Assembly (NCBI RefSeq): GCF_008000935.1
Contig: NZ_CP042831.1
Location: 3,921,856 to 3,985,855, forward strand
DNA from: Flavobacterium alkalisoli
GTDB lineage: Bacteria > Bacteroidota > Bacteroidia > Flavobacteriales > Flavobacteriaceae
Reading direction: 5' to 3'
Length of the DNA stretch: 64,000 nt
The translations under genes were made by a program, and so were the position numbers. How positions within the stretch are numbered: position 1 is the first letter of the stretch; every line of letters starts with the position of its first letter. Positions 1 through 64,000 of this stretch are shown here, one piece after another. The notes beneath the pieces were generated by a model that saw only the letters and a list, made by a program, of their open reading frames with translations, was not told the DNA's origin and did no database searches.

Positions 1-251
1 GTTCTACAGTAAGATCAAGAGGTAACAACACCAGCGACAGAAGTTCTTACTCTAACTCATCAAGAGCTACCAGAAGCAGCAGTAACAGAGAATATACTCC
101 TTCAAGCAATACAAGAAGTAATAATAATTATACTCCTTCAAGAAGCAGCTCATCACCAAGCAGGTCTTACAGTCCTTCTCCTTCAAGAAGCTCAGGCGGC
201 GGATTTGGCGGCGGTAGATCCGGTGGCGGCGGCGGTGGAAGAAGAGGATAA
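1..251 (+). CDS. C-terminal part of a Ser/Arg/Asn/Gly-rich protein (5' end outside window)
   Basis: An open frame enters from the left edge (first full codon at position 3) and stops at TAA 249-251. The visible 82 residues are low complexity: serine, arginine and asparagine with repeated YTPS and SPSRS blocks, then a glycine-rich run ending in GRRG. There is no recognisable domain. Such tails are common in secreted or envelope-associated hypothetical proteins of Flavobacteria located before a FadL-like porin gene. The repeated codons argue for slippage-prone expansion. The function cannot be told from this fragment; only coding status and direction are supported. Confidence 0.7.
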   Translation, partial: STVRSRGNNTSDRSSYSNSSRATRSSSNREYTPSSNTRSNNNYTPSRSSSSPSRSYSPSPSRSSGGGFGGGRSGGGGGGRRG

Positions 252-265
252 TTAACCAATAATAC

Positions 266-304
266 GGCTCCATGCTATTTGACAAAACAGTATGGAGCTT
301 TTCA
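266..304 (+). terminator. Rho-independent terminator after the partial gene
   Basis: GGCTCCAT (266-273) pairs with ATGGAGCT (292-299), followed by TTTT. It lies between the stop at 251 and the start at 318. Confidence 0.5.
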
Positions 305-317
305 AAATCAATTGACT

Positions 318-1814
318 ATGAAAAAATATCTATTCCTTGCTGCTTTTTCATTAACTGCAGCAGCTTTACACGCTCAGCAGGACCTAAATACTCCTGAAGA
401 TGCTGTAAGATATGCAACCGGCAACCTTACAGGTACTGCACGTTTCCGCGCATTAAGCGGTGCTTTTGGAGCACTGGGCGGCGATCTTTCTGCCATTAAT
501 GTAAACCCGGCAGGTTCGGCAGTTTTCAATTACAATGCAGGTACAGTTTCGTTAACGAGTTTTAATATCACTAACGAATCCAATTACTTTGGCACAAACA
601 CAAAAAAGAACGATAATTCAATAGAATTAAACCAGCTTGGTGCTGTTTTTGTTTTTAACAACTCCAATGAAAATGCTACTCTTAAAAAGTTTGCCATAGC
701 ATTTAACTATGAAAATACAGATAATTTTGACAACAGTATTTTCTCTGCAGGCTATAACCCAAACAACTCTATAGACAGGTATTTTCTGCGATATGCTAAC
801 GGCATAGGTAATGAAGGAGGAATTCCGCTAAGCGCACTTAACAACGCTTACTATGAAGACCTGAACTTTATAGACCAGCAGGCTTACTTAGGCTACAATG
901 GTTACATGTTTAACCCCGATGTAAATACTCCGGACAATACTACTTATTCCAGCAATGTTCCCGCAGGACCCTACTATAACGAAAACAGTGTTTCTACAAG
1001 GGGATATAACGGCAAGGTGGCCATTAACTTTGCAGGACAGTTTTCTAACTGGCTTTATCTTGGGGCTAACCTAAATGCACATTTTACCGATTATATTAAA
1101 ACCTATAGTGTTTACGAAGACTATCAGGATCCAACTACAGGCTTAGAAGCCGTTCGTTTCAATAACGAAAGATACACATATGGAGGAGGCTTCTCTTTTA
1201 ACCTTGGTGCTATTGCAAAAGTTACCGAAGCTTTCCGTTTAGGACTTGCTTATGAGTCACCTACATGGTACAGGCTTCAGGATGAAATCACACAAAACAT
1301 AATTGTTCAAAACAATGGCAGCCGCGTTGTTACCGACCCGGGAATGACTTTTATTATGGACGATTACGGACTTAAAACACCTGGTAAATATACCGGAAGC
1401 TTAGCTTATATTTTTGGGCAGTCGGGACTTATAAGTATCGATTACTCACTTAAAGACTATAGCAATACCAAGTTTACAAGCAGGGGTTACGACATGATTA
1501 ACGACCAGCTTGGAAGCACTCTGGATTTAGCAAGTGAATTCCGTGCTGGTATTGAATACCGTATTAAAAGTGTAAGTATTAGAGGTGGTTACCGCTTTGA
1601 GCAAAGTCCTTATAAAAATGGTTATACAATGGGCGACCTTACCGGATACTCGGGAGGTTTAGGCTTTAACTTCAGGGGATCAAGATTAGACCTGACCTAC
1701 TCTTACTTTAACAGAAAATCGGATGCGCCTTTATTAACCGCAGCATTAACCGATTCTGCAAGAATAAACAGCTGCAACAATAATGTTACTGTTTCATATT
1801 CTATGGATCTGTAA
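318..1814 (+). CDS. FadL/OmpP1-like outer-membrane transport protein
   Basis: Predicted outer-membrane beta-barrel of the OMPP1/FadL/TodX superfamily, often called 'hemin receptor' or 'outer membrane protein transport protein' in Flavobacteria (498 aa). The start is placed at ATG 318 because it begins a clean signal peptide (MKKYLFLAAF... ending ALHAQ); an in-frame TTG upstream would put 13 unsuited residues before it. After the signal peptide comes the family hallmark ALSGAFGALGGDLSAINVNPAG, a FadL-type N-terminal hatch sequence, then alternating hydrophobic strands and a C-terminal strand ending SMDL. Family members move hydrophobic compounds such as fatty acids across the outer membrane; the substrate here is unknown. 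It is monocistronic, with terminators on both sides. Confidence 0.85.
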   Translation: MKKYLFLAAFSLTAAALHAQQDLNTPEDAVRYATGNLTGTARFRALSGAFGALGGDLSAINVNPAGSAVFNYNAGTVSLTSFNITNESNYFGTNTKKNDNSIELNQLGAVFVFNNSNENATLKKFAIAFNYENTDNFDNSIFSAGYNPNNSIDRYFLRYANGIGNEGGIPLSALNNAYYEDLNFIDQQAYLGYNGYMFNPDVNTPDNTTYSSNVPAGPYYNENSVSTRGYNGKVAINFAGQFSNWLYLGANLNAHFTDYIKTYSVYEDYQDPTTGLEAVRFNNERYTYGGGFSFNLGAIAKVTEAFRLGLAYESPTWYRLQDEITQNIIVQNNGSRVVTDPGMTFIMDDYGLKTPGKYTGSLAYIFGQSGLISIDYSLKDYSNTKFTSRGYDMINDQLGSTLDLASEFRAGIEYRIKSVSIRGGYRFEQSPYKNGYTMGDLTGYSGGLGFNFRGSRLDLTYSYFNRKSDAPLLTAALTDSARINSCNNNVTVSYSMDL

Positions 1815-1840
1815 ATTTTCATCTTACATAGTTACTTTAA

Positions 1841-1876
1841 AAACCGCCCCTACAAAAGAGAGGCGGTTTTTATTTT
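1841..1876 (+). terminator. Rho-independent terminator of the FadL-like gene
   Basis: AAACCGCC (1841-1848) pairs with GGCGGTTT (1862-1869) and is followed by TTATTTTAT. Confidence 0.8.
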
Positions 1877-1933
1877 ATAGACCTTTCCACATAAATTTTA
1901 ACGCTATATACTCCTGTTTATCAATAAAAAGCG

Positions 1934-1941
1934 TAATTTTG
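1934..1941 (+). promoter_or_regulatory. Bacteroidota -7 promoter element of rimO
   Basis: TAATTTTG fits the TAnnTTTG element used by the primary sigma factor of Bacteroidota. It lies 19 nt before the rimO ATG. Confidence 0.5.
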
Positions 1942-1960
1942 CACTCCAATTTTCAAGTAC

Positions 1961-3289
1961 ATGAGAACCAAATCGTTAAAGAAAAATAAAATCAACGTAG
2001 TAACACTTGGGTGTTCTAAAAATGTTTATGACAGCGAAGTGCTTATGGGCCAGCTTAGAGCCAGTGGTAAAGATGTTACCCACGAAGCACCTGCACATGA
2101 GGAAGGAAACATTATTGTTATAAACACTTGTGGTTTTATTGATAATGCAAAGGAAGAATCGGTTAACATGATCCTTAATTATGTTGACAAGAAAGAACAG
2201 GGACTGGTAGACAAAGTATTTGTTACCGGATGCCTTTCTGAACGATACAAACCGGATTTGGTTAAGGAAATACCTGATGTAGACCAGTATTTTGGCACTA
2301 CAGAGCTTCCGTTACTTTTAAAGGCACTTGGAGCCGATTATAAGCATGAGCTTTTAGGGGAGCGTTTAACAACTACTCCTAAAAACTACGCTTACCTTAA
2401 AATTGCTGAAGGATGCGACCGTCCGTGCAGTTTTTGTGCTATCCCGTTAATGAGGGGTAAACACGTTTCCCAACCGATAGAAAAACTGGTTAAGGAAGCC
2501 GAAGGCCTTGCAAGAAACGGAGTTAAGGAACTTATACTTATTGCTCAGGATCTTACTTACTACGGTCTTGACCTTTATAAAAAACGTAATCTTGCCGAAC
2601 TACTTGAAAACCTTGTAAAAGTTGAAGGTATAGAATGGATAAGGTTACACTACGCTTTCCCTACAGGATTCCCGATGGATGTGCTTGAACTAATGAAGCG
2701 TGAGCCTAAAATATGTAATTACATAGATATTCCGCTACAGCACATAAGTGATAATGTACTTAAGTCTATGCGCCGTGGTACTACTTATGAAAAAACAACC
2801 AAACTATTAAAAGAGTTTAGGGAAACCGTGCCGGGAATGGCTATCAGAACCACCCTTATTGTAGGTTATCCGGGAGAGACCGAAGAGGATTTCCAGATAC
2901 TTAAAAACTGGGTAGAGGAAATGCGTTTTGAGCGTCTTGGATGCTTTACCTACTCTCACGAAGAGAATACTCATGCCTACCTTCTTGAGGATGACGTACC
3001 TGCTGAAGTAAAACAACAGCGCGCTAACGAAATAATGGAAATACAGTCGCAAATTTCATGGGATCTTAACCAGGAAAAGATAGGGCAGGTTTACCGTTGT
3101 ATCATCGACCGTAAAGAAGGGAACCACTTTGTGGCAAGAACTGAATTCGACAGTCCTGATGTGGATAACGAAGTACTCATTGATGCTTCTTTAACTTACC
3201 TTAAAACAGGAGAGTTTACAGATATTAAGATTACTGATGCCACCGAGTTTGACCTGTATGGTGTACCGGCAAACATGGCCACAGAATAA
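1961..3289 (+). CDS. rimO: Ribosomal protein S12 methylthiotransferase RimO
   Basis: Radical SAM methylthiotransferase that methylthiolates the conserved Asp of ribosomal protein S12 (442 aa, the usual length). The order is an N-terminal UPF0004 domain starting VVTLGCSKNVYDSE (C18) with further conserved cysteines in INTCGFI and VTGCLSER, then the radical SAM motif CDRPCSFC (C152, C156, C159), then a C-terminal TRAM domain. The sequence SKNxxDSE and the S12-type TRAM separate it from MiaB. The ATG at 1961 has a -7 element just upstream. It is monocistronic and followed by a strong terminator. Confidence 0.97.
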   Translation: MRTKSLKKNKINVVTLGCSKNVYDSEVLMGQLRASGKDVTHEAPAHEEGNIIVINTCGFIDNAKEESVNMILNYVDKKEQGLVDKVFVTGCLSERYKPDLVKEIPDVDQYFGTTELPLLLKALGADYKHELLGERLTTTPKNYAYLKIAEGCDRPCSFCAIPLMRGKHVSQPIEKLVKEAEGLARNGVKELILIAQDLTYYGLDLYKKRNLAELLENLVKVEGIEWIRLHYAFPTGFPMDVLELMKREPKICNYIDIPLQHISDNVLKSMRRGTTYEKTTKLLKEFRETVPGMAIRTTLIVGYPGETEEDFQILKNWVEEMRFERLGCFTYSHEENTHAYLLEDDVPAEVKQQRANEIMEIQSQISWDLNQEKIGQVYRCIIDRKEGNHFVARTEFDSPDVDNEVLIDASLTYLKTGEFTDIKITDATEFDLYGVPANMATE

Positions 3290-3294
3290 TACCT

Positions 3295-3330
3295 AAAAGC
3301 TAAAGTTGATGAACTTTAGCTTTTTTGTTT
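3295..3330 (+). terminator. Rho-independent terminator of rimO
   Basis: AAAAGCTAAAGTT (3295-3307) pairs with AACTTTAGCTTTT (3312-3324) around a GATG loop; T-rich tail. Confidence 0.85.
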
Positions 3331-3370
3331 AAAAATCATTAAGTTTGACCTTATTATAAAGTATTGCATC

Positions 3371-3817
3371 ATGAAATATTTTAAACTTTTGGCTATTACC
3401 TTTCTTCTTTTTACCGGACACGAAGCTATGGCTCAGTATGGTTACGGTTACGATCCTTATTACAACTCCGGTTACAGACCGGGTGTTGACCGAAGAATAG
3501 ACACTCAGAGAAGGGCTCCTGATACACATAAGAAAAAAGATGAAAAGCCTAAAGACCTTTCGGAAGTAATGTCTGAATACCTTGCTAAAGAACTTAAGCT
3601 GGATGATTTTCAAAAAGCTGCTGTTAAGGTAATTTATGACGATCACAAAGACCAGATACTTGAACTGTCTAATAACGAAAGTGATACCCGCCAGGTTTTA
3701 AAAGATAAATTCAATGCGATAAGTGAGGAGATTGATAAAAAAATCCTTCCGTTATTATCTGAAGATCAGAAAAAATCATATCAGAAAATTATCGACGACA
3801 GAAATAAGCAAAAGTAA
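3371..3817 (+). CDS. Small exported protein, Spy/CpxP-like helical type (hypothetical)
   Basis: 148 aa with a clear signal peptide (MKYFKLLAITFLLF...AMAQ), then a Tyr/Gly/Pro-rich linker (about residues 22-45), a charged KKKDEKPK segment and a helical C-terminal half with LSEDQKKSYQ. The helical part, with repeated 'L..DQ..' patterns, resembles the metal-/stress-responsive Spy/CpxP-like periplasmic proteins often seen in Bacteroidota, but LTxxQ motifs are not convincing. The function is unknown; export is well supported. It lies convergent with the radical SAM gene, 6 bp apart. Confidence 0.7.
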   Translation: MKYFKLLAITFLLFTGHEAMAQYGYGYDPYYNSGYRPGVDRRIDTQRRAPDTHKKKDEKPKDLSEVMSEYLAKELKLDDFQKAAVKVIYDDHKDQILELSNNESDTRQVLKDKFNAISEEIDKKILPLLSEDQKKSYQKIIDDRNKQK

Positions 3818-3823
3818 TTACAG

Positions 3824-6025
3824 TTACAATATAAGCAACCCGTATTCGCGTAAAGTGTTTACGGGTTTACTATACCAAAACAGTTCAAAATCTTCCAGCC
3901 CTGCATCTTCGTAGTTTTGCTTTACCTGCTGGAATCCTGTTACCTTATTATCCGGAGTCACTGCTATTTGCTGTAATAATATAACCAACCATTCGCCCTG
4001 TTCTTTATTAACCTGAATGGTATAACTCTCCTTTTTATCGTGAAAAGTAAATGCGGCCAACTCAAAAGTGTGGCCTTTTTTGTTTTTTGTAAAGTAGGAT
4101 ACCGTTGGCTTCCCTCCTATCCATACTACTTTTGCGGTAGGCTTAACCGTAAAACTATCTTCCTCATGCAGTACGTTATAAATATAATCGTGTTGCACTT
4201 TAGTACGCGGTACCTTAAACTCAAACCAATCCTGTAACGGATAGTCAAAGCAAATACCGTGCATGTAGTTAAAGAGAGACTTTTTAAGTCCGTAACTGAA
4301 TTTATCGTGGTTAGTACCTGTTTTATCTATATGTACAATGTCGTTATTGGCAAAAGAACCTATGGCTTCAGTTTCCTTTAATACACCAAACTTTTCAGGA
4401 TACATTCCTACAGGGCTATGGGCTGTCATAGCAAACTGGTGCCAAAACCCCGACTGTAGTATTCCCAGTTCAAACATTTGCCTAACCATCTCAAGCGAAT
4501 CTACAGTTTCTTGTGCTGTTTGCGTTGGAAAACCATACATAAGGTAAGCATGCACCATAATACCGGCTTCGGTAAAATTGCGGGTTACCCTTGCTACCTG
4601 AGCCACCGTTACCCCTTTTTGTATCAGTTCCAATAACCTGTCGGAAGCCACTTCAAGTCCGCCTGAAACCGCTATACAACCGGATGCTTTTAGCAATCGG
4701 CATAAATCGGCCGTAAAGCTTTTTTCAAAACGTATGTTAGTCCACCAGGTTACTGCCAGTTTCCTTCGGATAATCTCTAAAGCCACTTCACGCATTAAGG
4801 CAGGAGGTGCAGCCTCATCCACAAAATGGAAACCGTTTTGCCCTGTTTGTGCTACAAGCTCTTCCATTCTGTCTACCAAAAGCTTTGCGGCAACAGGCTC
4901 ATAAATTTTTATGTAATCTAATGATATATCACAAAAAGTACACTTACCCCAATAACAACCGTGAGCCATGGTCAGTTTATTCCACCTTCCGTCACTCCAC
5001 ATGCGGTGCATAGGGTTTACAATCTCTATAACCGAAATATAGTCGTCAAGCAGTAAATCAGAATAATCGGGAGTACCTACCTCACTCTGTTTATAATCCC
5101 TGCAGGCCGAATTATCAATATAAGTTACCTTTCCGTCTACCAGTGCAAAAGTGCGCTTAAGTTCATTCAGACTTCTTTTATCTTCAAGATATTCTACAAG
5201 GCATTCTACCGGAGCTTCCCCGTCATCCAGCGTAATAAAATCGAAAAACTCCATTACACGTCCATCCGAAAGCGAACGCAACTCGGTATTCGGGAACCCG
5301 CCTCCCATACTGATTTTTACATCAGGAAATATCTTTTTAATGTACTGTGCACTCCTGAAAGCTGCATATAAATTGCCGGGGAACGGTACCGAAAAACCAA
5401 CAAGCACAGGATTAACTTCCCTCATCCTTTCATGAAGGATATCAATCAGTAGCTCATCAATATAAGTATAGGGCTGTTGCAGGCTTTCATACAATTCATC
5501 AAACGAATTTGCAGAGCGCCCTAACCTTTCGGCATAACGGCTAAACCCAAAATGCGGGTCGATGCAGTCTACAATAAGGTCGGATATATCTTCAAGATAT
5601 AGCGTAGCCAAATGCTTCGCCTTATCCTGAGTTCCCATACTGCCAAATGCCCAGTCCAATTCTTCAAGCTGTGCAAAACGTGATGCCTCGGGTAAAAAAT
5701 CTTCCTGACATATCAGGTGCGACAGCGTAGGGTTCTTACCCTGCAGGAACAGCATTACGGCATCTATGGTTTTAAGGTATTCCTCCTTAAGAGCTATAAT
5801 ACGTTCTGAATTCGGGCTTAGGTTTTCAGCATTTTGTTCTATGCGGTTAAACAAATCGGTAAGCCCCTGTTTTGAGAAAAGCTTTAAAATTACCTCTATA
5901 CCCAAATCGGCCTGAAAACAGGATATACCTTTAGTATTAAGGAATCCCTTAAGATATGCCGTTGCCGGATAAGGCGTATTTAACTGGGTAAAAGGCGGTG
6001 TTATTAAAAATACTTTAGTACTCAA
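3824..6025 (-). CDS. B12-binding-type radical SAM protein
   Basis: 733 aa. The N-terminal half (from STKVFLITPPFTQLNTPYPA) looks like a cobalamin-binding domain of class B radical SAM enzymes. The motif GFSVPFPGN and the following KISMGGGFPN fit the Rossmann-like B12 fold, although no DxHxxG is seen. The radical SAM centre is in AHGCYWGKCTFCD, with cysteines spaced C-x4-C-x2-C rather than the classic C-x3-C-x2-C; this GCxWGxCxFC form is known in some families. The C-terminal approx. 200 residues are an accessory domain. No precursor peptide or maturation partner is next to it, so the substrate is unknown. It appears monocistronic. Confidence 0.85.
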   Translation of the reverse strand: MSTKVFLITPPFTQLNTPYPATAYLKGFLNTKGISCFQADLGIEVILKLFSKQGLTDLFNRIEQNAENLSPNSERIIALKEEYLKTIDAVMLFLQGKNPTLSHLICQEDFLPEASRFAQLEELDWAFGSMGTQDKAKHLATLYLEDISDLIVDCIDPHFGFSRYAERLGRSANSFDELYESLQQPYTYIDELLIDILHERMREVNPVLVGFSVPFPGNLYAAFRSAQYIKKIFPDVKISMGGGFPNTELRSLSDGRVMEFFDFITLDDGEAPVECLVEYLEDKRSLNELKRTFALVDGKVTYIDNSACRDYKQSEVGTPDYSDLLLDDYISVIEIVNPMHRMWSDGRWNKLTMAHGCYWGKCTFCDISLDYIKIYEPVAAKLLVDRMEELVAQTGQNGFHFVDEAAPPALMREVALEIIRRKLAVTWWTNIRFEKSFTADLCRLLKASGCIAVSGGLEVASDRLLELIQKGVTVAQVARVTRNFTEAGIMVHAYLMYGFPTQTAQETVDSLEMVRQMFELGILQSGFWHQFAMTAHSPVGMYPEKFGVLKETEAIGSFANNDIVHIDKTGTNHDKFSYGLKKSLFNYMHGICFDYPLQDWFEFKVPRTKVQHDYIYNVLHEEDSFTVKPTAKVVWIGGKPTVSYFTKNKKGHTFELAAFTFHDKKESYTIQVNKEQGEWLVILLQQIAVTPDNKVTGFQQVKQNYEDAGLEDFELFWYSKPVNTLREYGLLIL

Positions 6026-6142
6026 AACAGTAATGGTTTAGCCTGCTAAAATAGTCGATATTTTTGGGATTTTACAAACATCACTCATATAGAAATATGC
6101 ATTCATTTTTTCGCTAACTTTACAGGAAAATAATTTACTACA

Positions 6143-7732
6143 ATGCCGTCAGACTGTATCAGCTTTCAAAGTTCAGGATATTTTACCCCACTAATAACCG
6201 ATTACCTAAACCAAAAAGAAAACCTGAAGCCGTTATACAACCGCTTCCCTACCCTGGAAAACTTTAAGCAGCAGGCACTTGAAAAACAGCACAACTACAA
6301 TAGTGATTTCCGTAATGTTTTAGTAAATGCCCTGCAACAGCAGTATGTCGGATTCAACATATCTAACAGTACAAAGCAAAACATTGAGCTACTTAATAAA
6401 GACAATACCTTTACCATAACCACAGGCCATCAGTTAAACCTGTTTACGGGCCCGCTTTACTTTTTGTATAAAATCGTGAGCACCATAAACCTTAGCAGGC
6501 AATTGACTGAAACCTATCCCGAATACAATTTTGTTCCGGTTTACTGGATGGCTACCGAAGATCATGACTTCGACGAGATTAACTACTTTAACTTTAAGGA
6601 AAAGAAAATAAGCTGGAACAGGGAAAGTTCAGGCCCTGTAGGTCGATTATCCACTCTTGGACTGGAAGCGGTACTTGAGGTTTTTGAAAAAGAACTTGGC
6701 CCCGGAAACAATGCAGCATGGCTAAAAGAGCTGTTTAGGGAAACCTACATAAAACACAGTAACCTTACCGATGCCACCCGATATCTGGCTAACAGACTTT
6801 TTGGCGACACAGGACTGGTAATAGTAGACGGAGACAGCTCAAGTCTTAAAAAACTGTTTACTCCTCATGTTAAGGAAGAGCTTTTACACCAGACATCGCA
6901 TACTAAAGTTGCCGAAACAGCACACTTATTAAAAGACTACAATATACAGGTTAACCCAAGGGAAATAAACCTGTTTTATATAGAAGACAACATAAGGGAA
7001 CGTATTATTTTACAGGACGGCACCTATTATGTAAACAATACCGAAATTAAATTTAGCGAGGCAGAAATACTGGCTTTACTGGAGTCGAATCCGGAAAAGT
7101 TTAGTCCTAATGTTATTATGCGTCCGCTTTATGAGGAGGTTATATTGCCTAACCTGTGCTATATAGGCGGAGGAGGTGAGTTGGCTTACTGGCTGGAGTT
7201 AAAAACCTATTTTGAGTCGGCGGGGGTTACCTTTCCTATATTACTGTTACGTAATTCGGTACTACTTACTACCCAAAAACAGGCCGACAAACTGGACAAG
7301 CTAAACCTTACGTGGGGCGATATATTTATGAAACAGCAGGAGCTTGTTACTAAAAAAACTCAGGAATTCTCGGAACTAGGCCTTGATTTTAGCGAACAGA
7401 AAAAGTTTTTAAAACAACAGTTTGCCAAGCTGTATGATATGGCTGCAAAAACTGACGCTACCTTTACCGGAGCCGTAAAGGCCCAAGAGCTTAAACAACT
7501 GAAAGGGCTTGAAAATCTGGAAAAGAAATTGCTTAGGGCAGAAAAGAAAAACCATGCCGACAAGCTGGAGCGTATAACAGAACTTCAAAATGAGCTTTTC
7601 CCGGGCAGAAGCCTGCAGGAACGCAAAGCCAACTTCTCACAATTCTATCTTGAATTTGACGGCAAGCTTACCGAAAAACTGTTTGCCGACTTAAAGCCTT
7701 TGGAGCAGGAGTTTAACATTGTGGTTTTGTAA
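6143..7732 (+). CDS. bshC: Bacillithiol biosynthesis cysteine-adding enzyme BshC
   Basis: 529 aa, matching BshC in length and in the signature ITTGHQLNLFTGPLYFLYK followed by PVYWMATEDHDFDEIN. BshC joins cysteine to glucosaminyl-malate, the last step of bacillithiol synthesis, making the main low-molecular-weight thiol of many Firmicutes and Bacteroidota. The N-terminal Rossmann-type core is followed by a coiled-coil segment (about residues 390-500, rich in K/E/L). bshA and bshB are not in this window. A TAACTTTA element (6115-6122) close to the -7 consensus lies 20 nt before the ATG. Confidence 0.95.
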   Translation: MPSDCISFQSSGYFTPLITDYLNQKENLKPLYNRFPTLENFKQQALEKQHNYNSDFRNVLVNALQQQYVGFNISNSTKQNIELLNKDNTFTITTGHQLNLFTGPLYFLYKIVSTINLSRQLTETYPEYNFVPVYWMATEDHDFDEINYFNFKEKKISWNRESSGPVGRLSTLGLEAVLEVFEKELGPGNNAAWLKELFRETYIKHSNLTDATRYLANRLFGDTGLVIVDGDSSSLKKLFTPHVKEELLHQTSHTKVAETAHLLKDYNIQVNPREINLFYIEDNIRERIILQDGTYYVNNTEIKFSEAEILALLESNPEKFSPNVIMRPLYEEVILPNLCYIGGGGELAYWLELKTYFESAGVTFPILLLRNSVLLTTQKQADKLDKLNLTWGDIFMKQQELVTKKTQEFSELGLDFSEQKKFLKQQFAKLYDMAAKTDATFTGAVKAQELKQLKGLENLEKKLLRAEKKNHADKLERITELQNELFPGRSLQERKANFSQFYLEFDGKLTEKLFADLKPLEQEFNIVVL

Positions 7733-7785
7733 AAAAGAATAAAAAAACATTAATAATTTATTAAAGTTATTAATGTAAAAACCAC

Positions 7786-7793
7786 TACTTTTG
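7786..7793 (+). promoter_or_regulatory. -7 promoter element of ndk
   Basis: TACTTTTG matches TAnnTTTG and lies 19 nt before the ndk ATG. Confidence 0.5.
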
Positions 7794-7812
7794 CAGCAAA
7801 TTTAAAAAGACT

Positions 7813-8232
7813 ATGGCAACAAACAGGACATTTACAATGATTAAGCCGGATGCTGTTGAAAAAGGACACATCGGTGGTATTTTATCTATGATAACTGAAG
7901 CTGGCTTCAGAATCGTTTCTCTAAAATTAACTCAACTTACTTTAGCTGATGCTCAGGCATTTTATGCCGTACACAAAGAAAGACCTTTCTTTGGTGAGCT
8001 TGTTGAGTTCATGACAAGAGGACCTATCGTAGCTGCTATCCTTGAGAAAGAAAATGCTGTTGAAGATTTCAGAGCTCTAATTGGTGCTACTAACCCTGCT
8101 GATGCTGCTGAAGGTACAATCCGTAAAAAATATGCTACATCTGTAGGTGAAAATGCGGTTCACGGTTCAGACAGCGATGAGAACGCTGCTATCGAGAGCA
8201 ACTTCCACTTTGCAGGAAGAGAGCAGTTCTAA
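7813..8232 (+). CDS. ndk: Nucleoside-diphosphate kinase
   Basis: 139 aa, the standard length. It transfers the gamma phosphate of ATP to NDPs through a phospho-histidine. The family features are visible: [11 protein letters not shown] at the N-terminus (K11), [15 protein letters not shown], and the active-site motif NAVHGSDS with the catalytic His at residue 117. Codon use is that of a highly expressed gene. It is monocistronic with its own promoter and terminator. Confidence 0.98.
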
Positions 8233-8255
8233 GAATATAATCCCGAACTGAAATA

Positions 8256-8288
8256 AAAAAGGCTGTCTATAAATAGACAGCCTTTTTC
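8256..8288 (+). terminator. Rho-independent terminator of ndk
   Basis: GGCTGTCTA (8261-8269) pairs with TAGACAGCC (8274-8282), flanked by A and T runs, so it could work in both directions. Confidence 0.9.
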
Positions 8289-8359
8289 CATTTCGACGAA
8301 TGGAGAAATCTCAAAATTTGACGTAGATTTCTCGACTACATTGCATTGCGCTCGAAATG
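8289..8359. repeat. Intergenic nested inverted repeat (flavobacterial type)
   Basis: CATTTCGA (8289-8296) pairs with TCGAAATG (8352-8359), and inside it GAGAAATCT (8303-8311) pairs with AGATTTCTC (8325-8333). It lies between ndk and the DciA-like gene. A degenerate element of the same design is at 29706-29758. Similar 'TTTCGA...GAGAAATC' dyads are scattered in Flavobacteria intergenic DNA. Confidence 0.6.
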
Positions 8360-8372
8360 AAAAAACATTTAT

Positions 8373-8669
8373 TTATCTTAAAACAACTTCCTTTACTACT
8401 TCCCTACCCAGTTCTTCATTAATCATCTTCACTATCTTTTCCTTTCCAAAACTTAGCTCTTCGCGCAAAACTGCCGAAGTCAGCGCCACATAAAGTGTAG
8501 TACCTTTCAGCATAATTTCACTGGTATAATTATTTACCCCGTTACCCATAAGATTTTTCCATGCATCACGCACATCAATCTTATCCATACCTTTTTGCAG
8601 GTTATTCTTCTGGATAATTTCTTTAAGCACATCACCTAGTGAACTGTGATCGTTTAACCGTTTTGCCAT
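8373..8669 (-). CDS. DUF721 (DciA-like) protein
   Basis: 98 aa belonging to DUF721, the family that contains the helicase-loader/operator DciA. The visible features are the N-terminal SLGDVLKEIIQKNNL helix, the conserved D-AWKNLMGNGVNNYTS segment and the LKGTTLYVALTSAVLREEL strand-helix. In bacteria lacking DnaC/DnaI, DciA helps load the replicative helicase; whether this short Bacteroidota form does so is inference. Its ATG overlaps the stop of the upstream lipoprotein gene by one base (TAATG), so the two are translationally coupled. Confidence 0.85.
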   Translation of the reverse strand: MAKRLNDHSSLGDVLKEIIQKNNLQKGMDKIDVRDAWKNLMGNGVNNYTSEIMLKGTTLYVALTSAVLREELSFGKEKIVKMINEELGREVVKEVVLR

Positions 8670-9088
8670 TATTTTATAGTAAAGGGTTCGGGTTTCTGGT
8701 AGTGGTATTCTATATCCTGCTCATTTTTCAAAACAAGGTTCTCATCGTCAAGCTCAATTATCTGCTCTTTCCATTTAGCATGATCGGTAGTATAATTTAT
8801 ATAAGTCTTTCCGTCTTCTTCACTTAATGCGATCTTTTCTGTCAGCTCATTGGTTCTGTATGTACCGTCTACCTGAGGCATTACCTTTTGACGGAAACCT
8901 TCTTTTCCTTTCAACTCAAAAAAATCTATCGTAGGATTAACCGTGTATTCTTTTTCTTGTCCATCAGGCATTATAACCTCTTTTATTTCCCAATATCCGT
9001 TAAGTTTATACAGATTAGCCTCTTCAATTTTTTGGGAACAGGAAACAGTTGCTAATGCCATTAGCAAAAAAAGGCATAGTTTTTTCAT
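8669..9088 (-). CDS. Lipocalin-like lipoprotein (hypothetical)
   Basis: 139 aa with a lipoprotein signal peptide (MKKLCLFLLMALATVSC, lipid-attached Cys at residue 17). The mature part begins LNGYWEIKEVIMPDGQ, a pattern typical of small lipocalin-like single-domain lipoproteins of Flavobacteria, and ends with alternating strands. The ligand is unknown. It forms a two-gene operon with the DUF721 gene. Confidence 0.8.
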   Translation of the reverse strand: MKKLCLFLLMALATVSCSQKIEEANLYKLNGYWEIKEVIMPDGQEKEYTVNPTIDFFELKGKEGFRQKVMPQVDGTYRTNELTEKIALSEEDGKTYINYTTDHAKWKEQIIELDDENLVLKNEQDIEYHYQKPEPFTIK

Positions 9089-9209
9089 GATATCTTTTTG
9101 TTTTGGTTAGCACAAATTTAATCATTTAAAAGTGTCCTCAAATGTTATAACGGTAGTTTAACGAAAACAAGTATTTAATATCTTTAGCATCAGCTAACAA
9201 AAAAATTAT

Positions 9210-10292
9210 ATGAGAAAATTATTTCCTTTACTACTTACAGGTGTCCTGTTTTTTAGTTGTAGTTCTTCCGATGACAGTAACAATCCGGATACTAGCCCTA
9301 CCCCTGAAGAAAGCATGTATTTCCCTGACAACAATACCGATGTTTGGGAAACTACCAGTCCGGCTTCGTTGGGCTGGAATGAAAGTGCCGTACCTGCACT
9401 CTTACAATATCTTGAAGAAAAACACAGCAAATCGTTTATGATACTTGTAAATGGTAAGATTGTAATGGAAAACTATTTTGACGGGCATTCAGCCACTACC
9501 CCCTGGTATTGGGCAAGTGCCGGAAAAACCCTTACGTCTACAGTAACAGGAATTGCCCAGCAGGAAAATTACATCAATATAAACAACAAAGTATCCGATT
9601 ATTTAGGCACAGGATGGACAAGTGCTAATTTAGATAAAGAGAACCTTATAACCTGCAGACACCTGCTTACTATGAGTTCCGGCCTTGACGATTCTCTGGG
9701 TGATGATGTTTCTCCAGAAAACCTGCAATACGTAGCCGATGCCGGCACCCGATGGGCCTACCATAATGTTTATGTAAAACTACAGGATGTTGTGGCACAG
9801 GCTACCAACCAAACCTGGAGCGGTTATTTCAATTCCAAACTTAGAGACCCTATAGGAATGACAGGCGTATGGATAGATAGCGGCGATGACCTTAGTGTTT
9901 ACTGGAGTACTACACGAAGCATGGCTCGATTTGGCCTTTTAGCATTAAATAACGGAAAGTGGAAAGAAACCCAAATAATAAATACAACTTATTTTAACGA
10001 GGCTGTAAACACCTCTCAGGATATTAACAAAGGCTACGGTTATTTATGGTGGCTTAACGGTAAGCAGAGCTACCACCTGCCGCAAACACAGTTTGAATTT
10101 AACGGTAGCATTATCCCTTCCGGGGCTAATGATATGTATATGGCATTAGGCAAAAATGACCAGAAGATTTATGTAATACCATCTAAAAAGATGGTGGTAA
10201 TAAGAATGGGTAATGCAGCCGATGGCGAAAACTTTGCCCTTTCGGGTTTTGATGATAACCTATGGCAAAAGATAAATGCTGTTATAGAATAA
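9210..10292 (+). CDS. Beta-lactamase-fold serine hydrolase, lipoprotein
   Basis: 360 aa. The lipoprotein signal ends in FFSC (Cys17). The class C beta-lactamase/esterase fold (PF00144 type) is shown by the SxxK motif SAGK (S103-K106), a YHN motif matching the YxN element, and later conserved GYGYLWWLN. A Ser/Asp/Pro-rich linker separates the lipid anchor from the domain. Members act as DD-peptidases, esterases or amidases; this one is probably envelope-bound, substrate unknown. It has its own terminator. Possible -7 element TATCTTTA at 9179-9186. Confidence 0.9.
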   Translation: MRKLFPLLLTGVLFFSCSSSDDSNNPDTSPTPEESMYFPDNNTDVWETTSPASLGWNESAVPALLQYLEEKHSKSFMILVNGKIVMENYFDGHSATTPWYWASAGKTLTSTVTGIAQQENYININNKVSDYLGTGWTSANLDKENLITCRHLLTMSSGLDDSLGDDVSPENLQYVADAGTRWAYHNVYVKLQDVVAQATNQTWSGYFNSKLRDPIGMTGVWIDSGDDLSVYWSTTRSMARFGLLALNNGKWKETQIINTTYFNEAVNTSQDINKGYGYLWWLNGKQSYHLPQTQFEFNGSIIPSGANDMYMALGKNDQKIYVIPSKKMVVIRMGNAADGENFALSGFDDNLWQKINAVIE

Positions 10293-10320
10293 AGAAGCCG
10301 CTCAATGAGCGGCTTCTTTA
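10291..10320. terminator. Bidirectional terminator between convergent genes
   Basis: AAAGAAGCCGCTC (10291-10303) pairs perfectly with GAGCGGCTTCTTT (10307-10319) around an AAT loop; it serves both the serine hydrolase gene and the minus-strand beta-barrel gene. Confidence 0.9.
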
Positions 10321-11538
10321 TTAGAATGTATATTTAAAATTCAATCCCAGTTTACTGAATTTATAGTTACTGTTATAGTCAACCACTTCTCTCGGAGTAT
10401 CATATCTTACTTCAAGTCCCATATTTTCTGAAAGGGCATAACCAAAACCGGCAGTCAGATAAAAATTATGAGCCAGATTATACGTTTGAGTTGAAGCCGT
10501 ATAATATTCACCTTGAGCATTTGTCGCTAACTGATTCTTGGTTAAATCACCAAAAGCAAAGCTCATTCCAAAACCGGCGTCAATAAAAAACCCTTTTTTG
10601 TTTTTATTTTCACTTAAAAAATATCTGGGTCCTAAAACAGCGCTAAAAAAGCTGGCATTAAGAACAGATTGTTCAACAAGCCTGTTTGTATTTGCAAAAG
10701 GTGTTATTGTTTCAAGCTCTGTTGCCATTGCATATTCAAGTCTGAAAAAACCTCCCAAATTACCTGCAGGCATTACAATAACAGCCTCAGCTCCTAAATT
10801 AAAACCTATGCTACTGTCATTACCGCTTCCGCCTTGTGTTTTTGTAGCTAACATATTCATTGTTGGTCCGGCATAACCACTTACCAGCAATTCTATTTTT
10901 AATGAGCCTTTATTATCATAAACTTTGTATTGTGAACTTTTACAACTATTATAAACTTCAAAAACTTTCTTTAGAGAACTTTCTTTATAAGACAGAGTCC
11001 CGAAGTTAACGGAACTGTCTCCACAGTTAACCTCATTATAAAGGGTTTGCTGGTATTCTTTATTTTCTTTTACTTCATTTCCGTATAAGTACATTTTGTG
11101 TACCAGTTGGGTAATTTTTATTTTTTTGGAATCTATCGAATAAAAATATTTTTTCTCTTCGTTAAAGTAGCCTGAATATAAAGATGCATCTCCTTCAACA
11201 AGTACATTCAGGAAAAGCTCAGTCTTTTCCCACTCAGCCTCTTTAAAAGTACTATAATATCTTTGAGAATCAGATCTCGACTTATCGACTTTAACTGTTC
11301 TTTTTATGAATTTAAACTGATCGCTTATACCATATTCTTTAACTGTTAAAAATGGTAAAGACTGGTATTCCCCTGTTTCATTTTGCCTGATTTGAATCTT
11401 ATCAGTTTTTGCAAAATCTGTTGGTTTAAAATAGACATCTATCCTAGTGTCACTGTTAGTTATATAATAGCCTTTTATATCCTGGCCATAGGAAACCACA
11501 GCAATAAGGAATATTGCCAGCAAAGAAAAAAATCTCAT
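10321..11538 (-). CDS. Secreted/outer-membrane beta-barrel protein (hypothetical)
   Basis: 405 aa with a signal peptide (MRFFSLLAIFLIAVVSYGQ). The first half (to about residue 210) is a soluble, lysine-rich region; the second half has glycine-rich strand pairs (FNLGAEAVIVMPAGNLGGFFRLEYAMA, GFGYALSENMGLEVRYD) and ends LGLNFKYTF with a terminal aromatic residue, as in outer-membrane beta-barrels. There is no specific family I can name. It is monocistronic. Confidence 0.75.
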   Translation of the reverse strand: MRFFSLLAIFLIAVVSYGQDIKGYYITNSDTRIDVYFKPTDFAKTDKIQIRQNETGEYQSLPFLTVKEYGISDQFKFIKRTVKVDKSRSDSQRYYSTFKEAEWEKTELFLNVLVEGDASLYSGYFNEEKKYFYSIDSKKIKITQLVHKMYLYGNEVKENKEYQQTLYNEVNCGDSSVNFGTLSYKESSLKKVFEVYNSCKSSQYKVYDNKGSLKIELLVSGYAGPTMNMLATKTQGGSGNDSSIGFNLGAEAVIVMPAGNLGGFFRLEYAMATELETITPFANTNRLVEQSVLNASFFSAVLGPRYFLSENKNKKGFFIDAGFGMSFAFGDLTKNQLATNAQGEYYTASTQTYNLAHNFYLTAGFGYALSENMGLEVRYDTPREVVDYNSNYKFSKLGLNFKYTF

Positions 11539-11586
11539 CTTGTAAGGTGATTAATTTAGTTAGTTAATTGGTTATTGGTAAAAAAT

Positions 11587-12540
11587 TTATTTGAAGAAGG
11601 AATCTACAAATTCATACTTGTTAAATACCTGTAAATCCTCAATTCCTTCACCCACACCAATGTATTTAACCGGTATCTGGAACTGGTCTGAAATACCAAT
11701 TACCACACCTCCTTTTGCCGTTCCGTCAAGTTTGGTAACGGCAAGTGAGGTTACCTCTGTTGCAGCAGTAAACTGTTTAGCCTGTTCAAAAGCATTTTGA
11801 CCTGTAGAACCGTCAAGTACAAGCAACACATCATGAGGTGCATCGCCCACTACTTTTTGCATTACCCTTTTTACTTTGGTAAGCTCGTTCATCAGGTTTA
11901 CTTTATTATGAAGCCTTCCGGCTGTATCTATAATAACAACATCAGCATTTTGCTTAACGGCCGACTGTAACGTATCAAAAGCAACAGAAGCCGGGTCACT
12001 ACCCATTTGCTGTTTTACGATTGGTACATTTACCCTGTCTGCCCATACCTGTAACTGATCTATAGCAGCAGCCCTAAAAGTATCGGCAGCACCAAGCACC
12101 ACATTGTGCCCGGCTTTTTTAAACTGGTAAGCAAGTTTACCTATAGTTGTGGTTTTACCCACACCATTTACACCTACCACCATTAGTACATATGGCTTTT
12201 TGTCTGCCGGAACTTCAAAATCTGTAGCTTCTCCGGTATTGGTTTCCGAAAGCAGGCCTGCAATCTCTTCTCTTAATATAGCATTAAGTTCATCTGTACC
12301 TAAATATTTATCTTTAGATACGCGCTCTTCTATACGCTCAATAATTTTAAGGGTAGTATTTACACCTACATCAGATGATACAAGTATCTCTTCAAGATTA
12401 TCAAGTACCTCATCATCTACTTTAGATTTACCTGCTACAGCTTTAGATAACTTAGAGAAAAAAGAAGTTTTAGTTTTCTCAAGACCTTTATCTAAAGTTT
12501 CCTTCTTTTCAGAAGAAAATATTTTTTTAAAGAAGTTCAT
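11587..12540 (-). CDS. ftsY: Signal recognition particle receptor FtsY
   Basis: 317 aa SRP-receptor GTPase that docks SRP-ribosome complexes at the inner membrane. A short charged A region precedes the four-helix N domain and the G domain. G1 is GVNGVGKT (123-130), DTFRAAAIDQL and DTAGRLHN follow, and TKLDGTAKGG is the G4 region. The N-terminal extension is short compared with E. coli, as usual in Bacteroidota. Downstream of the DUF4295-rpmG-rpmB cluster but separated by a terminator. Confidence 0.97.
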   Translation of the reverse strand: MNFFKKIFSSEKKETLDKGLEKTKTSFFSKLSKAVAGKSKVDDEVLDNLEEILVSSDVGVNTTLKIIERIEERVSKDKYLGTDELNAILREEIAGLLSETNTGEATDFEVPADKKPYVLMVVGVNGVGKTTTIGKLAYQFKKAGHNVVLGAADTFRAAAIDQLQVWADRVNVPIVKQQMGSDPASVAFDTLQSAVKQNADVVIIDTAGRLHNKVNLMNELTKVKRVMQKVVGDAPHDVLLVLDGSTGQNAFEQAKQFTAATEVTSLAVTKLDGTAKGGVVIGISDQFQIPVKYIGVGEGIEDLQVFNKYEFVDSFFK

Positions 12541-12582
12541 ATGCTTTTTTAGTCTCGTTTTTCCTTTGGTAAATATAGAAAA

Positions 12583-12618
12583 TAAAAAAGCTACTCCCGT
12601 TACTGAAAGTAGCTTTTC
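12583..12618 (-). terminator. Terminator of the rpmB-rpmG-DUF4295 operon
   Basis: On the minus strand AAAAGCTACT (12617-12608) pairs with AGTAGCTTTT (12595-12586) and is followed by a T run. Confidence 0.8.
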
Positions 12619-12637
12619 TATATATGTTTAGGACTTA

Positions 12638-12790
12638 TTATTTCTTCTTAAGAAAATCATCCACTAATTCTGGAGCCATTACGCTCTCAACAAAAGTATA
12701 AGCACCTGTTTTAGGAGACTTTACCATTTTGATAGCTTTAGTTAGCCTTTTAGAAGCTGTCTGTAACGATGCTACGGTTTTCTTTGCCAT
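12638..12790 (-). CDS. DUF4295 small basic protein
   Basis: 50 aa, read from ATG at 12790 to TAA at 12638. The sequence starts MAKKTVASLQTASKRLTKA and ends VDDFLKKK. It matches the DUF4295 family, tiny lysine-rich proteins found almost only in Bacteroidota and encoded directly after rpmB and rpmG. The conserved linkage and basic composition suggest a ribosome-associated protein; that role is inferred. It starts 9 bp after the rpmG stop. Confidence 0.9.
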   Translation of the reverse strand: MAKKTVASLQTASKRLTKAIKMVKSPKTGAYTFVESVMAPELVDDFLKKK

Positions 12791-12799
12791 GACGTAATA

Positions 12800-12982
12800 T
12801 TATTTTATTTCTTTATGAACAGTTACTCTCTTAAGGATAGGATTGAATTTTTTGATCTCTAACCTGTCCGGAGTGTTTTTCTTATTTTTAGTAGTGATGT
12901 ATCTTGAAGTTCCTGGTACGCCAGAAGCTTTGTGCTCAGTACACTCTAAAATTACCTGGATTCTGTTACCTTTCTTTGCCAT
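12800..12982 (-). CDS. rpmG: 50S ribosomal protein L33
   Basis: 60 aa, with the family sequence [19 protein letters not shown] and the C-terminal [17 protein letters not shown]. Only one cysteine is present, so this is the zinc-free (C-) form. It is 30 bp downstream of rpmB and just before DUF4295, the standard Bacteroidota order. Confidence 0.97.
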
Positions 12983-13012
12983 CTTGCTATATATTTATTT
13001 AGGTACGGATTA

Positions 13013-13249
13013 TTATTTAATAAATCCTTTAGCTTTAGCGTCTTTTAGAACAGCAGCTAAACCATTTTTATTAATTGTCTTGATAGTAGAAGCAGCTACC
13101 CTAAGAGTAATCCATCTGTCCTCTTCAGGAAGATAAAAACGCTTCTTCACTAAGTTTACACTAAACTTTCTCTTAGTCTTGTTCATTGCGTGGGAAACGT
13201 TATTTCCAACCATCGCTTTTTTACCAGTAAGGGCACAAACTCTTGACAT
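13013..13249 (-). CDS. rpmB: 50S ribosomal protein L28
   Basis: 78 aa with the L28 signature [27 protein letters not shown]. No CxxC zinc pair, so the C- form. First gene of the rpmB-rpmG-DUF4295 operon. Confidence 0.97.
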
Positions 13250-13328
13250 TATTTATCGCTTTTATATCGTTATTCAAAATCAGGGTGCAAAGTAACAAAA
13301 AATAAAACTATTACACAAACATAATCAA

Positions 13329-14576
13329 TCAGTTTTTTAAAATTTCCTGATAAATTTTTTCCAAAGCTTTATTTGCCGCACGTTCTATTACCTTTTCACG
13401 GGGCTGACCAAACTCAAACTTCTCACTGTAAACGCCTTTTGGAGTAGCTATACCTATAAAAACCGTACCCACTTCGGCATCAGAATCTCCCTTTGTAGGC
13501 CCCGCATTTCCGGTGGTTGCTACGGCATAATCTGTCCCAAAAATCTTCTTTGCCTGCAAAGCCATCGCTTCGGCCACTTTAGGACTTACCACACTAAATA
13601 TATCTATAAGCTGCTGGTCTATCTTTAGTATATTAACTTTTGCTTCGGTAGCATAAGCCACTGCGCTTCCTTTAAAATAAGCCGAAGACCCCGGCAGAGA
13701 AGTTAGCATTTGCGCTATCCTGCCCCCTGTACAACTTTCGGCTGCCGATATGGTAAGACGCTGTTCCGTTAAAACCTTTGCCAAAACAACCTCAAGCGAT
13801 TCTTCCTCTTCATAACCAACTATAATATCGCCTATTATAGCTTTTAGCTTTTCAGATTCTTCCTTAATGCTTTCCTGTAAAAACTCTTCGTTGATACCTC
13901 TTGCCGAAAGGCGAAGCCTTACTTTACCCGGACTTGGCAGGTAAGCAAGTTTAATAAACTCCGGCAGGTTGTTCTCCCAGTCTTCAATACGCTCGGCAAT
14001 AAGGCTTTCTCCCTGTCCGTATGTATTTATGGTTTTATGAAGTATATAAGGCCTTTTAAATTTAGAAATAAGCCTAAGGATAACCTCATTATCCATTAGG
14101 TATTTCATTTCATAAGGAACACCCGGCAGCGACACAAAAACGGTATTTTCGTTTTCCATCCATATCCCTGGTGCAGTCCCTACCCTGTTAAAAAGCACAG
14201 TCCCTCTTGAGGGTACAAGCGCCTGGTCTTTATTCATCTGCGAAACCGGACGGTTCATAACCTTTTGTATCAGTTCTTCAACATGAATAAGAACCGCTTC
14301 ATCAGTCACAAGGTCATCGTTAAAATACTCTGCAAGGGTCTTTTTGGTAATATCATCTTTGGTTGGACCAAGTCCTCCTGTCATGACAACCAAATCCACC
14401 TTATTTTGCAGCGTTTCCAGCGTTTTCAGTATATGTTCACGACTGTCGCTTATGGAAAGCATTTCAACTACTCCTATACCTATTTTATCTAAAGACTTTG
14501 CGATAAAAGCAGAATTGGTATCCACAATCTGCCCTATCAGGATCTCATCCCCAATGGTAACAACCGCTGCTTTCAT
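13329..14576 (-). CDS. cinA: CinA family protein (competence/damage-inducible protein A, NMN amidohydrolase)
   Basis: 415 aa two-domain CinA. The N-terminal MoaB/MogA-like domain ([37 protein letters not shown]) is followed by the C-terminal PncC domain with [27 protein letters not shown] and [11 protein letters not shown]. The PncC part deamidates nicotinamide mononucleotide to nicotinic acid mononucleotide, and the N-terminal part can act as an ADP-ribose pyrophosphatase. It is in a minus-strand run with the Hpt and FAH genes, 5 bp after the Hpt stop. Confidence 0.95.
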
Positions 14577-14581
14577 ATCTA

Positions 14582-14926
14582 TTAAAGGCCGTAATCTTTT
14601 TTTATTTCTTTTAGTGCATGGTCTATCCTGTCCTTAAGACTCTTATACACCTCTTTAATTTCCTTTTTCTTACCCTCGCTCCTGCTCCATGTCTCTATAG
14701 ACAAAACATCCTCATAAGCCAGGTCCATACCCAGCATATCAAGCGTAGGCTTTATTTTATGTGCAGCATGGTATACCCTTTCATAATCCTTTTCTTTTAG
14801 TCCCTGCCTTATATTTTTAATTTCCGGCGGAACCTCTTCGGTAAAAAGTACCATTATCTGCCTTGCAAAATCCACATCGTTATCGGAAATCGCATATACT
14901 TTGGATAAATTATAGTGTAAAGCCAT
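14582..14926 (-). CDS. Hpt (histidine phosphotransfer) domain protein
   Basis: 114 aa single-domain Hpt protein. The helix [17 protein letters not shown] carries the phosphorylatable His56 in the HxxKxxxxxxG context. Such proteins relay phosphate between hybrid sensor kinases and response regulators. No kinase is adjacent, so the partner is elsewhere. Its start overlaps the FAH gene stop by one base, giving translational coupling. Confidence 0.9.
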
Positions 14927-15537
14927 TATTTTACCTGTATCCTGAATAATTTTTTACCTTCTATCGAACCTTCCAACACATCGTCGGGGTTAACTTTGCC
15001 CACGCCTTCCGGCGTTCCGGTAAAAATAACATCTCCCGTTCTTAATGTAAAATATTGCGAAACATAAGCAACAAGCTCATCAATCTTCCAAAGCATATTT
15101 TGGGTATTGCCTTTTTGTACTACCTCATCATTTTTGGTAAGCTCAAAGTTTATGCTGTCTAACGATCCTAATTCTGATTTATTGATAAAATCCCCAATTA
15201 CAGCCGAACCGTCAAACGCTTTGGCTTTTTCCCATGGCAGCCCTTTTTCCTTAAGTTTTGCCTGAATGTCTCTGGCTGTAAAATCGATACCTAAACCTAT
15301 CTCGTCATAATACTTATGGGCAAATTTTGCATCTATATACTTACCTACCTTATTTATCTTAACAAGTACTTCTACTTCATAGTGTACATCGTTACTAAAC
15401 TCCGGTATAACAAATGGAAACTGTTTTTGCACTACTGCCGTGTCAGGCTTCAGGAAAATAACAGGCTCATCTGGCCTTTCGTTTTTAAGTTCCTCTATAT
15501 GGCTGGCATAATTCCTGCCTATGCATATTATCTTCAT
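14926..15537 (-). CDS. Fumarylacetoacetate hydrolase family protein
   Basis: 203 aa, short FAH form. It starts MKIICIGRNYASHIEELKNERPDEPVIFLK and has the metal-binding HYEVEVLVKI (E-x-E), the helix LGIDFTARDIQAK and the loop GDVIFTGTPEGVGKV. Members hydrolyse or decarboxylate acylpyruvates and oxaloacetate in the cytoplasm; the substrate is not set by context. First gene of the FAH-Hpt-cinA run or following the exonuclease gene by 28 bp. Confidence 0.93.
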   Translation of the reverse strand: MKIICIGRNYASHIEELKNERPDEPVIFLKPDTAVVQKQFPFVIPEFSNDVHYEVEVLVKINKVGKYIDAKFAHKYYDEIGLGIDFTARDIQAKLKEKGLPWEKAKAFDGSAVIGDFINKSELGSLDSINFELTKNDEVVQKGNTQNMLWKIDELVAYVSQYFTLRTGDVIFTGTPEGVGKVNPDDVLEGSIEGKKLFRIQVK

Positions 15538-15565
15538 GCGTATGCGTTATCTTGTGGGGATTATT

Positions 15566-16342
15566 TTATACTAATTTATTATTTAATTTTCTTAATTTAA
15601 TAGCTGTAAGCACTTTTTTAGTGTATAAAGGGAAATCGGCATTCTGAATCCACCCGAAATAACCGGGCTCCTGCTCCAGTATTTTCTCCACTTTTGCACC
15701 TTTGTGCTTACCAAAAGTAAATATCTCTTCCCCATCATCATCAAGAACTATAAAACCTGCAAAATCTACTGCTTTTTTACGGGTTGTAAATTCCGAAAGC
15801 TCCTTAATATCATTTTTAAGATCTTCATACCGGTCCAGTTGCGATTTTAATATCTCATAAGTAGCATTGGTATCTGCCGCTGCACTATGTGCGTTTTCAA
15901 GCACCTGCCCGCAATAAAACTTAAAGGCAGCACTAAGGGTACGTTCTTCTTTTTTATGGAAGATTGTCTGCACGTCTACAGTTACCCTGTTTTTCATATC
16001 AAAGTCAACACCTGCCCTTAAAAGCTCTTCTGCCAAAAGCGGTATATCAAATCTGTCTGAATTATATCCGGCAAGGTCAGAATCCTTAATCATATTATAC
16101 ACCTGATGAGAAAGATCTTTAAAGGTAGGCTCGTTTGCCACTTTTTCATCGTCTATACCATGAAAAGCTGTAGACTGTGGCGGAATAGGCCTTTCCGGAT
16201 TTACAAGCCAGGTTTTGCTTTCCTTATTTCCGTTAGGGTATACCTTAAGTATCGCTATTTCAACTATTCTGTCTTTAGTAATATCTGTACCTGTAGTTTC
16301 CAGATCAAAAAAACATATAGGCCTGTGCAGTTTAAGTTCCAT
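15566..16342 (-). CDS. DnaQ-like 3'-5' exonuclease
   Basis: 258 aa DEDDh exonuclease domain in residues 5-170. The Exo I motif is FFDLETTGTD (D13, E15), Exo II is around DLAGYNSDRFDIPLL, and Exo III is HSAAADTNAT. The C-terminal 80 residues include FTFGKHKGAKVEKI...PGYFGWIQNADFP, a small module found in flavobacterial PolC-like exonucleases. Likely roles are proofreading or RNA/DNA trimming. It starts 5 bp after the VanX-like gene stop. Confidence 0.92.
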   Translation of the reverse strand: MELKLHRPICFFDLETTGTDITKDRIVEIAILKVYPNGNKESKTWLVNPERPIPPQSTAFHGIDDEKVANEPTFKDLSHQVYNMIKDSDLAGYNSDRFDIPLLAEELLRAGVDFDMKNRVTVDVQTIFHKKEERTLSAAFKFYCGQVLENAHSAAADTNATYEILKSQLDRYEDLKNDIKELSEFTTRKKAVDFAGFIVLDDDGEEIFTFGKHKGAKVEKILEQEPGYFGWIQNADFPLYTKKVLTAIKLRKLNNKLV

Positions 16343-16347
16343 TTTAT

Positions 16348-17022
16348 TTATTGTTGTGTTTGTTCATTACACTCCCATCTAAAATCGGAAGTCTCATATT
16401 TTTTCTTTCTGTAATCAAAGTGCCACCATTCATTATCATAAGGTGTAAATCCTGCCTCATTCATTATAACTCTAAGCAGCTTTCGGTTATTTTGCGCTTT
16501 TTCAGATATCTTATCAGACATGTAATGGGAAAGGCTTGAAAAATCATCAAACTCATTACCCATGTCAAGCAAATCACCGTTTTCATCCGCCAGAGATAAA
16601 TCTACTGCTGCTCCCCTGTTATGATTAGAGCCTTTACCCGGCGGAGCAACATATTTGGGATTGTTTACAATTTCATACATCTTTTGCTGATAGCCGTAAG
16701 GACGATAGCAATCAAAAATAACCAATTTAAGGTTTTTAGCATTAGCCAGCATGTTAGCTTTTTCTAAAGCTTCTGCTACCTCCGGCCTTAAAAAGCATCG
16801 GGCACAGGGATAAATTTTCTGCTTCATAAAATTAGCAGTATCGGCATAAGCCATTTTATTGACCATGTCTAATGTATCCATCTTTATTTCTGCCCAGTTG
16901 GCTGTATCTTTCATAACTATAGTGTGATGAAAATCTTCTGTAAGTCTTTTATCATCAACTTTAGCGGTGCTTAATGCAAAAAGCACTATAACCAATACTA
17001 TTACCCCGAAAGTTTTCACCAA
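16348..17022 (-). CDS. D-Ala-D-Ala dipeptidase, VanX/M15D type
   Basis: 224 aa exported peptidase. An N-terminal hydrophobic segment (residues 4-18) is a signal peptide or anchor. The zinc site is seen in GSNHNRGAAVDLSL (SxHxxGxAxD) and EWWHFDY, and FDCYRPYGYQ is the substrate-binding segment. The family cleaves D-Ala-D-Ala or related dipeptides; in bacteria without glycopeptide resistance it serves peptidoglycan recycling. No vanH/vanA homologue is adjacent, so a resistance role is unlikely. Confidence 0.92.
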   Translation of the reverse strand: MVKTFGVIVLVIVLFALSTAKVDDKRLTEDFHHTIVMKDTANWAEIKMDTLDMVNKMAYADTANFMKQKIYPCARCFLRPEVAEALEKANMLANAKNLKLVIFDCYRPYGYQQKMYEIVNNPKYVAPPGKGSNHNRGAAVDLSLADENGDLLDMGNEFDDFSSLSHYMSDKISEKAQNNRKLLRVIMNEAGFTPYDNEWWHFDYRKKKYETSDFRWECNEQTQQ

Positions 17023-17076
17023 TTATACTTTTATCTTTACAAAGATAGGGAATTGAATTTATGACCAAAGACAAAT

Positions 17077-17108
17077 AAAAAAAGGGAGACAGAAAAACTG
17101 TCTCCCTT
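17077..17108 (-). terminator. Terminator of rtcB
   Basis: On the minus strand GGGAGACAG (17106-17098) pairs with CTGTCTCCC (17092-17084), followed by a seven-T run. Confidence 0.9.
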
Positions 17109-17119
17109 AGCACCCATTG

Positions 17120-18544
17120 TTAATCTTCCCGGCTTCCGTCATCGGCCATTCTTACCATTTTAGGGGTAAATTTAGCCACGACATCCACAAGGTCTGTTTG
17201 TGAGGCCATCACGGTGTTGATATCTTTATAAGCCATAGGCGCTTCATCTTTTCCTGCCCCAATAAGGGTCACGCCATGGTCTTTAAGTACTTGTCTCATA
17301 TCATCTCGGGTAATGCTTTTTATAGCCTGTGTTCGGCTCATTTGCCTTCCCGCTCCATGTGAAGCTGAGTTAATGGAATTTTCTTCTCCTTTACCTCTCA
17401 CAAGGAATCCCGGTGCCGTCATACTACCCGGTATAATACCCATAACCCCTTTACCGGCCGGTGTTGCCCCCTTACGGTGTACTATTACCTCTTCTCCGTT
17501 AAGGATTTCCTTCCATGCAAAATTATGATGATTCTCTACCTTAGCCAGCACTTTACCTCCTAAAGCCCTTTCCATCTTATCATGTATTACCTGATGACAG
17601 GCCGATGCATAATCTCCAGCCAGGTTCATAGCCATCCAGTATTCCTGCCCCTCCTGAGTACTAAGATCCAGATAAGCAAGGTTTTGAGCTTCCCTTGGCA
17701 GTTTGCACATACTCTTGGCAAGCTTGGTATAATGTCCTGCTATAGTAGCACCCAAACCACGTGAACCCGAATGGGTAAGCAAAGCCACATAACGTCCCTT
17801 ATCTATGTTAAGTATCTCATCTCTTTGTTCAAACTCTATAATACCAAATTCCACAAAGTGATTACCTCCTCCCGAAGTACCTAACTGAGACCAGGCTTTA
17901 TCCTGGAGGCTTTTTAAAAGTTGGTTCATATTAAACTCATCACGGTCTAATATATCGTGAGTCGTTTTATCTCTCCCTTTAAAACCCTGCCCTGCACCAA
18001 ATTTAGACTGAGCAATAAGCTCCCTTTTAAACTTAGCCTGATTTTCCATAAAGAATCCTTCAGGAATATCGTATACCGACAGTGCCATTCTACAACCTAT
18101 ATCTACCCCAACCCCATAAGGAATTATGGCATTTTTTGTTGCAAGCACACCACCTATAGGAAGGCCGTATCCCTGATGGGCATCGGGCATTAAAGACCCC
18201 GCTACCGTTACCGGCAGTTTCATTGCCACATCCATTTGGGTCTTCGCCCCTTCTTCTATATGTTTTTCACCATATATAGTATACGTCTCCGGATTTTCAA
18301 CAAGAGGTATTTCGTCTTCCTTCAAAATGTTTGCTTCCTCTATCATTGCCGAAGCCAGTGTTCCTAAAACTTCGTCATCAAGAAAATTCTCCGGATAATC
18401 ATTTACTTTCTTTAATAAAGCCAATACTTCTTCTTTTTCCTGAGAAGCATATTTTTCATTTACCAATGTTAAGGCATGCCCTAAAACCGTGTTTTCTTTA
18501 AAACCGATAGTCAATAAATCGGTTCCTGTAATTAATCGTTCCAT
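17120..18544 (-). CDS. rtcB: RNA-splicing ligase RtcB
   Basis: 474 aa GTP- and Mn-dependent RNA ligase joining 2',3'-cyclic phosphate or 3'-phosphate ends to 5'-OH ends. Family landmarks in order: MPDAHQGYGLPIGG, GVGVDIGCRMALS (metal Cys), GTSGGGNHFVEFG (metal His), THSGSRGLG, VENHHNFAW, RKGATPAGKGVMGIIPG and SASHGAGRQMSR, whose His is the one guanylylated in characterised RtcB enzymes. It lies 55 bp downstream of an array of Y-RNA-like units and the Ro60 gene, all on the minus strand, so the cluster is likely transcribed together. No rtcA or archease is adjacent. Confidence 0.97.
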   Translation of the reverse strand: MERLITGTDLLTIGFKENTVLGHALTLVNEKYASQEKEEVLALLKKVNDYPENFLDDEVLGTLASAMIEEANILKEDEIPLVENPETYTIYGEKHIEEGAKTQMDVAMKLPVTVAGSLMPDAHQGYGLPIGGVLATKNAIIPYGVGVDIGCRMALSVYDIPEGFFMENQAKFKRELIAQSKFGAGQGFKGRDKTTHDILDRDEFNMNQLLKSLQDKAWSQLGTSGGGNHFVEFGIIEFEQRDEILNIDKGRYVALLTHSGSRGLGATIAGHYTKLAKSMCKLPREAQNLAYLDLSTQEGQEYWMAMNLAGDYASACHQVIHDKMERALGGKVLAKVENHHNFAWKEILNGEEVIVHRKGATPAGKGVMGIIPGSMTAPGFLVRGKGEENSINSASHGAGRQMSRTQAIKSITRDDMRQVLKDHGVTLIGAGKDEAPMAYKDINTVMASQTDLVDVVAKFTPKMVRMADDGSRED

Positions 18545-18599
18545 AACTTTTTATGTTTGCAATGGTTGCTTTAAACTTAATTTATAATTTTTAAATAGA

Positions 18600-18675
18600 A
18601 AAAGAGGCAATAAGCGTAAAGTGATGTAAGATGTCGATTTGGAAACGAAGTAACACTTTACAACGGCACTCTTTT
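18600..18675 (-). ncRNA. Candidate Y RNA, unit 6 (minimal stem form)
   Basis: 76 nt. Lower helix AAAAGAG (18675-18669) with CTCTTTT (18606-18600); upper helix GTAAAGTG with CACTTTAC (18654-18661 and 18616-18623), 8 perfect pairs. The shared 24-nt motif is at 18646-18669 and the 3' strand reads CGCTTATTGCC. The 30-nt loop has no T-arm or D-arm, so this looks like a bare Ro60-binding stem. The T-rich 3' end (TCTTTTTCTATTT) may act as a weak terminator or processing end before rtcB. Confidence 0.7.
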
Positions 18676-18676
18676 A

Positions 18677-18767
18677 CTGCCGGGGCTATAAGCAGGAAGT
18701 GACATGCAGGATTCGAACCCGCTTTAATCAGCCAGGCGAAGTAACACTTCCCTACGGCACTCAACAA
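18677..18767 (-). ncRNA. Candidate Y RNA, unit 5 (T-arm only)
   Basis: 91 nt. Upper helix GGAAGTG (18751-18745) with CACTTCC (18701-18695); the lower helix TTGTTG with CGGCAG is weaker and has several G-U pairs. The 24-nt motif is at 18737-18760. The 3' strand CACTTCCTGC-TTATAGCC closely recalls the 3' strand of animal Y RNA stems. A canonical T-arm with a TTCGAAT loop is at 18706-18722 (5 bp). No D-arm is visible. Confidence 0.75.
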
Positions 18768-18781
18768 TTTTTTAAAGAACA

Positions 18782-18914
18782 AAGGAGCAAAAAACGGTAA
18801 GAGAACGGGGGCATGTCAAGCCGGAGTCGAACCGGATAGCCTTGCCATATTAAAATGACTACGCTATTCCTCCCCCTAAGTGGTGACGAAGTATCCCTTA
18901 CCTACGGCATCCTT
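18782..18914 (-). ncRNA. Candidate Y RNA, unit 4 (divergent tRNA-like insert)
   Basis: 133 nt. Lower helix AAGGA (18914-18910) with TCCTT (18786-18782); upper helix GGTAAGGG (18902-18895) with CTCTTACC (18803-18796). The 24-nt motif is at 18887-18910. A T-arm-like hairpin CCGG-TTCGACT-CCGG is at 18821-18835, and a GGGGG/CCCCC pair (18876-18872 with 18811-18807) encloses the insert. A further hairpin with arms ATAGC and GCTAT lies between. No D-arm is evident and the arm order differs from units 1-3. Confidence 0.75.
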
Positions 18915-18921
18915 ATTTTAA

Positions 18922-19056
18922 AACAGGGCTACAAACGAAAAGAGACTATTTCCCGCGCTTACCATCTAAGCTATATCTTTCACTTTCTCGAAGAAAGGGA
19001 GAATCGAACTCCCGTCTCAGGAATGGACGAAGTAACTCTTATCTACGGCACCTGTT
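18922..19056 (-). ncRNA. Candidate Y RNA, unit 3 (tRNA-like)
   Basis: 135 nt. Lower helix AACAGG (19056-19051) with CCTGTT (18927-18922); upper helix AAGAG (19040-19036) with CTCTT (18944-18940). The 24-nt motif is at 19028-19051. Perfect T-arm GGGAG-TTCGATT-CTCCC at 18997-19013, then an acceptor-like CTTTC/GAAAG hairpin (18971-18998), then a D-arm GCTT-AGATGGT-AAGC at 18957-18971. The order T-arm, acceptor, D-arm is a circular permutation of tRNA. Confidence 0.85.
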
Positions 19057-19062
19057 ATATTA

Positions 19063-19195
19063 AGATGAGGCTATAACCGGAAAGACCTCTCTAACAAGTC
19101 TTACCAATTAGACGATATCCTTTTACAGGATAGCAGCTTTTGAAACTGCATTGTGTTAACCCCAACGAAGTAATTCTTCCCTACGGCACTCATCT
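19063..19195 (-). ncRNA. Candidate Y RNA, unit 2 (tRNA-like)
   Basis: 133 nt. Lower helix AGATGAG (19195-19189) with CTCATCT (19069-19063), 7 perfect pairs; upper helix GGGAAGA (19181-19175) with TCTTTCC (19085-19079). The 24-nt motif is at 19166-19189. T-arm with a TTCAAAA loop at 19133-19149, capped acceptor-like hairpin TATCCT-GTAAA-AGGATA at 19116-19132, D-arm GTCT...AGAC with a GG-containing loop at 19098-19113, and a further TTAACA/TGTTAG helix in the place of the anticodon stem. Confidence 0.85.
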
Positions 19196-19201
19196 AATAA
19201 G

Positions 19202-19251
19202 CTTTTATTAAGCTCCCGCAACATCCCCTGTTGCAGGAGCAATCTACAATT
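19202..19251 (-). repeat. 50-nt hairpin element, copy A
   Basis: 43 of 50 positions match copy B at 19390-19439 without gaps. On the plus strand the arms are 19213-19222 and 19230-19239. It lies between Y-RNA units 1 and 2 and includes a copy of the last codons and stop of the Ro60 gene (AATTGTAG on the minus strand). Confidence 0.85.
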
Positions 19252-19252
19252 C

Positions 19253-19373
19253 AAACAGGGCAAAAGGCAAAAAGAGTTTCTTGCTCTACCAGACTGAGCT
19301 ACATCTTACGATGACAGGATTTGAACCTGTGACACAGAACTTACGGAGTAACTCTTATTTACGGCACCTGTTT
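19253..19373 (-). ncRNA. Candidate Y RNA, unit 1 (tRNA-like, Ro60-proximal)
   Basis: 121 nt. Lower helix AAACAGG (19373-19367) with CCTGTTT (19259-19253); upper helix AAGAGTT (19356-19350) with AACTCTT (19278-19272). The 24-nt motif is at 19344-19367. Then, in order: T-arm ACAGG-TTCAAAT-CCTGT (19314-19330), acceptor-like CATC-GTAA-GATG closed by a GNRA loop (19302-19313), and a textbook D-arm GCTC-AGTCTGGTA-GAGC (19283-19299). This is the clearest tRNA mimic of the six. Confidence 0.88.
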
Positions 19374-19389
19374 TTATTATGTTTATGAA

Positions 19390-19439
19390 CTTTTATTAAG
19401 CTTCCGCAGCATCCCCGGCTGCGGAAGCGATCTACAATT
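19390..19439 (-). repeat. 50-nt hairpin element, copy B
   Basis: Arms CTTCCGCAGC (19401-19410) and GCTGCGGAAG (19418-19427) pair fully. Relative to copy A, pairs 215/237 and 221/231 (19000-based) changed on both sides (C-G to T-A, A-T to G-C), so the hairpin is conserved by compensatory change. It begins within the last codons of the Ro60 gene and ends 15 nt before unit 1. No T run follows, so it is not an ordinary terminator. Confidence 0.85.
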
Positions 19440-20946
19440 TGATTTGGCTTATCTTTTCCATAGCAATTGCCGTATCATTTACAGCATTAAGAACATCAAA
19501 GATCTTGTCAGACCAGCCAGCTATCAAATACACATCATTTCTTTTTATATCTAAAGGCATTTTACCATGCCCTGCAAGGTCAAATATATACAGGCTGGCA
19601 TTTGGTGCTATTTCCTTATACTTTTTCCATGAGCCTTCAAACGAATTGAAGCCTGTGCTATCATACATCTGCACATCGGTAAACAACATAACTTTATCTA
19701 CAACCTCTTTTCTTTTTATAAGGTCGTTAACAACCAGGTAGCCATTTGTAGCATAACCTACTTCACCTTCCCTTCTGTAATACTCCAGTACATTTGCCAG
19801 TACATTTCTCCTTGGCATGTTTATTATTTTCCAACGGTCGCCAAACATACCGCTTATAACATTTTTACATTGCGACTGCATAAGCATACCCAGCATTAGG
19901 CCTATATCATAAAGCATTACACTACTCTTTGCCGAAACAGGTTGCTGCATTGAACCTGAAACGTCGCAGGCAATAACAACCGATGTATTCACACCAAAAC
20001 CTTTTATGTTTTTAGCACTATGCATTACCGCATCCTCAAGAGCTTCGAGAACCATAGAGGTATATTTCGATTCATGCTTTTTAACTTCTCTATAAGCTGC
20101 AAGAAACCTAAAAGGCAATTGTTTAGATGTTGCCACAGCCTGTTCGTTAGAAATATAACTGCAAACCATTTTAATATGATTTACGGAAACGCCTGCATCA
20201 AGTATATTTCTCAGGTTACGCATTATAGCCATATACCCTACTTTTTTACTCTCTATTAATTCCTGCCATTTTTGAGCAACTGCCATCTGTTTAACAACCT
20301 GATTCTCAAACCTGGTTTTTCCCAGTTCAGAAAGCTCAGTTTCCCATGTATAAGGCACAGCAAGTGTATTGGCAGCAATCTTATTAAATACTTCCTGCTG
20401 GCTCTCATCTTTTGCTTTAGGGTGAACCAAAAACAGGGCGTCTTTAAGTTTCACTTCTGTTTTCCTGTTGTATTTGGCAAACTGGTATTCATCAAACCTG
20501 TTAAACGACTCTGCAAGTCCTTTTTGTACCTGCTTAGAAAGGCTTCCCAGTTTTTTTGCACCCTGCCTTTTGTTTGCTATCTGATAGTAAGCTAAAAGCT
20601 CGGCAATCTCATCGGCACGCTGTACTACTCCGTTTATTGTTTTACTTACTATTGAAGTACCCGACGCCTGTTTTGCAAGTTCAACCGAAAGCACTAAAGG
20701 AATACTCCTTAAATACATTTGTGTTCTAACATAAACGGCTAACTTTGCAACAAACTCGGCATCACATAAAGCCATAAGGTTTATAATTCTTTTAAGTCTT
20801 TCGCTTCCCGATTCGTAAAATGTATCACTCAGCCCGGTTGTAACCACTGCTGTATACAGTTCCATTTCGGGAGTAACTTTATAAGCTTTAGCTCCTTGGT
20901 GATTTACAGTTATGTTTTTGTTTTTGGCTAAAAAATTGAATTTCAT
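19432..20946 (-). CDS. rsr: Ro60-like TROVE domain protein (Rsr)
   Basis: 504 aa orthologue of the Ro60 autoantigen. Residues about 15-310 form the alpha-helical TROVE ring (landmarks GSERLKRIINLMALCDAEFVAKLAVYVR and YRSIP-like LRSIPLVLSVEL). Residues about 320-500 form a von Willebrand A domain with a complete MIDAS start DVSGS (D328, S330, S332) and later LFTDVQMY. In bacteria Ro60 binds Y RNA and works with PNPase or RNase partners in RNA degradation and maturation. Immediately downstream is an array of Y-RNA-like units and then rtcB, which strongly supports the assignment. The divergent neighbour is a WYL regulator. Confidence 0.95.
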   Translation of the reverse strand: MKFNFLAKNKNITVNHQGAKAYKVTPEMELYTAVVTTGLSDTFYESGSERLKRIINLMALCDAEFVAKLAVYVRTQMYLRSIPLVLSVELAKQASGTSIVSKTINGVVQRADEIAELLAYYQIANKRQGAKKLGSLSKQVQKGLAESFNRFDEYQFAKYNRKTEVKLKDALFLVHPKAKDESQQEVFNKIAANTLAVPYTWETELSELGKTRFENQVVKQMAVAQKWQELIESKKVGYMAIMRNLRNILDAGVSVNHIKMVCSYISNEQAVATSKQLPFRFLAAYREVKKHESKYTSMVLEALEDAVMHSAKNIKGFGVNTSVVIACDVSGSMQQPVSAKSSVMLYDIGLMLGMLMQSQCKNVISGMFGDRWKIINMPRRNVLANVLEYYRREGEVGYATNGYLVVNDLIKRKEVVDKVMLFTDVQMYDSTGFNSFEGSWKKYKEIAPNASLYIFDLAGHGKMPLDIKRNDVYLIAGWSDKIFDVLNAVNDTAIAMEKISQIKL

Positions 20947-21014
20947 AATACTAATCTTTTACTGTTAAACTTAAAATTGATAAGGTGTGGTTTTAATGTC
21001 TCATCCTGACATTG

Positions 21015-21022
21015 CAAATATG
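21015..21022 (-). promoter_or_regulatory. Possible -7 element of the Ro60/Y-RNA/rtcB transcript
   Basis: On the minus strand CATATTTG differs from TAnnTTTG at one position. It lies 69 nt before the Ro60 ATG, and the operator-like element at 21033-21053 covers its predicted -33 region. Confidence 0.35.
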
Positions 21023-21032
21023 GCCGTACGTA

Positions 21033-21053
21033 TGCGCAATGAAAATGCGCAGT
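21033..21053. promoter_or_regulatory. Operator-like element, copy 1 (two TGCGCA half-sites)
   Basis: Two palindromic TGCGCA hexamers (21033-21038 and 21046-21051) 13 bp apart, then GT. 18 of 21 positions match copy 2. It is placed over the presumed -33 region of the Ro60 promoter. Likely binding site for the adjacent WYL regulator. Confidence 0.65.
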
Positions 21054-21144
21054 GAATTTTTTTTTCATTATTTTCAATGAAAATATTGACTACCAATCAT
21101 TTAACAAGTAAAATAATTTCAAAATATGTTTAAAAAAACAAATC

Positions 21145-21165
21145 TGCGCAAATAGAATGCGCAGT
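21145..21165. promoter_or_regulatory. Operator-like element, copy 2 (two TGCGCA half-sites)
   Basis: TGCGCA at 21145-21150 and 21158-21163, the same 13-bp step and same orientation as copy 1, exactly 112 bp away. It covers the -33 region for the -7 element at 21181, so it probably mediates autoregulation of the WYL gene. Confidence 0.65.
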
Positions 21166-21180
21166 AAAAGTATTTTTATC

Positions 21181-21188
21181 TATTTTTG
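21181..21188 (+). promoter_or_regulatory. -7 promoter element of the WYL regulator gene
   Basis: TATTTTTG matches TAnnTTTG and lies 38 nt before the ATG at 21227. Confidence 0.5.
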
Positions 21189-21226
21189 AAAGGCCTTTTT
21201 TAACCAAAAAACCAAATCCTTACCAA

Positions 21227-22252
21227 ATGGCTACAAATAAGCTTGCCCTTTTACGATATAAAACCATTGACGAATGCCTTAAAAACCGATTCAGGAAATG
21301 GACACTGGAAGACCTTATAGAAAAAGTATCGTATGCCTTATACGAATATGAGGGTATTTCTACCGGGGTAAGCAAAAGGACTATTCAGTCTGACATTCAA
21401 ACCATGCGTAGTGATAAGCTGGGATACAATGCCCCTATTGTTGTTATTGACAAAAGGTTTTATACTTATGAAGATTCCGATTACAGTATAACCAATTCTC
21501 CTATCAATACTGCCGATATGGATAAGATGAAGGAGATAGTAAGCGTTTTGAAGCACTTAAATGGCTTTAACTACTTTGACGAAATGAGTGATCTTATCGC
21601 AAAACTGGAAAACAACGTAAACAAATCGGCCGACAGTAATAAGAACTACATTCAGTTTGAAGACAACAAAAACCTTAAGGGAATTGAACATATTAGCCCT
21701 TTGTATCAGGCTATTTTAAATAAAACACCGCTACTTATAGAGTATAAATCATTCAAAGCTTTAAAAGCTAGTAATGAAATTTACTACCCATACCTTTTAA
21801 AAGAGTACAGAAACAGATGGTTTTTGGTTTGCAGGCCAAAAAAAAACCAAAACCTTCTTACTCTGGCCCTGGACAGGATTATTGAATTTCATTCCCTTTC
21901 AAAAGAACTGTATGTTGAATATGACGGTGTAAATTTTGACCGTTATTTTAATGATTTGCTGGGAGTAACAAAATCTCAAAAAGACAGGCCCAGTAAAGTA
22001 ATACTGCATGTAAACAAATACAACGCCCCTTATGTAATAACTAAACCCATCCATCATTCGCAACAGATTGTTAAAGAGGATGAAACCGGTATTATAATAC
22101 GGATAGATGTGGTTCATAACTTTGAATTGGAAAGGGAGATATTGGGCTTTGGGGAATGCATGAAGGTTTTGGCCCCAAGAAAGCTTAAAAGTATTATAGC
22201 TGCGAGGATTAATAAATCGGCAGAAAGATATCATAACGAAGAGGAATCTTAA
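21227..22252 (+). CDS. WYL-domain HTH transcriptional regulator
   Basis: 341 aa. The N-terminal winged HTH spans about residues 1-90, with the recognition segment ISTGVSKRTIQSDIQTMRS; the WYL domain is at about 150-235 (TPLLIEYKSF...YPYLLKEYRNRWFLV), where the WYL triplet reads W-F-L; the C-terminal WCX-like part ends near 330. WYL domains sense nucleic acids or nucleotide ligands and often control stress or defence operons. It is divergent from the Ro60 gene with a 280-bp shared upstream region holding two TGCGCA-type operator elements. I infer that it controls the Ro60/Y-RNA/rtcB operon, the place held by RtcR in enterobacteria. Confidence 0.92.
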   Translation: MATNKLALLRYKTIDECLKNRFRKWTLEDLIEKVSYALYEYEGISTGVSKRTIQSDIQTMRSDKLGYNAPIVVIDKRFYTYEDSDYSITNSPINTADMDKMKEIVSVLKHLNGFNYFDEMSDLIAKLENNVNKSADSNKNYIQFEDNKNLKGIEHISPLYQAILNKTPLLIEYKSFKALKASNEIYYPYLLKEYRNRWFLVCRPKKNQNLLTLALDRIIEFHSLSKELYVEYDGVNFDRYFNDLLGVTKSQKDRPSKVILHVNKYNAPYVITKPIHHSQQIVKEDETGIIIRIDVVHNFELEREILGFGECMKVLAPRKLKSIIAARINKSAERYHNEEES

Positions 22253-22440
22253 TTATTCTCTATTGTCAACATTAATGTCAACGCAGGTATTGTTTATGTA
22301 ATTACCTGTGAAATAATTTTGTATGATTTCGAAAAATGAAGTCTCAAAATTTTTTGAGGTTTTTGCACAACCCACCTATCCATTTGTGTTGTACATTTAC
22401 ACTACTTTTTAAAATCATCATCATCAAAAAACCGACAATT

Positions 22441-22656
22441 ATGAAAAAAGTGTTTGTTTTTAAAACCTCCGTCAAAACCAACAGACAAATCAAATTCGCA
22501 AGTAAAATACTTGCCGCAATAGACTCTGTATTAAGAGTGGATTTTGACCCGGAGGATTGCGACCGTATCGTTCGTGTTGAAAGCAACAAAGAAATCGCAA
22601 CTAAAGTAATTAACCTTTTCAGGGCTAACGGACTTAACTGCGAAGAATTAGTTTAA
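22441..22656 (+). CDS. Small ferredoxin-like-fold protein (hypothetical)
   Basis: 71 aa. The start is taken at ATG 22441, where a good protein begins (MKKVFVFKTSVKTNRQIKFASKILAAID); the open frame extends upstream but with unlikely residues. The alternation strand-helix-strand-strand-helix and the length resemble heavy-metal-associated (HMA) folds, but there is no CxxC metal site. Conserved small proteins of this type occur in Flavobacteria. First of a probable three-gene operon with DinB and DHFR-like genes (29-bp gaps). Confidence 0.7.
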   Translation: MKKVFVFKTSVKTNRQIKFASKILAAIDSVLRVDFDPEDCDRIVRVESNKEIATKVINLFRANGLNCEELV

Positions 22657-22685
22657 AACAATCATCAATCAAAAAATCAACATTT

Positions 22686-23216
22686 ATGATCACCAAACCC
22701 CTTATTGGCGAATATCCGCCGAGACTGGAAGCGTATATAGGCCTCACTAAAGAAGACGGACTTATACATTTAATGAGACAGGATAGAAACTGTACCTATA
22801 ATTTCTTTAAGAACATCAGTCCTGACATGGCTAATTACTGCTATGCCGAAGGAAAATGGAGCATTAAACAGGTACTGATGCATATAAATTATGTGGAGAG
22901 AATCATGCAGTATCGTGCATTAGCTGCATCAAGAGGAGACAACCAAACTCCTTTTGGATTTACCAACCACGAAGCCTACATACAAAACGCAGAAGTGGAA
23001 CGCCATGACATTGACGAACTTTTGGAAGAGTTTAATGTAATACGCAATTATAGCATAGAATTCTTTTCAGGATTAACAGAAAAGCAATCACAACTTTGCC
23101 TTGGAAGCGGAGAAGACACTGTTTCTGCAAGAGCAGTAGGATACGCCCTGTTGGGCCATGTGCGCCACCACATGAATATTATTAACGAACGCTATCTTAA
23201 CACCGTAGCAGAATAA
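22686..23216 (+). CDS. DinB-family protein
   Basis: 176 aa four-helix-bundle protein of the DinB/YfiT superfamily. The metal-site histidines are visible in the second helix (QVLMHINYVERI, H66) and the last helix (LLGHVRHHMNIINERY). Such proteins are metal-dependent hydrolases or thiol-S-transferases; in bacillithiol producers some act as bacillithiol transferases, and this genome has bshC, but a link is only suggested. Between the 71-aa gene and the DHFR-like gene. Confidence 0.9.
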   Translation: MITKPLIGEYPPRLEAYIGLTKEDGLIHLMRQDRNCTYNFFKNISPDMANYCYAEGKWSIKQVLMHINYVERIMQYRALAASRGDNQTPFGFTNHEAYIQNAEVERHDIDELLEEFNVIRNYSIEFFSGLTEKQSQLCLGSGEDTVSARAVGYALLGHVRHHMNIINERYLNTVAE

Positions 23217-23245
23217 ATCATGCACGTAATAAACGAACTTTAACT

Positions 23246-23809
23246 ATGAGAAAAGTAATTCTAGACCTTGCCGTTACGCTTGATGGTTTTATTGAAGGAC
23301 CAAATGGTGAAATTGACTGGTGCATTATGGATACAGATATTGGAGCAGGAGAGAAAAATTTCCTGGAAACTTTTCCTGAAGAAATTGACACTGTATTTTA
23401 CGGACGAAAAAGCTATGAACTATATGGCAACTATCAACCTGAAGAAGAAAGTGGCTTCAAAGACTTTTATGATAAAATAAATCGAATGAAAAAATATATT
23501 TTTTCATCAACACTTACCAATGCCGGAGAAAATACCATAATAAGAGATAAAATTGCTGAAGAAGTAAATCAGATAAAAAACCAAAAAGGAAAGGATATCT
23601 GGCTTTTTGGAGGTGCATCTCTTATTACAGCTTTCATCAACAACAATCTTATTGATGAATACAGACTTGCAGTTCATCCTGTAGTATTAGGTGGTGGAAA
23701 GCCATTGTTTCAGGATATAAGACAGCGATTAAACCTCGAGCTTATCGAAGTAAGGTCTTCTAAATCGGGTGTTACAAGTTTATATTACAAACCTGCTTCA
23801 GTCAAATAA
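23246..23809 (+). CDS. Dihydrofolate reductase family protein (RibD C-terminal fold)
   Basis: 187 aa. It starts with RKVILDLAVTLDGFIEGPNGEIDW, the typical NADPH-binding first strand and loop of RibD_C/YyaP-type proteins, and contains KDIWLFGGASLITAFINNNLIDEYRLAVHPVVLGGGKPLF. These are DHFR-fold oxidoreductases of unknown substrate, not the folate enzyme itself. Last gene of the operon, with a strong terminator. Confidence 0.93.
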   Translation: MRKVILDLAVTLDGFIEGPNGEIDWCIMDTDIGAGEKNFLETFPEEIDTVFYGRKSYELYGNYQPEEESGFKDFYDKINRMKKYIFSSTLTNAGENTIIRDKIAEEVNQIKNQKGKDIWLFGGASLITAFINNNLIDEYRLAVHPVVLGGGKPLFQDIRQRLNLELIEVRSSKSGVTSLYYKPASVK

Positions 23810-23840
23810 AAAAAGCGGCTATTAAGCCGCTTTTTTTATT
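23807..23840. terminator. Bidirectional terminator between convergent genes
   Basis: AGCGGCT (23814-23820) and AGCCGC (23825-23830) pair around ATTA and are flanked by A and T runs. Confidence 0.9.
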
Positions 23841-23854
23841 TATACTATTCAGTA

Positions 23855-25177
23855 TTATATATCTCTGTTTGGATCAAAAGCCTCCAGGTATTCAGCAACA
23901 CGCTTAACGAATGAACCCCCAAGAGCTCCGTCTACCACACGGTGATCGTAGCTGTGAGAAAGGAACATTTTCTGGCGGATACCGATAAAGTCACCTTCAG
24001 GAGTTTCGATAACTGCAGGTACTTTTCTGATAGCTCCAAGAGCAAGGATACCTACCTGCGGCTGGTTGATAATTGGTGTACCAAACACACTGCCAAATGT
24101 ACCAACGTTAGTTACTGTATAAGTACCTCCCTGAGTATCGTCCGGTTTAAGTTTACCTGCTTTTGCACGGTTACCTAAATCGTTAACGGCTTTTGCCATA
24201 CCTACAAGGTTTAGCTGATCGGCATTTTTAATAACAGGTACAATTAGGTTACCGTTAGGTAATGCAGCCGCCATACCTAGATTTATATTTTTCTTCTTGA
24301 TGATATACTCACCATCTACAGATATATTCATTAAAGGGAAATCCTTAAGTGCTTTTGCAACTGCTTCCATGAATATAGGAGTAAAAGTAAGTTTTTCACC
24401 TTCTCTTTTCTCGAATGCGTTTTTAACCTTATCTCTCCATTTAACGATATTGGTAACGTCTACTTCAATAAACGACTGTACGTGAGCCGAAGTTTGAACA
24501 GACTGTACCATATATCCTGAGATAAGTTTTCTCATACGGTCCATTTCCACAATCTCGTCCTGTCCGTTTACAGATACGGGAGCAGCTTTTGCCACCTGAG
24601 CCTGTGCTGTTGGAGGAACCGGTGAAGGAGCAGCGGCAGGTGCTGGCTGTGCAGGTGCTGGAGCCGGCTTAGAACCTCTGTTCTTAACGTAATCTAATAT
24701 ATCGTTTTTAGTAACTCTTCCGTCTTTACCTGTACCGTTAATTGATTCAAGTTCAGCAAGAGATACGCCTTCTTCTTTAGCTATATTCTTAACAAGCGGA
24801 GAGAAAAACTTATCTGAATCCGAAAAATCAACAGGAGCTGCAGTCGAAGTTTCCTTAGCAGCCTCAACAGTTTTTTCTACTGCCTGTACGCTTGGTGCAC
24901 TTGTTTCCTCTTTTGGAGCATCAACAGCAACACCACCTTCGGTCTCGATATAAGCAATGGTTTGACCAACCTGAACAACATCGTCAACCTGGAAAAGTAT
25001 TTCAGAAAGAACACCTGAAACTTCAGACGGTACTTCTGAGTCCACTTTATCTGTGGCAATCTCTAAAACCGCTTCATCAGCATCAATGTGGTCACCCACA
25101 TTTTTTAACCAATTTGTAATTGTTGCCTCTGCAACACTTTCCCCCATTTTGGGTAATTTTAATTCAAATTTTGCCAT
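23855..25177 (-). CDS. 2-oxo acid dehydrogenase E2 (dihydrolipoamide acyltransferase)
   Basis: 440 aa. Domains in order: lipoyl domain (residues 1-80; lipoyl-lysine K44 in EIATDKVDSE), Ala/Pro-rich linker, peripheral-subunit-binding domain (about 128-168, KNIAKEEGVSLAELESINGTGKDGRVTKNDIL), second Ala/Pro linker, then the catalytic acyltransferase domain with SHSYDHRVVDGALGG near the C-terminus. The sequence start LPKMGESVAEATI points to the branched-chain/2-oxoglutarate type rather than the pyruvate enzyme; branched-chain is most likely. E1 and E3 genes are not adjacent. Confidence 0.92.
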   Translation of the reverse strand: MAKFELKLPKMGESVAEATITNWLKNVGDHIDADEAVLEIATDKVDSEVPSEVSGVLSEILFQVDDVVQVGQTIAYIETEGGVAVDAPKEETSAPSVQAVEKTVEAAKETSTAAPVDFSDSDKFFSPLVKNIAKEEGVSLAELESINGTGKDGRVTKNDILDYVKNRGSKPAPAPAQPAPAAAPSPVPPTAQAQVAKAAPVSVNGQDEIVEMDRMRKLISGYMVQSVQTSAHVQSFIEVDVTNIVKWRDKVKNAFEKREGEKLTFTPIFMEAVAKALKDFPLMNISVDGEYIIKKKNINLGMAAALPNGNLIVPVIKNADQLNLVGMAKAVNDLGNRAKAGKLKPDDTQGGTYTVTNVGTFGSVFGTPIINQPQVGILALGAIRKVPAVIETPEGDFIGIRQKMFLSHSYDHRVVDGALGGSFVKRVAEYLEAFDPNRDI

Positions 25178-25280
25178 ATCGTTAACCTAAAGGTAAAATT
25201 AATCTTTGTGCTTGCGAATTTACTAAAAAAAATCAGTTTTGTCCTGTTTTGTTACGGCTTTATAAAACCGTTAAGACTTT

Positions 25281-26441
25281 TCAGGATTTTATAACAATTA
25301 CAGTCCCTCTGTCGTTACTGTCGTTACTTCCTATAATAAAATTACTCCCTCTCGGCTTTATTTTAAAGGTAAGGCCTGATTTTTTAAAAAGCTCCATTAA
25401 TTTAATTATCTCAAAAAAATCAAGCGTTTCATTATCAAATATCACTTCAAACCTCTTTAAACCTGAAATCGATTGCGAAATTAATAATTTTTCGAAATCT
25501 TTTTCATGTCGGTCCACTTTTTTTTCAAGACTGACTTCCAGAGCAGTACGTAAATCTTCATTATAAGATAAGAGTATATAGCTATCGGGTACTATTACAG
25601 CCACCTTTTTCTTTTGTTTTGCCAAAGCAAAAAACAAAGTCCCTGCCCGCATAAACAAATCAAAAACAGGAGAACTCCTAAAATGCTTCTTATAGAAAAA
25701 CTGCATCGCTTCCCTAAAGCGATTCATATAAGTACCATCCTTAACCGTACTCTCTCCTTTATAATGTACAACGGTTGTTTCGTGAAAATAATAATTGATC
25801 TTACCCTTTTGTTGTACCGTATAAGACAAATCAATATCATCGCTGTACATAAAACAGCCTTCATCAAAACCTCCTACTTCAAGATAAAGCTCACGTTTCA
25901 TAACCATAAAGGCCCCAACAAGTATATCTACCTCACCCGTTTGATCTTCATCAAGGTGTTGAGCATAATACTTATTAAAGAGCGATGATTTGGAAAAAGC
26001 TTTATTAAGTGCTGTTATTTTTGTAAAGGCTACCCAGGGAGTAGGCACTCCCCTCTTGCTTTCCGGCAGGAAGTTACCACGGCCGTCTACCAATTTTCCC
26101 CCTACAATACCCAGATTGGTTTTGCTTTGTGCAAACTGCAGTACTTTTTTAAAGGTATCTTCCGCGACGACAGTATCAGGGTTAAGTATACAGATGTATT
26201 CACCCTTTGCAGCAGCCACACCTATATTATTACCCTTCGGGAATCCGGCGTTATCCTTATTCTCTATAAGTGTAACCTCAGGGAAGCGCTGGCTCATCAT
26301 AGCACAGCTATCATCAGGAGAGTTATTATCAACTACAATTATTTCACCGTCAATATCTTTTAAAGCCTTTTGTACACTAAGTACACACTGCTCTAAAAAA
26401 TAGCGGACATTATAATTAAGGATAATTACCGATAACTGCAT
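25281..26441 (-). CDS. Glycosyltransferase family 2 (rhamnosyltransferase-like)
   Basis: 386 aa. The GT-A domain begins QLSVIILNYNVRYFLEQCVLS, has the nucleotide-sugar elements VVDNNSPDDS and ILNPDTVV, and the acceptor-side GGFDEGCFMYSDDIDLSYTVQQKG, the WbbL/rhamnosyltransferase pattern. Roughly the last 120 residues (from about 265) are a non-catalytic extension specific to Flavobacteria. It adds a sugar to a lipid- or polysaccharide-linked acceptor on the cytoplasmic face. No polysaccharide cluster surrounds it. Confidence 0.92.
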   Translation of the reverse strand: MQLSVIILNYNVRYFLEQCVLSVQKALKDIDGEIIVVDNNSPDDSCAMMSQRFPEVTLIENKDNAGFPKGNNIGVAAAKGEYICILNPDTVVAEDTFKKVLQFAQSKTNLGIVGGKLVDGRGNFLPESKRGVPTPWVAFTKITALNKAFSKSSLFNKYYAQHLDEDQTGEVDILVGAFMVMKRELYLEVGGFDEGCFMYSDDIDLSYTVQQKGKINYYFHETTVVHYKGESTVKDGTYMNRFREAMQFFYKKHFRSSPVFDLFMRAGTLFFALAKQKKKVAVIVPDSYILLSYNEDLRTALEVSLEKKVDRHEKDFEKLLISQSISGLKRFEVIFDNETLDFFEIIKLMELFKKSGLTFKIKPRGSNFIIGSNDSNDRGTVIVIKS

Positions 26442-26503
26442 GCCGCAAATATAATTATTATGTTGAATTGGTTAATTGCAATACTTAGATTTACCTTACA
26501 ACA

Positions 26504-26538
26504 AATAAAAAAGCACCCTGAAACCAGAGTGCTTTTTC
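26504..26538 (-). terminator. Terminator of the hsp20 gene
   Basis: AAAAGCAC pairs with GTGCTTTT around a CTG-rich loop; on the minus strand a T run follows. Confidence 0.8.
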
Positions 26539-26559
26539 AAACCAACTAAACTCAAATCA

Positions 26560-26988
26560 TTATGAAATATCTATTAACCTCTTTTCTTTAGGTAACGCTT
26601 CCTCTTTTTTAGGAAGTGTAAGTTTAAGGATACCGTTATCGTATGAAGCAGTAATAGCCTCCTGATTTACGGTTTCCGGAAGTGTAAACGATCTTTTAAA
26701 AGAAGAGAAGCTAAACTCTTTGCGCGTAAATTTACCTTCTTCACCTTCCGTTTTCTCTGTTTTTACTTCAGATGAAATCGTTAAAAGGTCATTGTCAAGT
26801 TCAACATTAAAATCTTCTTTTTTTAACCCCGGAGCCATAAGCTCCACCAGGAAGTTGTTTTCTGTTTCTTTTATGTTTACGGGTGCAGTTACTTTATTTA
26901 CATACTGTGTACCACCCATTAAATCTTTAAAAATTTCGTCCATTACAAATGGAAAACCGTTTGTGTTGTTGCGTTTTACTAAGTTCAT
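26560..26988 (-). CDS. Small heat-shock protein Hsp20
   Basis: 142 aa from ATG 26988. An upstream in-frame start would add 15 residues with no family support. The alpha-crystallin domain is at about 40-140: PVNIKETENNFLVELMAPGLKKEDFNVELDNDLLTIS, RKEFSFSSFKRSFTLPE and DNGILKLTLPKKE. ATP-independent holdase chaperone of the cytoplasm. Monocistronic with its own terminator, as usual for heat-induced genes. Confidence 0.95.
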   Translation of the reverse strand: MNLVKRNNTNGFPFVMDEIFKDLMGGTQYVNKVTAPVNIKETENNFLVELMAPGLKKEDFNVELDNDLLTISSEVKTEKTEGEEGKFTRKEFSFSSFKRSFTLPETVNQEAITASYDNGILKLTLPKKEEALPKEKRLIDIS

Positions 26989-27102
26989 ATCTTTTAATTT
27001 TTTAGTTTCAAATATTTGCTTAGTAATAGTCAACTTTTATTCCAATGCATTTTTTAACGCCAAAATGGCACTTTACATGACTTTTTGTCTGATTTATACT
27101 TA

Positions 27103-27131
27103 AGAAAAAAGCGCTCCGACTGGAACGCTTC
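27103..27131 (-). terminator. Terminator of the DUF2199 gene
   Basis: AAGCG-TTCC and GGAG-CGCTT arms on the minus strand, then TTTTTTC. Confidence 0.75.
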
Positions 27132-27155
27132 TGTCAAATATTGAGATATAATAAA

Positions 27156-27713
27156 CTAAATATTATCATTAAACCTCTGCAAAATATTATCAACCCGCTT
27201 TTGCGCTTCTTTTTTAGCAATACCATTATAGTAGTCCTCAACAAAAGGATGGGAAAAACTTTTATGCGGTATAATTTCAGGCCTGTTGCTACCTCCATTA
27301 TACACCACATCAACAGGAACACTCAAAGTATCATCATACCCCTCTAAAATATTACTTATCCAACCAAAATACACAGCTTCATAATCATTTGAATCAAAAT
27401 GAGATTTATAATCTAAAAAACTCTTTTCACTAAGAGACACCCATAATCCGTAATGTAAATCCTCACAGCTATCATACACTCTTTGAATTAGTATCACACG
27501 AATAAATCTATCGGTTTGATCAGGGTATTCAATAACACAAAAATCACGATCCAAAGAAGCTATACTTCCCTTATCTTCAGTAGGCAATTGCGAATAATTA
27601 ATAGGAGCATCATAACACAATGCGGGCCAGTCTTGATGATACTCCCCACATTCCGGACATTTATATTTTTTCTTCCTTTTAGGAAAGAATATATTTTTTA
27701 AGCCTTTAAACAT
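27156..27713 (-). CDS. DUF2199-family protein
   Basis: 185 aa from ATG 27713 (a longer frame adds 21 unlikely hydrophobic residues). A CPECGEYHQDWPALCYDAPINY zinc-ribbon-like start (C-x2-C) is followed by DRDFCVIEYPDQTDRFIRVILIQ and a C-terminal segment with the conserved GWISN and SVPVDVVYN. The family is small, cytoplasmic and of unknown function. It stands alone. Confidence 0.85.
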   Translation of the reverse strand: MFKGLKNIFFPKRKKKYKCPECGEYHQDWPALCYDAPINYSQLPTEDKGSIASLDRDFCVIEYPDQTDRFIRVILIQRVYDSCEDLHYGLWVSLSEKSFLDYKSHFDSNDYEAVYFGWISNILEGYDDTLSVPVDVVYNGGSNRPEIIPHKSFSHPFVEDYYNGIAKKEAQKRVDNILQRFNDNI

Positions 27714-27789
27714 ATAATACAATTTATAAACCTCAAGGTAAAGATAACAGCTAAAGTAAGTTTCAAGACAAAACATGATACAAAAAGAC

Positions 27790-27797
27790 TACTTTTG
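27790..27797 (+). promoter_or_regulatory. -7 promoter element of the ABC-F gene
   Basis: TACTTTTG matches TAnnTTTG; it lies 17 nt before the GTG start. Confidence 0.5.
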
Positions 27798-27814
27798 CAA
27801 AAAATAATACAGCA

Positions 27815-29680
27815 GTGAACTATCTTTCAGTAGAAAACATATCAAAGTCTTTTGGCGAGCGTACTCTTTTTGACAATCTTTCTTTCGGGATAAACAAAGA
27901 CCAGAAAATAGCCTTTGTTGCAAAAAACGGTACAGGAAAAACAAGCATCCTTAAAATAATTACGGGAGAAGACACTCCCGACACAGGACAGGTTGTTATA
28001 CGTAAGGATATTAAGATGGCTTTCTTATCACAGGAACCCAATCTGGATCCTGAACTTACCATTGAGGAAAGCATATTTGCTTCAGACAACGATATACTGA
28101 AAGTTATAGAACAGTATGAAAAGGCGCTTGAAAACCCTGAAGACGAAGAGGCATACCAAAAAGCGTTTGAGCGCATGGACGCCAACAACGCATGGGATTT
28201 CGAAACCCAATACAAGCAAATCCTTTTTAAACTAAAAATGGAAGACCTTAAGTTAAAGGTTAAAAATCTTTCGGGAGGGCAAAAAAAGCGCTTGGCTCTG
28301 GCTATAATCCTTATTAACAAGCCCGATCTTTTAATACTGGATGAGCCTACCAACCACCTGGACCTGGAAATGATTGAATGGCTTGAGAATTATTTCGCTA
28401 AAGAGAACATGACCCTGTTTATGGTAACGCACGACCGTTTCTTTTTAGAGCGTGTTTGTAATGAGATTATTGAGCTAGAACACGCAAAGCTATACCAGTA
28501 CAAAGGAAACTACTCGTATTATCTTACTAAAAAAGAGGAAAGAATAGCTGCCGAAAACGCCAGTATAGACAAAGCCAAAAATCTTTTCGTTAAAGAACTT
28601 GACTGGATGCGTCGTCAGCCAAAGGCAAGAACCACTAAGTCTAAATCAAGACAGGACGACTTTTATGTAATTAAGGAAAAGGCTCATAGCCGCCGCAAAG
28701 ACCACCAGATAGAGCTTGAAATAAACATGGAGCGCATGGGTAGCAAGGTTGTGGAACTACATAATGTTTCTAAAAAGTTTAAGGACAAAACCATACTGGA
28801 TAACTTTAACTACAACTTTAAACGTGGCGAACGCATAGGCATAATAGGTAAAAACGGTACCGGCAAATCCACCTTTCTTAATATACTTACACAAACCATA
28901 CAGCCCGACAACGGTAAGGTTGTAATAGGCGAAACAATAAAACTGGGCTATTACACGCAGGCAGGTATCAACCCTAAGCCGGAACAAAAGGTGATAGATA
29001 TTATTAAGGAGTTTGGCGAATACATTCCGCTTACAAAAGGAAGAACAATATCGGCAGCACAGTTACTGGAGCGCTTTTTATTCGACCGTAAAAAACAATA
29101 TGACTTTGTAGAGAAACTTAGCGGGGGCGAACTAAAACGCCTGTATTTATGTACGGTACTTATACAAAACCCTAACTTCCTTATACTGGATGAACCTACA
29201 AATGACCTCGACATTGTAACCCTAAACGTACTGGAAGCATTCCTTTTAGATTATCCGGGATGTTTACTGGTTGTATCTCACGACCGTTACTTTATGGATA
29301 AGATTGTAGACCACCTGTTTGTTTTCCGTGGCGAAGGCGAGGTAGAAGACTTCCCGGGCAACTACAGCGATTTCCGTGCTTATGAAGACAGTGCCGAACC
29401 TGCAAAAGACGATGCAAAACCTGCAGCCGATAAAAAAGCATGGAAACAAAATCAGGTAAAAACAGGACTTACCTTTAACGAACAGAAGGAATACCAGAAA
29501 ATAGAAAAGGAAATTAAAGACCTTGAAAGGGAAAAAGAAGCCATCGAATTGCTTTTCTCTGAAGGTAAGGTAGCCGATGCCGACATCACCAAAAAAGCAG
29601 ACGAACTTCAGGTTGTACTCAACAAGATTGATGAAAAAACCGAACGTTGGTTTGAGTTAAGTGCTAAAATGGAAGAATAA
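27815..29680 (+). CDS. ABC-F ATPase (Uup-type)
   Basis: 621 aa, GTG start at 27815. Two ABC domains in tandem: first Walker A in VAKNGTGKTS and signature LSGGQKKRLALAI, Walker B LLILDEPTNHLDL; a linker rich in K/R (about 240-320, ending TKSKSRQDDFYVIKEKAHSRRKD); second Walker A GIIGKNGTGKST and LSGGELKRL. A C-terminal coiled coil (about 555-620) identifies the Uup type. ABC-F proteins act on ribosomes rather than as transporters; no transmembrane part is present. Confidence 0.95.
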   Translation: MNYLSVENISKSFGERTLFDNLSFGINKDQKIAFVAKNGTGKTSILKIITGEDTPDTGQVVIRKDIKMAFLSQEPNLDPELTIEESIFASDNDILKVIEQYEKALENPEDEEAYQKAFERMDANNAWDFETQYKQILFKLKMEDLKLKVKNLSGGQKKRLALAIILINKPDLLILDEPTNHLDLEMIEWLENYFAKENMTLFMVTHDRFFLERVCNEIIELEHAKLYQYKGNYSYYLTKKEERIAAENASIDKAKNLFVKELDWMRRQPKARTTKSKSRQDDFYVIKEKAHSRRKDHQIELEINMERMGSKVVELHNVSKKFKDKTILDNFNYNFKRGERIGIIGKNGTGKSTFLNILTQTIQPDNGKVVIGETIKLGYYTQAGINPKPEQKVIDIIKEFGEYIPLTKGRTISAAQLLERFLFDRKKQYDFVEKLSGGELKRLYLCTVLIQNPNFLILDEPTNDLDIVTLNVLEAFLLDYPGCLLVVSHDRYFMDKIVDHLFVFRGEGEVEDFPGNYSDFRAYEDSAEPAKDDAKPAADKKAWKQNQVKTGLTFNEQKEYQKIEKEIKDLEREKEAIELLFSEGKVADADITKKADELQVVLNKIDEKTERWFELSAKMEE

Positions 29681-29705
29681 TTCTAACCAAAAACTATATT
29701 ATCTG

Positions 29706-29758
29706 TCATTTTGAGAGTAATACAATACCGTGAAAAAACTCTCGTTAAAGTGAAATGA
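29706..29758. repeat. Intergenic nested inverted repeat, degenerate copy
   Basis: TCATTT (29706-29711) pairs with AAATGA (29753-29758); inside it GAGAG (29713-29717) pairs with CTCTC (29739-29743). Same nested design as 8289-8359 but with shorter arms. Confidence 0.5.
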
Positions 29759-29779
29759 TTTTTATTAAATTTGGGAACG

Positions 29780-30385
29780 ATGTCATACTTAGAATTTCTT
29801 TTAAAGTCTAAAAACGCACATGGGGTTCACTCCCCTTTTGTGTTTGATCTTGTTACCGATGGTTTTTATTTCGGCAAGAAAGTAAAAATCAGCAATAATA
29901 GTGTCAGCAATCAGGCACTAACTACCCTTTTTAAAACTATTAATCATTTCAGGTCGTTTAAACTCGCCATTATGGGAGAAAATGCCCATGACATGACCGA
30001 AGCCATTCGTGAAGCGGGAGAAAAAACCAAAACACAAATATGGTTCTTCTCTCCTCTTGCGTCAGTACCGGGCGGACTGGACATGAGCGTAATTTGCGGA
30101 CATGATAAACACACCATCCTTCCTGTATTTAATAAGCTTCTGGACAACGTAGCCGAGAAAAATATCTTTGTACTTACAGATCCACATGCTACTCCTGAAA
30201 GGGAAGCTGCATGGGAAGCCATAAAAAAAGACCCAAATGTTACGGTCACGGTAGACACATATCATTTAGGCCTTATCTTTTTCCGTAAGGGACAGGCGAA
30301 ACAACATTTCAACATACGCCCTTACCGTTCCTTTGCACTCGACCTTGTTTTAGGTGTTCGCAATTTATGGGGATTATTAGCTTAG
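29780..30385 (+). CDS. Conserved flavobacterial protein, methyltransferase-like (hypothetical)
   Basis: 201 aa from ATG 29780; a TTG nine bases upstream is less likely. The N-terminal SYLEFLLKSKNAHGVHSPFVFDLV and the C-terminal TVTVDTYHLGLIFFRKGQAKQHFNIRPYR are conserved in Bacteroidota proteins usually annotated as SAM-dependent methyltransferase-like. The central SAM-binding glycine loop is poor here (LAIMGENAHDM), so catalytic activity is uncertain. A TAAATTTG promoter element (29766-29773) stands only 6 nt before the ATG. Converges with, and overlaps by 4 bp, the next gene. Confidence 0.75.
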   Translation: MSYLEFLLKSKNAHGVHSPFVFDLVTDGFYFGKKVKISNNSVSNQALTTLFKTINHFRSFKLAIMGENAHDMTEAIREAGEKTKTQIWFFSPLASVPGGLDMSVICGHDKHTILPVFNKLLDNVAEKNIFVLTDPHATPEREAAWEAIKKDPNVTVTVDTYHLGLIFFRKGQAKQHFNIRPYRSFALDLVLGVRNLWGLLA

Positions 30386-30636
30386 TTTGTGCGCAATGCA
30401 TGAGCAAGTTCTGCCTTGGTCATTTTGCTTCTTCCTTCAATTCCCACTTTTTTCGCTTCTTCATAAAGGCTTTGCTTAGTGCGGTCTTCATATTTCTTTG
30501 CTTTACCGCCACGATGTTCGGCACCTTTGCTGTTAGCTATACGCGCCGACTTCTCCTTACTATAGCCTTTGTCTCTTAGTGCCTCATACTGGGCTTTATC
30601 CTTTACCTCAGGCCCTGGGCTTTTTCTTCCTGGCAT
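30382..30636 (-). CDS. Small basic DNA/RNA-binding-like protein (Rho N-terminal-like, SAP-type)
   Basis: 84 aa, highly charged. It begins MPGRKSPGPEVKDKAQYEALRDKGYSKEKSARIANS and ends with SLYEEAKKVGIEGRSKMTKAELAHALRTN, a SAP/Rho-N-like helix-extended-helix that often binds nucleic acid. Annotated in relatives as DUF7218 or Rho-termination-factor-like. Function unknown. Confidence 0.8.
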   Translation of the reverse strand: MPGRKSPGPEVKDKAQYEALRDKGYSKEKSARIANSKGAEHRGGKAKKYEDRTKQSLYEEAKKVGIEGRSKMTKAELAHALRTN

Positions 30637-30726
30637 AACTAAATTTTTTATGGTTTAACTACCTTAAAGGTATTAAACCACTAAACAAGAACACGTTAAC
30701 CACCGGTTAAAGTATACCCAATAAAA

Positions 30727-30756
30727 ACAAAAAATGCCGGCTATTGCCGGCATTTC
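30727..30756 (-). terminator. Terminator of the lipoprotein gene at 30790-31455
   Basis: ATGCCGGC (30734-30741) pairs with GCCGGCAT (30746-30753); on the minus strand TTTTTTG follows. Confidence 0.85.
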
Positions 30757-30789
30757 CACAAACACAAATTTATATAAAACCTTTACATA

Positions 30790-31455
30790 TTACTCTGCTG
30801 CTTCTTCTTTAGCCTCTTTGTTTTCTTCGCCTTTAGCAGTCATACGCTCCCATTTAAATTTCGGAGCAAACTCTAATTTAAGCTTAGCAATTGCATTGTT
30901 GTCTTCAGAAGAAAGACCTTCTTTCTCAACAGTGTTTTTTCTTGCATCAAGAGCCTCATACCAAACTTTAATCTGGTCAAAGTCTTCTCTTGAGTAAGTG
31001 TCTTTGTTTTTCTCAAAAGTATCTACAAAGTTTTGGTAAACACTAAGAATGTTGTCTTTGTTTACCCAGTCAAAGTTAAGATCGCTACCAACCATGTTGT
31101 TTGGACCGAAGTAAGATACTATAAGAGCATTACCCTGAGTTTCTTTTACAGTGTTTTGAGTCTCAGTTTTTACGTTTTCGTACTCTGTTTTAGAGTCGTT
31201 AATTCTTGTTTCAGCATTTTGGCTGTCTTTTGCATCAGCTAGCGCAGCTTCTGCTTCAGCAAGTCTTGCATTGTATTCTGCATCAATTGCTTCCCAGTTA
31301 GACGTTCTTTCTGTAGCATCAAGACGGCTTATTGAGTCAACATAAGATTCATAACGGTCAATGTTTTGTTCCGCCATTTGCTCAGTATCCGTTTTACATG
31401 ATGTCATACCTGCTGCGATTAAAGCAGCTCCTAATAATAGATTCAATCTTTTCAT
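30790..31455 (-). CDS. Helical lipoprotein, DUF6565-like (hypothetical)
   Basis: 221 aa. Lipoprotein signal MKRLNLLLGAALIAAGMTSC (Cys20). The mature part is almost all charged helix: YESYVDSISRLDATERTSNWEAIDAEYNARL, an Ala/Glu-rich coiled coil, then a second block SREDFDQIKVWYEALDARKN and a Glu/Lys-rich tail. It resembles abundant flavobacterial lipoproteins annotated DUF6565. The codon use is highly biased, suggesting strong expression. Function unknown; envelope-bound. Confidence 0.8.
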   Translation of the reverse strand: MKRLNLLLGAALIAAGMTSCKTDTEQMAEQNIDRYESYVDSISRLDATERTSNWEAIDAEYNARLAEAEAALADAKDSQNAETRINDSKTEYENVKTETQNTVKETQGNALIVSYFGPNNMVGSDLNFDWVNKDNILSVYQNFVDTFEKNKDTYSREDFDQIKVWYEALDARKNTVEKEGLSSEDNNAIAKLKLEFAPKFKWERMTAKGEENKEAKEEAAE

Positions 31456-31598
31456 AGTCGTTTTGATTATTTGTTACTTGATAGATCAAAGGTAACTGCA
31501 TGTTTACGACAATTCAAAATTTTAGCTAAATTATTAAGAATAGTTTAATACACTTAAACAGTTTATTAAGATTTTTAAGAAATAGTTAACGGAATTAT

Positions 31599-31687
31599 AG
31601 TCGAAAGTCGGAAGGATTTAAAGTCTAGGAATAGGTATAATAATCTGATAAGCCTTAACAGACTTTAGACTTTACAAACTTTCGACT
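31599..31687. repeat. Intergenic nested inverted repeat
   Basis: AGTCGAAAGT (31599-31608) pairs with ACTTTCGACT (31678-31687); inside it TAAAGTCTA (31619-31627) pairs with TAGACTTTA (31666-31674). It lies at the 3' end of the DUF4833 gene, where it could also act as a transcript end. Confidence 0.65.
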
Positions 31688-31693
31688 TTAAGT

Positions 31694-32212
31694 TTATTTG
31701 CTGATGTACATAATTTCGGTAAGCTTCTTTTTGGTTTTTAAGTCCTTACCGTAAAATTCAATTTTAGAAACCCCTGTACCAAGGGCATTGCAGTGTAAAA
31801 ACATTCTTTCCAGCTGGATATCCTTACCGTTTATGTTTACGGTAACTACAGGATGCCCGGAATGAAGTGCCAGCGTAAGTGTTTTTTCGGGATAGGCAGC
31901 CAGTGTGAATTCAAAACGGTTCTCGCTCACCCTGTTAAAGGTAATACCATAAGCCATTTTACGTTGCAGTGCGGTAAGCTCCTCACGGGTACCGTCCTTT
32001 TTGTAGTCTATCTGATATACATCTATAGGATCGGAATCATTAATACGTGTGCTGCTGCTAAAATTAGCATCATATACATAGGTATTATGATTCTTACTGT
32101 GCTGAATGTAAAAAAGGCGTTTATGAGTATCAGGAGGTTCAGGATAGCCCTCCTGTGCCAGGCAAGCCGGCATGCTAATAATGAAGAGTATGATTAGCAA
32201 TTGATTTTTCAT
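31694..32212 (-). CDS. DUF4833 secreted protein
   Basis: 172 aa with a signal peptide (MKNQLLIILFIISMPACLAQ). The mature part has the DUF4833 pattern: RLFYIQHSKNHNTYVYDANF, DPIDVYQIDYKKDGTREELTALQRKMAYGI, KTLTLALHSGHPVVTVNINGKD and a final FLHCNALGTGVSKIEFYGKD. Family of unknown function, periplasmic or outer-membrane associated. Monocistronic. Confidence 0.85.
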   Translation of the reverse strand: MKNQLLIILFIISMPACLAQEGYPEPPDTHKRLFYIQHSKNHNTYVYDANFSSSTRINDSDPIDVYQIDYKKDGTREELTALQRKMAYGITFNRVSENRFEFTLAAYPEKTLTLALHSGHPVVTVNINGKDIQLERMFLHCNALGTGVSKIEFYGKDLKTKKKLTEIMYISK

Positions 32213-32439
32213 ATACTGATTGTCAACACTATAAATATAGTAAAAATTTTGTTAGACAGGCAGTTTATGTAAAGAAATTGTAAAGTTGCAGGCTTTGATA
32301 AATATTTTTTATTTCACTATTTGCACTTTAAACAAAACCAACACACATGTCAAAATATAAAAAAACTACATAATAAACTAAACACACCTTTTCATCATTC
32401 CAACAAAAATTCCTTACTTTTAAGCCTCAAAATAAAAGT

Positions 32440-33141
32440 ATGGCACAACCAATTATCGATATAAAAGGTATTACAAGAAATTTTCCGTTGGGTAACGAAG
32501 TTGTAAAAGTTTTAAAAGGTATAGACCTAACTATAGAAAAAGGTGAATATGTAGCACTAATGGGGCCGTCGGGTTCGGGTAAATCTACCCTAATGAACCT
32601 GTTGGGCTGTCTTGACACCCCTACCGGAGGCACCTATATCCTTAACGGAAAAGACGTAAGCCAGATGACCGATAACGAGTTGGCCGAAATACGCAACAAG
32701 GAAATAGGCTTTGTTTTTCAAACCTTTAACCTTTTACCAAGAACCACAGCACTGGATAATGTAGCCCTGCCTATGGTATATGCCGGTTATAAAAAACCCG
32801 AGCGTACCCAACGCGCCACACAGGTACTTACACAGGTAGGCCTTGACGACCGGATGGACCACAAACCCAACCAGCTTTCGGGAGGTCAGCGTCAAAGGGT
32901 AGCCGTAGCACGTGCCTTGGTTAATCACCCTTCTATCATCCTTGCCGATGAGCCTACAGGTAACCTGGACAGTAAAACATCCATAGAGATCATGAAGCTT
33001 TTTAACGAGATACATGCAAACGGCAATACGGTTATATTAGTAACCCACGAAGAGGATATTGCTGCCTACGCCCACAGGGTAATACGCCTTAGGGATGGTG
33101 TGATAGAAAGCGACAGGGTAAATCCTAATCCGCACAGGTAA
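32440..33141 (+). CDS. ABC transporter ATP-binding protein (MacB/LolD type)
   Basis: 233 aa. Walker [11 protein letters not shown]-loop [18 protein letters not shown], signature [15 protein letters not shown], Walker [13 protein letters not shown] and the H-loop ILVTHEED. The sequence [19 protein letters not shown] is the MacB/LolD/FtsE form, so partners are permeases with a large periplasmic domain, acting in lipoprotein or peptide export. No permease is adjacent. Confidence 0.93.
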
Positions 33142-33187
33142 TTGTAAGTGATCAGTATTTTAATCAATCCATCACTCAAAAGTAAAA

Positions 33188-33223
33188 CTTAGCGACTAAG
33201 CTACTTAGAAACTCAGCAACTTT
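33188..33223 (+). repeat. Short intergenic CTTAG-type repeat
   Basis: Three imperfect units CTTAGCGACTAAG / CTACTTAGAAACT / CAGCAACTT in the spacer before the adenosyltransferase gene. CTTAG and CTAAG pair around CGA. Confidence 0.35.
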
Positions 33224-33231
33224 AATACAAA

Positions 33232-33804
33232 ATGAAAGTATATACTAAAACAGGAGACAAAGGTACCACAGCACTTTTTGGCGGTACACGCGTACCTAAA
33301 CATCATATAAGAATAGAAAGCTACGGTACTGTAGACGAACTTAACTCACACATTGGGCTTATCCGCGATCAGGATATGAACCCGCTTTATAAGAAAGTAC
33401 TGGAGCGCATACAGGACAGGCTGTTTACTTTAGGTGCCATATTGGCAACAGACCCCGAGAAATCGATCCTGAAAAACGGAAAAGAAAGACTTAATATCCC
33501 TAAAATTACAGAAGCCGACATTCAACTGCTTGAAAATGAGATAGACTTAATGGACAGCCAGCTGCCACCTATGACGCATTTTGTGCTTCCGGGCGGGCAC
33601 ACCACCGTGTCATATTGTCACATTGCACGTTGTGTTTGCCGTCGTGCAGAGCGACTTTCGGTACATTTACACGAACTGGAACCTACAGATGAGATGGTTT
33701 TGACATACTTAAACCGACTTTCTGACTACCTTTTTGTACTGGCACGAAAGTTGTCCCATGATTTACAGGCCGACGAAGTGAAGTGGATACCAGAAAAGTA
33801 TTAG
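33232..33804 (+). CDS. Cob(I)yrinic acid a,c-diamide adenosyltransferase (PduO type)
   Basis: 190 aa five-helix-bundle enzyme moving the adenosyl group of ATP to cob(I)alamin. The ATP site is in KVYTKTGDKGTTALFGGTRV (the family's GTTALFGG loop), with RIESYGTVDELNSHIGL and ARCVCRRAERLSV in the later helices. Adenosylcobalamin produced here would serve methylmalonyl-CoA mutase, whose G-protein chaperone MeaB is in this window as a frameshifted gene. Start ATG 33232. Confidence 0.94.
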   Translation: MKVYTKTGDKGTTALFGGTRVPKHHIRIESYGTVDELNSHIGLIRDQDMNPLYKKVLERIQDRLFTLGAILATDPEKSILKNGKERLNIPKITEADIQLLENEIDLMDSQLPPMTHFVLPGGHTTVSYCHIARCVCRRAERLSVHLHELEPTDEMVLTYLNRLSDYLFVLARKLSHDLQADEVKWIPEKY

Positions 33805-33926
33805 TTTGCCAAAGGGTTAAAACAGTAAAGAGATACAAAGCAGGTCTAAAAAAGCCCTTTTGAGTACCTATATAAGACACCCGAAAAACGTTCTTAACTT
33901 TTTACAGAAAATAAACATAATTTTAC

Positions 33927-33956
33927 TTGACTTTTTCAGTAGAAAATTTATTTTTG
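33927..33956 (+). promoter_or_regulatory. Full Bacteroidota promoter before the DUF2795 gene
   Basis: TTG at 33927-33929 (-33) and TATTTTTG at 33949-33956 (-7), separated by 19 bp, the expected geometry. Best complete promoter in the window. Confidence 0.6.
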
Positions 33957-33979
33957 CATAAAATTAAATCGTTTAGAAG

Positions 33980-34201
33980 ATGTATTGGACATTAGAATTA
34001 GCATCCTATTTAAGTGATGCCCCGTGGCCGGCTACTAAAGATGAGCTAATTGATTACGCCATCAGAACAGGTGCACCTCTTGAGGTAGTAGAAAACCTGC
34101 AATCTATCGAAGATGAAGGAGAAATCTACGAATCGATGGAAGAAATATGGCCGGATTATCCGACAGACGAAGATTATCTTTGGAACGAGGATGAATACTA
34201 G
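33980..34201 (+). CDS. DUF2795-family protein
   Basis: 73 aa. The region MYWTLELASYLSDAPWPATKDELIDYAIRTGAPLEVVENLQ matches DUF2795, a small helical domain, followed by a very acidic C-terminus. In Flavobacteria it is usually encoded just before secA. Function unknown. A strong promoter lies upstream and a terminator downstream. Confidence 0.9.
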   Translation: MYWTLELASYLSDAPWPATKDELIDYAIRTGAPLEVVENLQSIEDEGEIYESMEEIWPDYPTDEDYLWNEDEY

Positions 34202-34218
34202 GAAAAATAAATTCAATT

Positions 34219-34249
34219 GAAAAGTCTCTTCTTGAGGCTTTTTTTTTGG
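34219..34249 (+). terminator. Terminator of the DUF2795 gene
   Basis: AAAGTCTC (34221-34228) pairs with GAGGCTTT (34234-34241), then a run of T. Confidence 0.8.
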
Positions 34250-34296
34250 TTAAATTTGTACCTAAGCATAGACAAATAAAAAGTAATTATATAATA

Positions 34297-37200
34297 ATGA
34301 GTTTAATAAACAGCATTTTAAAAGCCTTTGTAGGTGATAAATCGCAAAAGGACATAAAGGCTATCCAGCCTTTAATAAGTAAGAGCAAGACTTACGAACA
34401 GGCTTTGTCGCAGCTTTCTAACGACGAGCTTAGAGCCAAGACTATCTATTTTAAAGATATGATTCGCGAAGCCCGTGCCGATAAAGACGCTAAAATAGCT
34501 TCATATCAGCAGGAAGTTGAGAAAACAGAAGACATTGATGCAAGAGAAGATATTTATGCATCTATAGATGCTCTTGAAAAAGAAGCATACGATATTAGTG
34601 AGAAAGTATTAATGGACATACTGCCGGAAGCGTTTGCAGTAGTTAAGGAAACGGCTCGCCGCTTTAAAGAGAACAGTACTATTACGGTTAAGGCTACTCC
34701 TAAGGATATTGAGTTCTCGGCTACCAAACCATACATCACTATAGAAGGTGATAACGCATTATGGTCTAATACATGGAATGCAGCAGGTAAGGAAATTACC
34801 TGGGACATGATTCACTACGATGTACAGCTGATAGGTGGTATAGTACTGCACCAGGGTAAGATTGCAGAGATGCAAACGGGTGAAGGTAAAACCCTTGTGG
34901 CTACCCTTCCGCTTTACCTTAACGCACTTACAGGAAACGGTGTTCACCTTGTAACCGTAAACGACTACCTTGCAAGAAGGGATAGTACCTGGAAAGCGCC
35001 TTTATTTGAGTTCCATGGTATGACAGTTGACTGTATAGACAACCACCAGCCCAACTCTGAAGGAAGAAGAAAAGCTTATGCTGCCGATATTACTTATGGT
35101 ACAAACAACGAATTTGGTTTTGACTACCTAAGGGACAACATGGCACACTCGCCAAACGATCTTGTACAAAGAAAACACAACTTTGCCATTGTCGATGAGG
35201 TCGACTCGGTATTAGTGGATGACGCACGTACGCCGCTTATTATCTCTGGTCCGGTTCCTCAGGGAGACCGTCACGAGTTTAATGAGCTTAAACCTAAAGT
35301 AGATAATCTTTATAACTTACAGCGTACTTTAATAAACGGTGTTTTAGCTGAGGCTAAAAAACTTATTAAAGAAGGTAACACTAAAGAAGGTGGTTTCCTT
35401 TTATTAAGAGCGCACCGTGGTTTACCTAAAAACAAGGCCCTTATTAAGTTTTTAAGTGAGGAAGGTGTAAAACAGCTGCTTCAAAAAACTGAAAATCATT
35501 ACATGCAGGACAACAACCGTGAAATGCATAAAATTGATGAGGCACTTTACTTTGTAATTGAAGAGAAAAACAATCAGGTAGAGCTTACCGATAACGGTAT
35601 TCAGTTCCTTTCTCAGGATACTGACAAGGATTTCTTTATCCTTCCGGATATTGGTACTGCGATTGCCAACATAGAAAAACAAAAGCTTTCTAAAGACGAT
35701 GAAGCGGAAGCTAAAGAAGAGCTTTTCAAAGACTTTACTATTAAGAGTGAGCGTATTCATACGCTAACTCAGCTATTAAAAGCTTATACCCTGTTTGAAA
35801 AAGATGTTGAGTATGTAATCATGGACAACAAGATCATGATTGTAGACGAGCAGACAGGCCGTATTATGGATGGAAGACGTTATTCTGACGGTTTACACCA
35901 GGCTATTGAGGCTAAAGAGAACGTTAAGATTGAAGCAGCTACGCAAACATTTGCTACCATTACGCTTCAAAACTACTTCAGGATGTACAACAAGCTTGGA
36001 GGTATGACGGGTACTGCCGTTACCGAAGCAGGCGAGTTTTGGGAAATATACAAATTGGACGTTGTTGAAATTCCAACAAACAGGCCAATTGCACGTAAAG
36101 ACCAGCATGACCTTATTTACCGTACAATGCGTGAGAAGTTTAATGCCGTTATTGAAGATGTAACGCAACTTTCTAATGCAGGAAGGCCTGTACTTATCGG
36201 TACTACATCGGTAGAGATCTCTGAGTTATTAAGCCGTATGCTTAAGATGAGAAATGTACCTCACAATGTACTGAACGCGAAACTTCATAAAAAAGAGGCA
36301 GAAATTGTTGCCGAAGCAGGTAAACCGGGCGTAGTGACCATTGCTACTAACATGGCAGGTCGTGGTACCGATATTAAGCTTACTCCGGAAGTAAAAGCTG
36401 CTGGTGGTTTAGCAATTATAGGTACAGAGCGTCACGATTCAAGACGTGTTGACAGACAGCTTCGCGGTCGTGCAGGACGTCAGGGAGACCCTGGAAGCTC
36501 ACAGTTCTATGTATCTCTTGAAGATAACCTGATGCGTTTATTCGGTTCTGAAAGGGTTGCTAAGATCATGGACAGAATGGGACTTAAAGAGGGTGAGGTT
36601 ATTCAGCACTCAATGATGACCAAGTCTATTGAGCGTGCACAGAAAAAAGTGGAAGAAAACAACTTTGGTGTACGTAAACGGCTTCTTGAGTATGACGACG
36701 TTATGAACGCACAACGTGAAGTGGTTTACAAACGCAGAAGACACGCATTGTTTGGAGAAAGACTTAAAGTGGATATCGCAAACATGATGTATGATGTTGC
36801 CGAAGTTATCTCTGAAAACAACAAACTGTCTAACGACTTTAAAAACTTTGAATTTGAATTAATCCGTAACTTCTCTATAAGTTCTCCGGTTAGCGAATCT
36901 GAATTTGCTAAACTAAGCGCAAGAGATATTACAGGAAAAGTATATAAAGCGGCTAGCCAGGCTTACCATGATAAAAACGAGCGTAACGCTGCAGAAGCTT
37001 TTATAGTTATTAAAAACGTATATGAGAACAACGAAGGCCAGTATGAGCGTATCGTAGTTCCGTTTACAGATGGTGTTAAATCGCTTAACGTGGTTACTAA
37101 CCTTGAAAAAGCTTACCAGTCTGAAGGTAAAACGCTAATCAACGATTTCGAGAAAAACATTACTCTTGCTATTGTTGACGAAGCATGGAAAAAACACCTT

Positions 37201-37659
37201 CGCAAAATGGACGAGCTTAAGCAATCGGTACAGCTTGCGGTTCACGAACAGAAAGACCCGCTTCTTATCTATAAGTTTGAGGCATTTGAACTGTTCAAGA
37301 AAACGCTTGACAGTATCAATAAAGATGTAATATCATTCCTTTTTAAAGGTGACTTACCATCTCAAAATGCTCAGCAAATACAGGACGCAAGACAACAGGT
37401 TCAGCAAAAAGAACAGTACACCGAAAGTAAGGAAGACGTTCTAAATACAGATGAAATGGCTTCACAGGCACGCCAGGTATCTCAACAGAGCCAAAGCCGC
37501 CCTCAGGTTACTGAAACCATCGTTAGGGATGCTCCAAAAATTAACCGTAACGACAACGTGACCATTAAACACGTTATGAGCGGTAAAACTGAAACCATGA
37601 AATACAAAAAGGCAGAAAGCCTTATTGCAACCGGTGAATGGGTTGTGGTTAACGACTAA
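34297..37659 (+). CDS. secA: Preprotein translocase ATPase SecA
   Basis: 1120 aa from ATG 34297 (an upstream frame start would add 17 unlikely residues). DEAD motor: MQTGEGKTLVATLPLYLNAL Walker A, the VDEVDS motif II in NFAIVDEVDSVLVDDARTPL, and MAGRGTDIKL plus DRQLRGRAGRQGDPGSSQFY in the second half. It is longer than E. coli SecA because of the insert at about 340-480 found in Bacteroidota. The zinc-binding C-terminal tail is absent, replaced by a Gln/Ser-rich linker. Drives Sec-dependent export. Confidence 0.97.
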   Translation: MSLINSILKAFVGDKSQKDIKAIQPLISKSKTYEQALSQLSNDELRAKTIYFKDMIREARADKDAKIASYQQEVEKTEDIDAREDIYASIDALEKEAYDISEKVLMDILPEAFAVVKETARRFKENSTITVKATPKDIEFSATKPYITIEGDNALWSNTWNAAGKEITWDMIHYDVQLIGGIVLHQGKIAEMQTGEGKTLVATLPLYLNALTGNGVHLVTVNDYLARRDSTWKAPLFEFHGMTVDCIDNHQPNSEGRRKAYAADITYGTNNEFGFDYLRDNMAHSPNDLVQRKHNFAIVDEVDSVLVDDARTPLIISGPVPQGDRHEFNELKPKVDNLYNLQRTLINGVLAEAKKLIKEGNTKEGGFLLLRAHRGLPKNKALIKFLSEEGVKQLLQKTENHYMQDNNREMHKIDEALYFVIEEKNNQVELTDNGIQFLSQDTDKDFFILPDIGTAIANIEKQKLSKDDEAEAKEELFKDFTIKSERIHTLTQLLKAYTLFEKDVEYVIMDNKIMIVDEQTGRIMDGRRYSDGLHQAIEAKENVKIEAATQTFATITLQNYFRMYNKLGGMTGTAVTEAGEFWEIYKLDVVEIPTNRPIARKDQHDLIYRTMREKFNAVIEDVTQLSNAGRPVLIGTTSVEISELLSRMLKMRNVPHNVLNAKLHKKEAEIVAEAGKPGVVTIATNMAGRGTDIKLTPEVKAAGGLAIIGTERHDSRRVDRQLRGRAGRQGDPGSSQFYVSLEDNLMRLFGSERVAKIMDRMGLKEGEVIQHSMMTKSIERAQKKVEENNFGVRKRLLEYDDVMNAQREVVYKRRRHALFGERLKVDIANMMYDVAEVISENNKLSNDFKNFEFELIRNFSISSPVSESEFAKLSARDITGKVYKAASQAYHDKNERNAAEAFIVIKNVYENNEGQYERIVVPFTDGVKSLNVVTNLEKAYQSEGKTLINDFEKNITLAIVDEAWKKHLRKMDELKQSVQLAVHEQKDPLLIYKFEAFELFKKTLDSINKDVISFLFKGDLPSQNAQQIQDARQQVQQKEQYTESKEDVLNTDEMASQARQVSQQSQSRPQVTETIVRDAPKINRNDNVTIKHVMSGKTETMKYKKAESLIATGEWVVVND

Positions 37660-37681
37660 TCAGATTTTCATTCTATAGATT

Positions 37682-37712
37682 AAAAAGTCCTGCTATATAG
37701 CGGGACTTTTTA
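37682..37712 (+). terminator. Terminator of secA
   Basis: AAAAAGTCC-TGCT pairs with AGCG-GGACTTTTT around ATAT. Confidence 0.85.
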
Positions 37713-37716
37713 TTAT

Positions 37717-37724
37717 TATTTTTG
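37717..37724 (+). promoter_or_regulatory. -7 element before the two secreted paralogues
   Basis: TATTTTTG, 28 nt before the ATG at 37753. Confidence 0.45.
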
Positions 37725-37752
37725 CCTAACCAAATAACAAGATACTTTAACC

Positions 37753-38340
37753 ATGAAAAAAATTTTCTTATTTACATTTCTTATTTTATCGGTAACTAAT
37801 TTTTACAGTCAGGACGAAAAAAAATTAGTGTCGCGAGCTAATGAAATGCATAATTACTCCATACAGGGAAATAACAGAATTGTTATTGAAGAATATATTT
37901 ATCCCGGTGTTTATGAATCTGTTGACAAAGAAGATGTAATTGCCTTTTTAGAAAACACTAAAGAATTTAATAATGAAGAAGCAGAAGAATTCGGTTACAG
38001 AGACTACAAAGTTGTTCCTGTAGATATTAAACCAAATTTTGAATTCAGTATATTTACAAAAATTGATGATGGTTATTACTGCTATGTGAAATATAACGGA
38101 TCATCAAAATTTGTATATAAAGATAAGATAAATCAAGACGAACGTGCAGAATTAGTTGAAGGACATAAAAGACTAAGCAGGGCCGATGAAGCTTATTTTG
38201 ACGTAGAAGCCAATGCCATAGTTACAAAGTCAACTATATACAATATTGCCATCTGCAATAAAAAATCAAACTTCAAATGGACTTTCTGTAATATTTCAGA
38301 CATTGACCCTGCTCTTAGGGCGCAAATAAAAACACAATAA
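37753..38340 (+). CDS. Secreted protein, paralogue 1 (hypothetical)
   Basis: 195 aa with a signal peptide (MKKIFLFTFLILSVTNFYSQ). The mature domain shares its layout with the next gene: an N-terminal ANEMHNYSIQGN helix, the helix DVIAFLENTKEF, KPNFEFSIFTKIDDGYYCYVKY, and a C-terminal ANAIVTKSTIYNIAICNKKSNFKWTF. No known family recognised. It forms an operon with the paralogue (23-bp gap). Confidence 0.75.
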   Translation: MKKIFLFTFLILSVTNFYSQDEKKLVSRANEMHNYSIQGNNRIVIEEYIYPGVYESVDKEDVIAFLENTKEFNNEEAEEFGYRDYKVVPVDIKPNFEFSIFTKIDDGYYCYVKYNGSSKFVYKDKINQDERAELVEGHKRLSRADEAYFDVEANAIVTKSTIYNIAICNKKSNFKWTFCNISDIDPALRAQIKTQ

Positions 38341-38363
38341 TAAACTAACATAATTTATCTTTA

Positions 38364-38939
38364 ATGAAAAAACACCTTATCACACTTATCTTACTATTAG
38401 TCGCTTTTTCAGTATTTTCACAGGATAGAGAATCCATGGAAAAGAGAGCCGGCGAAATGTATAACAGCATTGCAGACGGTAATTTTGATCAGCTAATGGA
38501 TTACACCTATTCAAAGCTTTTTGAAATAGCTCCAAGAGATATCATACTCAAAAGCTTTAAACAAATGCTTGAAGGAAATGAAGAGTTCAAAATAAAAATA
38601 ATAAACATACCTCCTAACTTTACTTTCGGTGAAATTAAAAAAATTGATGATGGCTGGTACAGCCTTATCAAACATGACTTAAAAATGGAGATGATATTTA
38701 CAGAGAAAATAGAAAGCGACGAGAAAGAACTAATGATAGATATTTTTAAGGAAACCATGGAAACTGAAAGCGTTAGCTTTAATGATGAAACCAACACTAT
38801 GACGATTACAAAAAAATCTACAATGATTGCTATTTTCGATAGCTATACTAACAAACAATGGTCTTTTATAAATAAATCTAAAAGTCCTTTAATGGAAAAA
38901 CTTTTTAGTAAAGAAGTACGAAAAGAATTAAACCTATAA
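38364..38939 (+). CDS. Secreted protein, paralogue 2 (hypothetical)
   Basis: 191 aa with a signal peptide (MKKHLITLILLLVAFSVFSQ). It aligns with the previous gene throughout: AGEMYNSIADGNFDQLMDY, IPPNFTFGEIKKIDDGWYSLIKHD and TMTITKKSTMIAIFDSYTNKQWSFIN. A tandem duplication clearly diverged. The role is unknown; both look like soluble periplasmic or surface proteins. Confidence 0.75.
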   Translation: MKKHLITLILLLVAFSVFSQDRESMEKRAGEMYNSIADGNFDQLMDYTYSKLFEIAPRDIILKSFKQMLEGNEEFKIKIINIPPNFTFGEIKKIDDGWYSLIKHDLKMEMIFTEKIESDEKELMIDIFKETMETESVSFNDETNTMTITKKSTMIAIFDSYTNKQWSFINKSKSPLMEKLFSKEVRKELNL

Positions 38940-38957
38940 AATCGTAACAGTATATCA

Positions 38958-38984
38958 CAAAAGCCCTTTTTTAAGGGCTTTTTG
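38958..38984 (+). terminator. Terminator of the paralogue pair
   Basis: AAAAGCCCTT pairs with AAGGGCTTTT around TT; T-rich tail. Confidence 0.85.
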
Positions 38985-39069
38985 CATTTTTCACAGTAGG
39001 TAATCCTTTACTTTTCCTTATTTTTGAGAAAATCTGATTTCACCCCACTTTTAGCATCTATACAAGCCT

Positions 39070-40311
39070 ATGGAATTATACTATTCTCTCTCAGTACTGA
39101 TAGTATTAGCATCTTTTTTTGCCTATTTTAATGTACGGTTCTTAAAGCTACCCTCAACAATCGGTATCATGGTAATTGCTATGGCGGTATCCATATTTCT
39201 GGTAGTTTTTGGTAATGTATTCCCTAACACGCTTAACCATATCTCTTCACTTATATCAAAGTTCGATTTTACCGAACTCCTTATGGGAGCCATGCTTAAC
39301 TTCATGCTTTTTGCAGGGGCCATTCACATCAACCTCAAAGACCTTAGGGAACAAAGGTTACCCATTATGGTATTCTCAACCGTAAGTGTTGTAATATCAA
39401 CCTTTGTGGTAGGTACGTTTTTATATTACCTCACGCCTTTTTTACACTTAAGTATACCTTACTCCTATTGCCTGCTGTTTGGGGCATTAATATCCCCAAC
39501 TGATCCTGTTGCGGTATTGAGTATACTAAAGGAAGTTAAGGTGCGTAAATCACTTGAAACCAAAATTGCAGGAGAATCGTTATTTAACGACGGTATGGCT
39601 ATCGTAGCATTTGCCGTAATACTAAATATTGCTCAGGATAATGAGTACACTCCTACTGTATTTAATGTGCTATGGCTATTTTTAAGGGAAGCTGGCGGAG
39701 GGTTCTTACTCGGAGTCCTATTGGGTATAGGAGCCGCTAAAGCCATGCGAAAAATAGACGATTACAAGGTATCGGTACTTATTACACTGTCTGTTGTCAT
39801 GGGAGGTTACCTTATAGCTTCTGCCCTGCACATATCAGGGCCGCTTACCATGGTTTTTGCCGGATTGATTATCGGTAACTTTAAAAAGACATCCGTAATG
39901 TCGCCAACAACTAAAGATTACCTTGACAAGTTTTGGGAATTAAACGATGAAATACTCAATGCCGTTTTATTCCTTTTTATAGGTTTTAATCTTTTAATGG
40001 TAACCGATATAAACAATTACTGGTTACCGGGCCTTGCCTGTGTAATTGTGGTACTGCTGGCGCGTTATGTTTCAATATGGCTGCCTACATTAATAATACC
40101 ATTTAAAAAGAAATTTAACAGCAACACCATAAAAATTCTTGTTTGGGGCGGACTCAGAGGCGGTGTATCTATTGCCTTAGCACTGTCTATAGATGATGTT
40201 CCTTACAAAAATGACATTATAGCCATTACCTATTTTGTTGTGGTGTTCTCTATACTGGTACAGGGATTATCTATTGCCAAGATAGCAGGAAAGCTACTTG
40301 GCAAGAAATAA
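39070..40311 (+). CDS. Cation:proton antiporter, CPA1/NhaP type
   Basis: 413 aa inner-membrane protein with about 12 hydrophobic helices. CPA1 motifs: SPTDPVAV (142-149) and GESLFNDG (about 166-173), carrying the ion-binding Asp residues, and GLRGGVSIALAL near the end. Exchanges Na+ or K+ for H+ for pH and sodium balance. No cytosolic regulatory tail. It ends one base before the convergent FAD oxidase gene. Confidence 0.93.
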   Translation: MELYYSLSVLIVLASFFAYFNVRFLKLPSTIGIMVIAMAVSIFLVVFGNVFPNTLNHISSLISKFDFTELLMGAMLNFMLFAGAIHINLKDLREQRLPIMVFSTVSVVISTFVVGTFLYYLTPFLHLSIPYSYCLLFGALISPTDPVAVLSILKEVKVRKSLETKIAGESLFNDGMAIVAFAVILNIAQDNEYTPTVFNVLWLFLREAGGGFLLGVLLGIGAAKAMRKIDDYKVSVLITLSVVMGGYLIASALHISGPLTMVFAGLIIGNFKKTSVMSPTTKDYLDKFWELNDEILNAVLFLFIGFNLLMVTDINNYWLPGLACVIVVLLARYVSIWLPTLIIPFKKKFNSNTIKILVWGGLRGGVSIALALSIDDVPYKNDIIAITYFVVVFSILVQGLSIAKIAGKLLGKK

Positions 40312-41724
40312 CTACGCCATATTATCAGGTAATACCTTACCCGGATTAAGCACATTATTAGGATCGAATATCTTCTTGATGCTTTTCATTAATTGAAGCT
40401 GAGTGTCATTAAAAGCTATATCCATATAGTTTTTTTGCACATAGCCTATACCATGTTCTCCCGATAGTGTTCCTTTTAAAGAAACGGTCAGTTCAAATAT
40501 TTCACGTATTCCTTTAGGTACTTCAGTTTTCCAGTTTTCATCAGTCATGTCACCTTTAATGATGTTTACATGCAGATTACCATCACCGGCATGCCCGTAA
40601 CAAACCGAATGAAATCCATATTTCTTACCTATGGATTTTATTCCGGCCAAAAGTGTTGGCAGTTCATACCTGGGCACTACTGTGTCCTCTTCCTTATATA
40701 TCGAGTTAGATTTTACAGCCTCACCTACTGCCCTTCTCATTTTCCAAAGTGCATTCTTCTGGTCTTCGGTATCGGCAAACAGAATCTCATCTATTTCAAA
40801 CTGCTCGAGTACTCCGGTAATTTTTTCTGCATCGGCAAAAAGTACGTCAGGATAATTACCATCTACCTCTATAAGCAGATGCGCCTCTACCTCATCTTTA
40901 ATATCCAGGCTAACACCGTCAACATATCTAAGTGTCCAGTCTATGGCATCACGCTCCATAAATTCAAGGGCACTTGGCACTATACCCGCCCTAAAAATCT
41001 TTGCGACCGCTTCACAGGCCTGCCCTGCCTTAAAGAAAGGCACCAACATCAATATATTATGGGAATTATCAGGCAATAGCTTCATCACTATTTTGGTAAT
41101 AACACCAAGTGTACCTTCGCTACCCACCATTAACTGGGTAAGATTATATCCTGTTGAGTTCTTAAGGGTGTTGGCTCCTGTCCATATAACTTCTCCGGTA
41201 GGCAAAACCACTTCCAGATTAAGCACATAATCTTTGGTTACACCATATTTTACAGCTCTCGCTCCGCCTGCGTTCTCAGCTACATTACCTCCTATGGTAC
41301 AACTCCCCTGACTACTTGGATCGGGTGGGTAAAACAATCCTTTTTCCTTAACCGCTTCCCTAAATACCTGAGTTATAACAGCAGGCTCAACAACAGCCTG
41401 AAGGTTTTTTTCATCAATATCTATATTGGCAAAGCGCTCCATAGAAAGCCCAATACCACCATGAATACTAAGTGCACCACCACTAAGCCCTGTACGTCCG
41501 CCAATAGGGACAACAGGAATACCATATTGGTTAGCAAACTTCATTATAGCAGCAACCTCATCAGTATTTCCCGGCTTAACCACAACCGAAGGAGGGAAAA
41601 CATAATCTTCGGTCTCGTCATGCCCGTAATGGTTTCTTGTATCTGTATCTAAAAAAAGAAATGACCGCCCGACTATATTTTCAAGTCCGACAATCATTTC
41701 ATTTGATAACGACTCAGTATTCAT
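40312..41724 (-). CDS. FAD-binding oxidase, GlcD / D-lactate dehydrogenase type
   Basis: 470 aa. The PCMH-type FAD domain has PVVPIGGRTGLSGG and DPSSQGSCTIGGNVAENAGGARAVKYG; the C-terminal domain carries CYGHAGDGNLHVNI and ends SGEHGIGYVQKNYM with NPGKVLPD. Members oxidise glycolate, D-lactate or other 2-hydroxy acids, passing electrons to quinone or a partner flavoprotein. The typical GlcE/GlcF partners are absent. Confidence 0.93.
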   Translation of the reverse strand: MNTESLSNEMIVGLENIVGRSFLFLDTDTRNHYGHDETEDYVFPPSVVVKPGNTDEVAAIMKFANQYGIPVVPIGGRTGLSGGALSIHGGIGLSMERFANIDIDEKNLQAVVEPAVITQVFREAVKEKGLFYPPDPSSQGSCTIGGNVAENAGGARAVKYGVTKDYVLNLEVVLPTGEVIWTGANTLKNSTGYNLTQLMVGSEGTLGVITKIVMKLLPDNSHNILMLVPFFKAGQACEAVAKIFRAGIVPSALEFMERDAIDWTLRYVDGVSLDIKDEVEAHLLIEVDGNYPDVLFADAEKITGVLEQFEIDEILFADTEDQKNALWKMRRAVGEAVKSNSIYKEEDTVVPRYELPTLLAGIKSIGKKYGFHSVCYGHAGDGNLHVNIIKGDMTDENWKTEVPKGIREIFELTVSLKGTLSGEHGIGYVQKNYMDIAFNDTQLQLMKSIKKIFDPNNVLNPGKVLPDNMA

Positions 41725-41791
41725 AGTTTTTCATGTATGTATTACACATCAAAAATACTATAAAAACAAGCCTTAAAAAAATATACAAGTA

Positions 41792-42220
41792 CTAATAAAA
41801 CATCTTTCTGTTCTTCCTGCATATAACATGATCCAAAGAGTATTTACCGCTGCCTGTAACCAATAACATTACATACACCATAAGATAAATACCTCCCAAC
41901 TCCTGACGCTCAAAACCATCAGAGCCATGTATCATAAATACTGCAACCACCATGGTAACAATTAAAGGAATAACAACCAATCGGGTTGCAAGGCCTATAA
42001 TAAGCAAGGCAGAGCATACTACCTCTGCAAAAATTACCATTGTTAGTGTAACAACAGGACCAAAATTAAAAGGATCTGCAAACTGTACAGGATCATCTGA
42101 TAATAAAAGGTCTATTTTTTTTAGCCCATGCGTAAGCATAAAACAGGCTATCGTAATTCTAACTAAAAAAATAACAAAATTGTATAACTTCTTTTCTCTT
42201 GTTGTTTCAAAAATCCACAT
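41792..42220 (-). CDS. DoxX-family membrane protein
   Basis: 142 aa with four hydrophobic segments. The conserved start LVRITIACFMLTHGLKKIDLL and the middle AEVVCSALLIIGLATRLVVIPLIVTMVVAVFMIHG are the DoxX/DoxD pattern. Family members are small integral membrane proteins linked to quinone or redox stress functions. Monocistronic. Confidence 0.9.
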   Translation of the reverse strand: MWIFETTREKKLYNFVIFLVRITIACFMLTHGLKKIDLLLSDDPVQFADPFNFGPVVTLTMVIFAEVVCSALLIIGLATRLVVIPLIVTMVVAVFMIHGSDGFERQELGGIYLMVYVMLLVTGSGKYSLDHVICRKNRKMFY

Positions 42221-42528
42221 AATTAAATTCCTTATTTTATGTTAAGCGGGGAAATTGCTGTTACATCTGTGGGGGAATTTGTTATTTTTTACCGGAATAG
42301 GTACCGGCTTTAATTTTGTGGGGAGTTGGGCACTGGTAGTATCAAAAACTACAAGCCTGGCTGATCTTAGTAATTTCACTAAAACCGAACCAGCTAATTG
42401 CTTAATTCTATACATTTTAACCGAGTTTAGATGGATATATAAACTTAAGGAAAATGCTACAAAAAAAATCAAAATAGATTAATAAAAACAATATTAATAT
42501 GGATTGTTAGAAATATAACTAAGCACTA
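42221..42528. other. 308-bp intergenic stretch with weak overlapping ORFs
   Basis: Short open frames exist on both strands (plus 42255-42482; minus 42242-42472, with an internal start giving a 57-residue peptide MYRIKQLAGSVLVKLLRS...). Neither has a good ribosome-binding context or a recognised domain. I cannot call a gene here; it may be decayed or regulatory DNA. Confidence 0.4.
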
Positions 42529-43452
42529 TTAATAATTAAGAAGTAACCAATACCAAAAATCCATAGTTATAAAGGATAGCGGTATACCTACCCCCACCAT
42601 CATACCGGCAAGTTTTGGTTTTAATCCGTAAGCTGACGCTAGTACAGCAGCGGTTACCATTGGCCCCATTGCCGATTCTATTACCGATACATCTGCCGCC
42701 AATCCTTTACCTCCCAAAAAGACTTTATAAATGGTAAAAATAATAGCAGGCATAAGGATAAGTTTAAAGAAGAGCCCTATATAAAGTGAGTTCCAGTATT
42801 TGCTTTTTCTGTCGATCTTAAGCTGCATACCAACAGCTACAAGTGCTAACGGTGCCGTTGTGCGGCAAATACTCATTAGTACTGACTGTATATCATCCGT
42901 AAAATCAAACCCTGATAAATTCATGCAGGCACTAATTAAAAAAGCAATAAAAGGCGGAAATGAAAATACTTTCTTCAGGATGTCACCTGCCCCCGACCCT
43001 GCAGCTTTCATCTTAAGCGAGTGTGTTGCCGCTATTACAATCCCTAAGGTAGCCATAACCACAAAAGTACCCGCCTGATCTAAAACAATTGCTGTTTGTA
43101 ACCCCGGTTTACCAAAAAGGGCTTCCACTACAGGAAAACCTATAAAGGCCGTATTACCCAATCCCCCCGTTAAAATGAGGCAACCGGTTAGCTTTTTAGA
43201 CCAGCCCAGCCATTTACCTAAAGCGGTAAAGAACACATAAGCAAAGGCAAAGCCTATCCACGACGTAAATAACGGAAAGAACAAAGCTCCCGAAAGTACT
43301 ATTTTAGGTATGAAATATAAACTTAAAGCCGGTAAGGATATATAAATTACATACTGATTTAATGTTGCATGACCATTAACAGGGAATACACGCAGCTTTT
43401 GAAGCAAAACTCCCAGTATAAGACAAATAAAGATTAAAATAACATTATCCAT
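42529..43452 (-). CDS. AEC family transporter (auxin efflux carrier-like)
   Basis: 307 aa from ATG 43452 (the frame begins with a TTG two codons earlier). About ten hydrophobic helices with the AEC pattern: IFICLILGVLLQKLRVFP at the start, YVIYISLPALSLYF, and LTGGLGNTAFIGFPVVEALFG in the middle. Members are inner-membrane carriers for malate, malonate or other carboxylates. The 81-aa ORF upstream overlaps it by a few bases. Confidence 0.9.
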   Translation of the reverse strand: MDNVILIFICLILGVLLQKLRVFPVNGHATLNQYVIYISLPALSLYFIPKIVLSGALFFPLFTSWIGFAFAYVFFTALGKWLGWSKKLTGCLILTGGLGNTAFIGFPVVEALFGKPGLQTAIVLDQAGTFVVMATLGIVIAATHSLKMKAAGSGAGDILKKVFSFPPFIAFLISACMNLSGFDFTDDIQSVLMSICRTTAPLALVAVGMQLKIDRKSKYWNSLYIGLFFKLILMPAIIFTIYKVFLGGKGLAADVSVIESAMGPMVTAAVLASAYGLKPKLAGMMVGVGIPLSFITMDFWYWLLLNY

Positions 43453-43690
43453 TATCAACAGGGGCAGTTAGGGGGTTACTTAAAATAAGAGTAAATTTCT
43501 TACTAAAAAGCAATATAACTACAAATGCTGAAAAACTAAAACTTAAGAGATGAAAAAAATGTAAAACCTGAATATTCGTCGGTAAACTTATATTAAGATA
43601 AAAGATCATCGTGAATAATAAAACAATCGCTAATAAGTAAAACAACTTATTAGTCACAAAACCAAAAGTATTGTTTTGTGTCACAATCAT
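43445..43690 (-). CDS. Possible small membrane protein
   Basis: 81 aa, with two strongly hydrophobic segments (LFYLLAIVLLFTMIFYL and FHLLSFSFSAFVVILLF) and a basic stretch after the second. It ends overlapping the AEC start. No homologue recognised; it could be real and coupled to the carrier or be chance. Confidence 0.35.
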   Translation of the reverse strand: MIVTQNNTFGFVTNKLFYLLAIVLLFTMIFYLNISLPTNIQVLHFFHLLSFSFSAFVVILLFSKKFTLILSNPLTAPVDNG

Positions 43691-43878
43691 TTAATTTCTG
43701 TGGTAGTTTTGTAGTTATATGTTAAAGACAAATATATACTTTAATTCTTTTTTACCTAATTTTTAAATACAAACATTTTTTGATTGAGAATAGTACAATC
43801 TGATTACCTTAAGCTATCTTGAGCCCTGTCGGAAAAATTAGCTAAAAAAGCTTAATTTTACGGTATAAGAAAAAGAAA

Positions 43879-44968
43879 GTGAACAATCCTAAAGCCCATA
43901 AAACTGCCCTATACGAAAAAGAAGGTATTAACCAGCCTGAGAGTATCAGCAAGGCTTCTATTGAAAACATTACCAAGCTAAGAAAAAAGCAACCTTCCGC
44001 TGTAGAGCTGATTGAAGGTATTCTTAAAAGCGATAAGACTGCGCTTAGCCGTGCCATTACTTTAATAGAAAGCACAAACCCCTCCCACCTTGAAAAGGCA
44101 AATGAGGTTATTGCAGGGTGTCTGCCTCATGCCAATAAATCTGTTCGTATAGGAATAACGGGGGTACCAGGTGTAGGAAAGAGTACTTTTATTGAGGCTT
44201 TTGGCAAACACCTTACCACAGCAGCTAGAAAGGTTGCCGTACTGGCCGTAGACCCAAGCAGTTCCTTATCCCATGGCAGCATACTGGGAGATAAAACCCC
44301 GCATGGAGGAACTGGTTAAGGACGAGAATGCATACATACGCCCTTCGGCCTCCGGAGATACTTTAGGAGGTGTGGCACGTAAAACCCGTGAAGCTATTAT
44401 TTTATGTGAAGCATGCGGGTTTGATACCATAATTATAGAGACTGTAGGTGTAGGGCAAAGTGAAACCGCCGTACATAGTATGGTAGACTTTTTCCTATTA
44501 CTAAAAATAGCCGGTGCCGGAGACGAGCTTCAGGGCATTAAGCGCGGTATTATGGAAATGGCCGACCTTATAGTAATCAACAAAGCGGACGGCGACAATA
44601 TCAAAAAAGCAAGACTTGCCAAAACCGAATTTAACAGGGCGCTTCATCTTTTCCCTGCAAAAACATCGGGGTGGCAACCTAAGGTTACCACATGCAGTGC
44701 TGTTACTAAAGATGGTATTGACGATGTATGGAATATAATGAACGACTACTTTACCCTTACCAAAGAAAACCATTACTTTGATAGCCGAAGAAGTGAGCAA
44801 AACAGCCACTGGCTTACCGAAACCATAAACGAACAGCTAAAAAACCGTTTTTATAACAGGCCTGATATTGCGCAACTGCTTACAGAAAACAAAAAAGCGG
44901 TACAAAACAATGAAATTTCACCGTTTGTAGCCGCTCATATATTGTTAGAAAAGTATTTTAATAAATAA
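43879..44968 (+). pseudogene. meaB: MeaB GTPase, interrupted by a single-base frameshift
   Basis: Methylmalonyl-CoA mutase-associated GTPase that protects and reloads adenosylcobalamin on the mutase. Start GTG 43879. Walker [10 protein letters not shown] (residues 95-103) is in the first frame. At the run CCCC (44297-44300) the frame breaks: frame 1 ends quickly at 44319, while the +1 frame continues with [44 protein letters not shown] and the NKADGDN motif to 44968. Removing one C restores a 362-residue MeaB. Either a real mutation or a sequencing error in a short homopolymer. Confidence 0.85.
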
Positions 44969-44980
44969 TAAGTCTAAACT

Positions 44981-45211
44981 TTATTCCTTTTCATAACGTT
45001 CCATTTCCCTGTCGTAAAAATTGTTAGCCTGCTCGATAAGACCCTCCATCTCGCTGTTTAGTTCATTCTCATCAAGATCTTCGGGTTCTTCAAGAAACTC
45101 CACCTCATCATCTTTAAGATTAATGATAAAACGCGGGTAATCAAGATGTATAATGTATATATCTTCCGGATGATCTGTATTGTCTCCCAATAAAAATTTA
45201 GGTAATTCCAT
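44981..45211 (-). CDS. Small acidic conserved protein (hypothetical)
   Basis: 76 aa with a defined start MELPKFLLGDNTDHPEDIYIIHLDYPRFIINLKDDEVEFLEEP. Very acidic, no cysteines, no hydrophobic segment. Similar short proteins occur widely in Flavobacteria; function unknown. 12 bp from the meaB stop, convergent. Confidence 0.8.
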   Translation of the reverse strand: MELPKFLLGDNTDHPEDIYIIHLDYPRFIINLKDDEVEFLEEPEDLDENELNSEMEGLIEQANNFYDREMERYEKE

Positions 45212-45245
45212 AGTATCTGTTTATAAAAGTATGTCTTAAAAAAGC

Positions 45246-46652
45246 TTACGCGGCTTTGCTAACAGAATTAGCAATTAGCCTCTTGGTAAGAATATGAAAG
45301 CGAATATACAAAAATATTGCGGCAGCTGTTAATCCTGCCAAAAGCCCTATCCATATACCGGCAGCCTTAAGTTCTGTGTGCAGCCCCAAGTAATAAGATA
45401 TTGGAAACCCTATAACCCAGTACGCAATAAAGGTTATATAGGTTGGTATTTTTACATCCTGTAATCCGCGTAATGCTCCAAGCACCACTACCTGTATACC
45501 ATCGGTAATCTGGAAAACGGCAGCAACCAATAATAACTGAGACGCTATACTTATAACCTCTGAGTTTTCCAGTGCCAGTTCAGGATTCTTCATATTAAGA
45601 AAGTACAAAGGCAGGTAATCGTGAAATAACACAAAAAATAAGGCAAAGATTATTTCAAGGATAATTGCCAGCAAAAATATGGAACGTGCCACTAGCTGAA
45701 GTTTTTTATAATCCTGTAATCCCCTCTGGTTTCCTACCCTAATCATAGAAGCTACACTTAAACCCATAGCAAACATAAAGGTCATGGAAGCAAGGCTAAG
45801 TGCAATTTGGTTTGCTGCCTGGCTATTAGCACCTATTGATCCCGAAAGCCATACAGCCCCTGTAAATAAAGCAACCTCAAACAGCATCTGCATAGAAGAA
45901 GGCACACCTATAGAGGTAATCTTTTTAAGGATGGATTTCTTGATTTCACCAAAGGTAAATCCGGTGAAATAAGTTTTAAGCTTACTGTTTAGATACAAAC
46001 TGTAGTGCATATATACCAGCATGAAAATCCTGGATACCACAGTTCCTAATGCCGCACCAACAATACCCATTTTAGGGAATATCCATACACCGTATATAAG
46101 AAGGTAGTTTACAACTATATTAATGATATTAGACACTATTACCGCATACATAGCATATTTGGTAAGCGAAAGCCCGTCGGCAAACTGCTTGTACCCCTGG
46201 AATATTACCATAGGTAATAGCGAGAAAGCTACCCAGTCCACATAAGGTGCCGCAAGGTTTACCACCTCATCGGGTTGTCCCATAAGATGCATTAACGGCT
46301 TTGCAAACCATACTACTGCAAACAGCATTATCCCTAACAATGTACACAAGAACAGGCCATGATGAAAAACCGTTCTTACCTTAGCCGTATCCTTTTCTGC
46401 ATCACCCTCTGCTATAATAGGCGTAATAGCTGTAGAAAAACCAATACCTACCGACATAGCCACAAACACCATACTGTTCCCCAGTGAAGCCGCAGCCAGT
46501 TCGGCAGCTCCCAGCTTACCCACCATAATATTATCTATAATACCTGTAATGGTATGACCAAGCATACCCAGTATTACAGGATAAGCCAGTCTAATATTGT
46601 AGGAGAATTCTTTTGTGTATTGAGCTAAGTTCACTTTGTAATTTTTCTGCAA
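45246..46652 (-). CDS. MATE family efflux protein
   Basis: 468 aa, 12 hydrophobic segments in two pseudo-symmetric halves. Family features: AYPVILGMLGHTITGIIDNIMVGKLGAAELAAASLGNS and the later GVPSSMQMLFEVALFTGAVWLSGSIG with MGLSVASMIRVGNQRG. Na+- or H+-driven export of cationic drugs and dyes, substrate not predictable. Monocistronic; divergent from the 46816 gene. Confidence 0.93.
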   Translation of the reverse strand: MQKNYKVNLAQYTKEFSYNIRLAYPVILGMLGHTITGIIDNIMVGKLGAAELAAASLGNSMVFVAMSVGIGFSTAITPIIAEGDAEKDTAKVRTVFHHGLFLCTLLGIMLFAVVWFAKPLMHLMGQPDEVVNLAAPYVDWVAFSLLPMVIFQGYKQFADGLSLTKYAMYAVIVSNIINIVVNYLLIYGVWIFPKMGIVGAALGTVVSRIFMLVYMHYSLYLNSKLKTYFTGFTFGEIKKSILKKITSIGVPSSMQMLFEVALFTGAVWLSGSIGANSQAANQIALSLASMTFMFAMGLSVASMIRVGNQRGLQDYKKLQLVARSIFLLAIILEIIFALFFVLFHDYLPLYFLNMKNPELALENSEVISIASQLLLVAAVFQITDGIQVVVLGALRGLQDVKIPTYITFIAYWVIGFPISYYLGLHTELKAAGIWIGLLAGLTAAAIFLYIRFHILTKRLIANSVSKAA

Positions 46653-46815
46653 AATTAAGAAGAAGCTTGGCTATAAACACGAACGACCTCAAAATCAGTT
46701 TATTAAAACCATAAAAGTTAAAATATTAAAAAGTATAACTATTTTTAACTTTATCTTAAAAATATTATTAGATTTACCGCAGTAATTTTACTTCATAATC
46801 ATAATACTTGAATAT

Positions 46816-47325
46816 ATGAAGTTGATGAAACGATTTTTAATTGCTGCCGTACTGTTAGTTGCAGGGGGCGCAAATGCACAGGAAACAATAACTGATAATA
46901 ACTATGACCAGGGATTCCGTTTAGGATTTGGTATTAATGCAGGAGGAGTTACCAACGATGCTTTTAATTTTGCATTTGGTGGTGACGTAAGATTACAATA
47001 CGACCTTTCTCAGGACACCTCCCTAACCCTTACAACTGGATTCACTAATCTTTTTGCAAAGGAAAATGAATTTAAGGATTTAGGTTTCATTCCGGTAAAG
47101 GCAGGTTTTAAGGCCTTTATTAACAGTAGCCCTTTTTATGTAATGGGCGAAACCGGTGCCGGTTTTGCAGTTACAAACGGTTATGACGAAACAACCTTTA
47201 TCTGGTCGCCGGGAGTAGGATATGCCAACGACTTTATTGACCTTAGTGTACGATATGAAGATGTAGACTCCTATTACGACTCAGGAATTATAGCATTAAG
47301 ACTGGCCTATGGCTTTAAATTGTAA
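46816..47325 (+). CDS. Small outer-membrane beta-barrel protein
   Basis: 169 aa; start at 46816 or at the second Met (46825). Signal peptide MKRFLIAAVLLVAGGANAQ. The mature part is an eight-strand-like pattern ending LRLAYGFKL, with the motif SPGVGYANDFIDLSVRYED common to flavobacterial OmpW/OmpX-like barrels. Function unknown. Confidence 0.75.
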   Translation: MKLMKRFLIAAVLLVAGGANAQETITDNNYDQGFRLGFGINAGGVTNDAFNFAFGGDVRLQYDLSQDTSLTLTTGFTNLFAKENEFKDLGFIPVKAGFKAFINSSPFYVMGETGAGFAVTNGYDETTFIWSPGVGYANDFIDLSVRYEDVDSYYDSGIIALRLAYGFKL

Positions 47326-47366
47326 ACACCAAAACAATTAATACAATAACCTAAGTAAACTAACCT

Positions 47367-47399
47367 AAAAGCCTGTAGCAGAGATGTTACAGGCTTTAT
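47367..47399. terminator. Bidirectional terminator between convergent genes
   Basis: AAAAGCCTGTA (47367-47377) pairs with TACAGGCTTT (47388-47397); it overlaps the end of the ppk2 gene. Confidence 0.8.
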
Positions 47400-48283
47400 T
47401 TATTTCCAGGCTTTTCATTAAGTAGTTTTACTCTGTATAAAGCGATATTATCAAGCACATCCTCATTAACTTCAGGCTCCTGAAAATCATACTTTTTAAG
47501 TTCGTTTAATATTGCTTTTGCTACAAGCAGGCGGGCTGTTTCTTTATCGTCTGCCGGAATCGCATACCAAGGGGCATGATTGGTAGAAGTTTTGTTTATG
47601 GCTTCCTCATAATACTTTTGGTATTTACCCCACAAATCCCTTTCATCAAGGTCGCCAGCCGAAAATTTCCAGTAACGCTCTTCCTTTTCAAGACGCCTAA
47701 GCAGTCTTTGCCTCTGCTCCTCTTTACTTAAATGAAGGAAGAATTTCAAAACTATAGTTCCGTTTTGGGCAATATGTTTTTCAAAACTGTTTATCTGCTT
47801 AAATCTTTCTTCCCAAAAACCCTCGGTAATATCCTTAACCTTTTCTATACCCGGAAGGTTCTCGTTTAAGAGATATTCCGGATGCACACGCGTTACAAGC
47901 ACATTTTCGTAATGAGAACGATTAAACACCGAAAACTTACCTCTCTCCGGCAAAGCAATATAATGACGCCATAAATAATCATGATCCAGTTCAAGAGGTG
48001 TAGGTGTCTTAAAGCTGTGCACCACTACTCCCCTGGCATTAAAGTTTTTAAACACTTCCCTTATAAGGCTGTCCTTACCCGAAGTATCCATACCCTGTAT
48101 ACAGATAAGTACACCATACCTGTTGTTAGCATACATCTTATCCTGAAGCTTACCCAGCTTAACACTCGTTTTTTCTATTTTCTTTACTTTCTTTTTAGCT
48201 GTAAGTTCAAGCTCTATATTTGTAGGGGTATTTTCTATAGAAAAAGTACCGGTAATTTTAAAGTCATCTGTAGTAATACTCAT
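47396..48283 (-). CDS. Polyphosphate kinase 2 family protein (PPK2)
   Basis: 295 aa. Walker A GMDTSGKDS (64-72), then NARGVVVHSFKTPTPLELDHDYLWRHY and the VFNRSHYENVLVTRVHPE block; Walker-B-like lid RRLEKEERYWKFS. PPK2 enzymes transfer phosphate between polyphosphate and nucleoside mono- or diphosphates. Length fits class III or class I single-domain enzymes. Cytoplasmic; monocistronic. Confidence 0.93.
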   Translation of the reverse strand: MSITTDDFKITGTFSIENTPTNIELELTAKKKVKKIEKTSVKLGKLQDKMYANNRYGVLICIQGMDTSGKDSLIREVFKNFNARGVVVHSFKTPTPLELDHDYLWRHYIALPERGKFSVFNRSHYENVLVTRVHPEYLLNENLPGIEKVKDITEGFWEERFKQINSFEKHIAQNGTIVLKFFLHLSKEEQRQRLLRRLEKEERYWKFSAGDLDERDLWGKYQKYYEEAINKTSTNHAPWYAIPADDKETARLLVAKAILNELKKYDFQEPEVNEDVLDNIALYRVKLLNEKPGNK

Positions 48284-48358
48284 GGCGCAGAAATGTTATA
48301 TCTTTATATAAATGTAAGAATTTAAACAATAACACGTTTACACCAAAAACATAAGTTT

Positions 48359-49204
48359 ATGCAAAAGTTTAAGCTGGAACTGCTGTTTCACATTATGGGA
48401 ATAGGCTCTGCATCGGGGCTTTTTTTTAATGGTGGTTCGGTTTTCCTTATATCAGACAACAGCAGCATGCTGTATGAATATAACATAGCGGAAAACAAAA
48501 CCGATAAGATTTCCCTGGCAGCCAAAGACTACGCAGGCCCGCTTGAAAACATACCTAAAAAAGACAAACCCGATTATGAGGCTATAGCGGCTTTTAATAA
48601 TGAACTCTATATTTTTGGGTCGGGCTCCAAAGAAAACAGGAGCATCCTTACACGATACAACATGCAGACCAAAACTACAGAAGGCCCCGTTGATGCCATT
48701 TATCTGTATCTGGCAATGCAGGGATTTAGCGAAATAAGCCCTGAGGATTTTAACATAGAAGCTGCGGTTAATGATGGCGACATATGGTATCTTTTCCAAA
48801 GAGGTAACGGCCCGGCTCAGCAAAACGGAGTTTTTACACTGGAAGGCGATATTAATGAGTTTTCTGTACAGATTATATACAACCCTATAGAACTGCCTAA
48901 AATAAACGGATCTCAGTCGAGCTTTACCGATGCGGTTAAAGTAGGAGATAAACTTTACTTTATTGCCGCTGCCGAGAGTTCTAACTCTACTTATCTTGAC
49001 GGTGAGGTGGCAGGATCTCTTGTAGGCAGGATGGATATAGAAACCATGACAGTTGAGTTTACCCAAACCATATCCGACAGGAATAAGTTTGAAGGCATTA
49101 CCCTATATAAGGATAACGGAAACTCTCTGGAATTCCTTTTATGTGAGGACACCGACAGTGATGCTACCGAATCGGACATATACAGGCTTACTATTGATAA
49201 ATAG
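48359..49204 (+). CDS. Beta-propeller-like protein, DUF6929 type (hypothetical)
   Basis: 281 aa. Repeated strand blocks (SGLFFNGGSVFLISDNSSMLYEYNI, NELYIFGSGSKENRSILTRYNM, DKLYFIAAAESS, NSLEFLLCEDTDSDATESDIYRLTI) suggest a beta-propeller. It resembles proteins annotated DUF6929. There is no signal peptide, so a cytoplasmic location is likely. Function unknown. Confidence 0.75.
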   Translation: MQKFKLELLFHIMGIGSASGLFFNGGSVFLISDNSSMLYEYNIAENKTDKISLAAKDYAGPLENIPKKDKPDYEAIAAFNNELYIFGSGSKENRSILTRYNMQTKTTEGPVDAIYLYLAMQGFSEISPEDFNIEAAVNDGDIWYLFQRGNGPAQQNGVFTLEGDINEFSVQIIYNPIELPKINGSQSSFTDAVKVGDKLYFIAAAESSNSTYLDGEVAGSLVGRMDIETMTVEFTQTISDRNKFEGITLYKDNGNSLEFLLCEDTDSDATESDIYRLTIDK

Positions 49205-49217
49205 TTATTTTAGTCAT

Positions 49218-49270
49218 CAGTGTTCACTATACAGTACTATTGAAAACTGAAAACTGAATACTGAACACTG
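49218..49270. repeat. Intergenic inverted repeat with ACTGAAA units
   Basis: CAGTGTTCACTAT (49218-49230) pairs with ATACTGAACACTG (49258-49270), 12 of 13 positions. Between the arms lie short ACTGAAA repeats. It stands between the DUF6929 gene and the sigma-factor gene. Confidence 0.6.
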
Positions 49271-49339
49271 TAAACTTTTTTAATCCCCCTCCCAACCTTT
49301 TACTGTTTTTTCTGCTCTATATAAACAAAGAGACAAATT

Positions 49340-49894
49340 GTGATAGAAGAAAAACTAATAACAGCATGCAGGAAAATGCACCGAGACGCTCAGCGCAGGG
49401 TATATGAATATATGGCACCTAAGCTATACCACACCTGCAAAAGGTACTTAAAGAGCGAAGTGGAAATTGAAGAGGCAATAGCCGATGCCTTCTATACCAT
49501 TTTTACCAAGCTTGACCAATTAAAGGAAACTAAGGCTTTTGAAGCCTGGGCAAGGCGTATAGCCATAAACCAATGCCTGCTTACTCTTAAAAGAAAGGTG
49601 AACTTTAATATTTATATTGAAGACATGAACGCTTCGGCAGAGCCTGCACAAGCCCAATCGGCCGGGCTTGAGGAAGAAGACCTGCTAAAACTGCTCGATT
49701 ACCTGCCCGAAGGATGCAGGACCGTTTTTAACCTTTTTGCCATAGAAGGTTACTCACACAAAGAAATAGCTGCAATGCTTAATATTACAGAAGGGACTTC
49801 AAAATCACAATTAAATGTCTCCCGCAGTAAACTAAAGGATTTAGTAAACAATGTTTATTATCTAAATGAAAACAGCTATGGAAAATCAAAATAA
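49340..49894 (+). CDS. ECF-type RNA polymerase sigma factor
   Basis: 184 aa, GTG start. Region 2 (EIEEAIADAFYTIFTKLDQLKETKAFEAWARRIAINQCL) and region 4 (LLDYLPEGCRTVFNLFAIEGYSHKEIAAMLNITEGTSKSQLNVSRSKL) are complete; there is no region 3 or extension. It overlaps the start of the downstream von Willebrand protein gene, a pairing typical of envelope-sensing ECF modules. Confidence 0.93.
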   Translation: MIEEKLITACRKMHRDAQRRVYEYMAPKLYHTCKRYLKSEVEIEEAIADAFYTIFTKLDQLKETKAFEAWARRIAINQCLLTLKRKVNFNIYIEDMNASAEPAQAQSAGLEEEDLLKLLDYLPEGCRTVFNLFAIEGYSHKEIAAMLNITEGTSKSQLNVSRSKLKDLVNNVYYLNENSYGKSK

Positions 49895-52568
49895 ATTATA
49901 CGAACAATTTAAAGATGCAGCCGGAAAAGCCGAGGAAAAAGGCTTTGACCGAATGGAAGCGGTATGGAACCGTGTTGAAGATAAGCTCGACAGGAAAAAG
50001 AAACGAAGGGGCGCCATTTACTGGAGGTATGGTGGTGTAGCTGCTGCTTTGCTAATATTATTAGCATTAGGCGGAAGGTTTTTTAACAACCATACATCGC
50101 CGGAGTTACCGGAACAAAACCCAGAAACACAGGTTACCACTATAGACCATGATAAAATAGAAGAAACGTTTAGCCCAACCGCTAAGGACAGCCAGACTGA
50201 GGAAAGCGTCGTGGTAAATGCTCCTATTGAACAAAAAACGCAGCCTATTCTAAGTAAAAAGACGGAATATCAAAACGGTAAATCTTACACTACAGAAGAT
50301 GGGGTAAACGTAATAGAGGAAGTAAAATTTAAACATCTTGAAGTTAGGAAAAAAGAAGCGGTTGTAGAAAGTACTCAACTTGATGAAGTGGTAGTTACCA
50401 GCTATAGATCTGTAACAAGTCATAAATCTGCAATGGCAGTAGCAACCATACAGGCAGAATCTCTAGAGGACAGAGCTAACACTGTACCTATCCAAAGTTT
50501 ACAAGGAAAAGTTGCCGGAGTAAAAATAGAGAACTCTATAGGATATCTGACTGAACAACCAAGAGCAGATAAAACAATAGTACTTAGAGGTGTAGGAAGT
50601 ATAACCAACACAGCACCTCTATATGTAGTAGACGGCCTTCCTGTAGACGAAAAAACATTCAGGAACCTAAATCAAAACGATATTACCTCTATCGCGGTTT
50701 ATAAAGATGCTGCAGCAACTTCCATATATGGTAACAGGGGCGCTAACGGTGTGGTGGTTATCTCCACTATCAATCCGGGGGTATTAACACCTAATGTTAG
50801 CAATGGTACTTATGACATAAGCGATGGCAGCGACACAACCTACCGTAACCTGCCTGGACAAATACTGGGTGTACAGGAAGATGCCGACAAATCTATAGAC
50901 ATTACAAGCCTTACAACGTTTAGAGGATATAACCCTCCGCTATATGTAATAGACGGTATGCCTGTAGATGAGGAAACAGCAAAGACCATCAACGCTAACG
51001 ACATTGCTTCGGTTACCATACTTAAAAATGCCTCGGCTACCTCTTTATATGGTGCGCGTGGTGCTAACGGTGTTGTTATACTAACTACCAAAACCGGAAC
51101 TTCAGATATTGAGATTTCTGATGAACTGGATAACGAACAGCCAGATCCGTTTAAGATACATGTAGATGAGGAAGAGTATGAAATGTTTGAAGAAAATAAA
51201 TTTGAAAATCCGGCTGTAACACCGCTTTCCACTTTCTCCATTGATGTGGATAATGCATCCTATACAAACGTTCGCCGCTTTTTAAACAACGGGCAAACCG
51301 TACCTAAAGACGCAGTACGTGTAGAGGAAATGATAAACTTCTTTAAGTACAGTTATCCGCAGCCTAAAGGAGACGTGCCTTTCTCTATAAATACTGAATA
51401 CAGCGACGCGCCATGGAACCCTAAACACAAACTATTGAAAATAGGACTAAAGGGTCTTGAAATACCTACCGAGGATTTACCGGCATCTAACTTTGTGTTC
51501 CTTATCGATGTAAGCGGATCTATGGACAGCGACAATAAATTACCGTTACTAAAACAGTCCATGAAGTTACTGGTTAACCAAATGCGACCAAAAGACAGGA
51601 TAGCCATAGTGGTATATGCGGGCGCTGCAGGACTAGTACTCCCATCAACCAGCGGAAGCGAAAAAACTAAAATAGTAAAGGCTTTAGATGAACTAAGTGC
51701 GGGTGGCAGTACTGCCGGCGGTGAAGGTATTGAACTGGCCTACAAAACAGCCCAGGAAAACTTTATTAAAGGAGGTAATAACAGAGTAATACTAGCTACC
51801 GATGGTGATTTTAATGTTGGAGCATCATCAAACAGGGATATGCAGACACTTATTGAAGAAAAGCGCAAAAGCGGAGTGTTCCTTACCTGTCTGGGCTATG
51901 GGATGGGTAATTACAAAGATTCTAAAATGGAAACGCTTGCCGACAAAGGCAACGGTAACTACGCCTACATTGACAACATGCAGGAAGCCGACCGCTTTTT
52001 ACAGAAAGAGTTTAAAGGCTCTATGTATGCCATTGCAAAAGACGTTAAAATACAAATCGAGTTTAACCCTAAACATGTGCAGTCATACCGACTTATAGGT
52101 TATGAAAACCGCAAACTAAGGGATGAGGATTTTGCTAACGATGCCATAGATGCAGGGGAGCTTGGCAGCGGACATACCGTTACAGCATTGTATGAAATAA
52201 TACCAACAGGTGTACAAAGTGACTACTACAATCCTGCACCTGATTTGAAATACAGTCAGCCAACGGCTTCTAAGAATAAATATAGCGATGAGCTGGCAAC
52301 CATTAAATTCAGGCACAAAAAGCCTGATGGCGATAAGAGTAAAGAAACTGTACAGGTAATACCAAACAAAGCAGTAAGCCTGGAACAGGCATCGGGCGAC
52401 TTTAAATTTGCCGCCGCAGTTGCATGGTTCGGGTTAAAGCTAAGGGATTCCAAACTTATACCTAACAAGGCTTCTAAAGACATTATTAAGCTTGCCAAAG
52501 AAGGTTCAAAACCGGACCCTGACGGATATAAGGCAGAGTTTATAAGACTTGTAGATATGGTACAATAA
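49878..52568 (+). CDS. Membrane protein: tandem TonB-plug-like domains plus von Willebrand A (YfbK-like)
   Basis: 896 aa from ATG 49878 (an ATG 12 nt upstream is also possible). Residues 1-50 are cytoplasmic and charged; one membrane segment follows (about 53-68, GGVAAALLILLALGG). Two plug-like modules come next: about 165-305 (DEVVVTSYRS...APLYVVDGLPVDEKTF...NRGANGVVVIST) and 310-415 (PPLYVIDGMPVDEETA...ARGANGVVILTT). Then a vWA-like N-domain, the vWA domain with MIDAS DVSGSMDS (about 540), and a DUF3520-type C-terminus. Likely the anti-sigma/sensor partner of the sigma factor. No beta-barrel is present. Confidence 0.88.
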   Translation: MENQNKLYEQFKDAAGKAEEKGFDRMEAVWNRVEDKLDRKKKRRGAIYWRYGGVAAALLILLALGGRFFNNHTSPELPEQNPETQVTTIDHDKIEETFSPTAKDSQTEESVVVNAPIEQKTQPILSKKTEYQNGKSYTTEDGVNVIEEVKFKHLEVRKKEAVVESTQLDEVVVTSYRSVTSHKSAMAVATIQAESLEDRANTVPIQSLQGKVAGVKIENSIGYLTEQPRADKTIVLRGVGSITNTAPLYVVDGLPVDEKTFRNLNQNDITSIAVYKDAAATSIYGNRGANGVVVISTINPGVLTPNVSNGTYDISDGSDTTYRNLPGQILGVQEDADKSIDITSLTTFRGYNPPLYVIDGMPVDEETAKTINANDIASVTILKNASATSLYGARGANGVVILTTKTGTSDIEISDELDNEQPDPFKIHVDEEEYEMFEENKFENPAVTPLSTFSIDVDNASYTNVRRFLNNGQTVPKDAVRVEEMINFFKYSYPQPKGDVPFSINTEYSDAPWNPKHKLLKIGLKGLEIPTEDLPASNFVFLIDVSGSMDSDNKLPLLKQSMKLLVNQMRPKDRIAIVVYAGAAGLVLPSTSGSEKTKIVKALDELSAGGSTAGGEGIELAYKTAQENFIKGGNNRVILATDGDFNVGASSNRDMQTLIEEKRKSGVFLTCLGYGMGNYKDSKMETLADKGNGNYAYIDNMQEADRFLQKEFKGSMYAIAKDVKIQIEFNPKHVQSYRLIGYENRKLRDEDFANDAIDAGELGSGHTVTALYEIIPTGVQSDYYNPAPDLKYSQPTASKNKYSDELATIKFRHKKPDGDKSKETVQVIPNKAVSLEQASGDFKFAAAVAWFGLKLRDSKLIPNKASKDIIKLAKEGSKPDPDGYKAEFIRLVDMVQ

Positions 52569-52572
52569 AAAC

Positions 52573-52600
52573 AAAAGGCAGGATTAAATCCTGCCTTTTT
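52573..52600. terminator. Bidirectional terminator after the vWA gene
   Basis: GGCAGGAT (52577-52584) pairs with ATCCTGCC (52588-52595), flanked by A and T runs. Confidence 0.9.
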
Positions 52601-52603
52601 GGT

Positions 52604-53518
52604 TTATCTTCCGTGATACTTCATATCCGGTAATGGTTCGTTATTTTTAAGAAAACGGTCAAACCAGTTTAGCACCATTTTATTTACTTCATTTTTGTTT
52701 TCGTTGATACCATGATCACTCCCTTCAAAAACCACAAGCCTGTAGGGTATTCTGTATTTTTCAAATTCAATAGCCAGTTTCAGGCTCTGCTCACATTTCA
52801 CCCGCCAGTCGGCATTACCGTGTAGCATCAATAATGGAACATTTATTGGCAATTTTTCTACCCATTCAATAGCCGATCTTTTTGTAAGTTCAGCTTCTTT
52901 ATTATTTGCATAATTGGGAATAAGTTCGCTGTACACCTTTTCCATTTCAGGCCTTTCAAGTCCGGCTCTCATATCAGAAAGTGCTCCGCCCACAACAGCC
53001 GCCTTTATCTTATTGGTCTCCGTTAGTGCCCTTAAAGTCATCATTCCGCCCCTACTCCAGCCATACATACCTATACGCGTTGTATCTGACTCTTTAATTT
53101 CAGCAAGTACATCAATTAAGTTAACCACATCATCAACATCACTGCCGCCAAATTCTTCAGTCCCTTCGCTGCCACCGTTACCACGATACTGGCTGGCTAT
53201 TACCACATAACCTTCTTTTGCCAGCGGGCCTAAAAAGCGATATGCATAAGGCAGGATCAATTCTCCAAAATCCCTGTTACCTCCTCTGTTAAATATAATA
53301 ACCGGGTGTGGTCCCTGGGTTTTAGGCTGCACAAGATATCCGTTAACTTTTAAGCTGTCACTGGCATAAGTTATACTGTAAACTTCAATACTGTCTTTAT
53401 AAGATATTTTTGCGGGAGTAGTTTGCAGCTCTTTTTTCAAAAGTAGCTTTTGCTGATTTTGGGCAAAAACAACAACCCCTAAAAACAATAATATTACAGT
53501 ACTGAATTTTTTAACCAT
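52604..53518 (-). CDS. Secreted S9-like prolyl oligopeptidase-type hydrolase
   Basis: 304 aa with a signal peptide (MVKKFSTVILLFLGVVVFAQ). The alpha/beta-hydrolase nucleophile is in MYGWSRGGMM; the downstream LMLHGNADWRVKCEQS carries the acid region and FEGSDHGINENK the His. There is no beta-propeller domain, so it is a dienelactone-hydrolase-like or S9C-type peptidase acting in the periplasm. It ends 4 bp from the bidirectional terminator region and starts close to the ABC-F gene stop. Confidence 0.9.
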   Translation of the reverse strand: MVKKFSTVILLFLGVVVFAQNQQKLLLKKELQTTPAKISYKDSIEVYSITYASDSLKVNGYLVQPKTQGPHPVIIFNRGGNRDFGELILPYAYRFLGPLAKEGYVVIASQYRGNGGSEGTEEFGGSDVDDVVNLIDVLAEIKESDTTRIGMYGWSRGGMMTLRALTETNKIKAAVVGGALSDMRAGLERPEMEKVYSELIPNYANNKEAELTKRSAIEWVEKLPINVPLLMLHGNADWRVKCEQSLKLAIEFEKYRIPYRLVVFEGSDHGINENKNEVNKMVLNWFDRFLKNNEPLPDMKYHGR

Positions 53519-53521
53519 AGT

Positions 53522-55156
53522 TTACTTTTCTATTTCTCTCAGGTTTTCCATCTTTTTAAGTTCAAGGAAACCTTTAATATCTTCAAAATGTTCTTTAACA
53601 CGTTTGTTACCAAATTCAAATACCTTGGTTACCAGTCCGTCTAGGAAATCCCTGTCGTGAGATACCAATATCAATGTACCGTCAAAAGCCTTAAGGGCAT
53701 CTTTAATGATATCCTTGGTTCTCATATCAAGGTGATTGGTAGGCTCATCCAGAATAAGTACGTTAACAGGTTCAAGCAATAACTTAATCATTGCTAAACG
53801 GGTCTTTTCCCCACCTGATAATACTTTTACTTTTTTAGTAGTATCATCCCCACTAAACATAAACGCACCTAAAAGGTTTTTTATCTGTGTACGGATATCA
53901 CCTTCTGCAATACGATCTATCGTTTCAAAAACAGTAAGGTTCTCATCCAGTAGCGATGCCTGGTTTTGTGCAAAATAACCTATCTGTACATTATGTCCTA
54001 TTTCCAGGCTGCCTCCTTCATACTCCAGTTCTCCCATAATAGCTTTAATCATGGTAGACTTACCTTCACCATTTTTACCCACAAAGGCAAGCTTCTGTCC
54101 ACGCTCTATAACCATAGAAGCATCCTTAAACACCACATGGTCGCCGTAAGCTTTAGAAAGCTCGTTTACCACAACAGGATACTGCCCTGAACGTGGCGAC
54201 GGAGGAAACTTTAATCGAAGTGCCGAAGTATCTACCTCATCAACCTCAACAATCTCCAGTTTTTCAAGCATTTTTACACGCGACTGTACTTGTAGCGTTT
54301 TAGAGTACGTCCCTTTAAAACGCTCAATAAACTCCATATTTTCAGCGATCATCTTCTGCTGCTCGTCATACGCTTTTTGCTGTTGTGCACGGCGGTCTTT
54401 ACGTAATTCAAGATAGTGAGAATATTTTGCTTTATAGTCATATATCCTACCCATAGTAACTTCTATGGTACGATTTGTAATATTGTCTACAAATGCCCTG
54501 TCGTGCGATATTACAATAACAGCCTTAGCACTGTTTAAAAGGAAATCCTCCAGCCACTGTATACTCTCAATATCCATGTGGTTGGTAGGCTCATCCAGAA
54601 GGATAAGATCCGGCTTTTGAAGCAATATTTTAGCAAGCTCTATACGCATTCTCCATCCACCACTAAACTCTGATGTAGGTCTTGTAAAATCGGCGCGCTC
54701 AAAGCCCATACCAATAAGTACCTTCTCTACTTCTGCCTCATAGTTTATCTCTTCTATAGAATAGAATTTCTCGCTAAGTTCAGATACCCTCTCGATAATC
54801 TTATAATACTCTTCCGATTCATAATCGGTACGTACGGTAAGCTCTTCGTTTAAGGCATCAATTTCTCCCTTCATTTTAAAAATACCCGAGAATGCTTTTG
54901 ATGTTTCCTCAAATACCGTAGCATTATCTTCGGTTAGCAAATGCTGTGGAAGATAAGCAATAACAGTACCTTTAGGTGCCGATATAGCTCCCGTTGAAGG
55001 CTTGTTAACTCCTGCTATTATTTTTAGCAATGTCGATTTTCCTGCTCCGTTTTTACCCATAAGGGCTATCTTATCTGTCTCATTTATAGAAAAAGAAACA
55101 TCGCTGAATAATGTGGTACCACCAAATTGTACCGAAAGTGCATCTACAGTTATCAT
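53522..55156 (-). CDS. ABC-F ATPase (EttA/YbiT-like)
   Basis: 544 aa from ATG 55156; a longer frame adds 17 residues without support. First ABC: Walker A LMGKNGAGKST, signature FSGGWRMRIELA, Walker B LILLDEPTNHMD; linker with EYRR-like KDRRAQQQKAYDEQQKMI (about 245-275); second ABC: FVGKNGEGKST, LSGGEKTRLAM, LILDEPTNHLDM. No C-terminal coiled coil, so it is the EttA/YbiT type rather than Uup. Acts on the ribosome. Confidence 0.93.
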   Translation of the reverse strand: MITVDALSVQFGGTTLFSDVSFSINETDKIALMGKNGAGKSTLLKIIAGVNKPSTGAISAPKGTVIAYLPQHLLTEDNATVFEETSKAFSGIFKMKGEIDALNEELTVRTDYESEEYYKIIERVSELSEKFYSIEEINYEAEVEKVLIGMGFERADFTRPTSEFSGGWRMRIELAKILLQKPDLILLDEPTNHMDIESIQWLEDFLLNSAKAVIVISHDRAFVDNITNRTIEVTMGRIYDYKAKYSHYLELRKDRRAQQQKAYDEQQKMIAENMEFIERFKGTYSKTLQVQSRVKMLEKLEIVEVDEVDTSALRLKFPPSPRSGQYPVVVNELSKAYGDHVVFKDASMVIERGQKLAFVGKNGEGKSTMIKAIMGELEYEGGSLEIGHNVQIGYFAQNQASLLDENLTVFETIDRIAEGDIRTQIKNLLGAFMFSGDDTTKKVKVLSGGEKTRLAMIKLLLEPVNVLILDEPTNHLDMRTKDIIKDALKAFDGTLILVSHDRDFLDGLVTKVFEFGNKRVKEHFEDIKGFLELKKMENLREIEK

Positions 55157-55275
55157 AGAGGTATTTTTTTGAAGCCGCAAAGATAGGATAATTAGGCAAT
55201 TACACAATCAACACACGTTTTGTTTAGATTAAGAAGTTTATATATATTTGGCCAGTACCACAAATACAATTAACA

Positions 55276-55479
55276 ATGAGTAAAAAATTTAAATCGGGGC
55301 TCATATTTTTTGTCCTGATGTTCTGCATATCCACTTTTCTTTTTCCTGTTTTTGGCATAAACGATGAGGTACCTTTATTAACCAGAGTTATTATAGGCAT
55401 ACCAATATGGATAGCTGCCAGCTTTTTTGTGGTAAAGTATTCCCTTAAAAAAGAAAACACTAAAACTCCAAACCAATAA
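55276..55479 (+). CDS. Two-helix membrane mini-protein 1 of 4
   Basis: 67 aa. Two hydrophobic segments (about 10-26 and 37-54) separated by a short loop GINDEVPLLTR. It is similar along its length to the next three genes. No known domain. Best start ATG 55276. Confidence 0.75.
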   Translation: MSKKFKSGLIFFVLMFCISTFLFPVFGINDEVPLLTRVIIGIPIWIAASFFVVKYSLKKENTKTPNQ

Positions 55480-55482
55480 ATC

Positions 55483-55680
55483 ATGAAAAGCTGGGTAAAA
55501 TTTGGAATCGGCTGGGGAATATTCATGTTCTTTGTAATGAACATAGGTTTCCCATTATGGGATGGTGAAAAAATAGACATTAATAAATGTCTTTTCATGT
55601 TTCCGTTATGGATAGTATTCGGGTTACTATTTGGTTATTTTTCGAGAAAAAAGGAGCCTACAAAACAGATTGATAAATAA
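55483..55680 (+). CDS. Two-helix membrane mini-protein 2 of 4
   Basis: 65 aa, starts MKSWVKFGIGWGIFMFFVMNIGFPLWDGEKID and continues with a second helix PLWIVFGLLFGYF and a charged tail. Paralogous to its neighbours; starts 4 bp after the previous stop and ends with TAA directly abutting the next ATG. Confidence 0.75.
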   Translation: MKSWVKFGIGWGIFMFFVMNIGFPLWDGEKIDINKCLFMFPLWIVFGLLFGYFSRKKEPTKQIDK

Positions 55681-55878
55681 ATGAAACCGCATATAAAATT
55701 TGCTCTTATATGGGCATCAATACTTTTTATACTGCAAACTTTTATTGCTCCTGCTATAGGAGTATCAAATAATAAAACAGACTTACAAACCATTCTTTTC
55801 AACCTGGTCCTTTGGACAATAGCAGGAATAATCGTATCTTTCTTAAAGAAAAACGACCTGCAAAAAAAGAAGTCATGA
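55681..55878 (+). CDS. Two-helix membrane mini-protein 3 of 4
   Basis: 65 aa, MKPHIKFALIWASILFILQTFIAPAIGVSNNK, second helix FNLVLWTIAGIIVSF, charged tail. It starts directly after the previous stop and overlaps the next start by 4 bp (ATGA). Confidence 0.75.
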   Translation: MKPHIKFALIWASILFILQTFIAPAIGVSNNKTDLQTILFNLVLWTIAGIIVSFLKKNDLQKKKS

Positions 55879-56069
55879 AAAAATGGTTAAGATCCGGACT
55901 CGTATGGGGAGGAGTGCTTTACATTATAGCCATGATTATTTTCCCCTTAATTGATGGCGAAAGGCTCTCTTATCATAAAATACTTTTAGGCATTCCTTTT
56001 TGGATAGTTATAGGCCTTGTTATAGGCTATCTGTTCGAGAAGAAAAAGCACCACAAGGCAAAAAACTAA
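55875..56069 (+). CDS. Two-helix membrane mini-protein 4 of 4
   Basis: 64 aa from ATG 55875 (a longer frame overlaps mini-protein 3). MKKWLRSGLVWGGVLYIIAMIIFPLIDGERLSYHK, second helix GIPFWIVIGLVIGYLF, lysine-rich tail. The four genes form one cistron of translationally coupled units and end 4 bp into the convergent hydrolase gene. Confidence 0.78.
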   Translation: MKKWLRSGLVWGGVLYIIAMIIFPLIDGERLSYHKILLGIPFWIVIGLVIGYLFEKKKHHKAKN

Positions 56070-56875
56070 TCCAATATTTCTGCCAGTTTCTCCCTGTAAG
56101 CTTTTATATTTCCGTTTATAAGGTGATCTGTACCTTTTAGGGTGGTAAGTTGTATTTTATCAGGAAACTCCTCTTTAAGCTTTTCTGAATTAGAATAAGG
56201 TATAATCTTGTCTTTTGTACCGTGAAATACATAAACCGGACAGTTTACGTTTTCCAGAAACTTATGGGTTTCAAATTTATACTTTCTTAAAAACTCGGGC
56301 ATAAACGGCACCCTTCCGTCTATTACATTACTTAAATTGTAATAAGGCGCTTTTAGGATTAGCAATTTAGGATTGTTAAGCGATGACAACATAGCTGCCG
56401 ATCCTGTACCTATACTGTATCCCATTATAATAACATTCTCCTCTGTATATCTTTTAAGCAGTTCGGCATACGACTTTTTTACATCTTCAAAAAACTGATT
56501 TTCACTTTCTATATTCCCGCCGCTTTTTCCATATCCTCTGTAATCGAGAATAAAGATGTCATAACCCAAATCGGTATACGTGGCAGCAATATCGCCCCAG
56601 GTATCAAGGCAGCCGCCATTACCATGAAGGTAAAAAATAAGTCCTTTAGAATTTTCAGCCTTAAACAGGAGTCCGTTAAGTTTTACATCCTCTTCTACCG
56701 GAATATACAATTCCTCAAAAGTGTTACTGTAATTAAATTCATACTGCTTAGACAATTTGGTTGCAGGAAATATAAGCTTCTCCTGATTAAAATACAACAG
56801 CGTCACTATCAGCAGATAAATTACAGTAAAAAAAGAAATTAATGCAATCATTATCAGTTTAAGACTTTTCAGCAT
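56066..56875 (-). CDS. Membrane-anchored alpha/beta hydrolase
   Basis: 269 aa. An N-terminal transmembrane anchor (about 6-28) is followed by a hydrolase domain: oxyanion region FYLHGNGG, nucleophile in VIIMGYSIGTGSA, acid in VFHGTKDKIIP and His in LKGTDHLING. Resembles the BAAT/YqiA-like serine hydrolases often found in Bacteroidota. The active site would lie on the periplasmic side if the anchor is type II. It overlaps the GNAT gene start by 17 bp. Confidence 0.88.
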   Translation of the reverse strand: MLKSLKLIMIALISFFTVIYLLIVTLLYFNQEKLIFPATKLSKQYEFNYSNTFEELYIPVEEDVKLNGLLFKAENSKGLIFYLHGNGGCLDTWGDIAATYTDLGYDIFILDYRGYGKSGGNIESENQFFEDVKKSYAELLKRYTEENVIIMGYSIGTGSAAMLSSLNNPKLLILKAPYYNLSNVIDGRVPFMPEFLRKYKFETHKFLENVNCPVYVFHGTKDKIIPYSNSEKLKEEFPDKIQLTTLKGTDHLINGNIKAYREKLAEILD

Positions 56876-57398
56876 AAATATTTGGATTTAGGATTTCATA
56901 CCAAATCTCCTCCACTCCGTCAAGTTCAAAGCTTTCCATATTTTTTAGGCCTGCTTTTTCAAGGGCTTTACAGGAGGCAACATTAGCAGCATCGGCATAG
57001 GCATTTATCTTCTCCAGATTAAGAACTGTAAATCCATAATCCACAAAAGCTTTTGCCGACTCTGTAGCATAGCCTTTACCCCAATGCCTTTTTAAAAAGC
57101 GGTAACCCAAATCATAAAATATCCCGCGTTCTTTTAAATTACGCTCCCTTTTTAATCCCGCCCATCCTATAAATTCATTGGTTTCTTTAAGGATAACTGC
57201 CATACGGGCAAGCCCGAAAGTTTCATACTGCCACTGAATATTTTCAATAACATCACTAACCTCATCAATACTTTTTACCGGATTATTACCCAAATACAAA
57301 TGCACTTCAGGATCAGAATCCATTTCAAACATCGCCTCTGCATCTGACGGCAAAAGCTCACGAAACAGCAATCTTTCAGACTCTAATATGGGATTCAT
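56859..57398 (-). CDS. GNAT-family N-acetyltransferase
   Basis: 179 aa, with LESERLLFRELLPSDAEAMFEMDSDPEVHLYLG, EFIGWAGLKRERN, the acetyl-CoA loop HWGKGYATESAKAFVDYGF and NVASCKALEKAGL. This is the RimJ/RimL-type family acting on protein N-termini or small molecules. It lies between the hydrolase (overlapping) and the DUF2007 gene (12-bp gap). Confidence 0.92.
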   Translation of the reverse strand: MNPILESERLLFRELLPSDAEAMFEMDSDPEVHLYLGNNPVKSIDEVSDVIENIQWQYETFGLARMAVILKETNEFIGWAGLKRERNLKERGIFYDLGYRFLKRHWGKGYATESAKAFVDYGFTVLNLEKINAYADAANVASCKALEKAGLKNMESFELDGVEEIWYEILNPNIYAEKS

Positions 57399-57410
57399 TA
57401 TAACAGAATA

Positions 57411-57623
57411 TTATTTATTAAAACCTGCTACTATTTTTGCTGCAACCTCCACTTCATGTTCTTCAACATAAAGCTCCATAGCCTGACCAAAAGAGCCAAA
57501 TCCAGCTACAGTAGCCGACTGTATATTGTCTTTAACAACAGGGTTTATACCGGCTTCCTCAAGAGTCAGTTTTATTGGTGTTGCCTCTATCTCACTTCCT
57601 GAATATATTTTTACTAATGCCAT
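57411..57623 (-). CDS. DUF2007 small protein
   Basis: 70 aa: MALVKIYSGSEIEATPIKLTLEEAGINPVVKDNIQSATVAGFG matches DUF2007, a compact beta-alpha domain proposed to act in signalling. It is encoded just before an adjacent membrane protein gene (12 bp), as in other Flavobacteria. Confidence 0.88.
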   Translation of the reverse strand: MALVKIYSGSEIEATPIKLTLEEAGINPVVKDNIQSATVAGFGSFGQAMELYVEEHEVEVAAKIVAGFNK

Positions 57624-57635
57624 AGCTCTTGTTTT

Positions 57636-58124
57636 TTAATTGTTAGTAGTAAGTAATCCTTCCTCGTTCATTATGATTAGTGCTTCTCCAGTAGCTTCAT
57701 CACCTCCTGTCATCGACCCGGGAAGCATGATTAGGCGTTTTTTGGTTTTACCTTTATCATTTTCAAAAACTACAATAAAATAAGCCCTCGTTAGCAGGGT
57801 AGCTTTCTTAAAGATAACGCTTTTTATTGTATTTCTATATATAACAGGTGTTGCAGAATTGCTTATACTCTTAAAAATGAGAAAAAGAAGTAAAGCAGCA
57901 ACTACCAAATGAAACATGGCTCGTACTTGTTCGCCTATATTATATAATGTAACAACTTTATATGCCATATAGGCCAGAAAAAGACCATACATAATTAAAG
58001 GCCTAACAATAGAATTACCAACAACCGCATTAGACAGCTCGCCTATTATACCATTTCGGGTAAGTACAATTTTATCAGGCAGGATATGGCAATAGCCAGT
58101 TTTGGTTTTAAACTTCTTTTCCAT
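57636..58124 (-). CDS. Two-helix membrane protein (hypothetical)
   Basis: 162 aa. The N-terminal part MEKKFKTKTGYCHILPDKIVLTRNGIIGEL resembles the start of flavobacterial proteins mis-annotated as SAICAR synthase; it is a PH-like domain followed by two membrane helices (about 38-60 and 70-86) and a C-terminal domain. Not an SAICAR synthase. It overlaps the next gene by 17 bp. Confidence 0.75.
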   Translation of the reverse strand: MEKKFKTKTGYCHILPDKIVLTRNGIIGELSNAVVGNSIVRPLIMYGLFLAYMAYKVVTLYNIGEQVRAMFHLVVAALLLFLIFKSISNSATPVIYRNTIKSVIFKKATLLTRAYFIVVFENDKGKTKKRLIMLPGSMTGGDEATGEALIIMNEEGLLTTNN

Positions 58125-58560
58125 CTTTTGTCGCTAAAAGTGAATTCTTAAAATTTTGAACAGCGTTGTAATCTTCCAACCCTAAAATCAGTATAAGATT
58201 TTCAAAATCAAGCTTACCAGCTTTATAATAAGCTATAAGCTGTTGTTTAACATCTCTTAGTTGGTAGCGTTTTTCCAATGCAAAACAACAAACCTCTTTT
58301 ACACTGTTACTCCAATATAGCTCTACCACATTATTATTACCTTCAGAAACCTTCCCTTCATCATTACGCCCAGCATAATCCTGAAATTGAGCAAAACTAA
58401 TCCTTTGTAATTCATCTAAAGGAATTTCCCTACCTGCCAGAAGCACTTTATCATTATGAAAAATAATCTCCCCTAACGGAACTTTTTGTGACTTCCGTTT
58501 AAAAAAGCCGAAAAGGCCCGAAGCCTTTTCTTTATATTCATAAATCTTAAATTTATTCAT
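58108..58560 (-). CDS. Conserved hypothetical protein
   Basis: 150 aa, no signal peptide or membrane segment. KIYEYKEKASGLFGFFKRKSQKVPLGEIIFHNDKVLLAGREIP is followed by a helical C-terminal half (YQLRDVKQQLIAYYKAGKL). Function unknown. It sits two bases from the DEAD-like gene stop and overlaps the membrane protein gene, so the three are probably co-expressed. Confidence 0.7.
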   Translation of the reverse strand: MNKFKIYEYKEKASGLFGFFKRKSQKVPLGEIIFHNDKVLLAGREIPLDELQRISFAQFQDYAGRNDEGKVSEGNNNVVELYWSNSVKEVCCFALEKRYQLRDVKQQLIAYYKAGKLDFENLILILGLEDYNAVQNFKNSLLATKDGKEV

Positions 58561-58562
58561 TT

Positions 58563-59204
58563 CTACTCATCATCATCGTCATCACCTTCCTCGTCATCAA
58601 ACTCAAAAAAGTAGGGTTCAATCATAATTCTGTCGGCAAGCAGTTCAACCCTTTCGGTAATTATATCGGTAAAGAAAATTCGCTGCATTTTCCCCATACT
58701 ATTGGAAAGCCTGCTTATTTTAGGTTCCTGTCTGTTTTTAAGCAGAATTTCTGTATCATCTACTACAAACATCTTAAGCTGGTTTACATCAAACCCTGCA
58801 CCACTAAACATATCGTTTAGTTTATTAGGTGTACCTATAAGCACATCTATACCTATAGATATCTGGTTTTTGTCTTCGTCTATATCCGTTTGGTCATACA
58901 CGCCATACACCCTTAAATCGGTAAACTTACCCAGAGTCTCAAATATCTCAAGCATTTCAAGCACCTTCGCTTTGTCCTGCACCATAATAAGGGCACGGGG
59001 CGACTGTTCAAAGGCTTTTTGAAGCTTTTGTATCACATTAATAACAATAGTTGTGGTTTTGCTTCCGCCATCCGGCATGGCAAGTACACAGTCGGCACCA
59101 CTTTTTATGGTACCAAAGCTTTCCTTCTGCAATTCGGTAGGTTCAGTGAATCCTGCCAATTCAATTCCCTCTGAAAGCTTGTCGTATATCTTTTTTAAAA
59201 ACAT
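58563..59204 (-). CDS. Half DEAD-box protein (N-terminal RecA-like domain only)
   Basis: 213 aa. Only the first RecA-like domain of a DEAD-box helicase is present. Q-motif TELQKESF (Q26), Walker A-like MPDGGSKTT (43-51, where family members have AxTGSGKT), and motif II as VDDTE in place of DEAD. GTPNKL is the usual motif Ib. The helicase C domain is missing and an acidic tail follows. Probably no helicase activity; could be an RNA- or partner-binding derivative. Confidence 0.85.
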   Translation of the reverse strand: MFLKKIYDKLSEGIELAGFTEPTELQKESFGTIKSGADCVLAMPDGGSKTTTIVINVIQKLQKAFEQSPRALIMVQDKAKVLEMLEIFETLGKFTDLRVYGVYDQTDIDEDKNQISIGIDVLIGTPNKLNDMFSGAGFDVNQLKMFVVDDTEILLKNRQEPKISRLSNSMGKMQRIFFTDIITERVELLADRIMIEPYFFEFDDEEGDDDDDE

Positions 59205-59235
59205 TGTATCAAATACCGTTTATACGGTTTATATA

Positions 59236-60399
59236 TTACTTACTTGCAAATAGCTTAACATCATTTTCTGATATTTCGCTTCCTCCTAAAATTATAAGCC
59301 TTTCCACTACGTTGCGCAGTTCACGAATGTTACCTGTCCAGTCATATTCCTGAAGCAGTTTTACTGCCGAATCAGAAAACTGTTTAGGTGATGTTCCCTG
59401 CTCTCCTGCAATCTTGTCGGAAAAATGGCTGATCAGTTCCGGAATATCATCCCTCCTGTCATTAAGCGCAGGAACCTTGATAAGGATTACTGCCAAACGG
59501 TGGTATAAATCCTCACGGAAACGGCCTTCTTCAATTTCCTTTTTTAAATCTTTATTAGTAGCCGCAATAACACGCACATCCACTTTTATATCTTTTTCTG
59601 CACCTACCCTTTGTATCATGTTTTCCTGAAGGGCACGCAGCACTTTTGCCTGCGCCGGAAGGCTCATATCACCTATCTCATCCAGGAAAATGGTTCCTTT
59701 ATCTGCAGCTTCAAACTTACCTGCCCTGTCTTTTACAGCACTGGTAAATGCCCCTTTAACGTGACCGAAAAGTTCGCTTTCTATAAGTTCGCTTGGTATA
59801 GCCGCACAGTTAACCTCTATAAAAGGGGCTGTATTGCGCTCGCTTTTTTCATGCAGCCAGTGTGCCACAAGCTCCTTTCCTGTACCGTTAGGCCCTGTAA
59901 TAAGTACGCGGGCATCGGTAGGTGCTACTTTTTCTATAATATCCTTAATAAGGTTTATAGGTTCACTGCTACCTATCATTTCGTAGTTTTTGCTTACTTT
60001 CTTTTTCAGCATCTTATTTTCAACCACAAGTGTCTTTCTGTCCAGCGCATTACGCACTGTATTAAGCAGGCGGTTTAGATCCGGCGGTTTAGATATGTAA
60101 TCAAACGCACCTAAACGCATGGTTTGTACTGCAGTTTCAAGATCACCGTGACCCGATATCATTACAAAAGGTATTTCAGGCTTAATTTTCTTTATAGCCT
60201 CAAGTACCTCTACACCATCCATCTTCGGCATTTTTATATCACAAAGCACCAGGTCAAAATCATCGTTCTTGATTTTTTCAATTCCCTGCTGCCCGTCTTC
60301 GGCTTCTTCTATCTTATACGAATCGCTCTCCTCAGCAAGGATCTTGGAAAGTACCCTGCGGATTGCTGCTTCGTCTTCTATTATAAGTATTTTAGACAT
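59236..60399 (-). CDS. NtrC-family response regulator without a DNA-binding HTH
   Basis: 387 aa. Receiver domain (1-115) with phosphoacceptor D54 and the acidic pair ED; sigma-54 AAA+ domain (about 140-380) with Walker A GPNGTGKE (169-176), the sigma-54 contact loop as GAFTSA (216-221; canonical GAFTGA) and Walker B DEIGDMS. The protein ends at FASK directly after the AAA+ domain, with no Fis-type HTH. It may act by activating from solution or by protein contacts. Confidence 0.92.
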   Translation of the reverse strand: MSKILIIEDEAAIRRVLSKILAEESDSYKIEEAEDGQQGIEKIKNDDFDLVLCDIKMPKMDGVEVLEAIKKIKPEIPFVMISGHGDLETAVQTMRLGAFDYISKPPDLNRLLNTVRNALDRKTLVVENKMLKKKVSKNYEMIGSSEPINLIKDIIEKVAPTDARVLITGPNGTGKELVAHWLHEKSERNTAPFIEVNCAAIPSELIESELFGHVKGAFTSAVKDRAGKFEAADKGTIFLDEIGDMSLPAQAKVLRALQENMIQRVGAEKDIKVDVRVIAATNKDLKKEIEEGRFREDLYHRLAVILIKVPALNDRRDDIPELISHFSDKIAGEQGTSPKQFSDSAVKLLQEYDWTGNIRELRNVVERLIILGGSEISENDVKLFASK

Positions 60400-60450
60400 T
60401 CTCTATTTTTGATTGTTTGATTTCAGATTATAAACTCTGCTATTAATAGC

Positions 60451-61743
60451 TTAGTATTTAAGCCATTTAAATATCTCTTTATAGGTTGGTTTTTTACCAT
60501 ACATAAGTATACCTACACGGTAAATTTTTGAAGCGAACCATACCACTCCAAAGAAGGTTGCAAACAGTATAACCATCGATGTTATTATCTGCCACATAGG
60601 TACACCAAACGGTATACGCATAAGCATTACTATAGGTGATGTTAACGGTATCATGGAAAATACTGTGGCTACCGTACCATTAGGATCGCTTATTACCGTA
60701 AAGAACCCTACATATACTCCCAGCATCAGTGGCAGAAGAATAGGTAAAAGGAACTGCTGAGAATCGGTTTCGCTGTCTACCGCAGCACCTATAGCAGCAT
60801 AGAAACTACTGTACAGGAAAAACCCTCCTATAAAATAAACAATAAACGAAATAAACATGGTTAGCAACGGTAGCTTAAAGAACTCAGAAACATAAAGCGG
60901 AAGCCCCTCCATCGCCTGTTGAGTTGCCTCGGCAGACTCAGGCCTTGCCGATGCTGCACCAACATCAACACCAAACATACTAAGTACAAAAAACAGTGTA
61001 AGCCCTATTACCGCCCAAATTAAGAACTGTAATATACCTGCTAATGATGTCCCTATAATCTTACCCATCATCAGTCTGAATGGCTTAACCGATGAGATAA
61101 TAATTTCAATAATACGGTTGGTTTTCTCCTCAATCACACTTCGCATTACCATGTTTCCGTAAATTATAACGAACATCATAATAAGGTAACCCGATGCTCC
61201 TCCTAATATAATTTTAAGCCAGCTTCCTTCCTTAAAAGTTTCTTCACCCGTAAATTTACTCAGATGTATGTTGGAATCGGTTTGCGCCTTTTCAATTTTT
61301 TCGGAATCAAAACCAAGCACTTCCAGGTTGTAGTTTGTAAGCTTCTTATCTACCACATTTTCAATTTCGCCTACAAATTCAAGGTTAGGAGTCTCGTTAG
61401 TTATGTACTCTACCTTGTTTACAAGTTGCGGTATACTGTCTACCTCCGGAACATAAATCAGACCGATATAACCTTCTGATGCTTTTTGTTTTGCCAAATC
61501 CAGCGAAAGGTCAGACAGGTCGGTATAAATAGTACGTTCTGAGTTTTTAAAATCCGTCTTAAGCAAATCAGCTTTATCATATACAGCCACCTTGTTAACC
61601 TCGTCATTATTCACACTAGCCAGATAGGCTACCAAAGTTCCCATGGCAACCATTAATAACGGACTCAAAAAAGTCATTACTAAAAACGACTTGTTACGTA
61701 CCTTGGCATTAAACTCTCTTTTTATAATAAGGGATAGGCTCAT
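60451..61743 (-). CDS. ABC exporter permease, NatB type
   Basis: 430 aa. One N-terminal membrane helix (about 20-45), a large extracytoplasmic domain, then five helices near the C-terminus. The family start SLSLIIKREFNAKVRNKSFLVMTFLSPLLMVAMG and MRSVIEEKTNRIIEIIISSVKPFRLMMGKIIG are the NatB/ABC-2 pattern. It partners with the ATPase encoded 1 bp upstream. Confidence 0.92.
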   Translation of the reverse strand: MSLSLIIKREFNAKVRNKSFLVMTFLSPLLMVAMGTLVAYLASVNNDEVNKVAVYDKADLLKTDFKNSERTIYTDLSDLSLDLAKQKASEGYIGLIYVPEVDSIPQLVNKVEYITNETPNLEFVGEIENVVDKKLTNYNLEVLGFDSEKIEKAQTDSNIHLSKFTGEETFKEGSWLKIILGGASGYLIMMFVIIYGNMVMRSVIEEKTNRIIEIIISSVKPFRLMMGKIIGTSLAGILQFLIWAVIGLTLFFVLSMFGVDVGAASARPESAEATQQAMEGLPLYVSEFFKLPLLTMFISFIVYFIGGFFLYSSFYAAIGAAVDSETDSQQFLLPILLPLMLGVYVGFFTVISDPNGTVATVFSMIPLTSPIVMLMRIPFGVPMWQIITSMVILFATFFGVVWFASKIYRVGILMYGKKPTYKEIFKWLKY

Positions 61744-61744
61744 A

Positions 61745-62671
61745 TTATCTCTGACTTACGGTTTGAATAAAAATATCGTTTACACTAGGTATCTTTTCCA
61801 TAAAATAAGTTACCTCACCATGCTGTAAAAGATACTGCATCAGTTCTCTTGGTGTACCTCCCTGCGGCAGGGTAACCGTTAGTTTAAGTTCGTCGTCAAG
61901 CGTTTTAAAGTCAGCCTGCTCCGTTTTAAACTTAGTACTTATATCTGCCAGAAGCTGCTGGAAGTTGTAAGGCGCAATACCTACATCAAAAGTATTGGTC
62001 CTGTACTGTTTTTTAACTTCATGAAGTTTCCCTTCTATAAGTTTGTTCGATTTATGGATAAGAGCGATATGGTCACACATTTCCTCAACACTTTCCATCC
62101 TGTGAGTAGAGAAAATAACCGTCGCCCCCTTATCGCGAAGCTCCAGTATCTCATCTTTTATCAGGTTAGCGTTAACAGGGTCAAAACCACTAAAAGGCTC
62201 ATCAAAAATAAGCAGCTTGGGTTGGTGAAGCACCGTTACCACAAACTGTATTTTTTGTGCCATACCTTTAGAAAGCTCCTGTATCTTTTTATTCCACCAG
62301 CCTTTTATCTCCAGTTTTTCAAACCAGTATTCCAGTTGTTTTTTTGCCTCCTGCTTACTTAAGCCTTTTAGCTGTGCAAGATAAAGCGCCTGCTCTCCTA
62401 CCTTCATGGTTTTATATAAACCTCTCTCCTCCGGCATATAGCCAATATGGGCAATATGTTCCGGATTAAGCCTTTTGCCATCCAGTAACACTTCGCCGCT
62501 ATCGGGCATAGTAATTTGATTGATAATTCGTATAAGGGAAGTCTTCCCGGCACCATTAGGACCTAACAGCCCGTAAATACTGCCCTTGGGAACTTCTAAT
62601 GAAACGCTGTTTAAAGCCGTATAATCACCATACTGCTTTACAACGTTGTTTACTTTTAAAATTGAATCCAT
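61745..62671 (-). CDS. ABC exporter ATPase, NatA type
   Basis: 308 aa. Walker A GPNGAGKTSL, signature LSKGMAQKIQF, Walker B LLIFDEPFSGFDPVN and the H-loop STHRMESVEEM. The C-terminal approx. 80 residues are the NatA extension. Operon with the NatB permease (1-bp gap); substrate possibly Na+ or drugs, not set here. Confidence 0.93.
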   Translation of the reverse strand: MDSILKVNNVVKQYGDYTALNSVSLEVPKGSIYGLLGPNGAGKTSLIRIINQITMPDSGEVLLDGKRLNPEHIAHIGYMPEERGLYKTMKVGEQALYLAQLKGLSKQEAKKQLEYWFEKLEIKGWWNKKIQELSKGMAQKIQFVVTVLHQPKLLIFDEPFSGFDPVNANLIKDEILELRDKGATVIFSTHRMESVEEMCDHIALIHKSNKLIEGKLHEVKKQYRTNTFDVGIAPYNFQQLLADISTKFKTEQADFKTLDDELKLTVTLPQGGTPRELMQYLLQHGEVTYFMEKIPSVNDIFIQTVSQR

Positions 62672-62811
62672 CTGTTTTGATTGTGATGATGTAAAAGTAA
62701 AAATTATATAGCGGATACCGAAAAAAATAACTTATATACAGCTAAAGTTATAATCAATCCACACAAGTATACTCAATTTTAAGGCAGTTTGCAATTCCGT
62801 ATTATATAAAA

Positions 62812-62819
62812 TACCTTTG
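62812..62819 (+). promoter_or_regulatory. -7 promoter element of the YigZ gene
   Basis: TACCTTTG matches TAnnTTTG, 19 nt before the TTG start. Confidence 0.45.
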
Positions 62820-62838
62820 CAGGCAATTAGCTAAACTC

Positions 62839-63450
62839 TTGGAAAAAGACACCTATAAAACCCTCGCAGCCGCATCGGGAGAAACATTGTTCAAGGAAAA
62901 GAACAGTAAGTTCTTTGGTTATGCATTTCCTGTAACCAGCGAAGAGGAGGTTAAGCTACTGCTTGAAGAAGTTAAAAAACAACACCACTCTGCAAGGCAC
63001 TGGTGCTATGCCTTTCAATTAGGCACAGACGAAAAGAAACTGTATTACCGCGCCAATGACGACGGCGAACCCAGCAACAGTGCAGGCATGCCCATTTACG
63101 GACAAATACAGTCTTTTGAAGTAACCAATGTACTAATTGTCGTTGTACGATACTTTGGCGGAGTTAAACTTGGTGTGGGCGGACTGATCTCCGCTTACCG
63201 CACATCGGCACAAATGGCTCTTGAAGCATCAGACATAATAGAGAAAACAATCGATGTGCATTATGTTATAAAATTCGGTTACCATAATATGAACAAGGTT
63301 ATGCGCGTTATTAAAGAAAAGAACCTTGATATAGTTTCCCAAAAAATGGAAATGGATTGTGAAATTGTAATTGGTACCCGAAAAAAAAATGCTTCAATGA
63401 TTTTTGAAGCATTTAACAGTATCTATGAAATAGCGATTAAAGAAGTTTAA
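62839..63450 (+). CDS. yigZ: YigZ family protein (IMPACT/UPF0029)
   Basis: 203 aa, TTG start at 62839. N-terminal UPF0029 domain with KFFGYAFPVTSEEEV, HSARHWCYAF, NDDGEPSNSAGMPI and RYFGGVKLGVGGLISAYR; C-terminal ferredoxin-like domain. The eukaryotic homologue IMPACT binds GCN1; bacterial YigZ is of uncertain role, possibly in translation or nucleotide binding. Monocistronic. Confidence 0.93.
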   Translation: MEKDTYKTLAAASGETLFKEKNSKFFGYAFPVTSEEEVKLLLEEVKKQHHSARHWCYAFQLGTDEKKLYYRANDDGEPSNSAGMPIYGQIQSFEVTNVLIVVVRYFGGVKLGVGGLISAYRTSAQMALEASDIIEKTIDVHYVIKFGYHNMNKVMRVIKEKNLDIVSQKMEMDCEIVIGTRKKNASMIFEAFNSIYEIAIKEV

Positions 63451-63498
63451 GTTCTTTCTCAAATTGATTTTTTTGAAAAAGAGAAATGTTAAAATTAG

Positions 63499-63906
63499 TT
63501 AAAATTTAACTAAATCCATTTTCTCTGAAACGTAATCCGGAGGCAAAATTGGCCGACCAGTTTTCATGTCCACAAACACCAAAACTGAGTTCCCTGTTGT
63601 TAATAACTCACCCTGCTCATTTAGTATCTCATAGTCGAATTCTATCTTAACAGATTGCTGTTTTTTAAAGATAGTTCGCACTGTTAATAAATCATCATAG
63701 CGGGCAGGTTTTTTGTAATTCATTGTTAAGGAAACAACAGGAAGCATTACCCCCTTTTGCTCCATAAACTTATATGTAAGTCCCAGATTTCGAAGCCATT
63801 CCACACGTCCCATTTCAAAGTATTGCGCGTAATTACCGTGATAAACAACACCCATTTGGTCGGTTTCGGCATATCTTACCCTTACATTAAATTCATGAAT
63901 TTTCAT
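63499..63906 (-). CDS. Acyl-CoA thioesterase, YbgC/4-HBT type
   Basis: 135 aa single hotdog domain. The catalytic block is RVRYAETDQMGVVYHGNYAQYFEMGRVEWLR (D16, H23), with a later LLTVRTIFKKQQSVKIEFDYEI and VFVDMKTGRP. YbgC enzymes hydrolyse short acyl-CoAs. In Flavobacteria a thioesterase gene of this type is often adjacent to dnaA, which would be just beyond the right edge. Confidence 0.92.
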   Translation of the reverse strand: MKIHEFNVRVRYAETDQMGVVYHGNYAQYFEMGRVEWLRNLGLTYKFMEQKGVMLPVVSLTMNYKKPARYDDLLTVRTIFKKQQSVKIEFDYEILNEQGELLTTGNSVLVFVDMKTGRPILPPDYVSEKMDLVKF

Positions 63907-64000
63907 ATTTTTAAAGCGTTAATTTTGTATTAATATTTTTTTAAATCACTTACAATATTTTTTTATAAAAATCAATACGCAAACCATTTTTTTTTAAAAA
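63907..64000. other. AT-rich end of the window
   Basis: 94 bp with several long A/T runs and no gene. No DnaA box (TTATnCACA) could be recognised. It could be the start of an origin-flanking spacer. Confidence 0.3.

Follow-up and report, generated by a model that had tools for sequence, protein, structure and literature searches.

Six Y RNA-like units with several head types between ro60 and rtcB in Flavobacterium alkalisoli

The interval between ro60 and rtcB

The ring protein Ro60 is shared between bacteria and humans, in whom it is a lupus autoantigen, and Chen et al. in 2014 reportedly found Y RNAs near Ro60 in more than 250 species, each with at least one tRNA-like Y RNA. The locus studied here raises the question of what a row of repeated units between a ro60 gene and an rtcB gene encodes. 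We analysed a stretch of 64,000 nucleotides of Flavobacterium alkalisoli (the window, to which positions given without a locus or genome number refer), in which an earlier note had read six alike Y-RNA-like units. Our main reading, to which we assign a probability of roughly 0.6, is that the minus strand carries a cluster of six Y RNAs in a ro60-Y-rtcB RNA-repair operon, where one Ro60 ring would be served by exchangeable adaptor heads.

On the minus strand, ro60 (rsr; 19432..20946) encodes a TROVE ring protein of 504 aa with a vWA domain (Pfam TROVE 1.3e-28, above the cut-off; vWA_Ro60 2.6e-4, under that model's cut-off), clearly related to the TROVE proteins 9l5y and 9kop in the PDB (E 2.2e-30). 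Downstream on the same strand, rtcB (17120..18544) encodes the RNA ligase RtcB of 474 aa (Pfam RtcB 1.8e-83). Divergent from ro60, on the plus strand, lies a gene for a WYL/WCX transcription regulator (21227..22252; Pfam WYL 6.5e-10, WCX 1.1e-9), which likely controls the ro60 operon. The Salmonella rsr-yrlBA-rtcBA operon, as described in the available text of PMC7790460, likewise holds Ro60, Y RNAs and RtcB, in the same order and orientation. In contrast to Salmonella with its yrlB and yrlA, the window has six Y units; the divergent neighbour is the WYL/WCX gene, RtcR (CARF, sigma-54) was not found beside the window operon, and no RtcA directly follows rtcB, the next minus-strand gene encoding a peptidase M15/VanY.

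The six units, U1 to U6 counted from ro60, share a 24-nt motif, and its six ungapped copies (18646-18669, 18737-18760, 18887-18910, 19028-19051, 19166-19189 and 19344-19367) were recovered as the earlier note had placed them. The array also lies where that note had put it, with the RNA strand now corrected to minus and the outer units reaching about 19373 and 18598. By their heads we distinguish class A (U1-U3), B (U4), C (U5) and D (U6). A core pattern allowing up to three mismatches gave eight matches in the 64-kb window against 0.6 expected; six are the units (0-1 mismatch) and two lie elsewhere with three mismatches. Across the genome (3.99 Mb, one contig) the units are the only matches with 0-1 mismatch; three further matches have two mismatches, and a reversed control pattern gives three at up to two.

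The motif, which ends in UACUUCG, forms the 5' side of a common stem, described by a lower helix, a bulged base, GC, an internal loop of 4 nt (5') and 7 nt (3'), and an upper helix. This descriptor fits all six units, with 7-10 bp in the upper helix, and averages 0.03 matches at its lowest threshold and none above it in 30 dinucleotide shuffles of the region, which bears out the claim that a 3' strand closes a lower and an upper helix in each unit. Over the 15 kb scanned there is one stray match, of score 30, within a predicted coding frame. Bacterial Y RNAs in the wide sense have a basal stem interrupted by a bulged base and an internal loop, and 6/6 units show it. Vertebrate Y RNAs (RF00019) resemble the units in an internal loop and in a lower helix where one base is bulged (available text of PMC4726728). 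The likeness to animal hY1 that had been claimed for the units was not picked up by the Rfam Y_RNA model, to which this comparison is limited and which found no match in the window up to E=5. By form and linkage the six units read as real bacterial Y RNAs, with a common Ro60-type stem and a covarying upper helix.

Two near-identical strong hairpins accompany the units on the minus strand: HP1, with an 11-bp stem, between ro60 and U1 (19400..19428), and its second copy HP2 between U1 and U2 (19212..19240). The genome holds no further copies, which rules out a genome-wide repeat, and the pair suggests that a hairpin and a class A unit were duplicated together. Hairpins resembling HP1 and HP2 also lie between the units of a related locus, L007. 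The terminator scan called neither HP1 nor HP2, and scanning the region for sigma-70 promoters and terminators revealed no excess. A Bacteroidota-type promoter pattern has no match between ro60 and rtcB and two matches within ro60, which lack TTG at the right distance. Since neighbouring units mostly almost touch, we suggest that they may be processed from one transcript.

Arrays and neighbours in related Ro60 loci

A Ro60 alignment of 19 proteins led to 80 genome loci, the best 80 of at least 408 confirmed relatives and nearly all from Bacteroidota (given L numbers below; L001-L004 are left out of the locus counts). With a 29-position motif matrix, 80 of the 81 loci (the window included) gave matches in the 4.5 kb that follow Ro60, 431 in total. 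At the same score, that strand has a single match outside this range and the reverse strand has none; as the matrix was trained on the regions that it then matches, it is this silence elsewhere that is informative. The motifs of the window begin 69-767 nt past the end of the ro60 match, and L062, the only locus without a match, breaks off about 200 bases past Ro60. The sequences being related, shuffle counts here and below are not probabilities.

The stem recurs with the motif. A complementary 3' strand was found for 394 of the 431 matches, against 3 of 144 tail-shuffled controls, and 37 matches gave no good partner strand in that search. Most stems have the bulged base (391/394), and loop lengths of 4 (356/394) and 7 (316/394) are the commonest, values that the search favours by slightly penalising other loop lengths and a missing bulge. 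Within the motif, UG-Y-CGU and U-A-C-U-U-C-G hardly vary across the 431 units apart from some A/U exchange. UACUUCG follows the upper helix unpaired (for example 18743-18737, minus strand) and is shared by bare class D units; outside class B, no pairing partner accounts for it.

The array had been called unusually large, which does not hold for Ro60 loci in general: the 80 relatives have a median of 5 units per locus (range 2-11, plus one zero), so that six is ordinary. RtcB lies downstream on the same strand in the window and in 22 of the 80 relatives, and among these 22 loci (2-6 units, median 4) six is the top value; the other 58 hold 0-11 units, with a median of 6. In all 22 RtcB loci every detected unit lies between Ro60 and RtcB, and class B is present in 22/22. 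Counted over at most 6 kb on each side of Ro60, a divergent WYL relative stands upstream of Ro60 in 29 of the 80 loci, together with RtcB in 20. Judged by similarity to one example each, RlaP is found near Ro60 in seven of the 80 and an Rnl2-type ligase in eight; Thg1 and another RNA ligase are found in one.

The window contains no tRNA gene. In the relatives, at least three tRNA genes adjoin Ro60 in 9 of 80 loci, and in L024, L027 and L034 they stand among the Y units. The tRNA-rich loci (L024, L027, L034, L040, L047, L048, L049, L074 and L076) have 3-17 tRNA genes near Ro60, and some adjoin genes for Thg1, an RNA ligase or RNase H-like proteins. No mention of TROVE, Ro60, RtcB or YrlA was found in the available text of two tRNA-array papers (PMC5966550, PMC12803027). 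Flavo-1 RNA (RF01705) also occurs near Ro60, passing the cut-off at L073:7578-7660 (minus) and L009:1100-1258 (plus) and falling below it at L048:7550-7673 (minus).

Phage contigs, some of them near-duplicates, carry Y-like units near Ro60 in 23 of 54 cases; these 58 units often come before ro60. One unit lies farther from Ro60 and none is on the reverse strand. The Ro60 match spans about 2.2 kb rather than 1.5 kb in two phage loci (L097:1789-3970 and L098:361-2542), and their ro60 may be interrupted by an insert.

These comparisons bear on the idea that rtcB has a cis-acting leader here, an attenuator or processing region, and that no free RNAs are made from it. A leader would sit, as the array does, between two co-directional genes and could make use of HP1 and HP2; yet neither hairpin is called a terminator, loci with no RtcB downstream on that strand of the stretch covered (58 of 80) do not have smaller arrays (median 6 against 4), and phage units often precede ro60. 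We regard a leader as quite improbable.

Permuted tRNA-like heads and the class B head

The three class A units of the window lie on the minus strand and run in the order T-arm, acceptor-like hairpin, D-arm, in U2 as read by eye only. U1 (19253..19373), its arms read on the sequence with the Rfam YrlA match, has its T-arm at 19330-19314, a short acceptor-like hairpin at 19313-19302 and its D-arm at 19299-19283. In U2 (19061..19197) the corresponding parts are 19149-19133, 19132-19116 and 19113-19098, joined by a 5-bp anticodon-stem-like helix (19158-19154/19096-19092); the automatic parse chose another stretch as the D-arm of U2, which is outside the set given to ARAGORN. In U3 (18919..19059), acceptor-like strands accompany a T-arm at 19013-18997 and a D-arm at 18971-18957. 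The predicted form of these three heads is that of a circularly permuted tRNA with the Ro60 stem in place of the anticodon loop.

YrlA (RF02553) resembles U1-U3 in lying beside ro60, in its stem with internal loop and in its permuted T-arm, acceptor and D-arm, and it receives tRNA-type modifications from DusA and TruB. In the Rfam covariance search, which the earlier note had proposed, the whole YrlA model aligned to U1 at 43.8 bits (E 2.7e-8) and U3 matched at 16.1 bits (E 2.8), both under the gathering score of 69; with the limit at E=5, neither YrlA nor any other Y RNA family matched U2, U4, U5 or U6. No Rfam family reached its gathering score in the window, nor did any unit reach the YrlA score of 69 in the 15 related loci scanned (5 + 10). 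The window units further differ from YrlA in their stem loops and in UACUUCG, which is not seen in the printed Rfam YrlA consensus; U4, U5 and U6, with other heads or none, do not show the permuted order. The full-length, sub-threshold match of U1, the tRNA-mimic heads and the motif in 80/81 loci nevertheless uphold Y-RNA-like units between Ro60 and RtcB.

The mimicry was examined in 128 of the 153 units called class A, those with a good stem and parse. ARAGORN called a tRNA in 81 of 128 rotated modules and in 0/128 native and 0/128 shuffled ones; U3 is among the called modules, U1 among the 47 rotated modules that get no call. In 62 unique long pairs of acceptor strands, 6.1 of 7 positions pair on average; re-dealing the strands lowers this to 4.0 (at most 4.5 in 500). 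When the two strands are required to be separate, 7/7 pairing is seen in 81 of 127 class A units. An encoded CCA end was dropped as a feature, being present in 2 of 10 related loci inspected. YrlA also matches, below its cut-off, the junction of tandem tRNA genes in L048 (4129-4195 and 4207-4277, plus strand; 36.6 and 29.0 bits), hinting that the permuted head may derive from a tRNA-array junction.

Could class A units be permuted tRNA precursors, from which RtcB with RNases P and Z would make real tRNAs? The unit order matches that of a permuted tRNA, RtcB is a tRNA-splicing ligase, and full acceptor pairing in the 81 units would fit. Against this, the rotated modules inspected show no consistent anticodon (the joint being arbitrary), the acceptor-like stem of U1 has just 4 bp, and class A occurs also in loci without RtcB found downstream. 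Such precursors seem to us highly unlikely.

U4 (18782..18914, minus strand) has a head of another type, class B, whose order is G-run, AGGA, rod, T-arm, linker and C-run. Its G-run (18876-18872) faces the C-run (18811-18807); between them follow AGGA (18871-18868), a rod (18867-18863/18840-18836) with a hairpin, and the T-arm (18835-18821), and a probable pseudoknot would join 18887-18884 to 18818-18815. A unit of the same order and with sequence likeness is present in 66 of the 80 related loci (degenerate in L063 and L071), and a stricter class call finds class B once each in 59. The fold was tested on an alignment of 63 class B rows including U4, from which we left out L018 (identical to L017), the degenerate L063 and L071, L074 (broken motif), and L024 and L027 (weak signature without the motif). 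In this alignment 99.1% of cells are paired and 13 of 21 pairs change on both sides; none of 500 shuffles scored as high in any measure, and sliding the structure left 30-53% paired. The covariation is strong. Folding four class B sequences singly gave structures no stabler than shuffles (z -1.1 to +0.4), for which reason covariation was used.

AGGA is invariant in the 63 rows, the T-loop is nearly so, and the inner sequence hardly differs across families. The helix of G-run and C-run also hardly varies, and its basis is complementarity and a GGGC/GCCC version in the distant L188. The pseudoknot would pair the bases that follow UUCG with the linker preceding the C-run; because the linkers are misaligned, it was tested by re-dealing strands: the mean helix score was 9.52 against 8.03, with 0/2000 as high over 61 unique pairs, a result that the kinship of the sequences inflates. 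Subtype B1 alone also gave 0/2000, and in B2 alone 25/2000 reached the observed mean (n=9), which is not a clear pass; we consider the pseudoknot probable. AGGA could take the role of the GG of the tRNA D-loop that meets the T-loop, and a Shine-Dalgarno-like decoy (GGAGG) was considered as well. Subtype B2 runs G-run, AGG, a simple hairpin, an arm of the kind GAGG-UGCAAAU-CCUC, linker and C-run, and occurs in L024, L027, L034, L067, L084, L191 and L195 and, with differing sequence, in L188 and L189.

Class B has no match in Rfam 15, and we searched genomes with our own class B model, R1. In F. alkalisoli R1 scores 129 bits (U4 being among its source sequences). Within the order, R1 matches 27 of 395 genomes (E<=0.001) and a Ro60 profile 36; all 27 are among the 36, and the other 359 give none, which rules out R1 as a generic tRNA detector. 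In each of the 27 genomes the best match is about 0.2-5.3 kb downstream of Ro60, with which it shares contig and strand. In 395 genomes sampled from the class, some of which also belong to the order sample, R1 matched ten, each of them one of the 19 genomes that the Ro60 profile matched; outside the genus the scores were only 41-52 bits. Eight matches lie within about 1 kb of Ro60, one 25 kb off (G736), and in G1013 the match and Ro60 are on different contigs. Since the sequences behind R1 came from beside Ro60, its silence elsewhere is the informative result, and scans of more than 40 genomes ran stricter filters, at which weak matches are lost. G736 (L188) has a Y-like array at C4, about 213246-214512, in which R1 matches several times; the only Ro60 found in G736 is some 25 kb away. 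Within the family, Ro60 was found in 2 of 299 genomes searched, F. alkalisoli being one of the two, and the locus is therefore patchy.

The remaining units are simpler: U5 (18676..18768), class C, bears a single T-arm (18722-18706) on the Y RNA stem, and U6 (18598..18677), class D, is a bare stem without a tRNA-like head, both on the minus strand. A rough classifier with rules of our own, which misplace some units (several called C visibly hold a D-arm), divides the 431 units into A 153, C 91, D 82, B 60, unclassified 33 and D-arm only 12. Of the earlier picture of six alike units, then, the common stem stands; what it missed are the tRNA-like heads, the head types and the wide conservation of U4 (66/80 loci). 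In F. beibuense (L005) the sole class A unit joins the head of U1 to the stem of U3, which indicates that heads and stems recombine. In L037, an 11-unit array of Chryseobacterium, units 5 and 6 are identical to units 1 and 2 (65 and 73 nt), an apparent block duplication within the array.

Might the units simply be decayed tRNA genes left over from a tRNA array and without function? The tRNA-like pieces and the interleaving of Y units with tRNA genes in three loci recall such an origin. The covariation of class B, the partner strand found for 394 of 431 motif matches, the permuted order and the link to Ro60 nevertheless speak against decay, which we consider very improbable.

What the heads may do

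Our preferred reading remains a set of Y RNAs with differing heads. Elsewhere among bacteria, Ro60 is linked to PNPase and gated by a Y RNA (available text of PMC4726728 and PMC8394870), and the Salmonella operon responds to tRNA fragments (available text of PMC7790460 and PMC8394870). From these we infer that the heads of the window may be adaptors or gates for different partners. The six units would be cut from one transcript, each Y RNA would bind Ro60 through the common type of lower stem, and its head would either bring a tRNA-handling partner (PNPase is the one known elsewhere) or block the ring. Induced by RNA damage, one Ro60 could then serve several RNA decay and repair tasks when tRNAs are damaged. 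The model for a Y RNA that tethers a nuclease to the ring is the Deinococcus Ro60/Y RNA/PNPase complex RYPER; for the window, the diversity of adaptors is read from form.

The tRNA-like heads may instead be decoys that sequester or inhibit toxins that cut tRNA, or the anticodon nucleases of phages, with Ro60 only stabilising them and an arms race driving their diversity. The tRNA mimicry of class A, the tRNA gene clusters beside some Ro60 loci and the phage contigs with Ro60 and Y-like units (23/54) would all suit decoys, and competitive inhibition is raised as a possibility for YrlA by Hughes et al. 2020 (available text of PMC7790460). However, the usual target, the anticodon loop, would by the predicted fold be replaced by the Ro60 stem; the inner sequence of class B is near-invariant across families, unlike the outcome of an arms race; and class D has no recognisable tRNA mimicry. 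On balance we think decoys unlikely.

Extended beyond the window, the adaptor reading would describe a modular Ro60 of Bacteroidota, with a constant stem, at least four exchangeable heads including class B (B1 and B2), a recombining array and a programmable set of adaptors for the repair and decay of RNA, in some genomes set within emergency tRNA-replacement islands. This generalisation is tentative, and we put it somewhat short of even odds. Y RNAs were pulled down with the Ro60 of Bacteroides thetaiotaomicron (available text of PMC11277228), and Y RNAs in this phylum are therefore not new as such. New are the diversity of heads and class B; the array itself is ordinary in size for Ro60 loci. 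Class B is apparently a head type not described before, conserved beside Ro60 in many relatives. Judged by titles and the starts of abstracts, no paper listed deals with arrays of Y RNAs in Bacteroidota or with an RNA like class B there; Chen et al. 2014, outside this comparison, possibly noticed multi-unit loci or even class B earlier.

The locus bears on what bacterial Y RNAs do and on why the Ro60 ring needs them. One Ro60 with several head types on one stem amounts to a natural head-swap experiment, and class B, compact and highly conserved, with a T-loop and a probable pseudoknot, is suited to structure work. Some arrays join Ro60 to tRNA clusters and RNA-repair enzymes, a setting that can be tested under tRNA damage or phage attack. 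If the adaptor reading is true, the ring would gain a different partner through each head.
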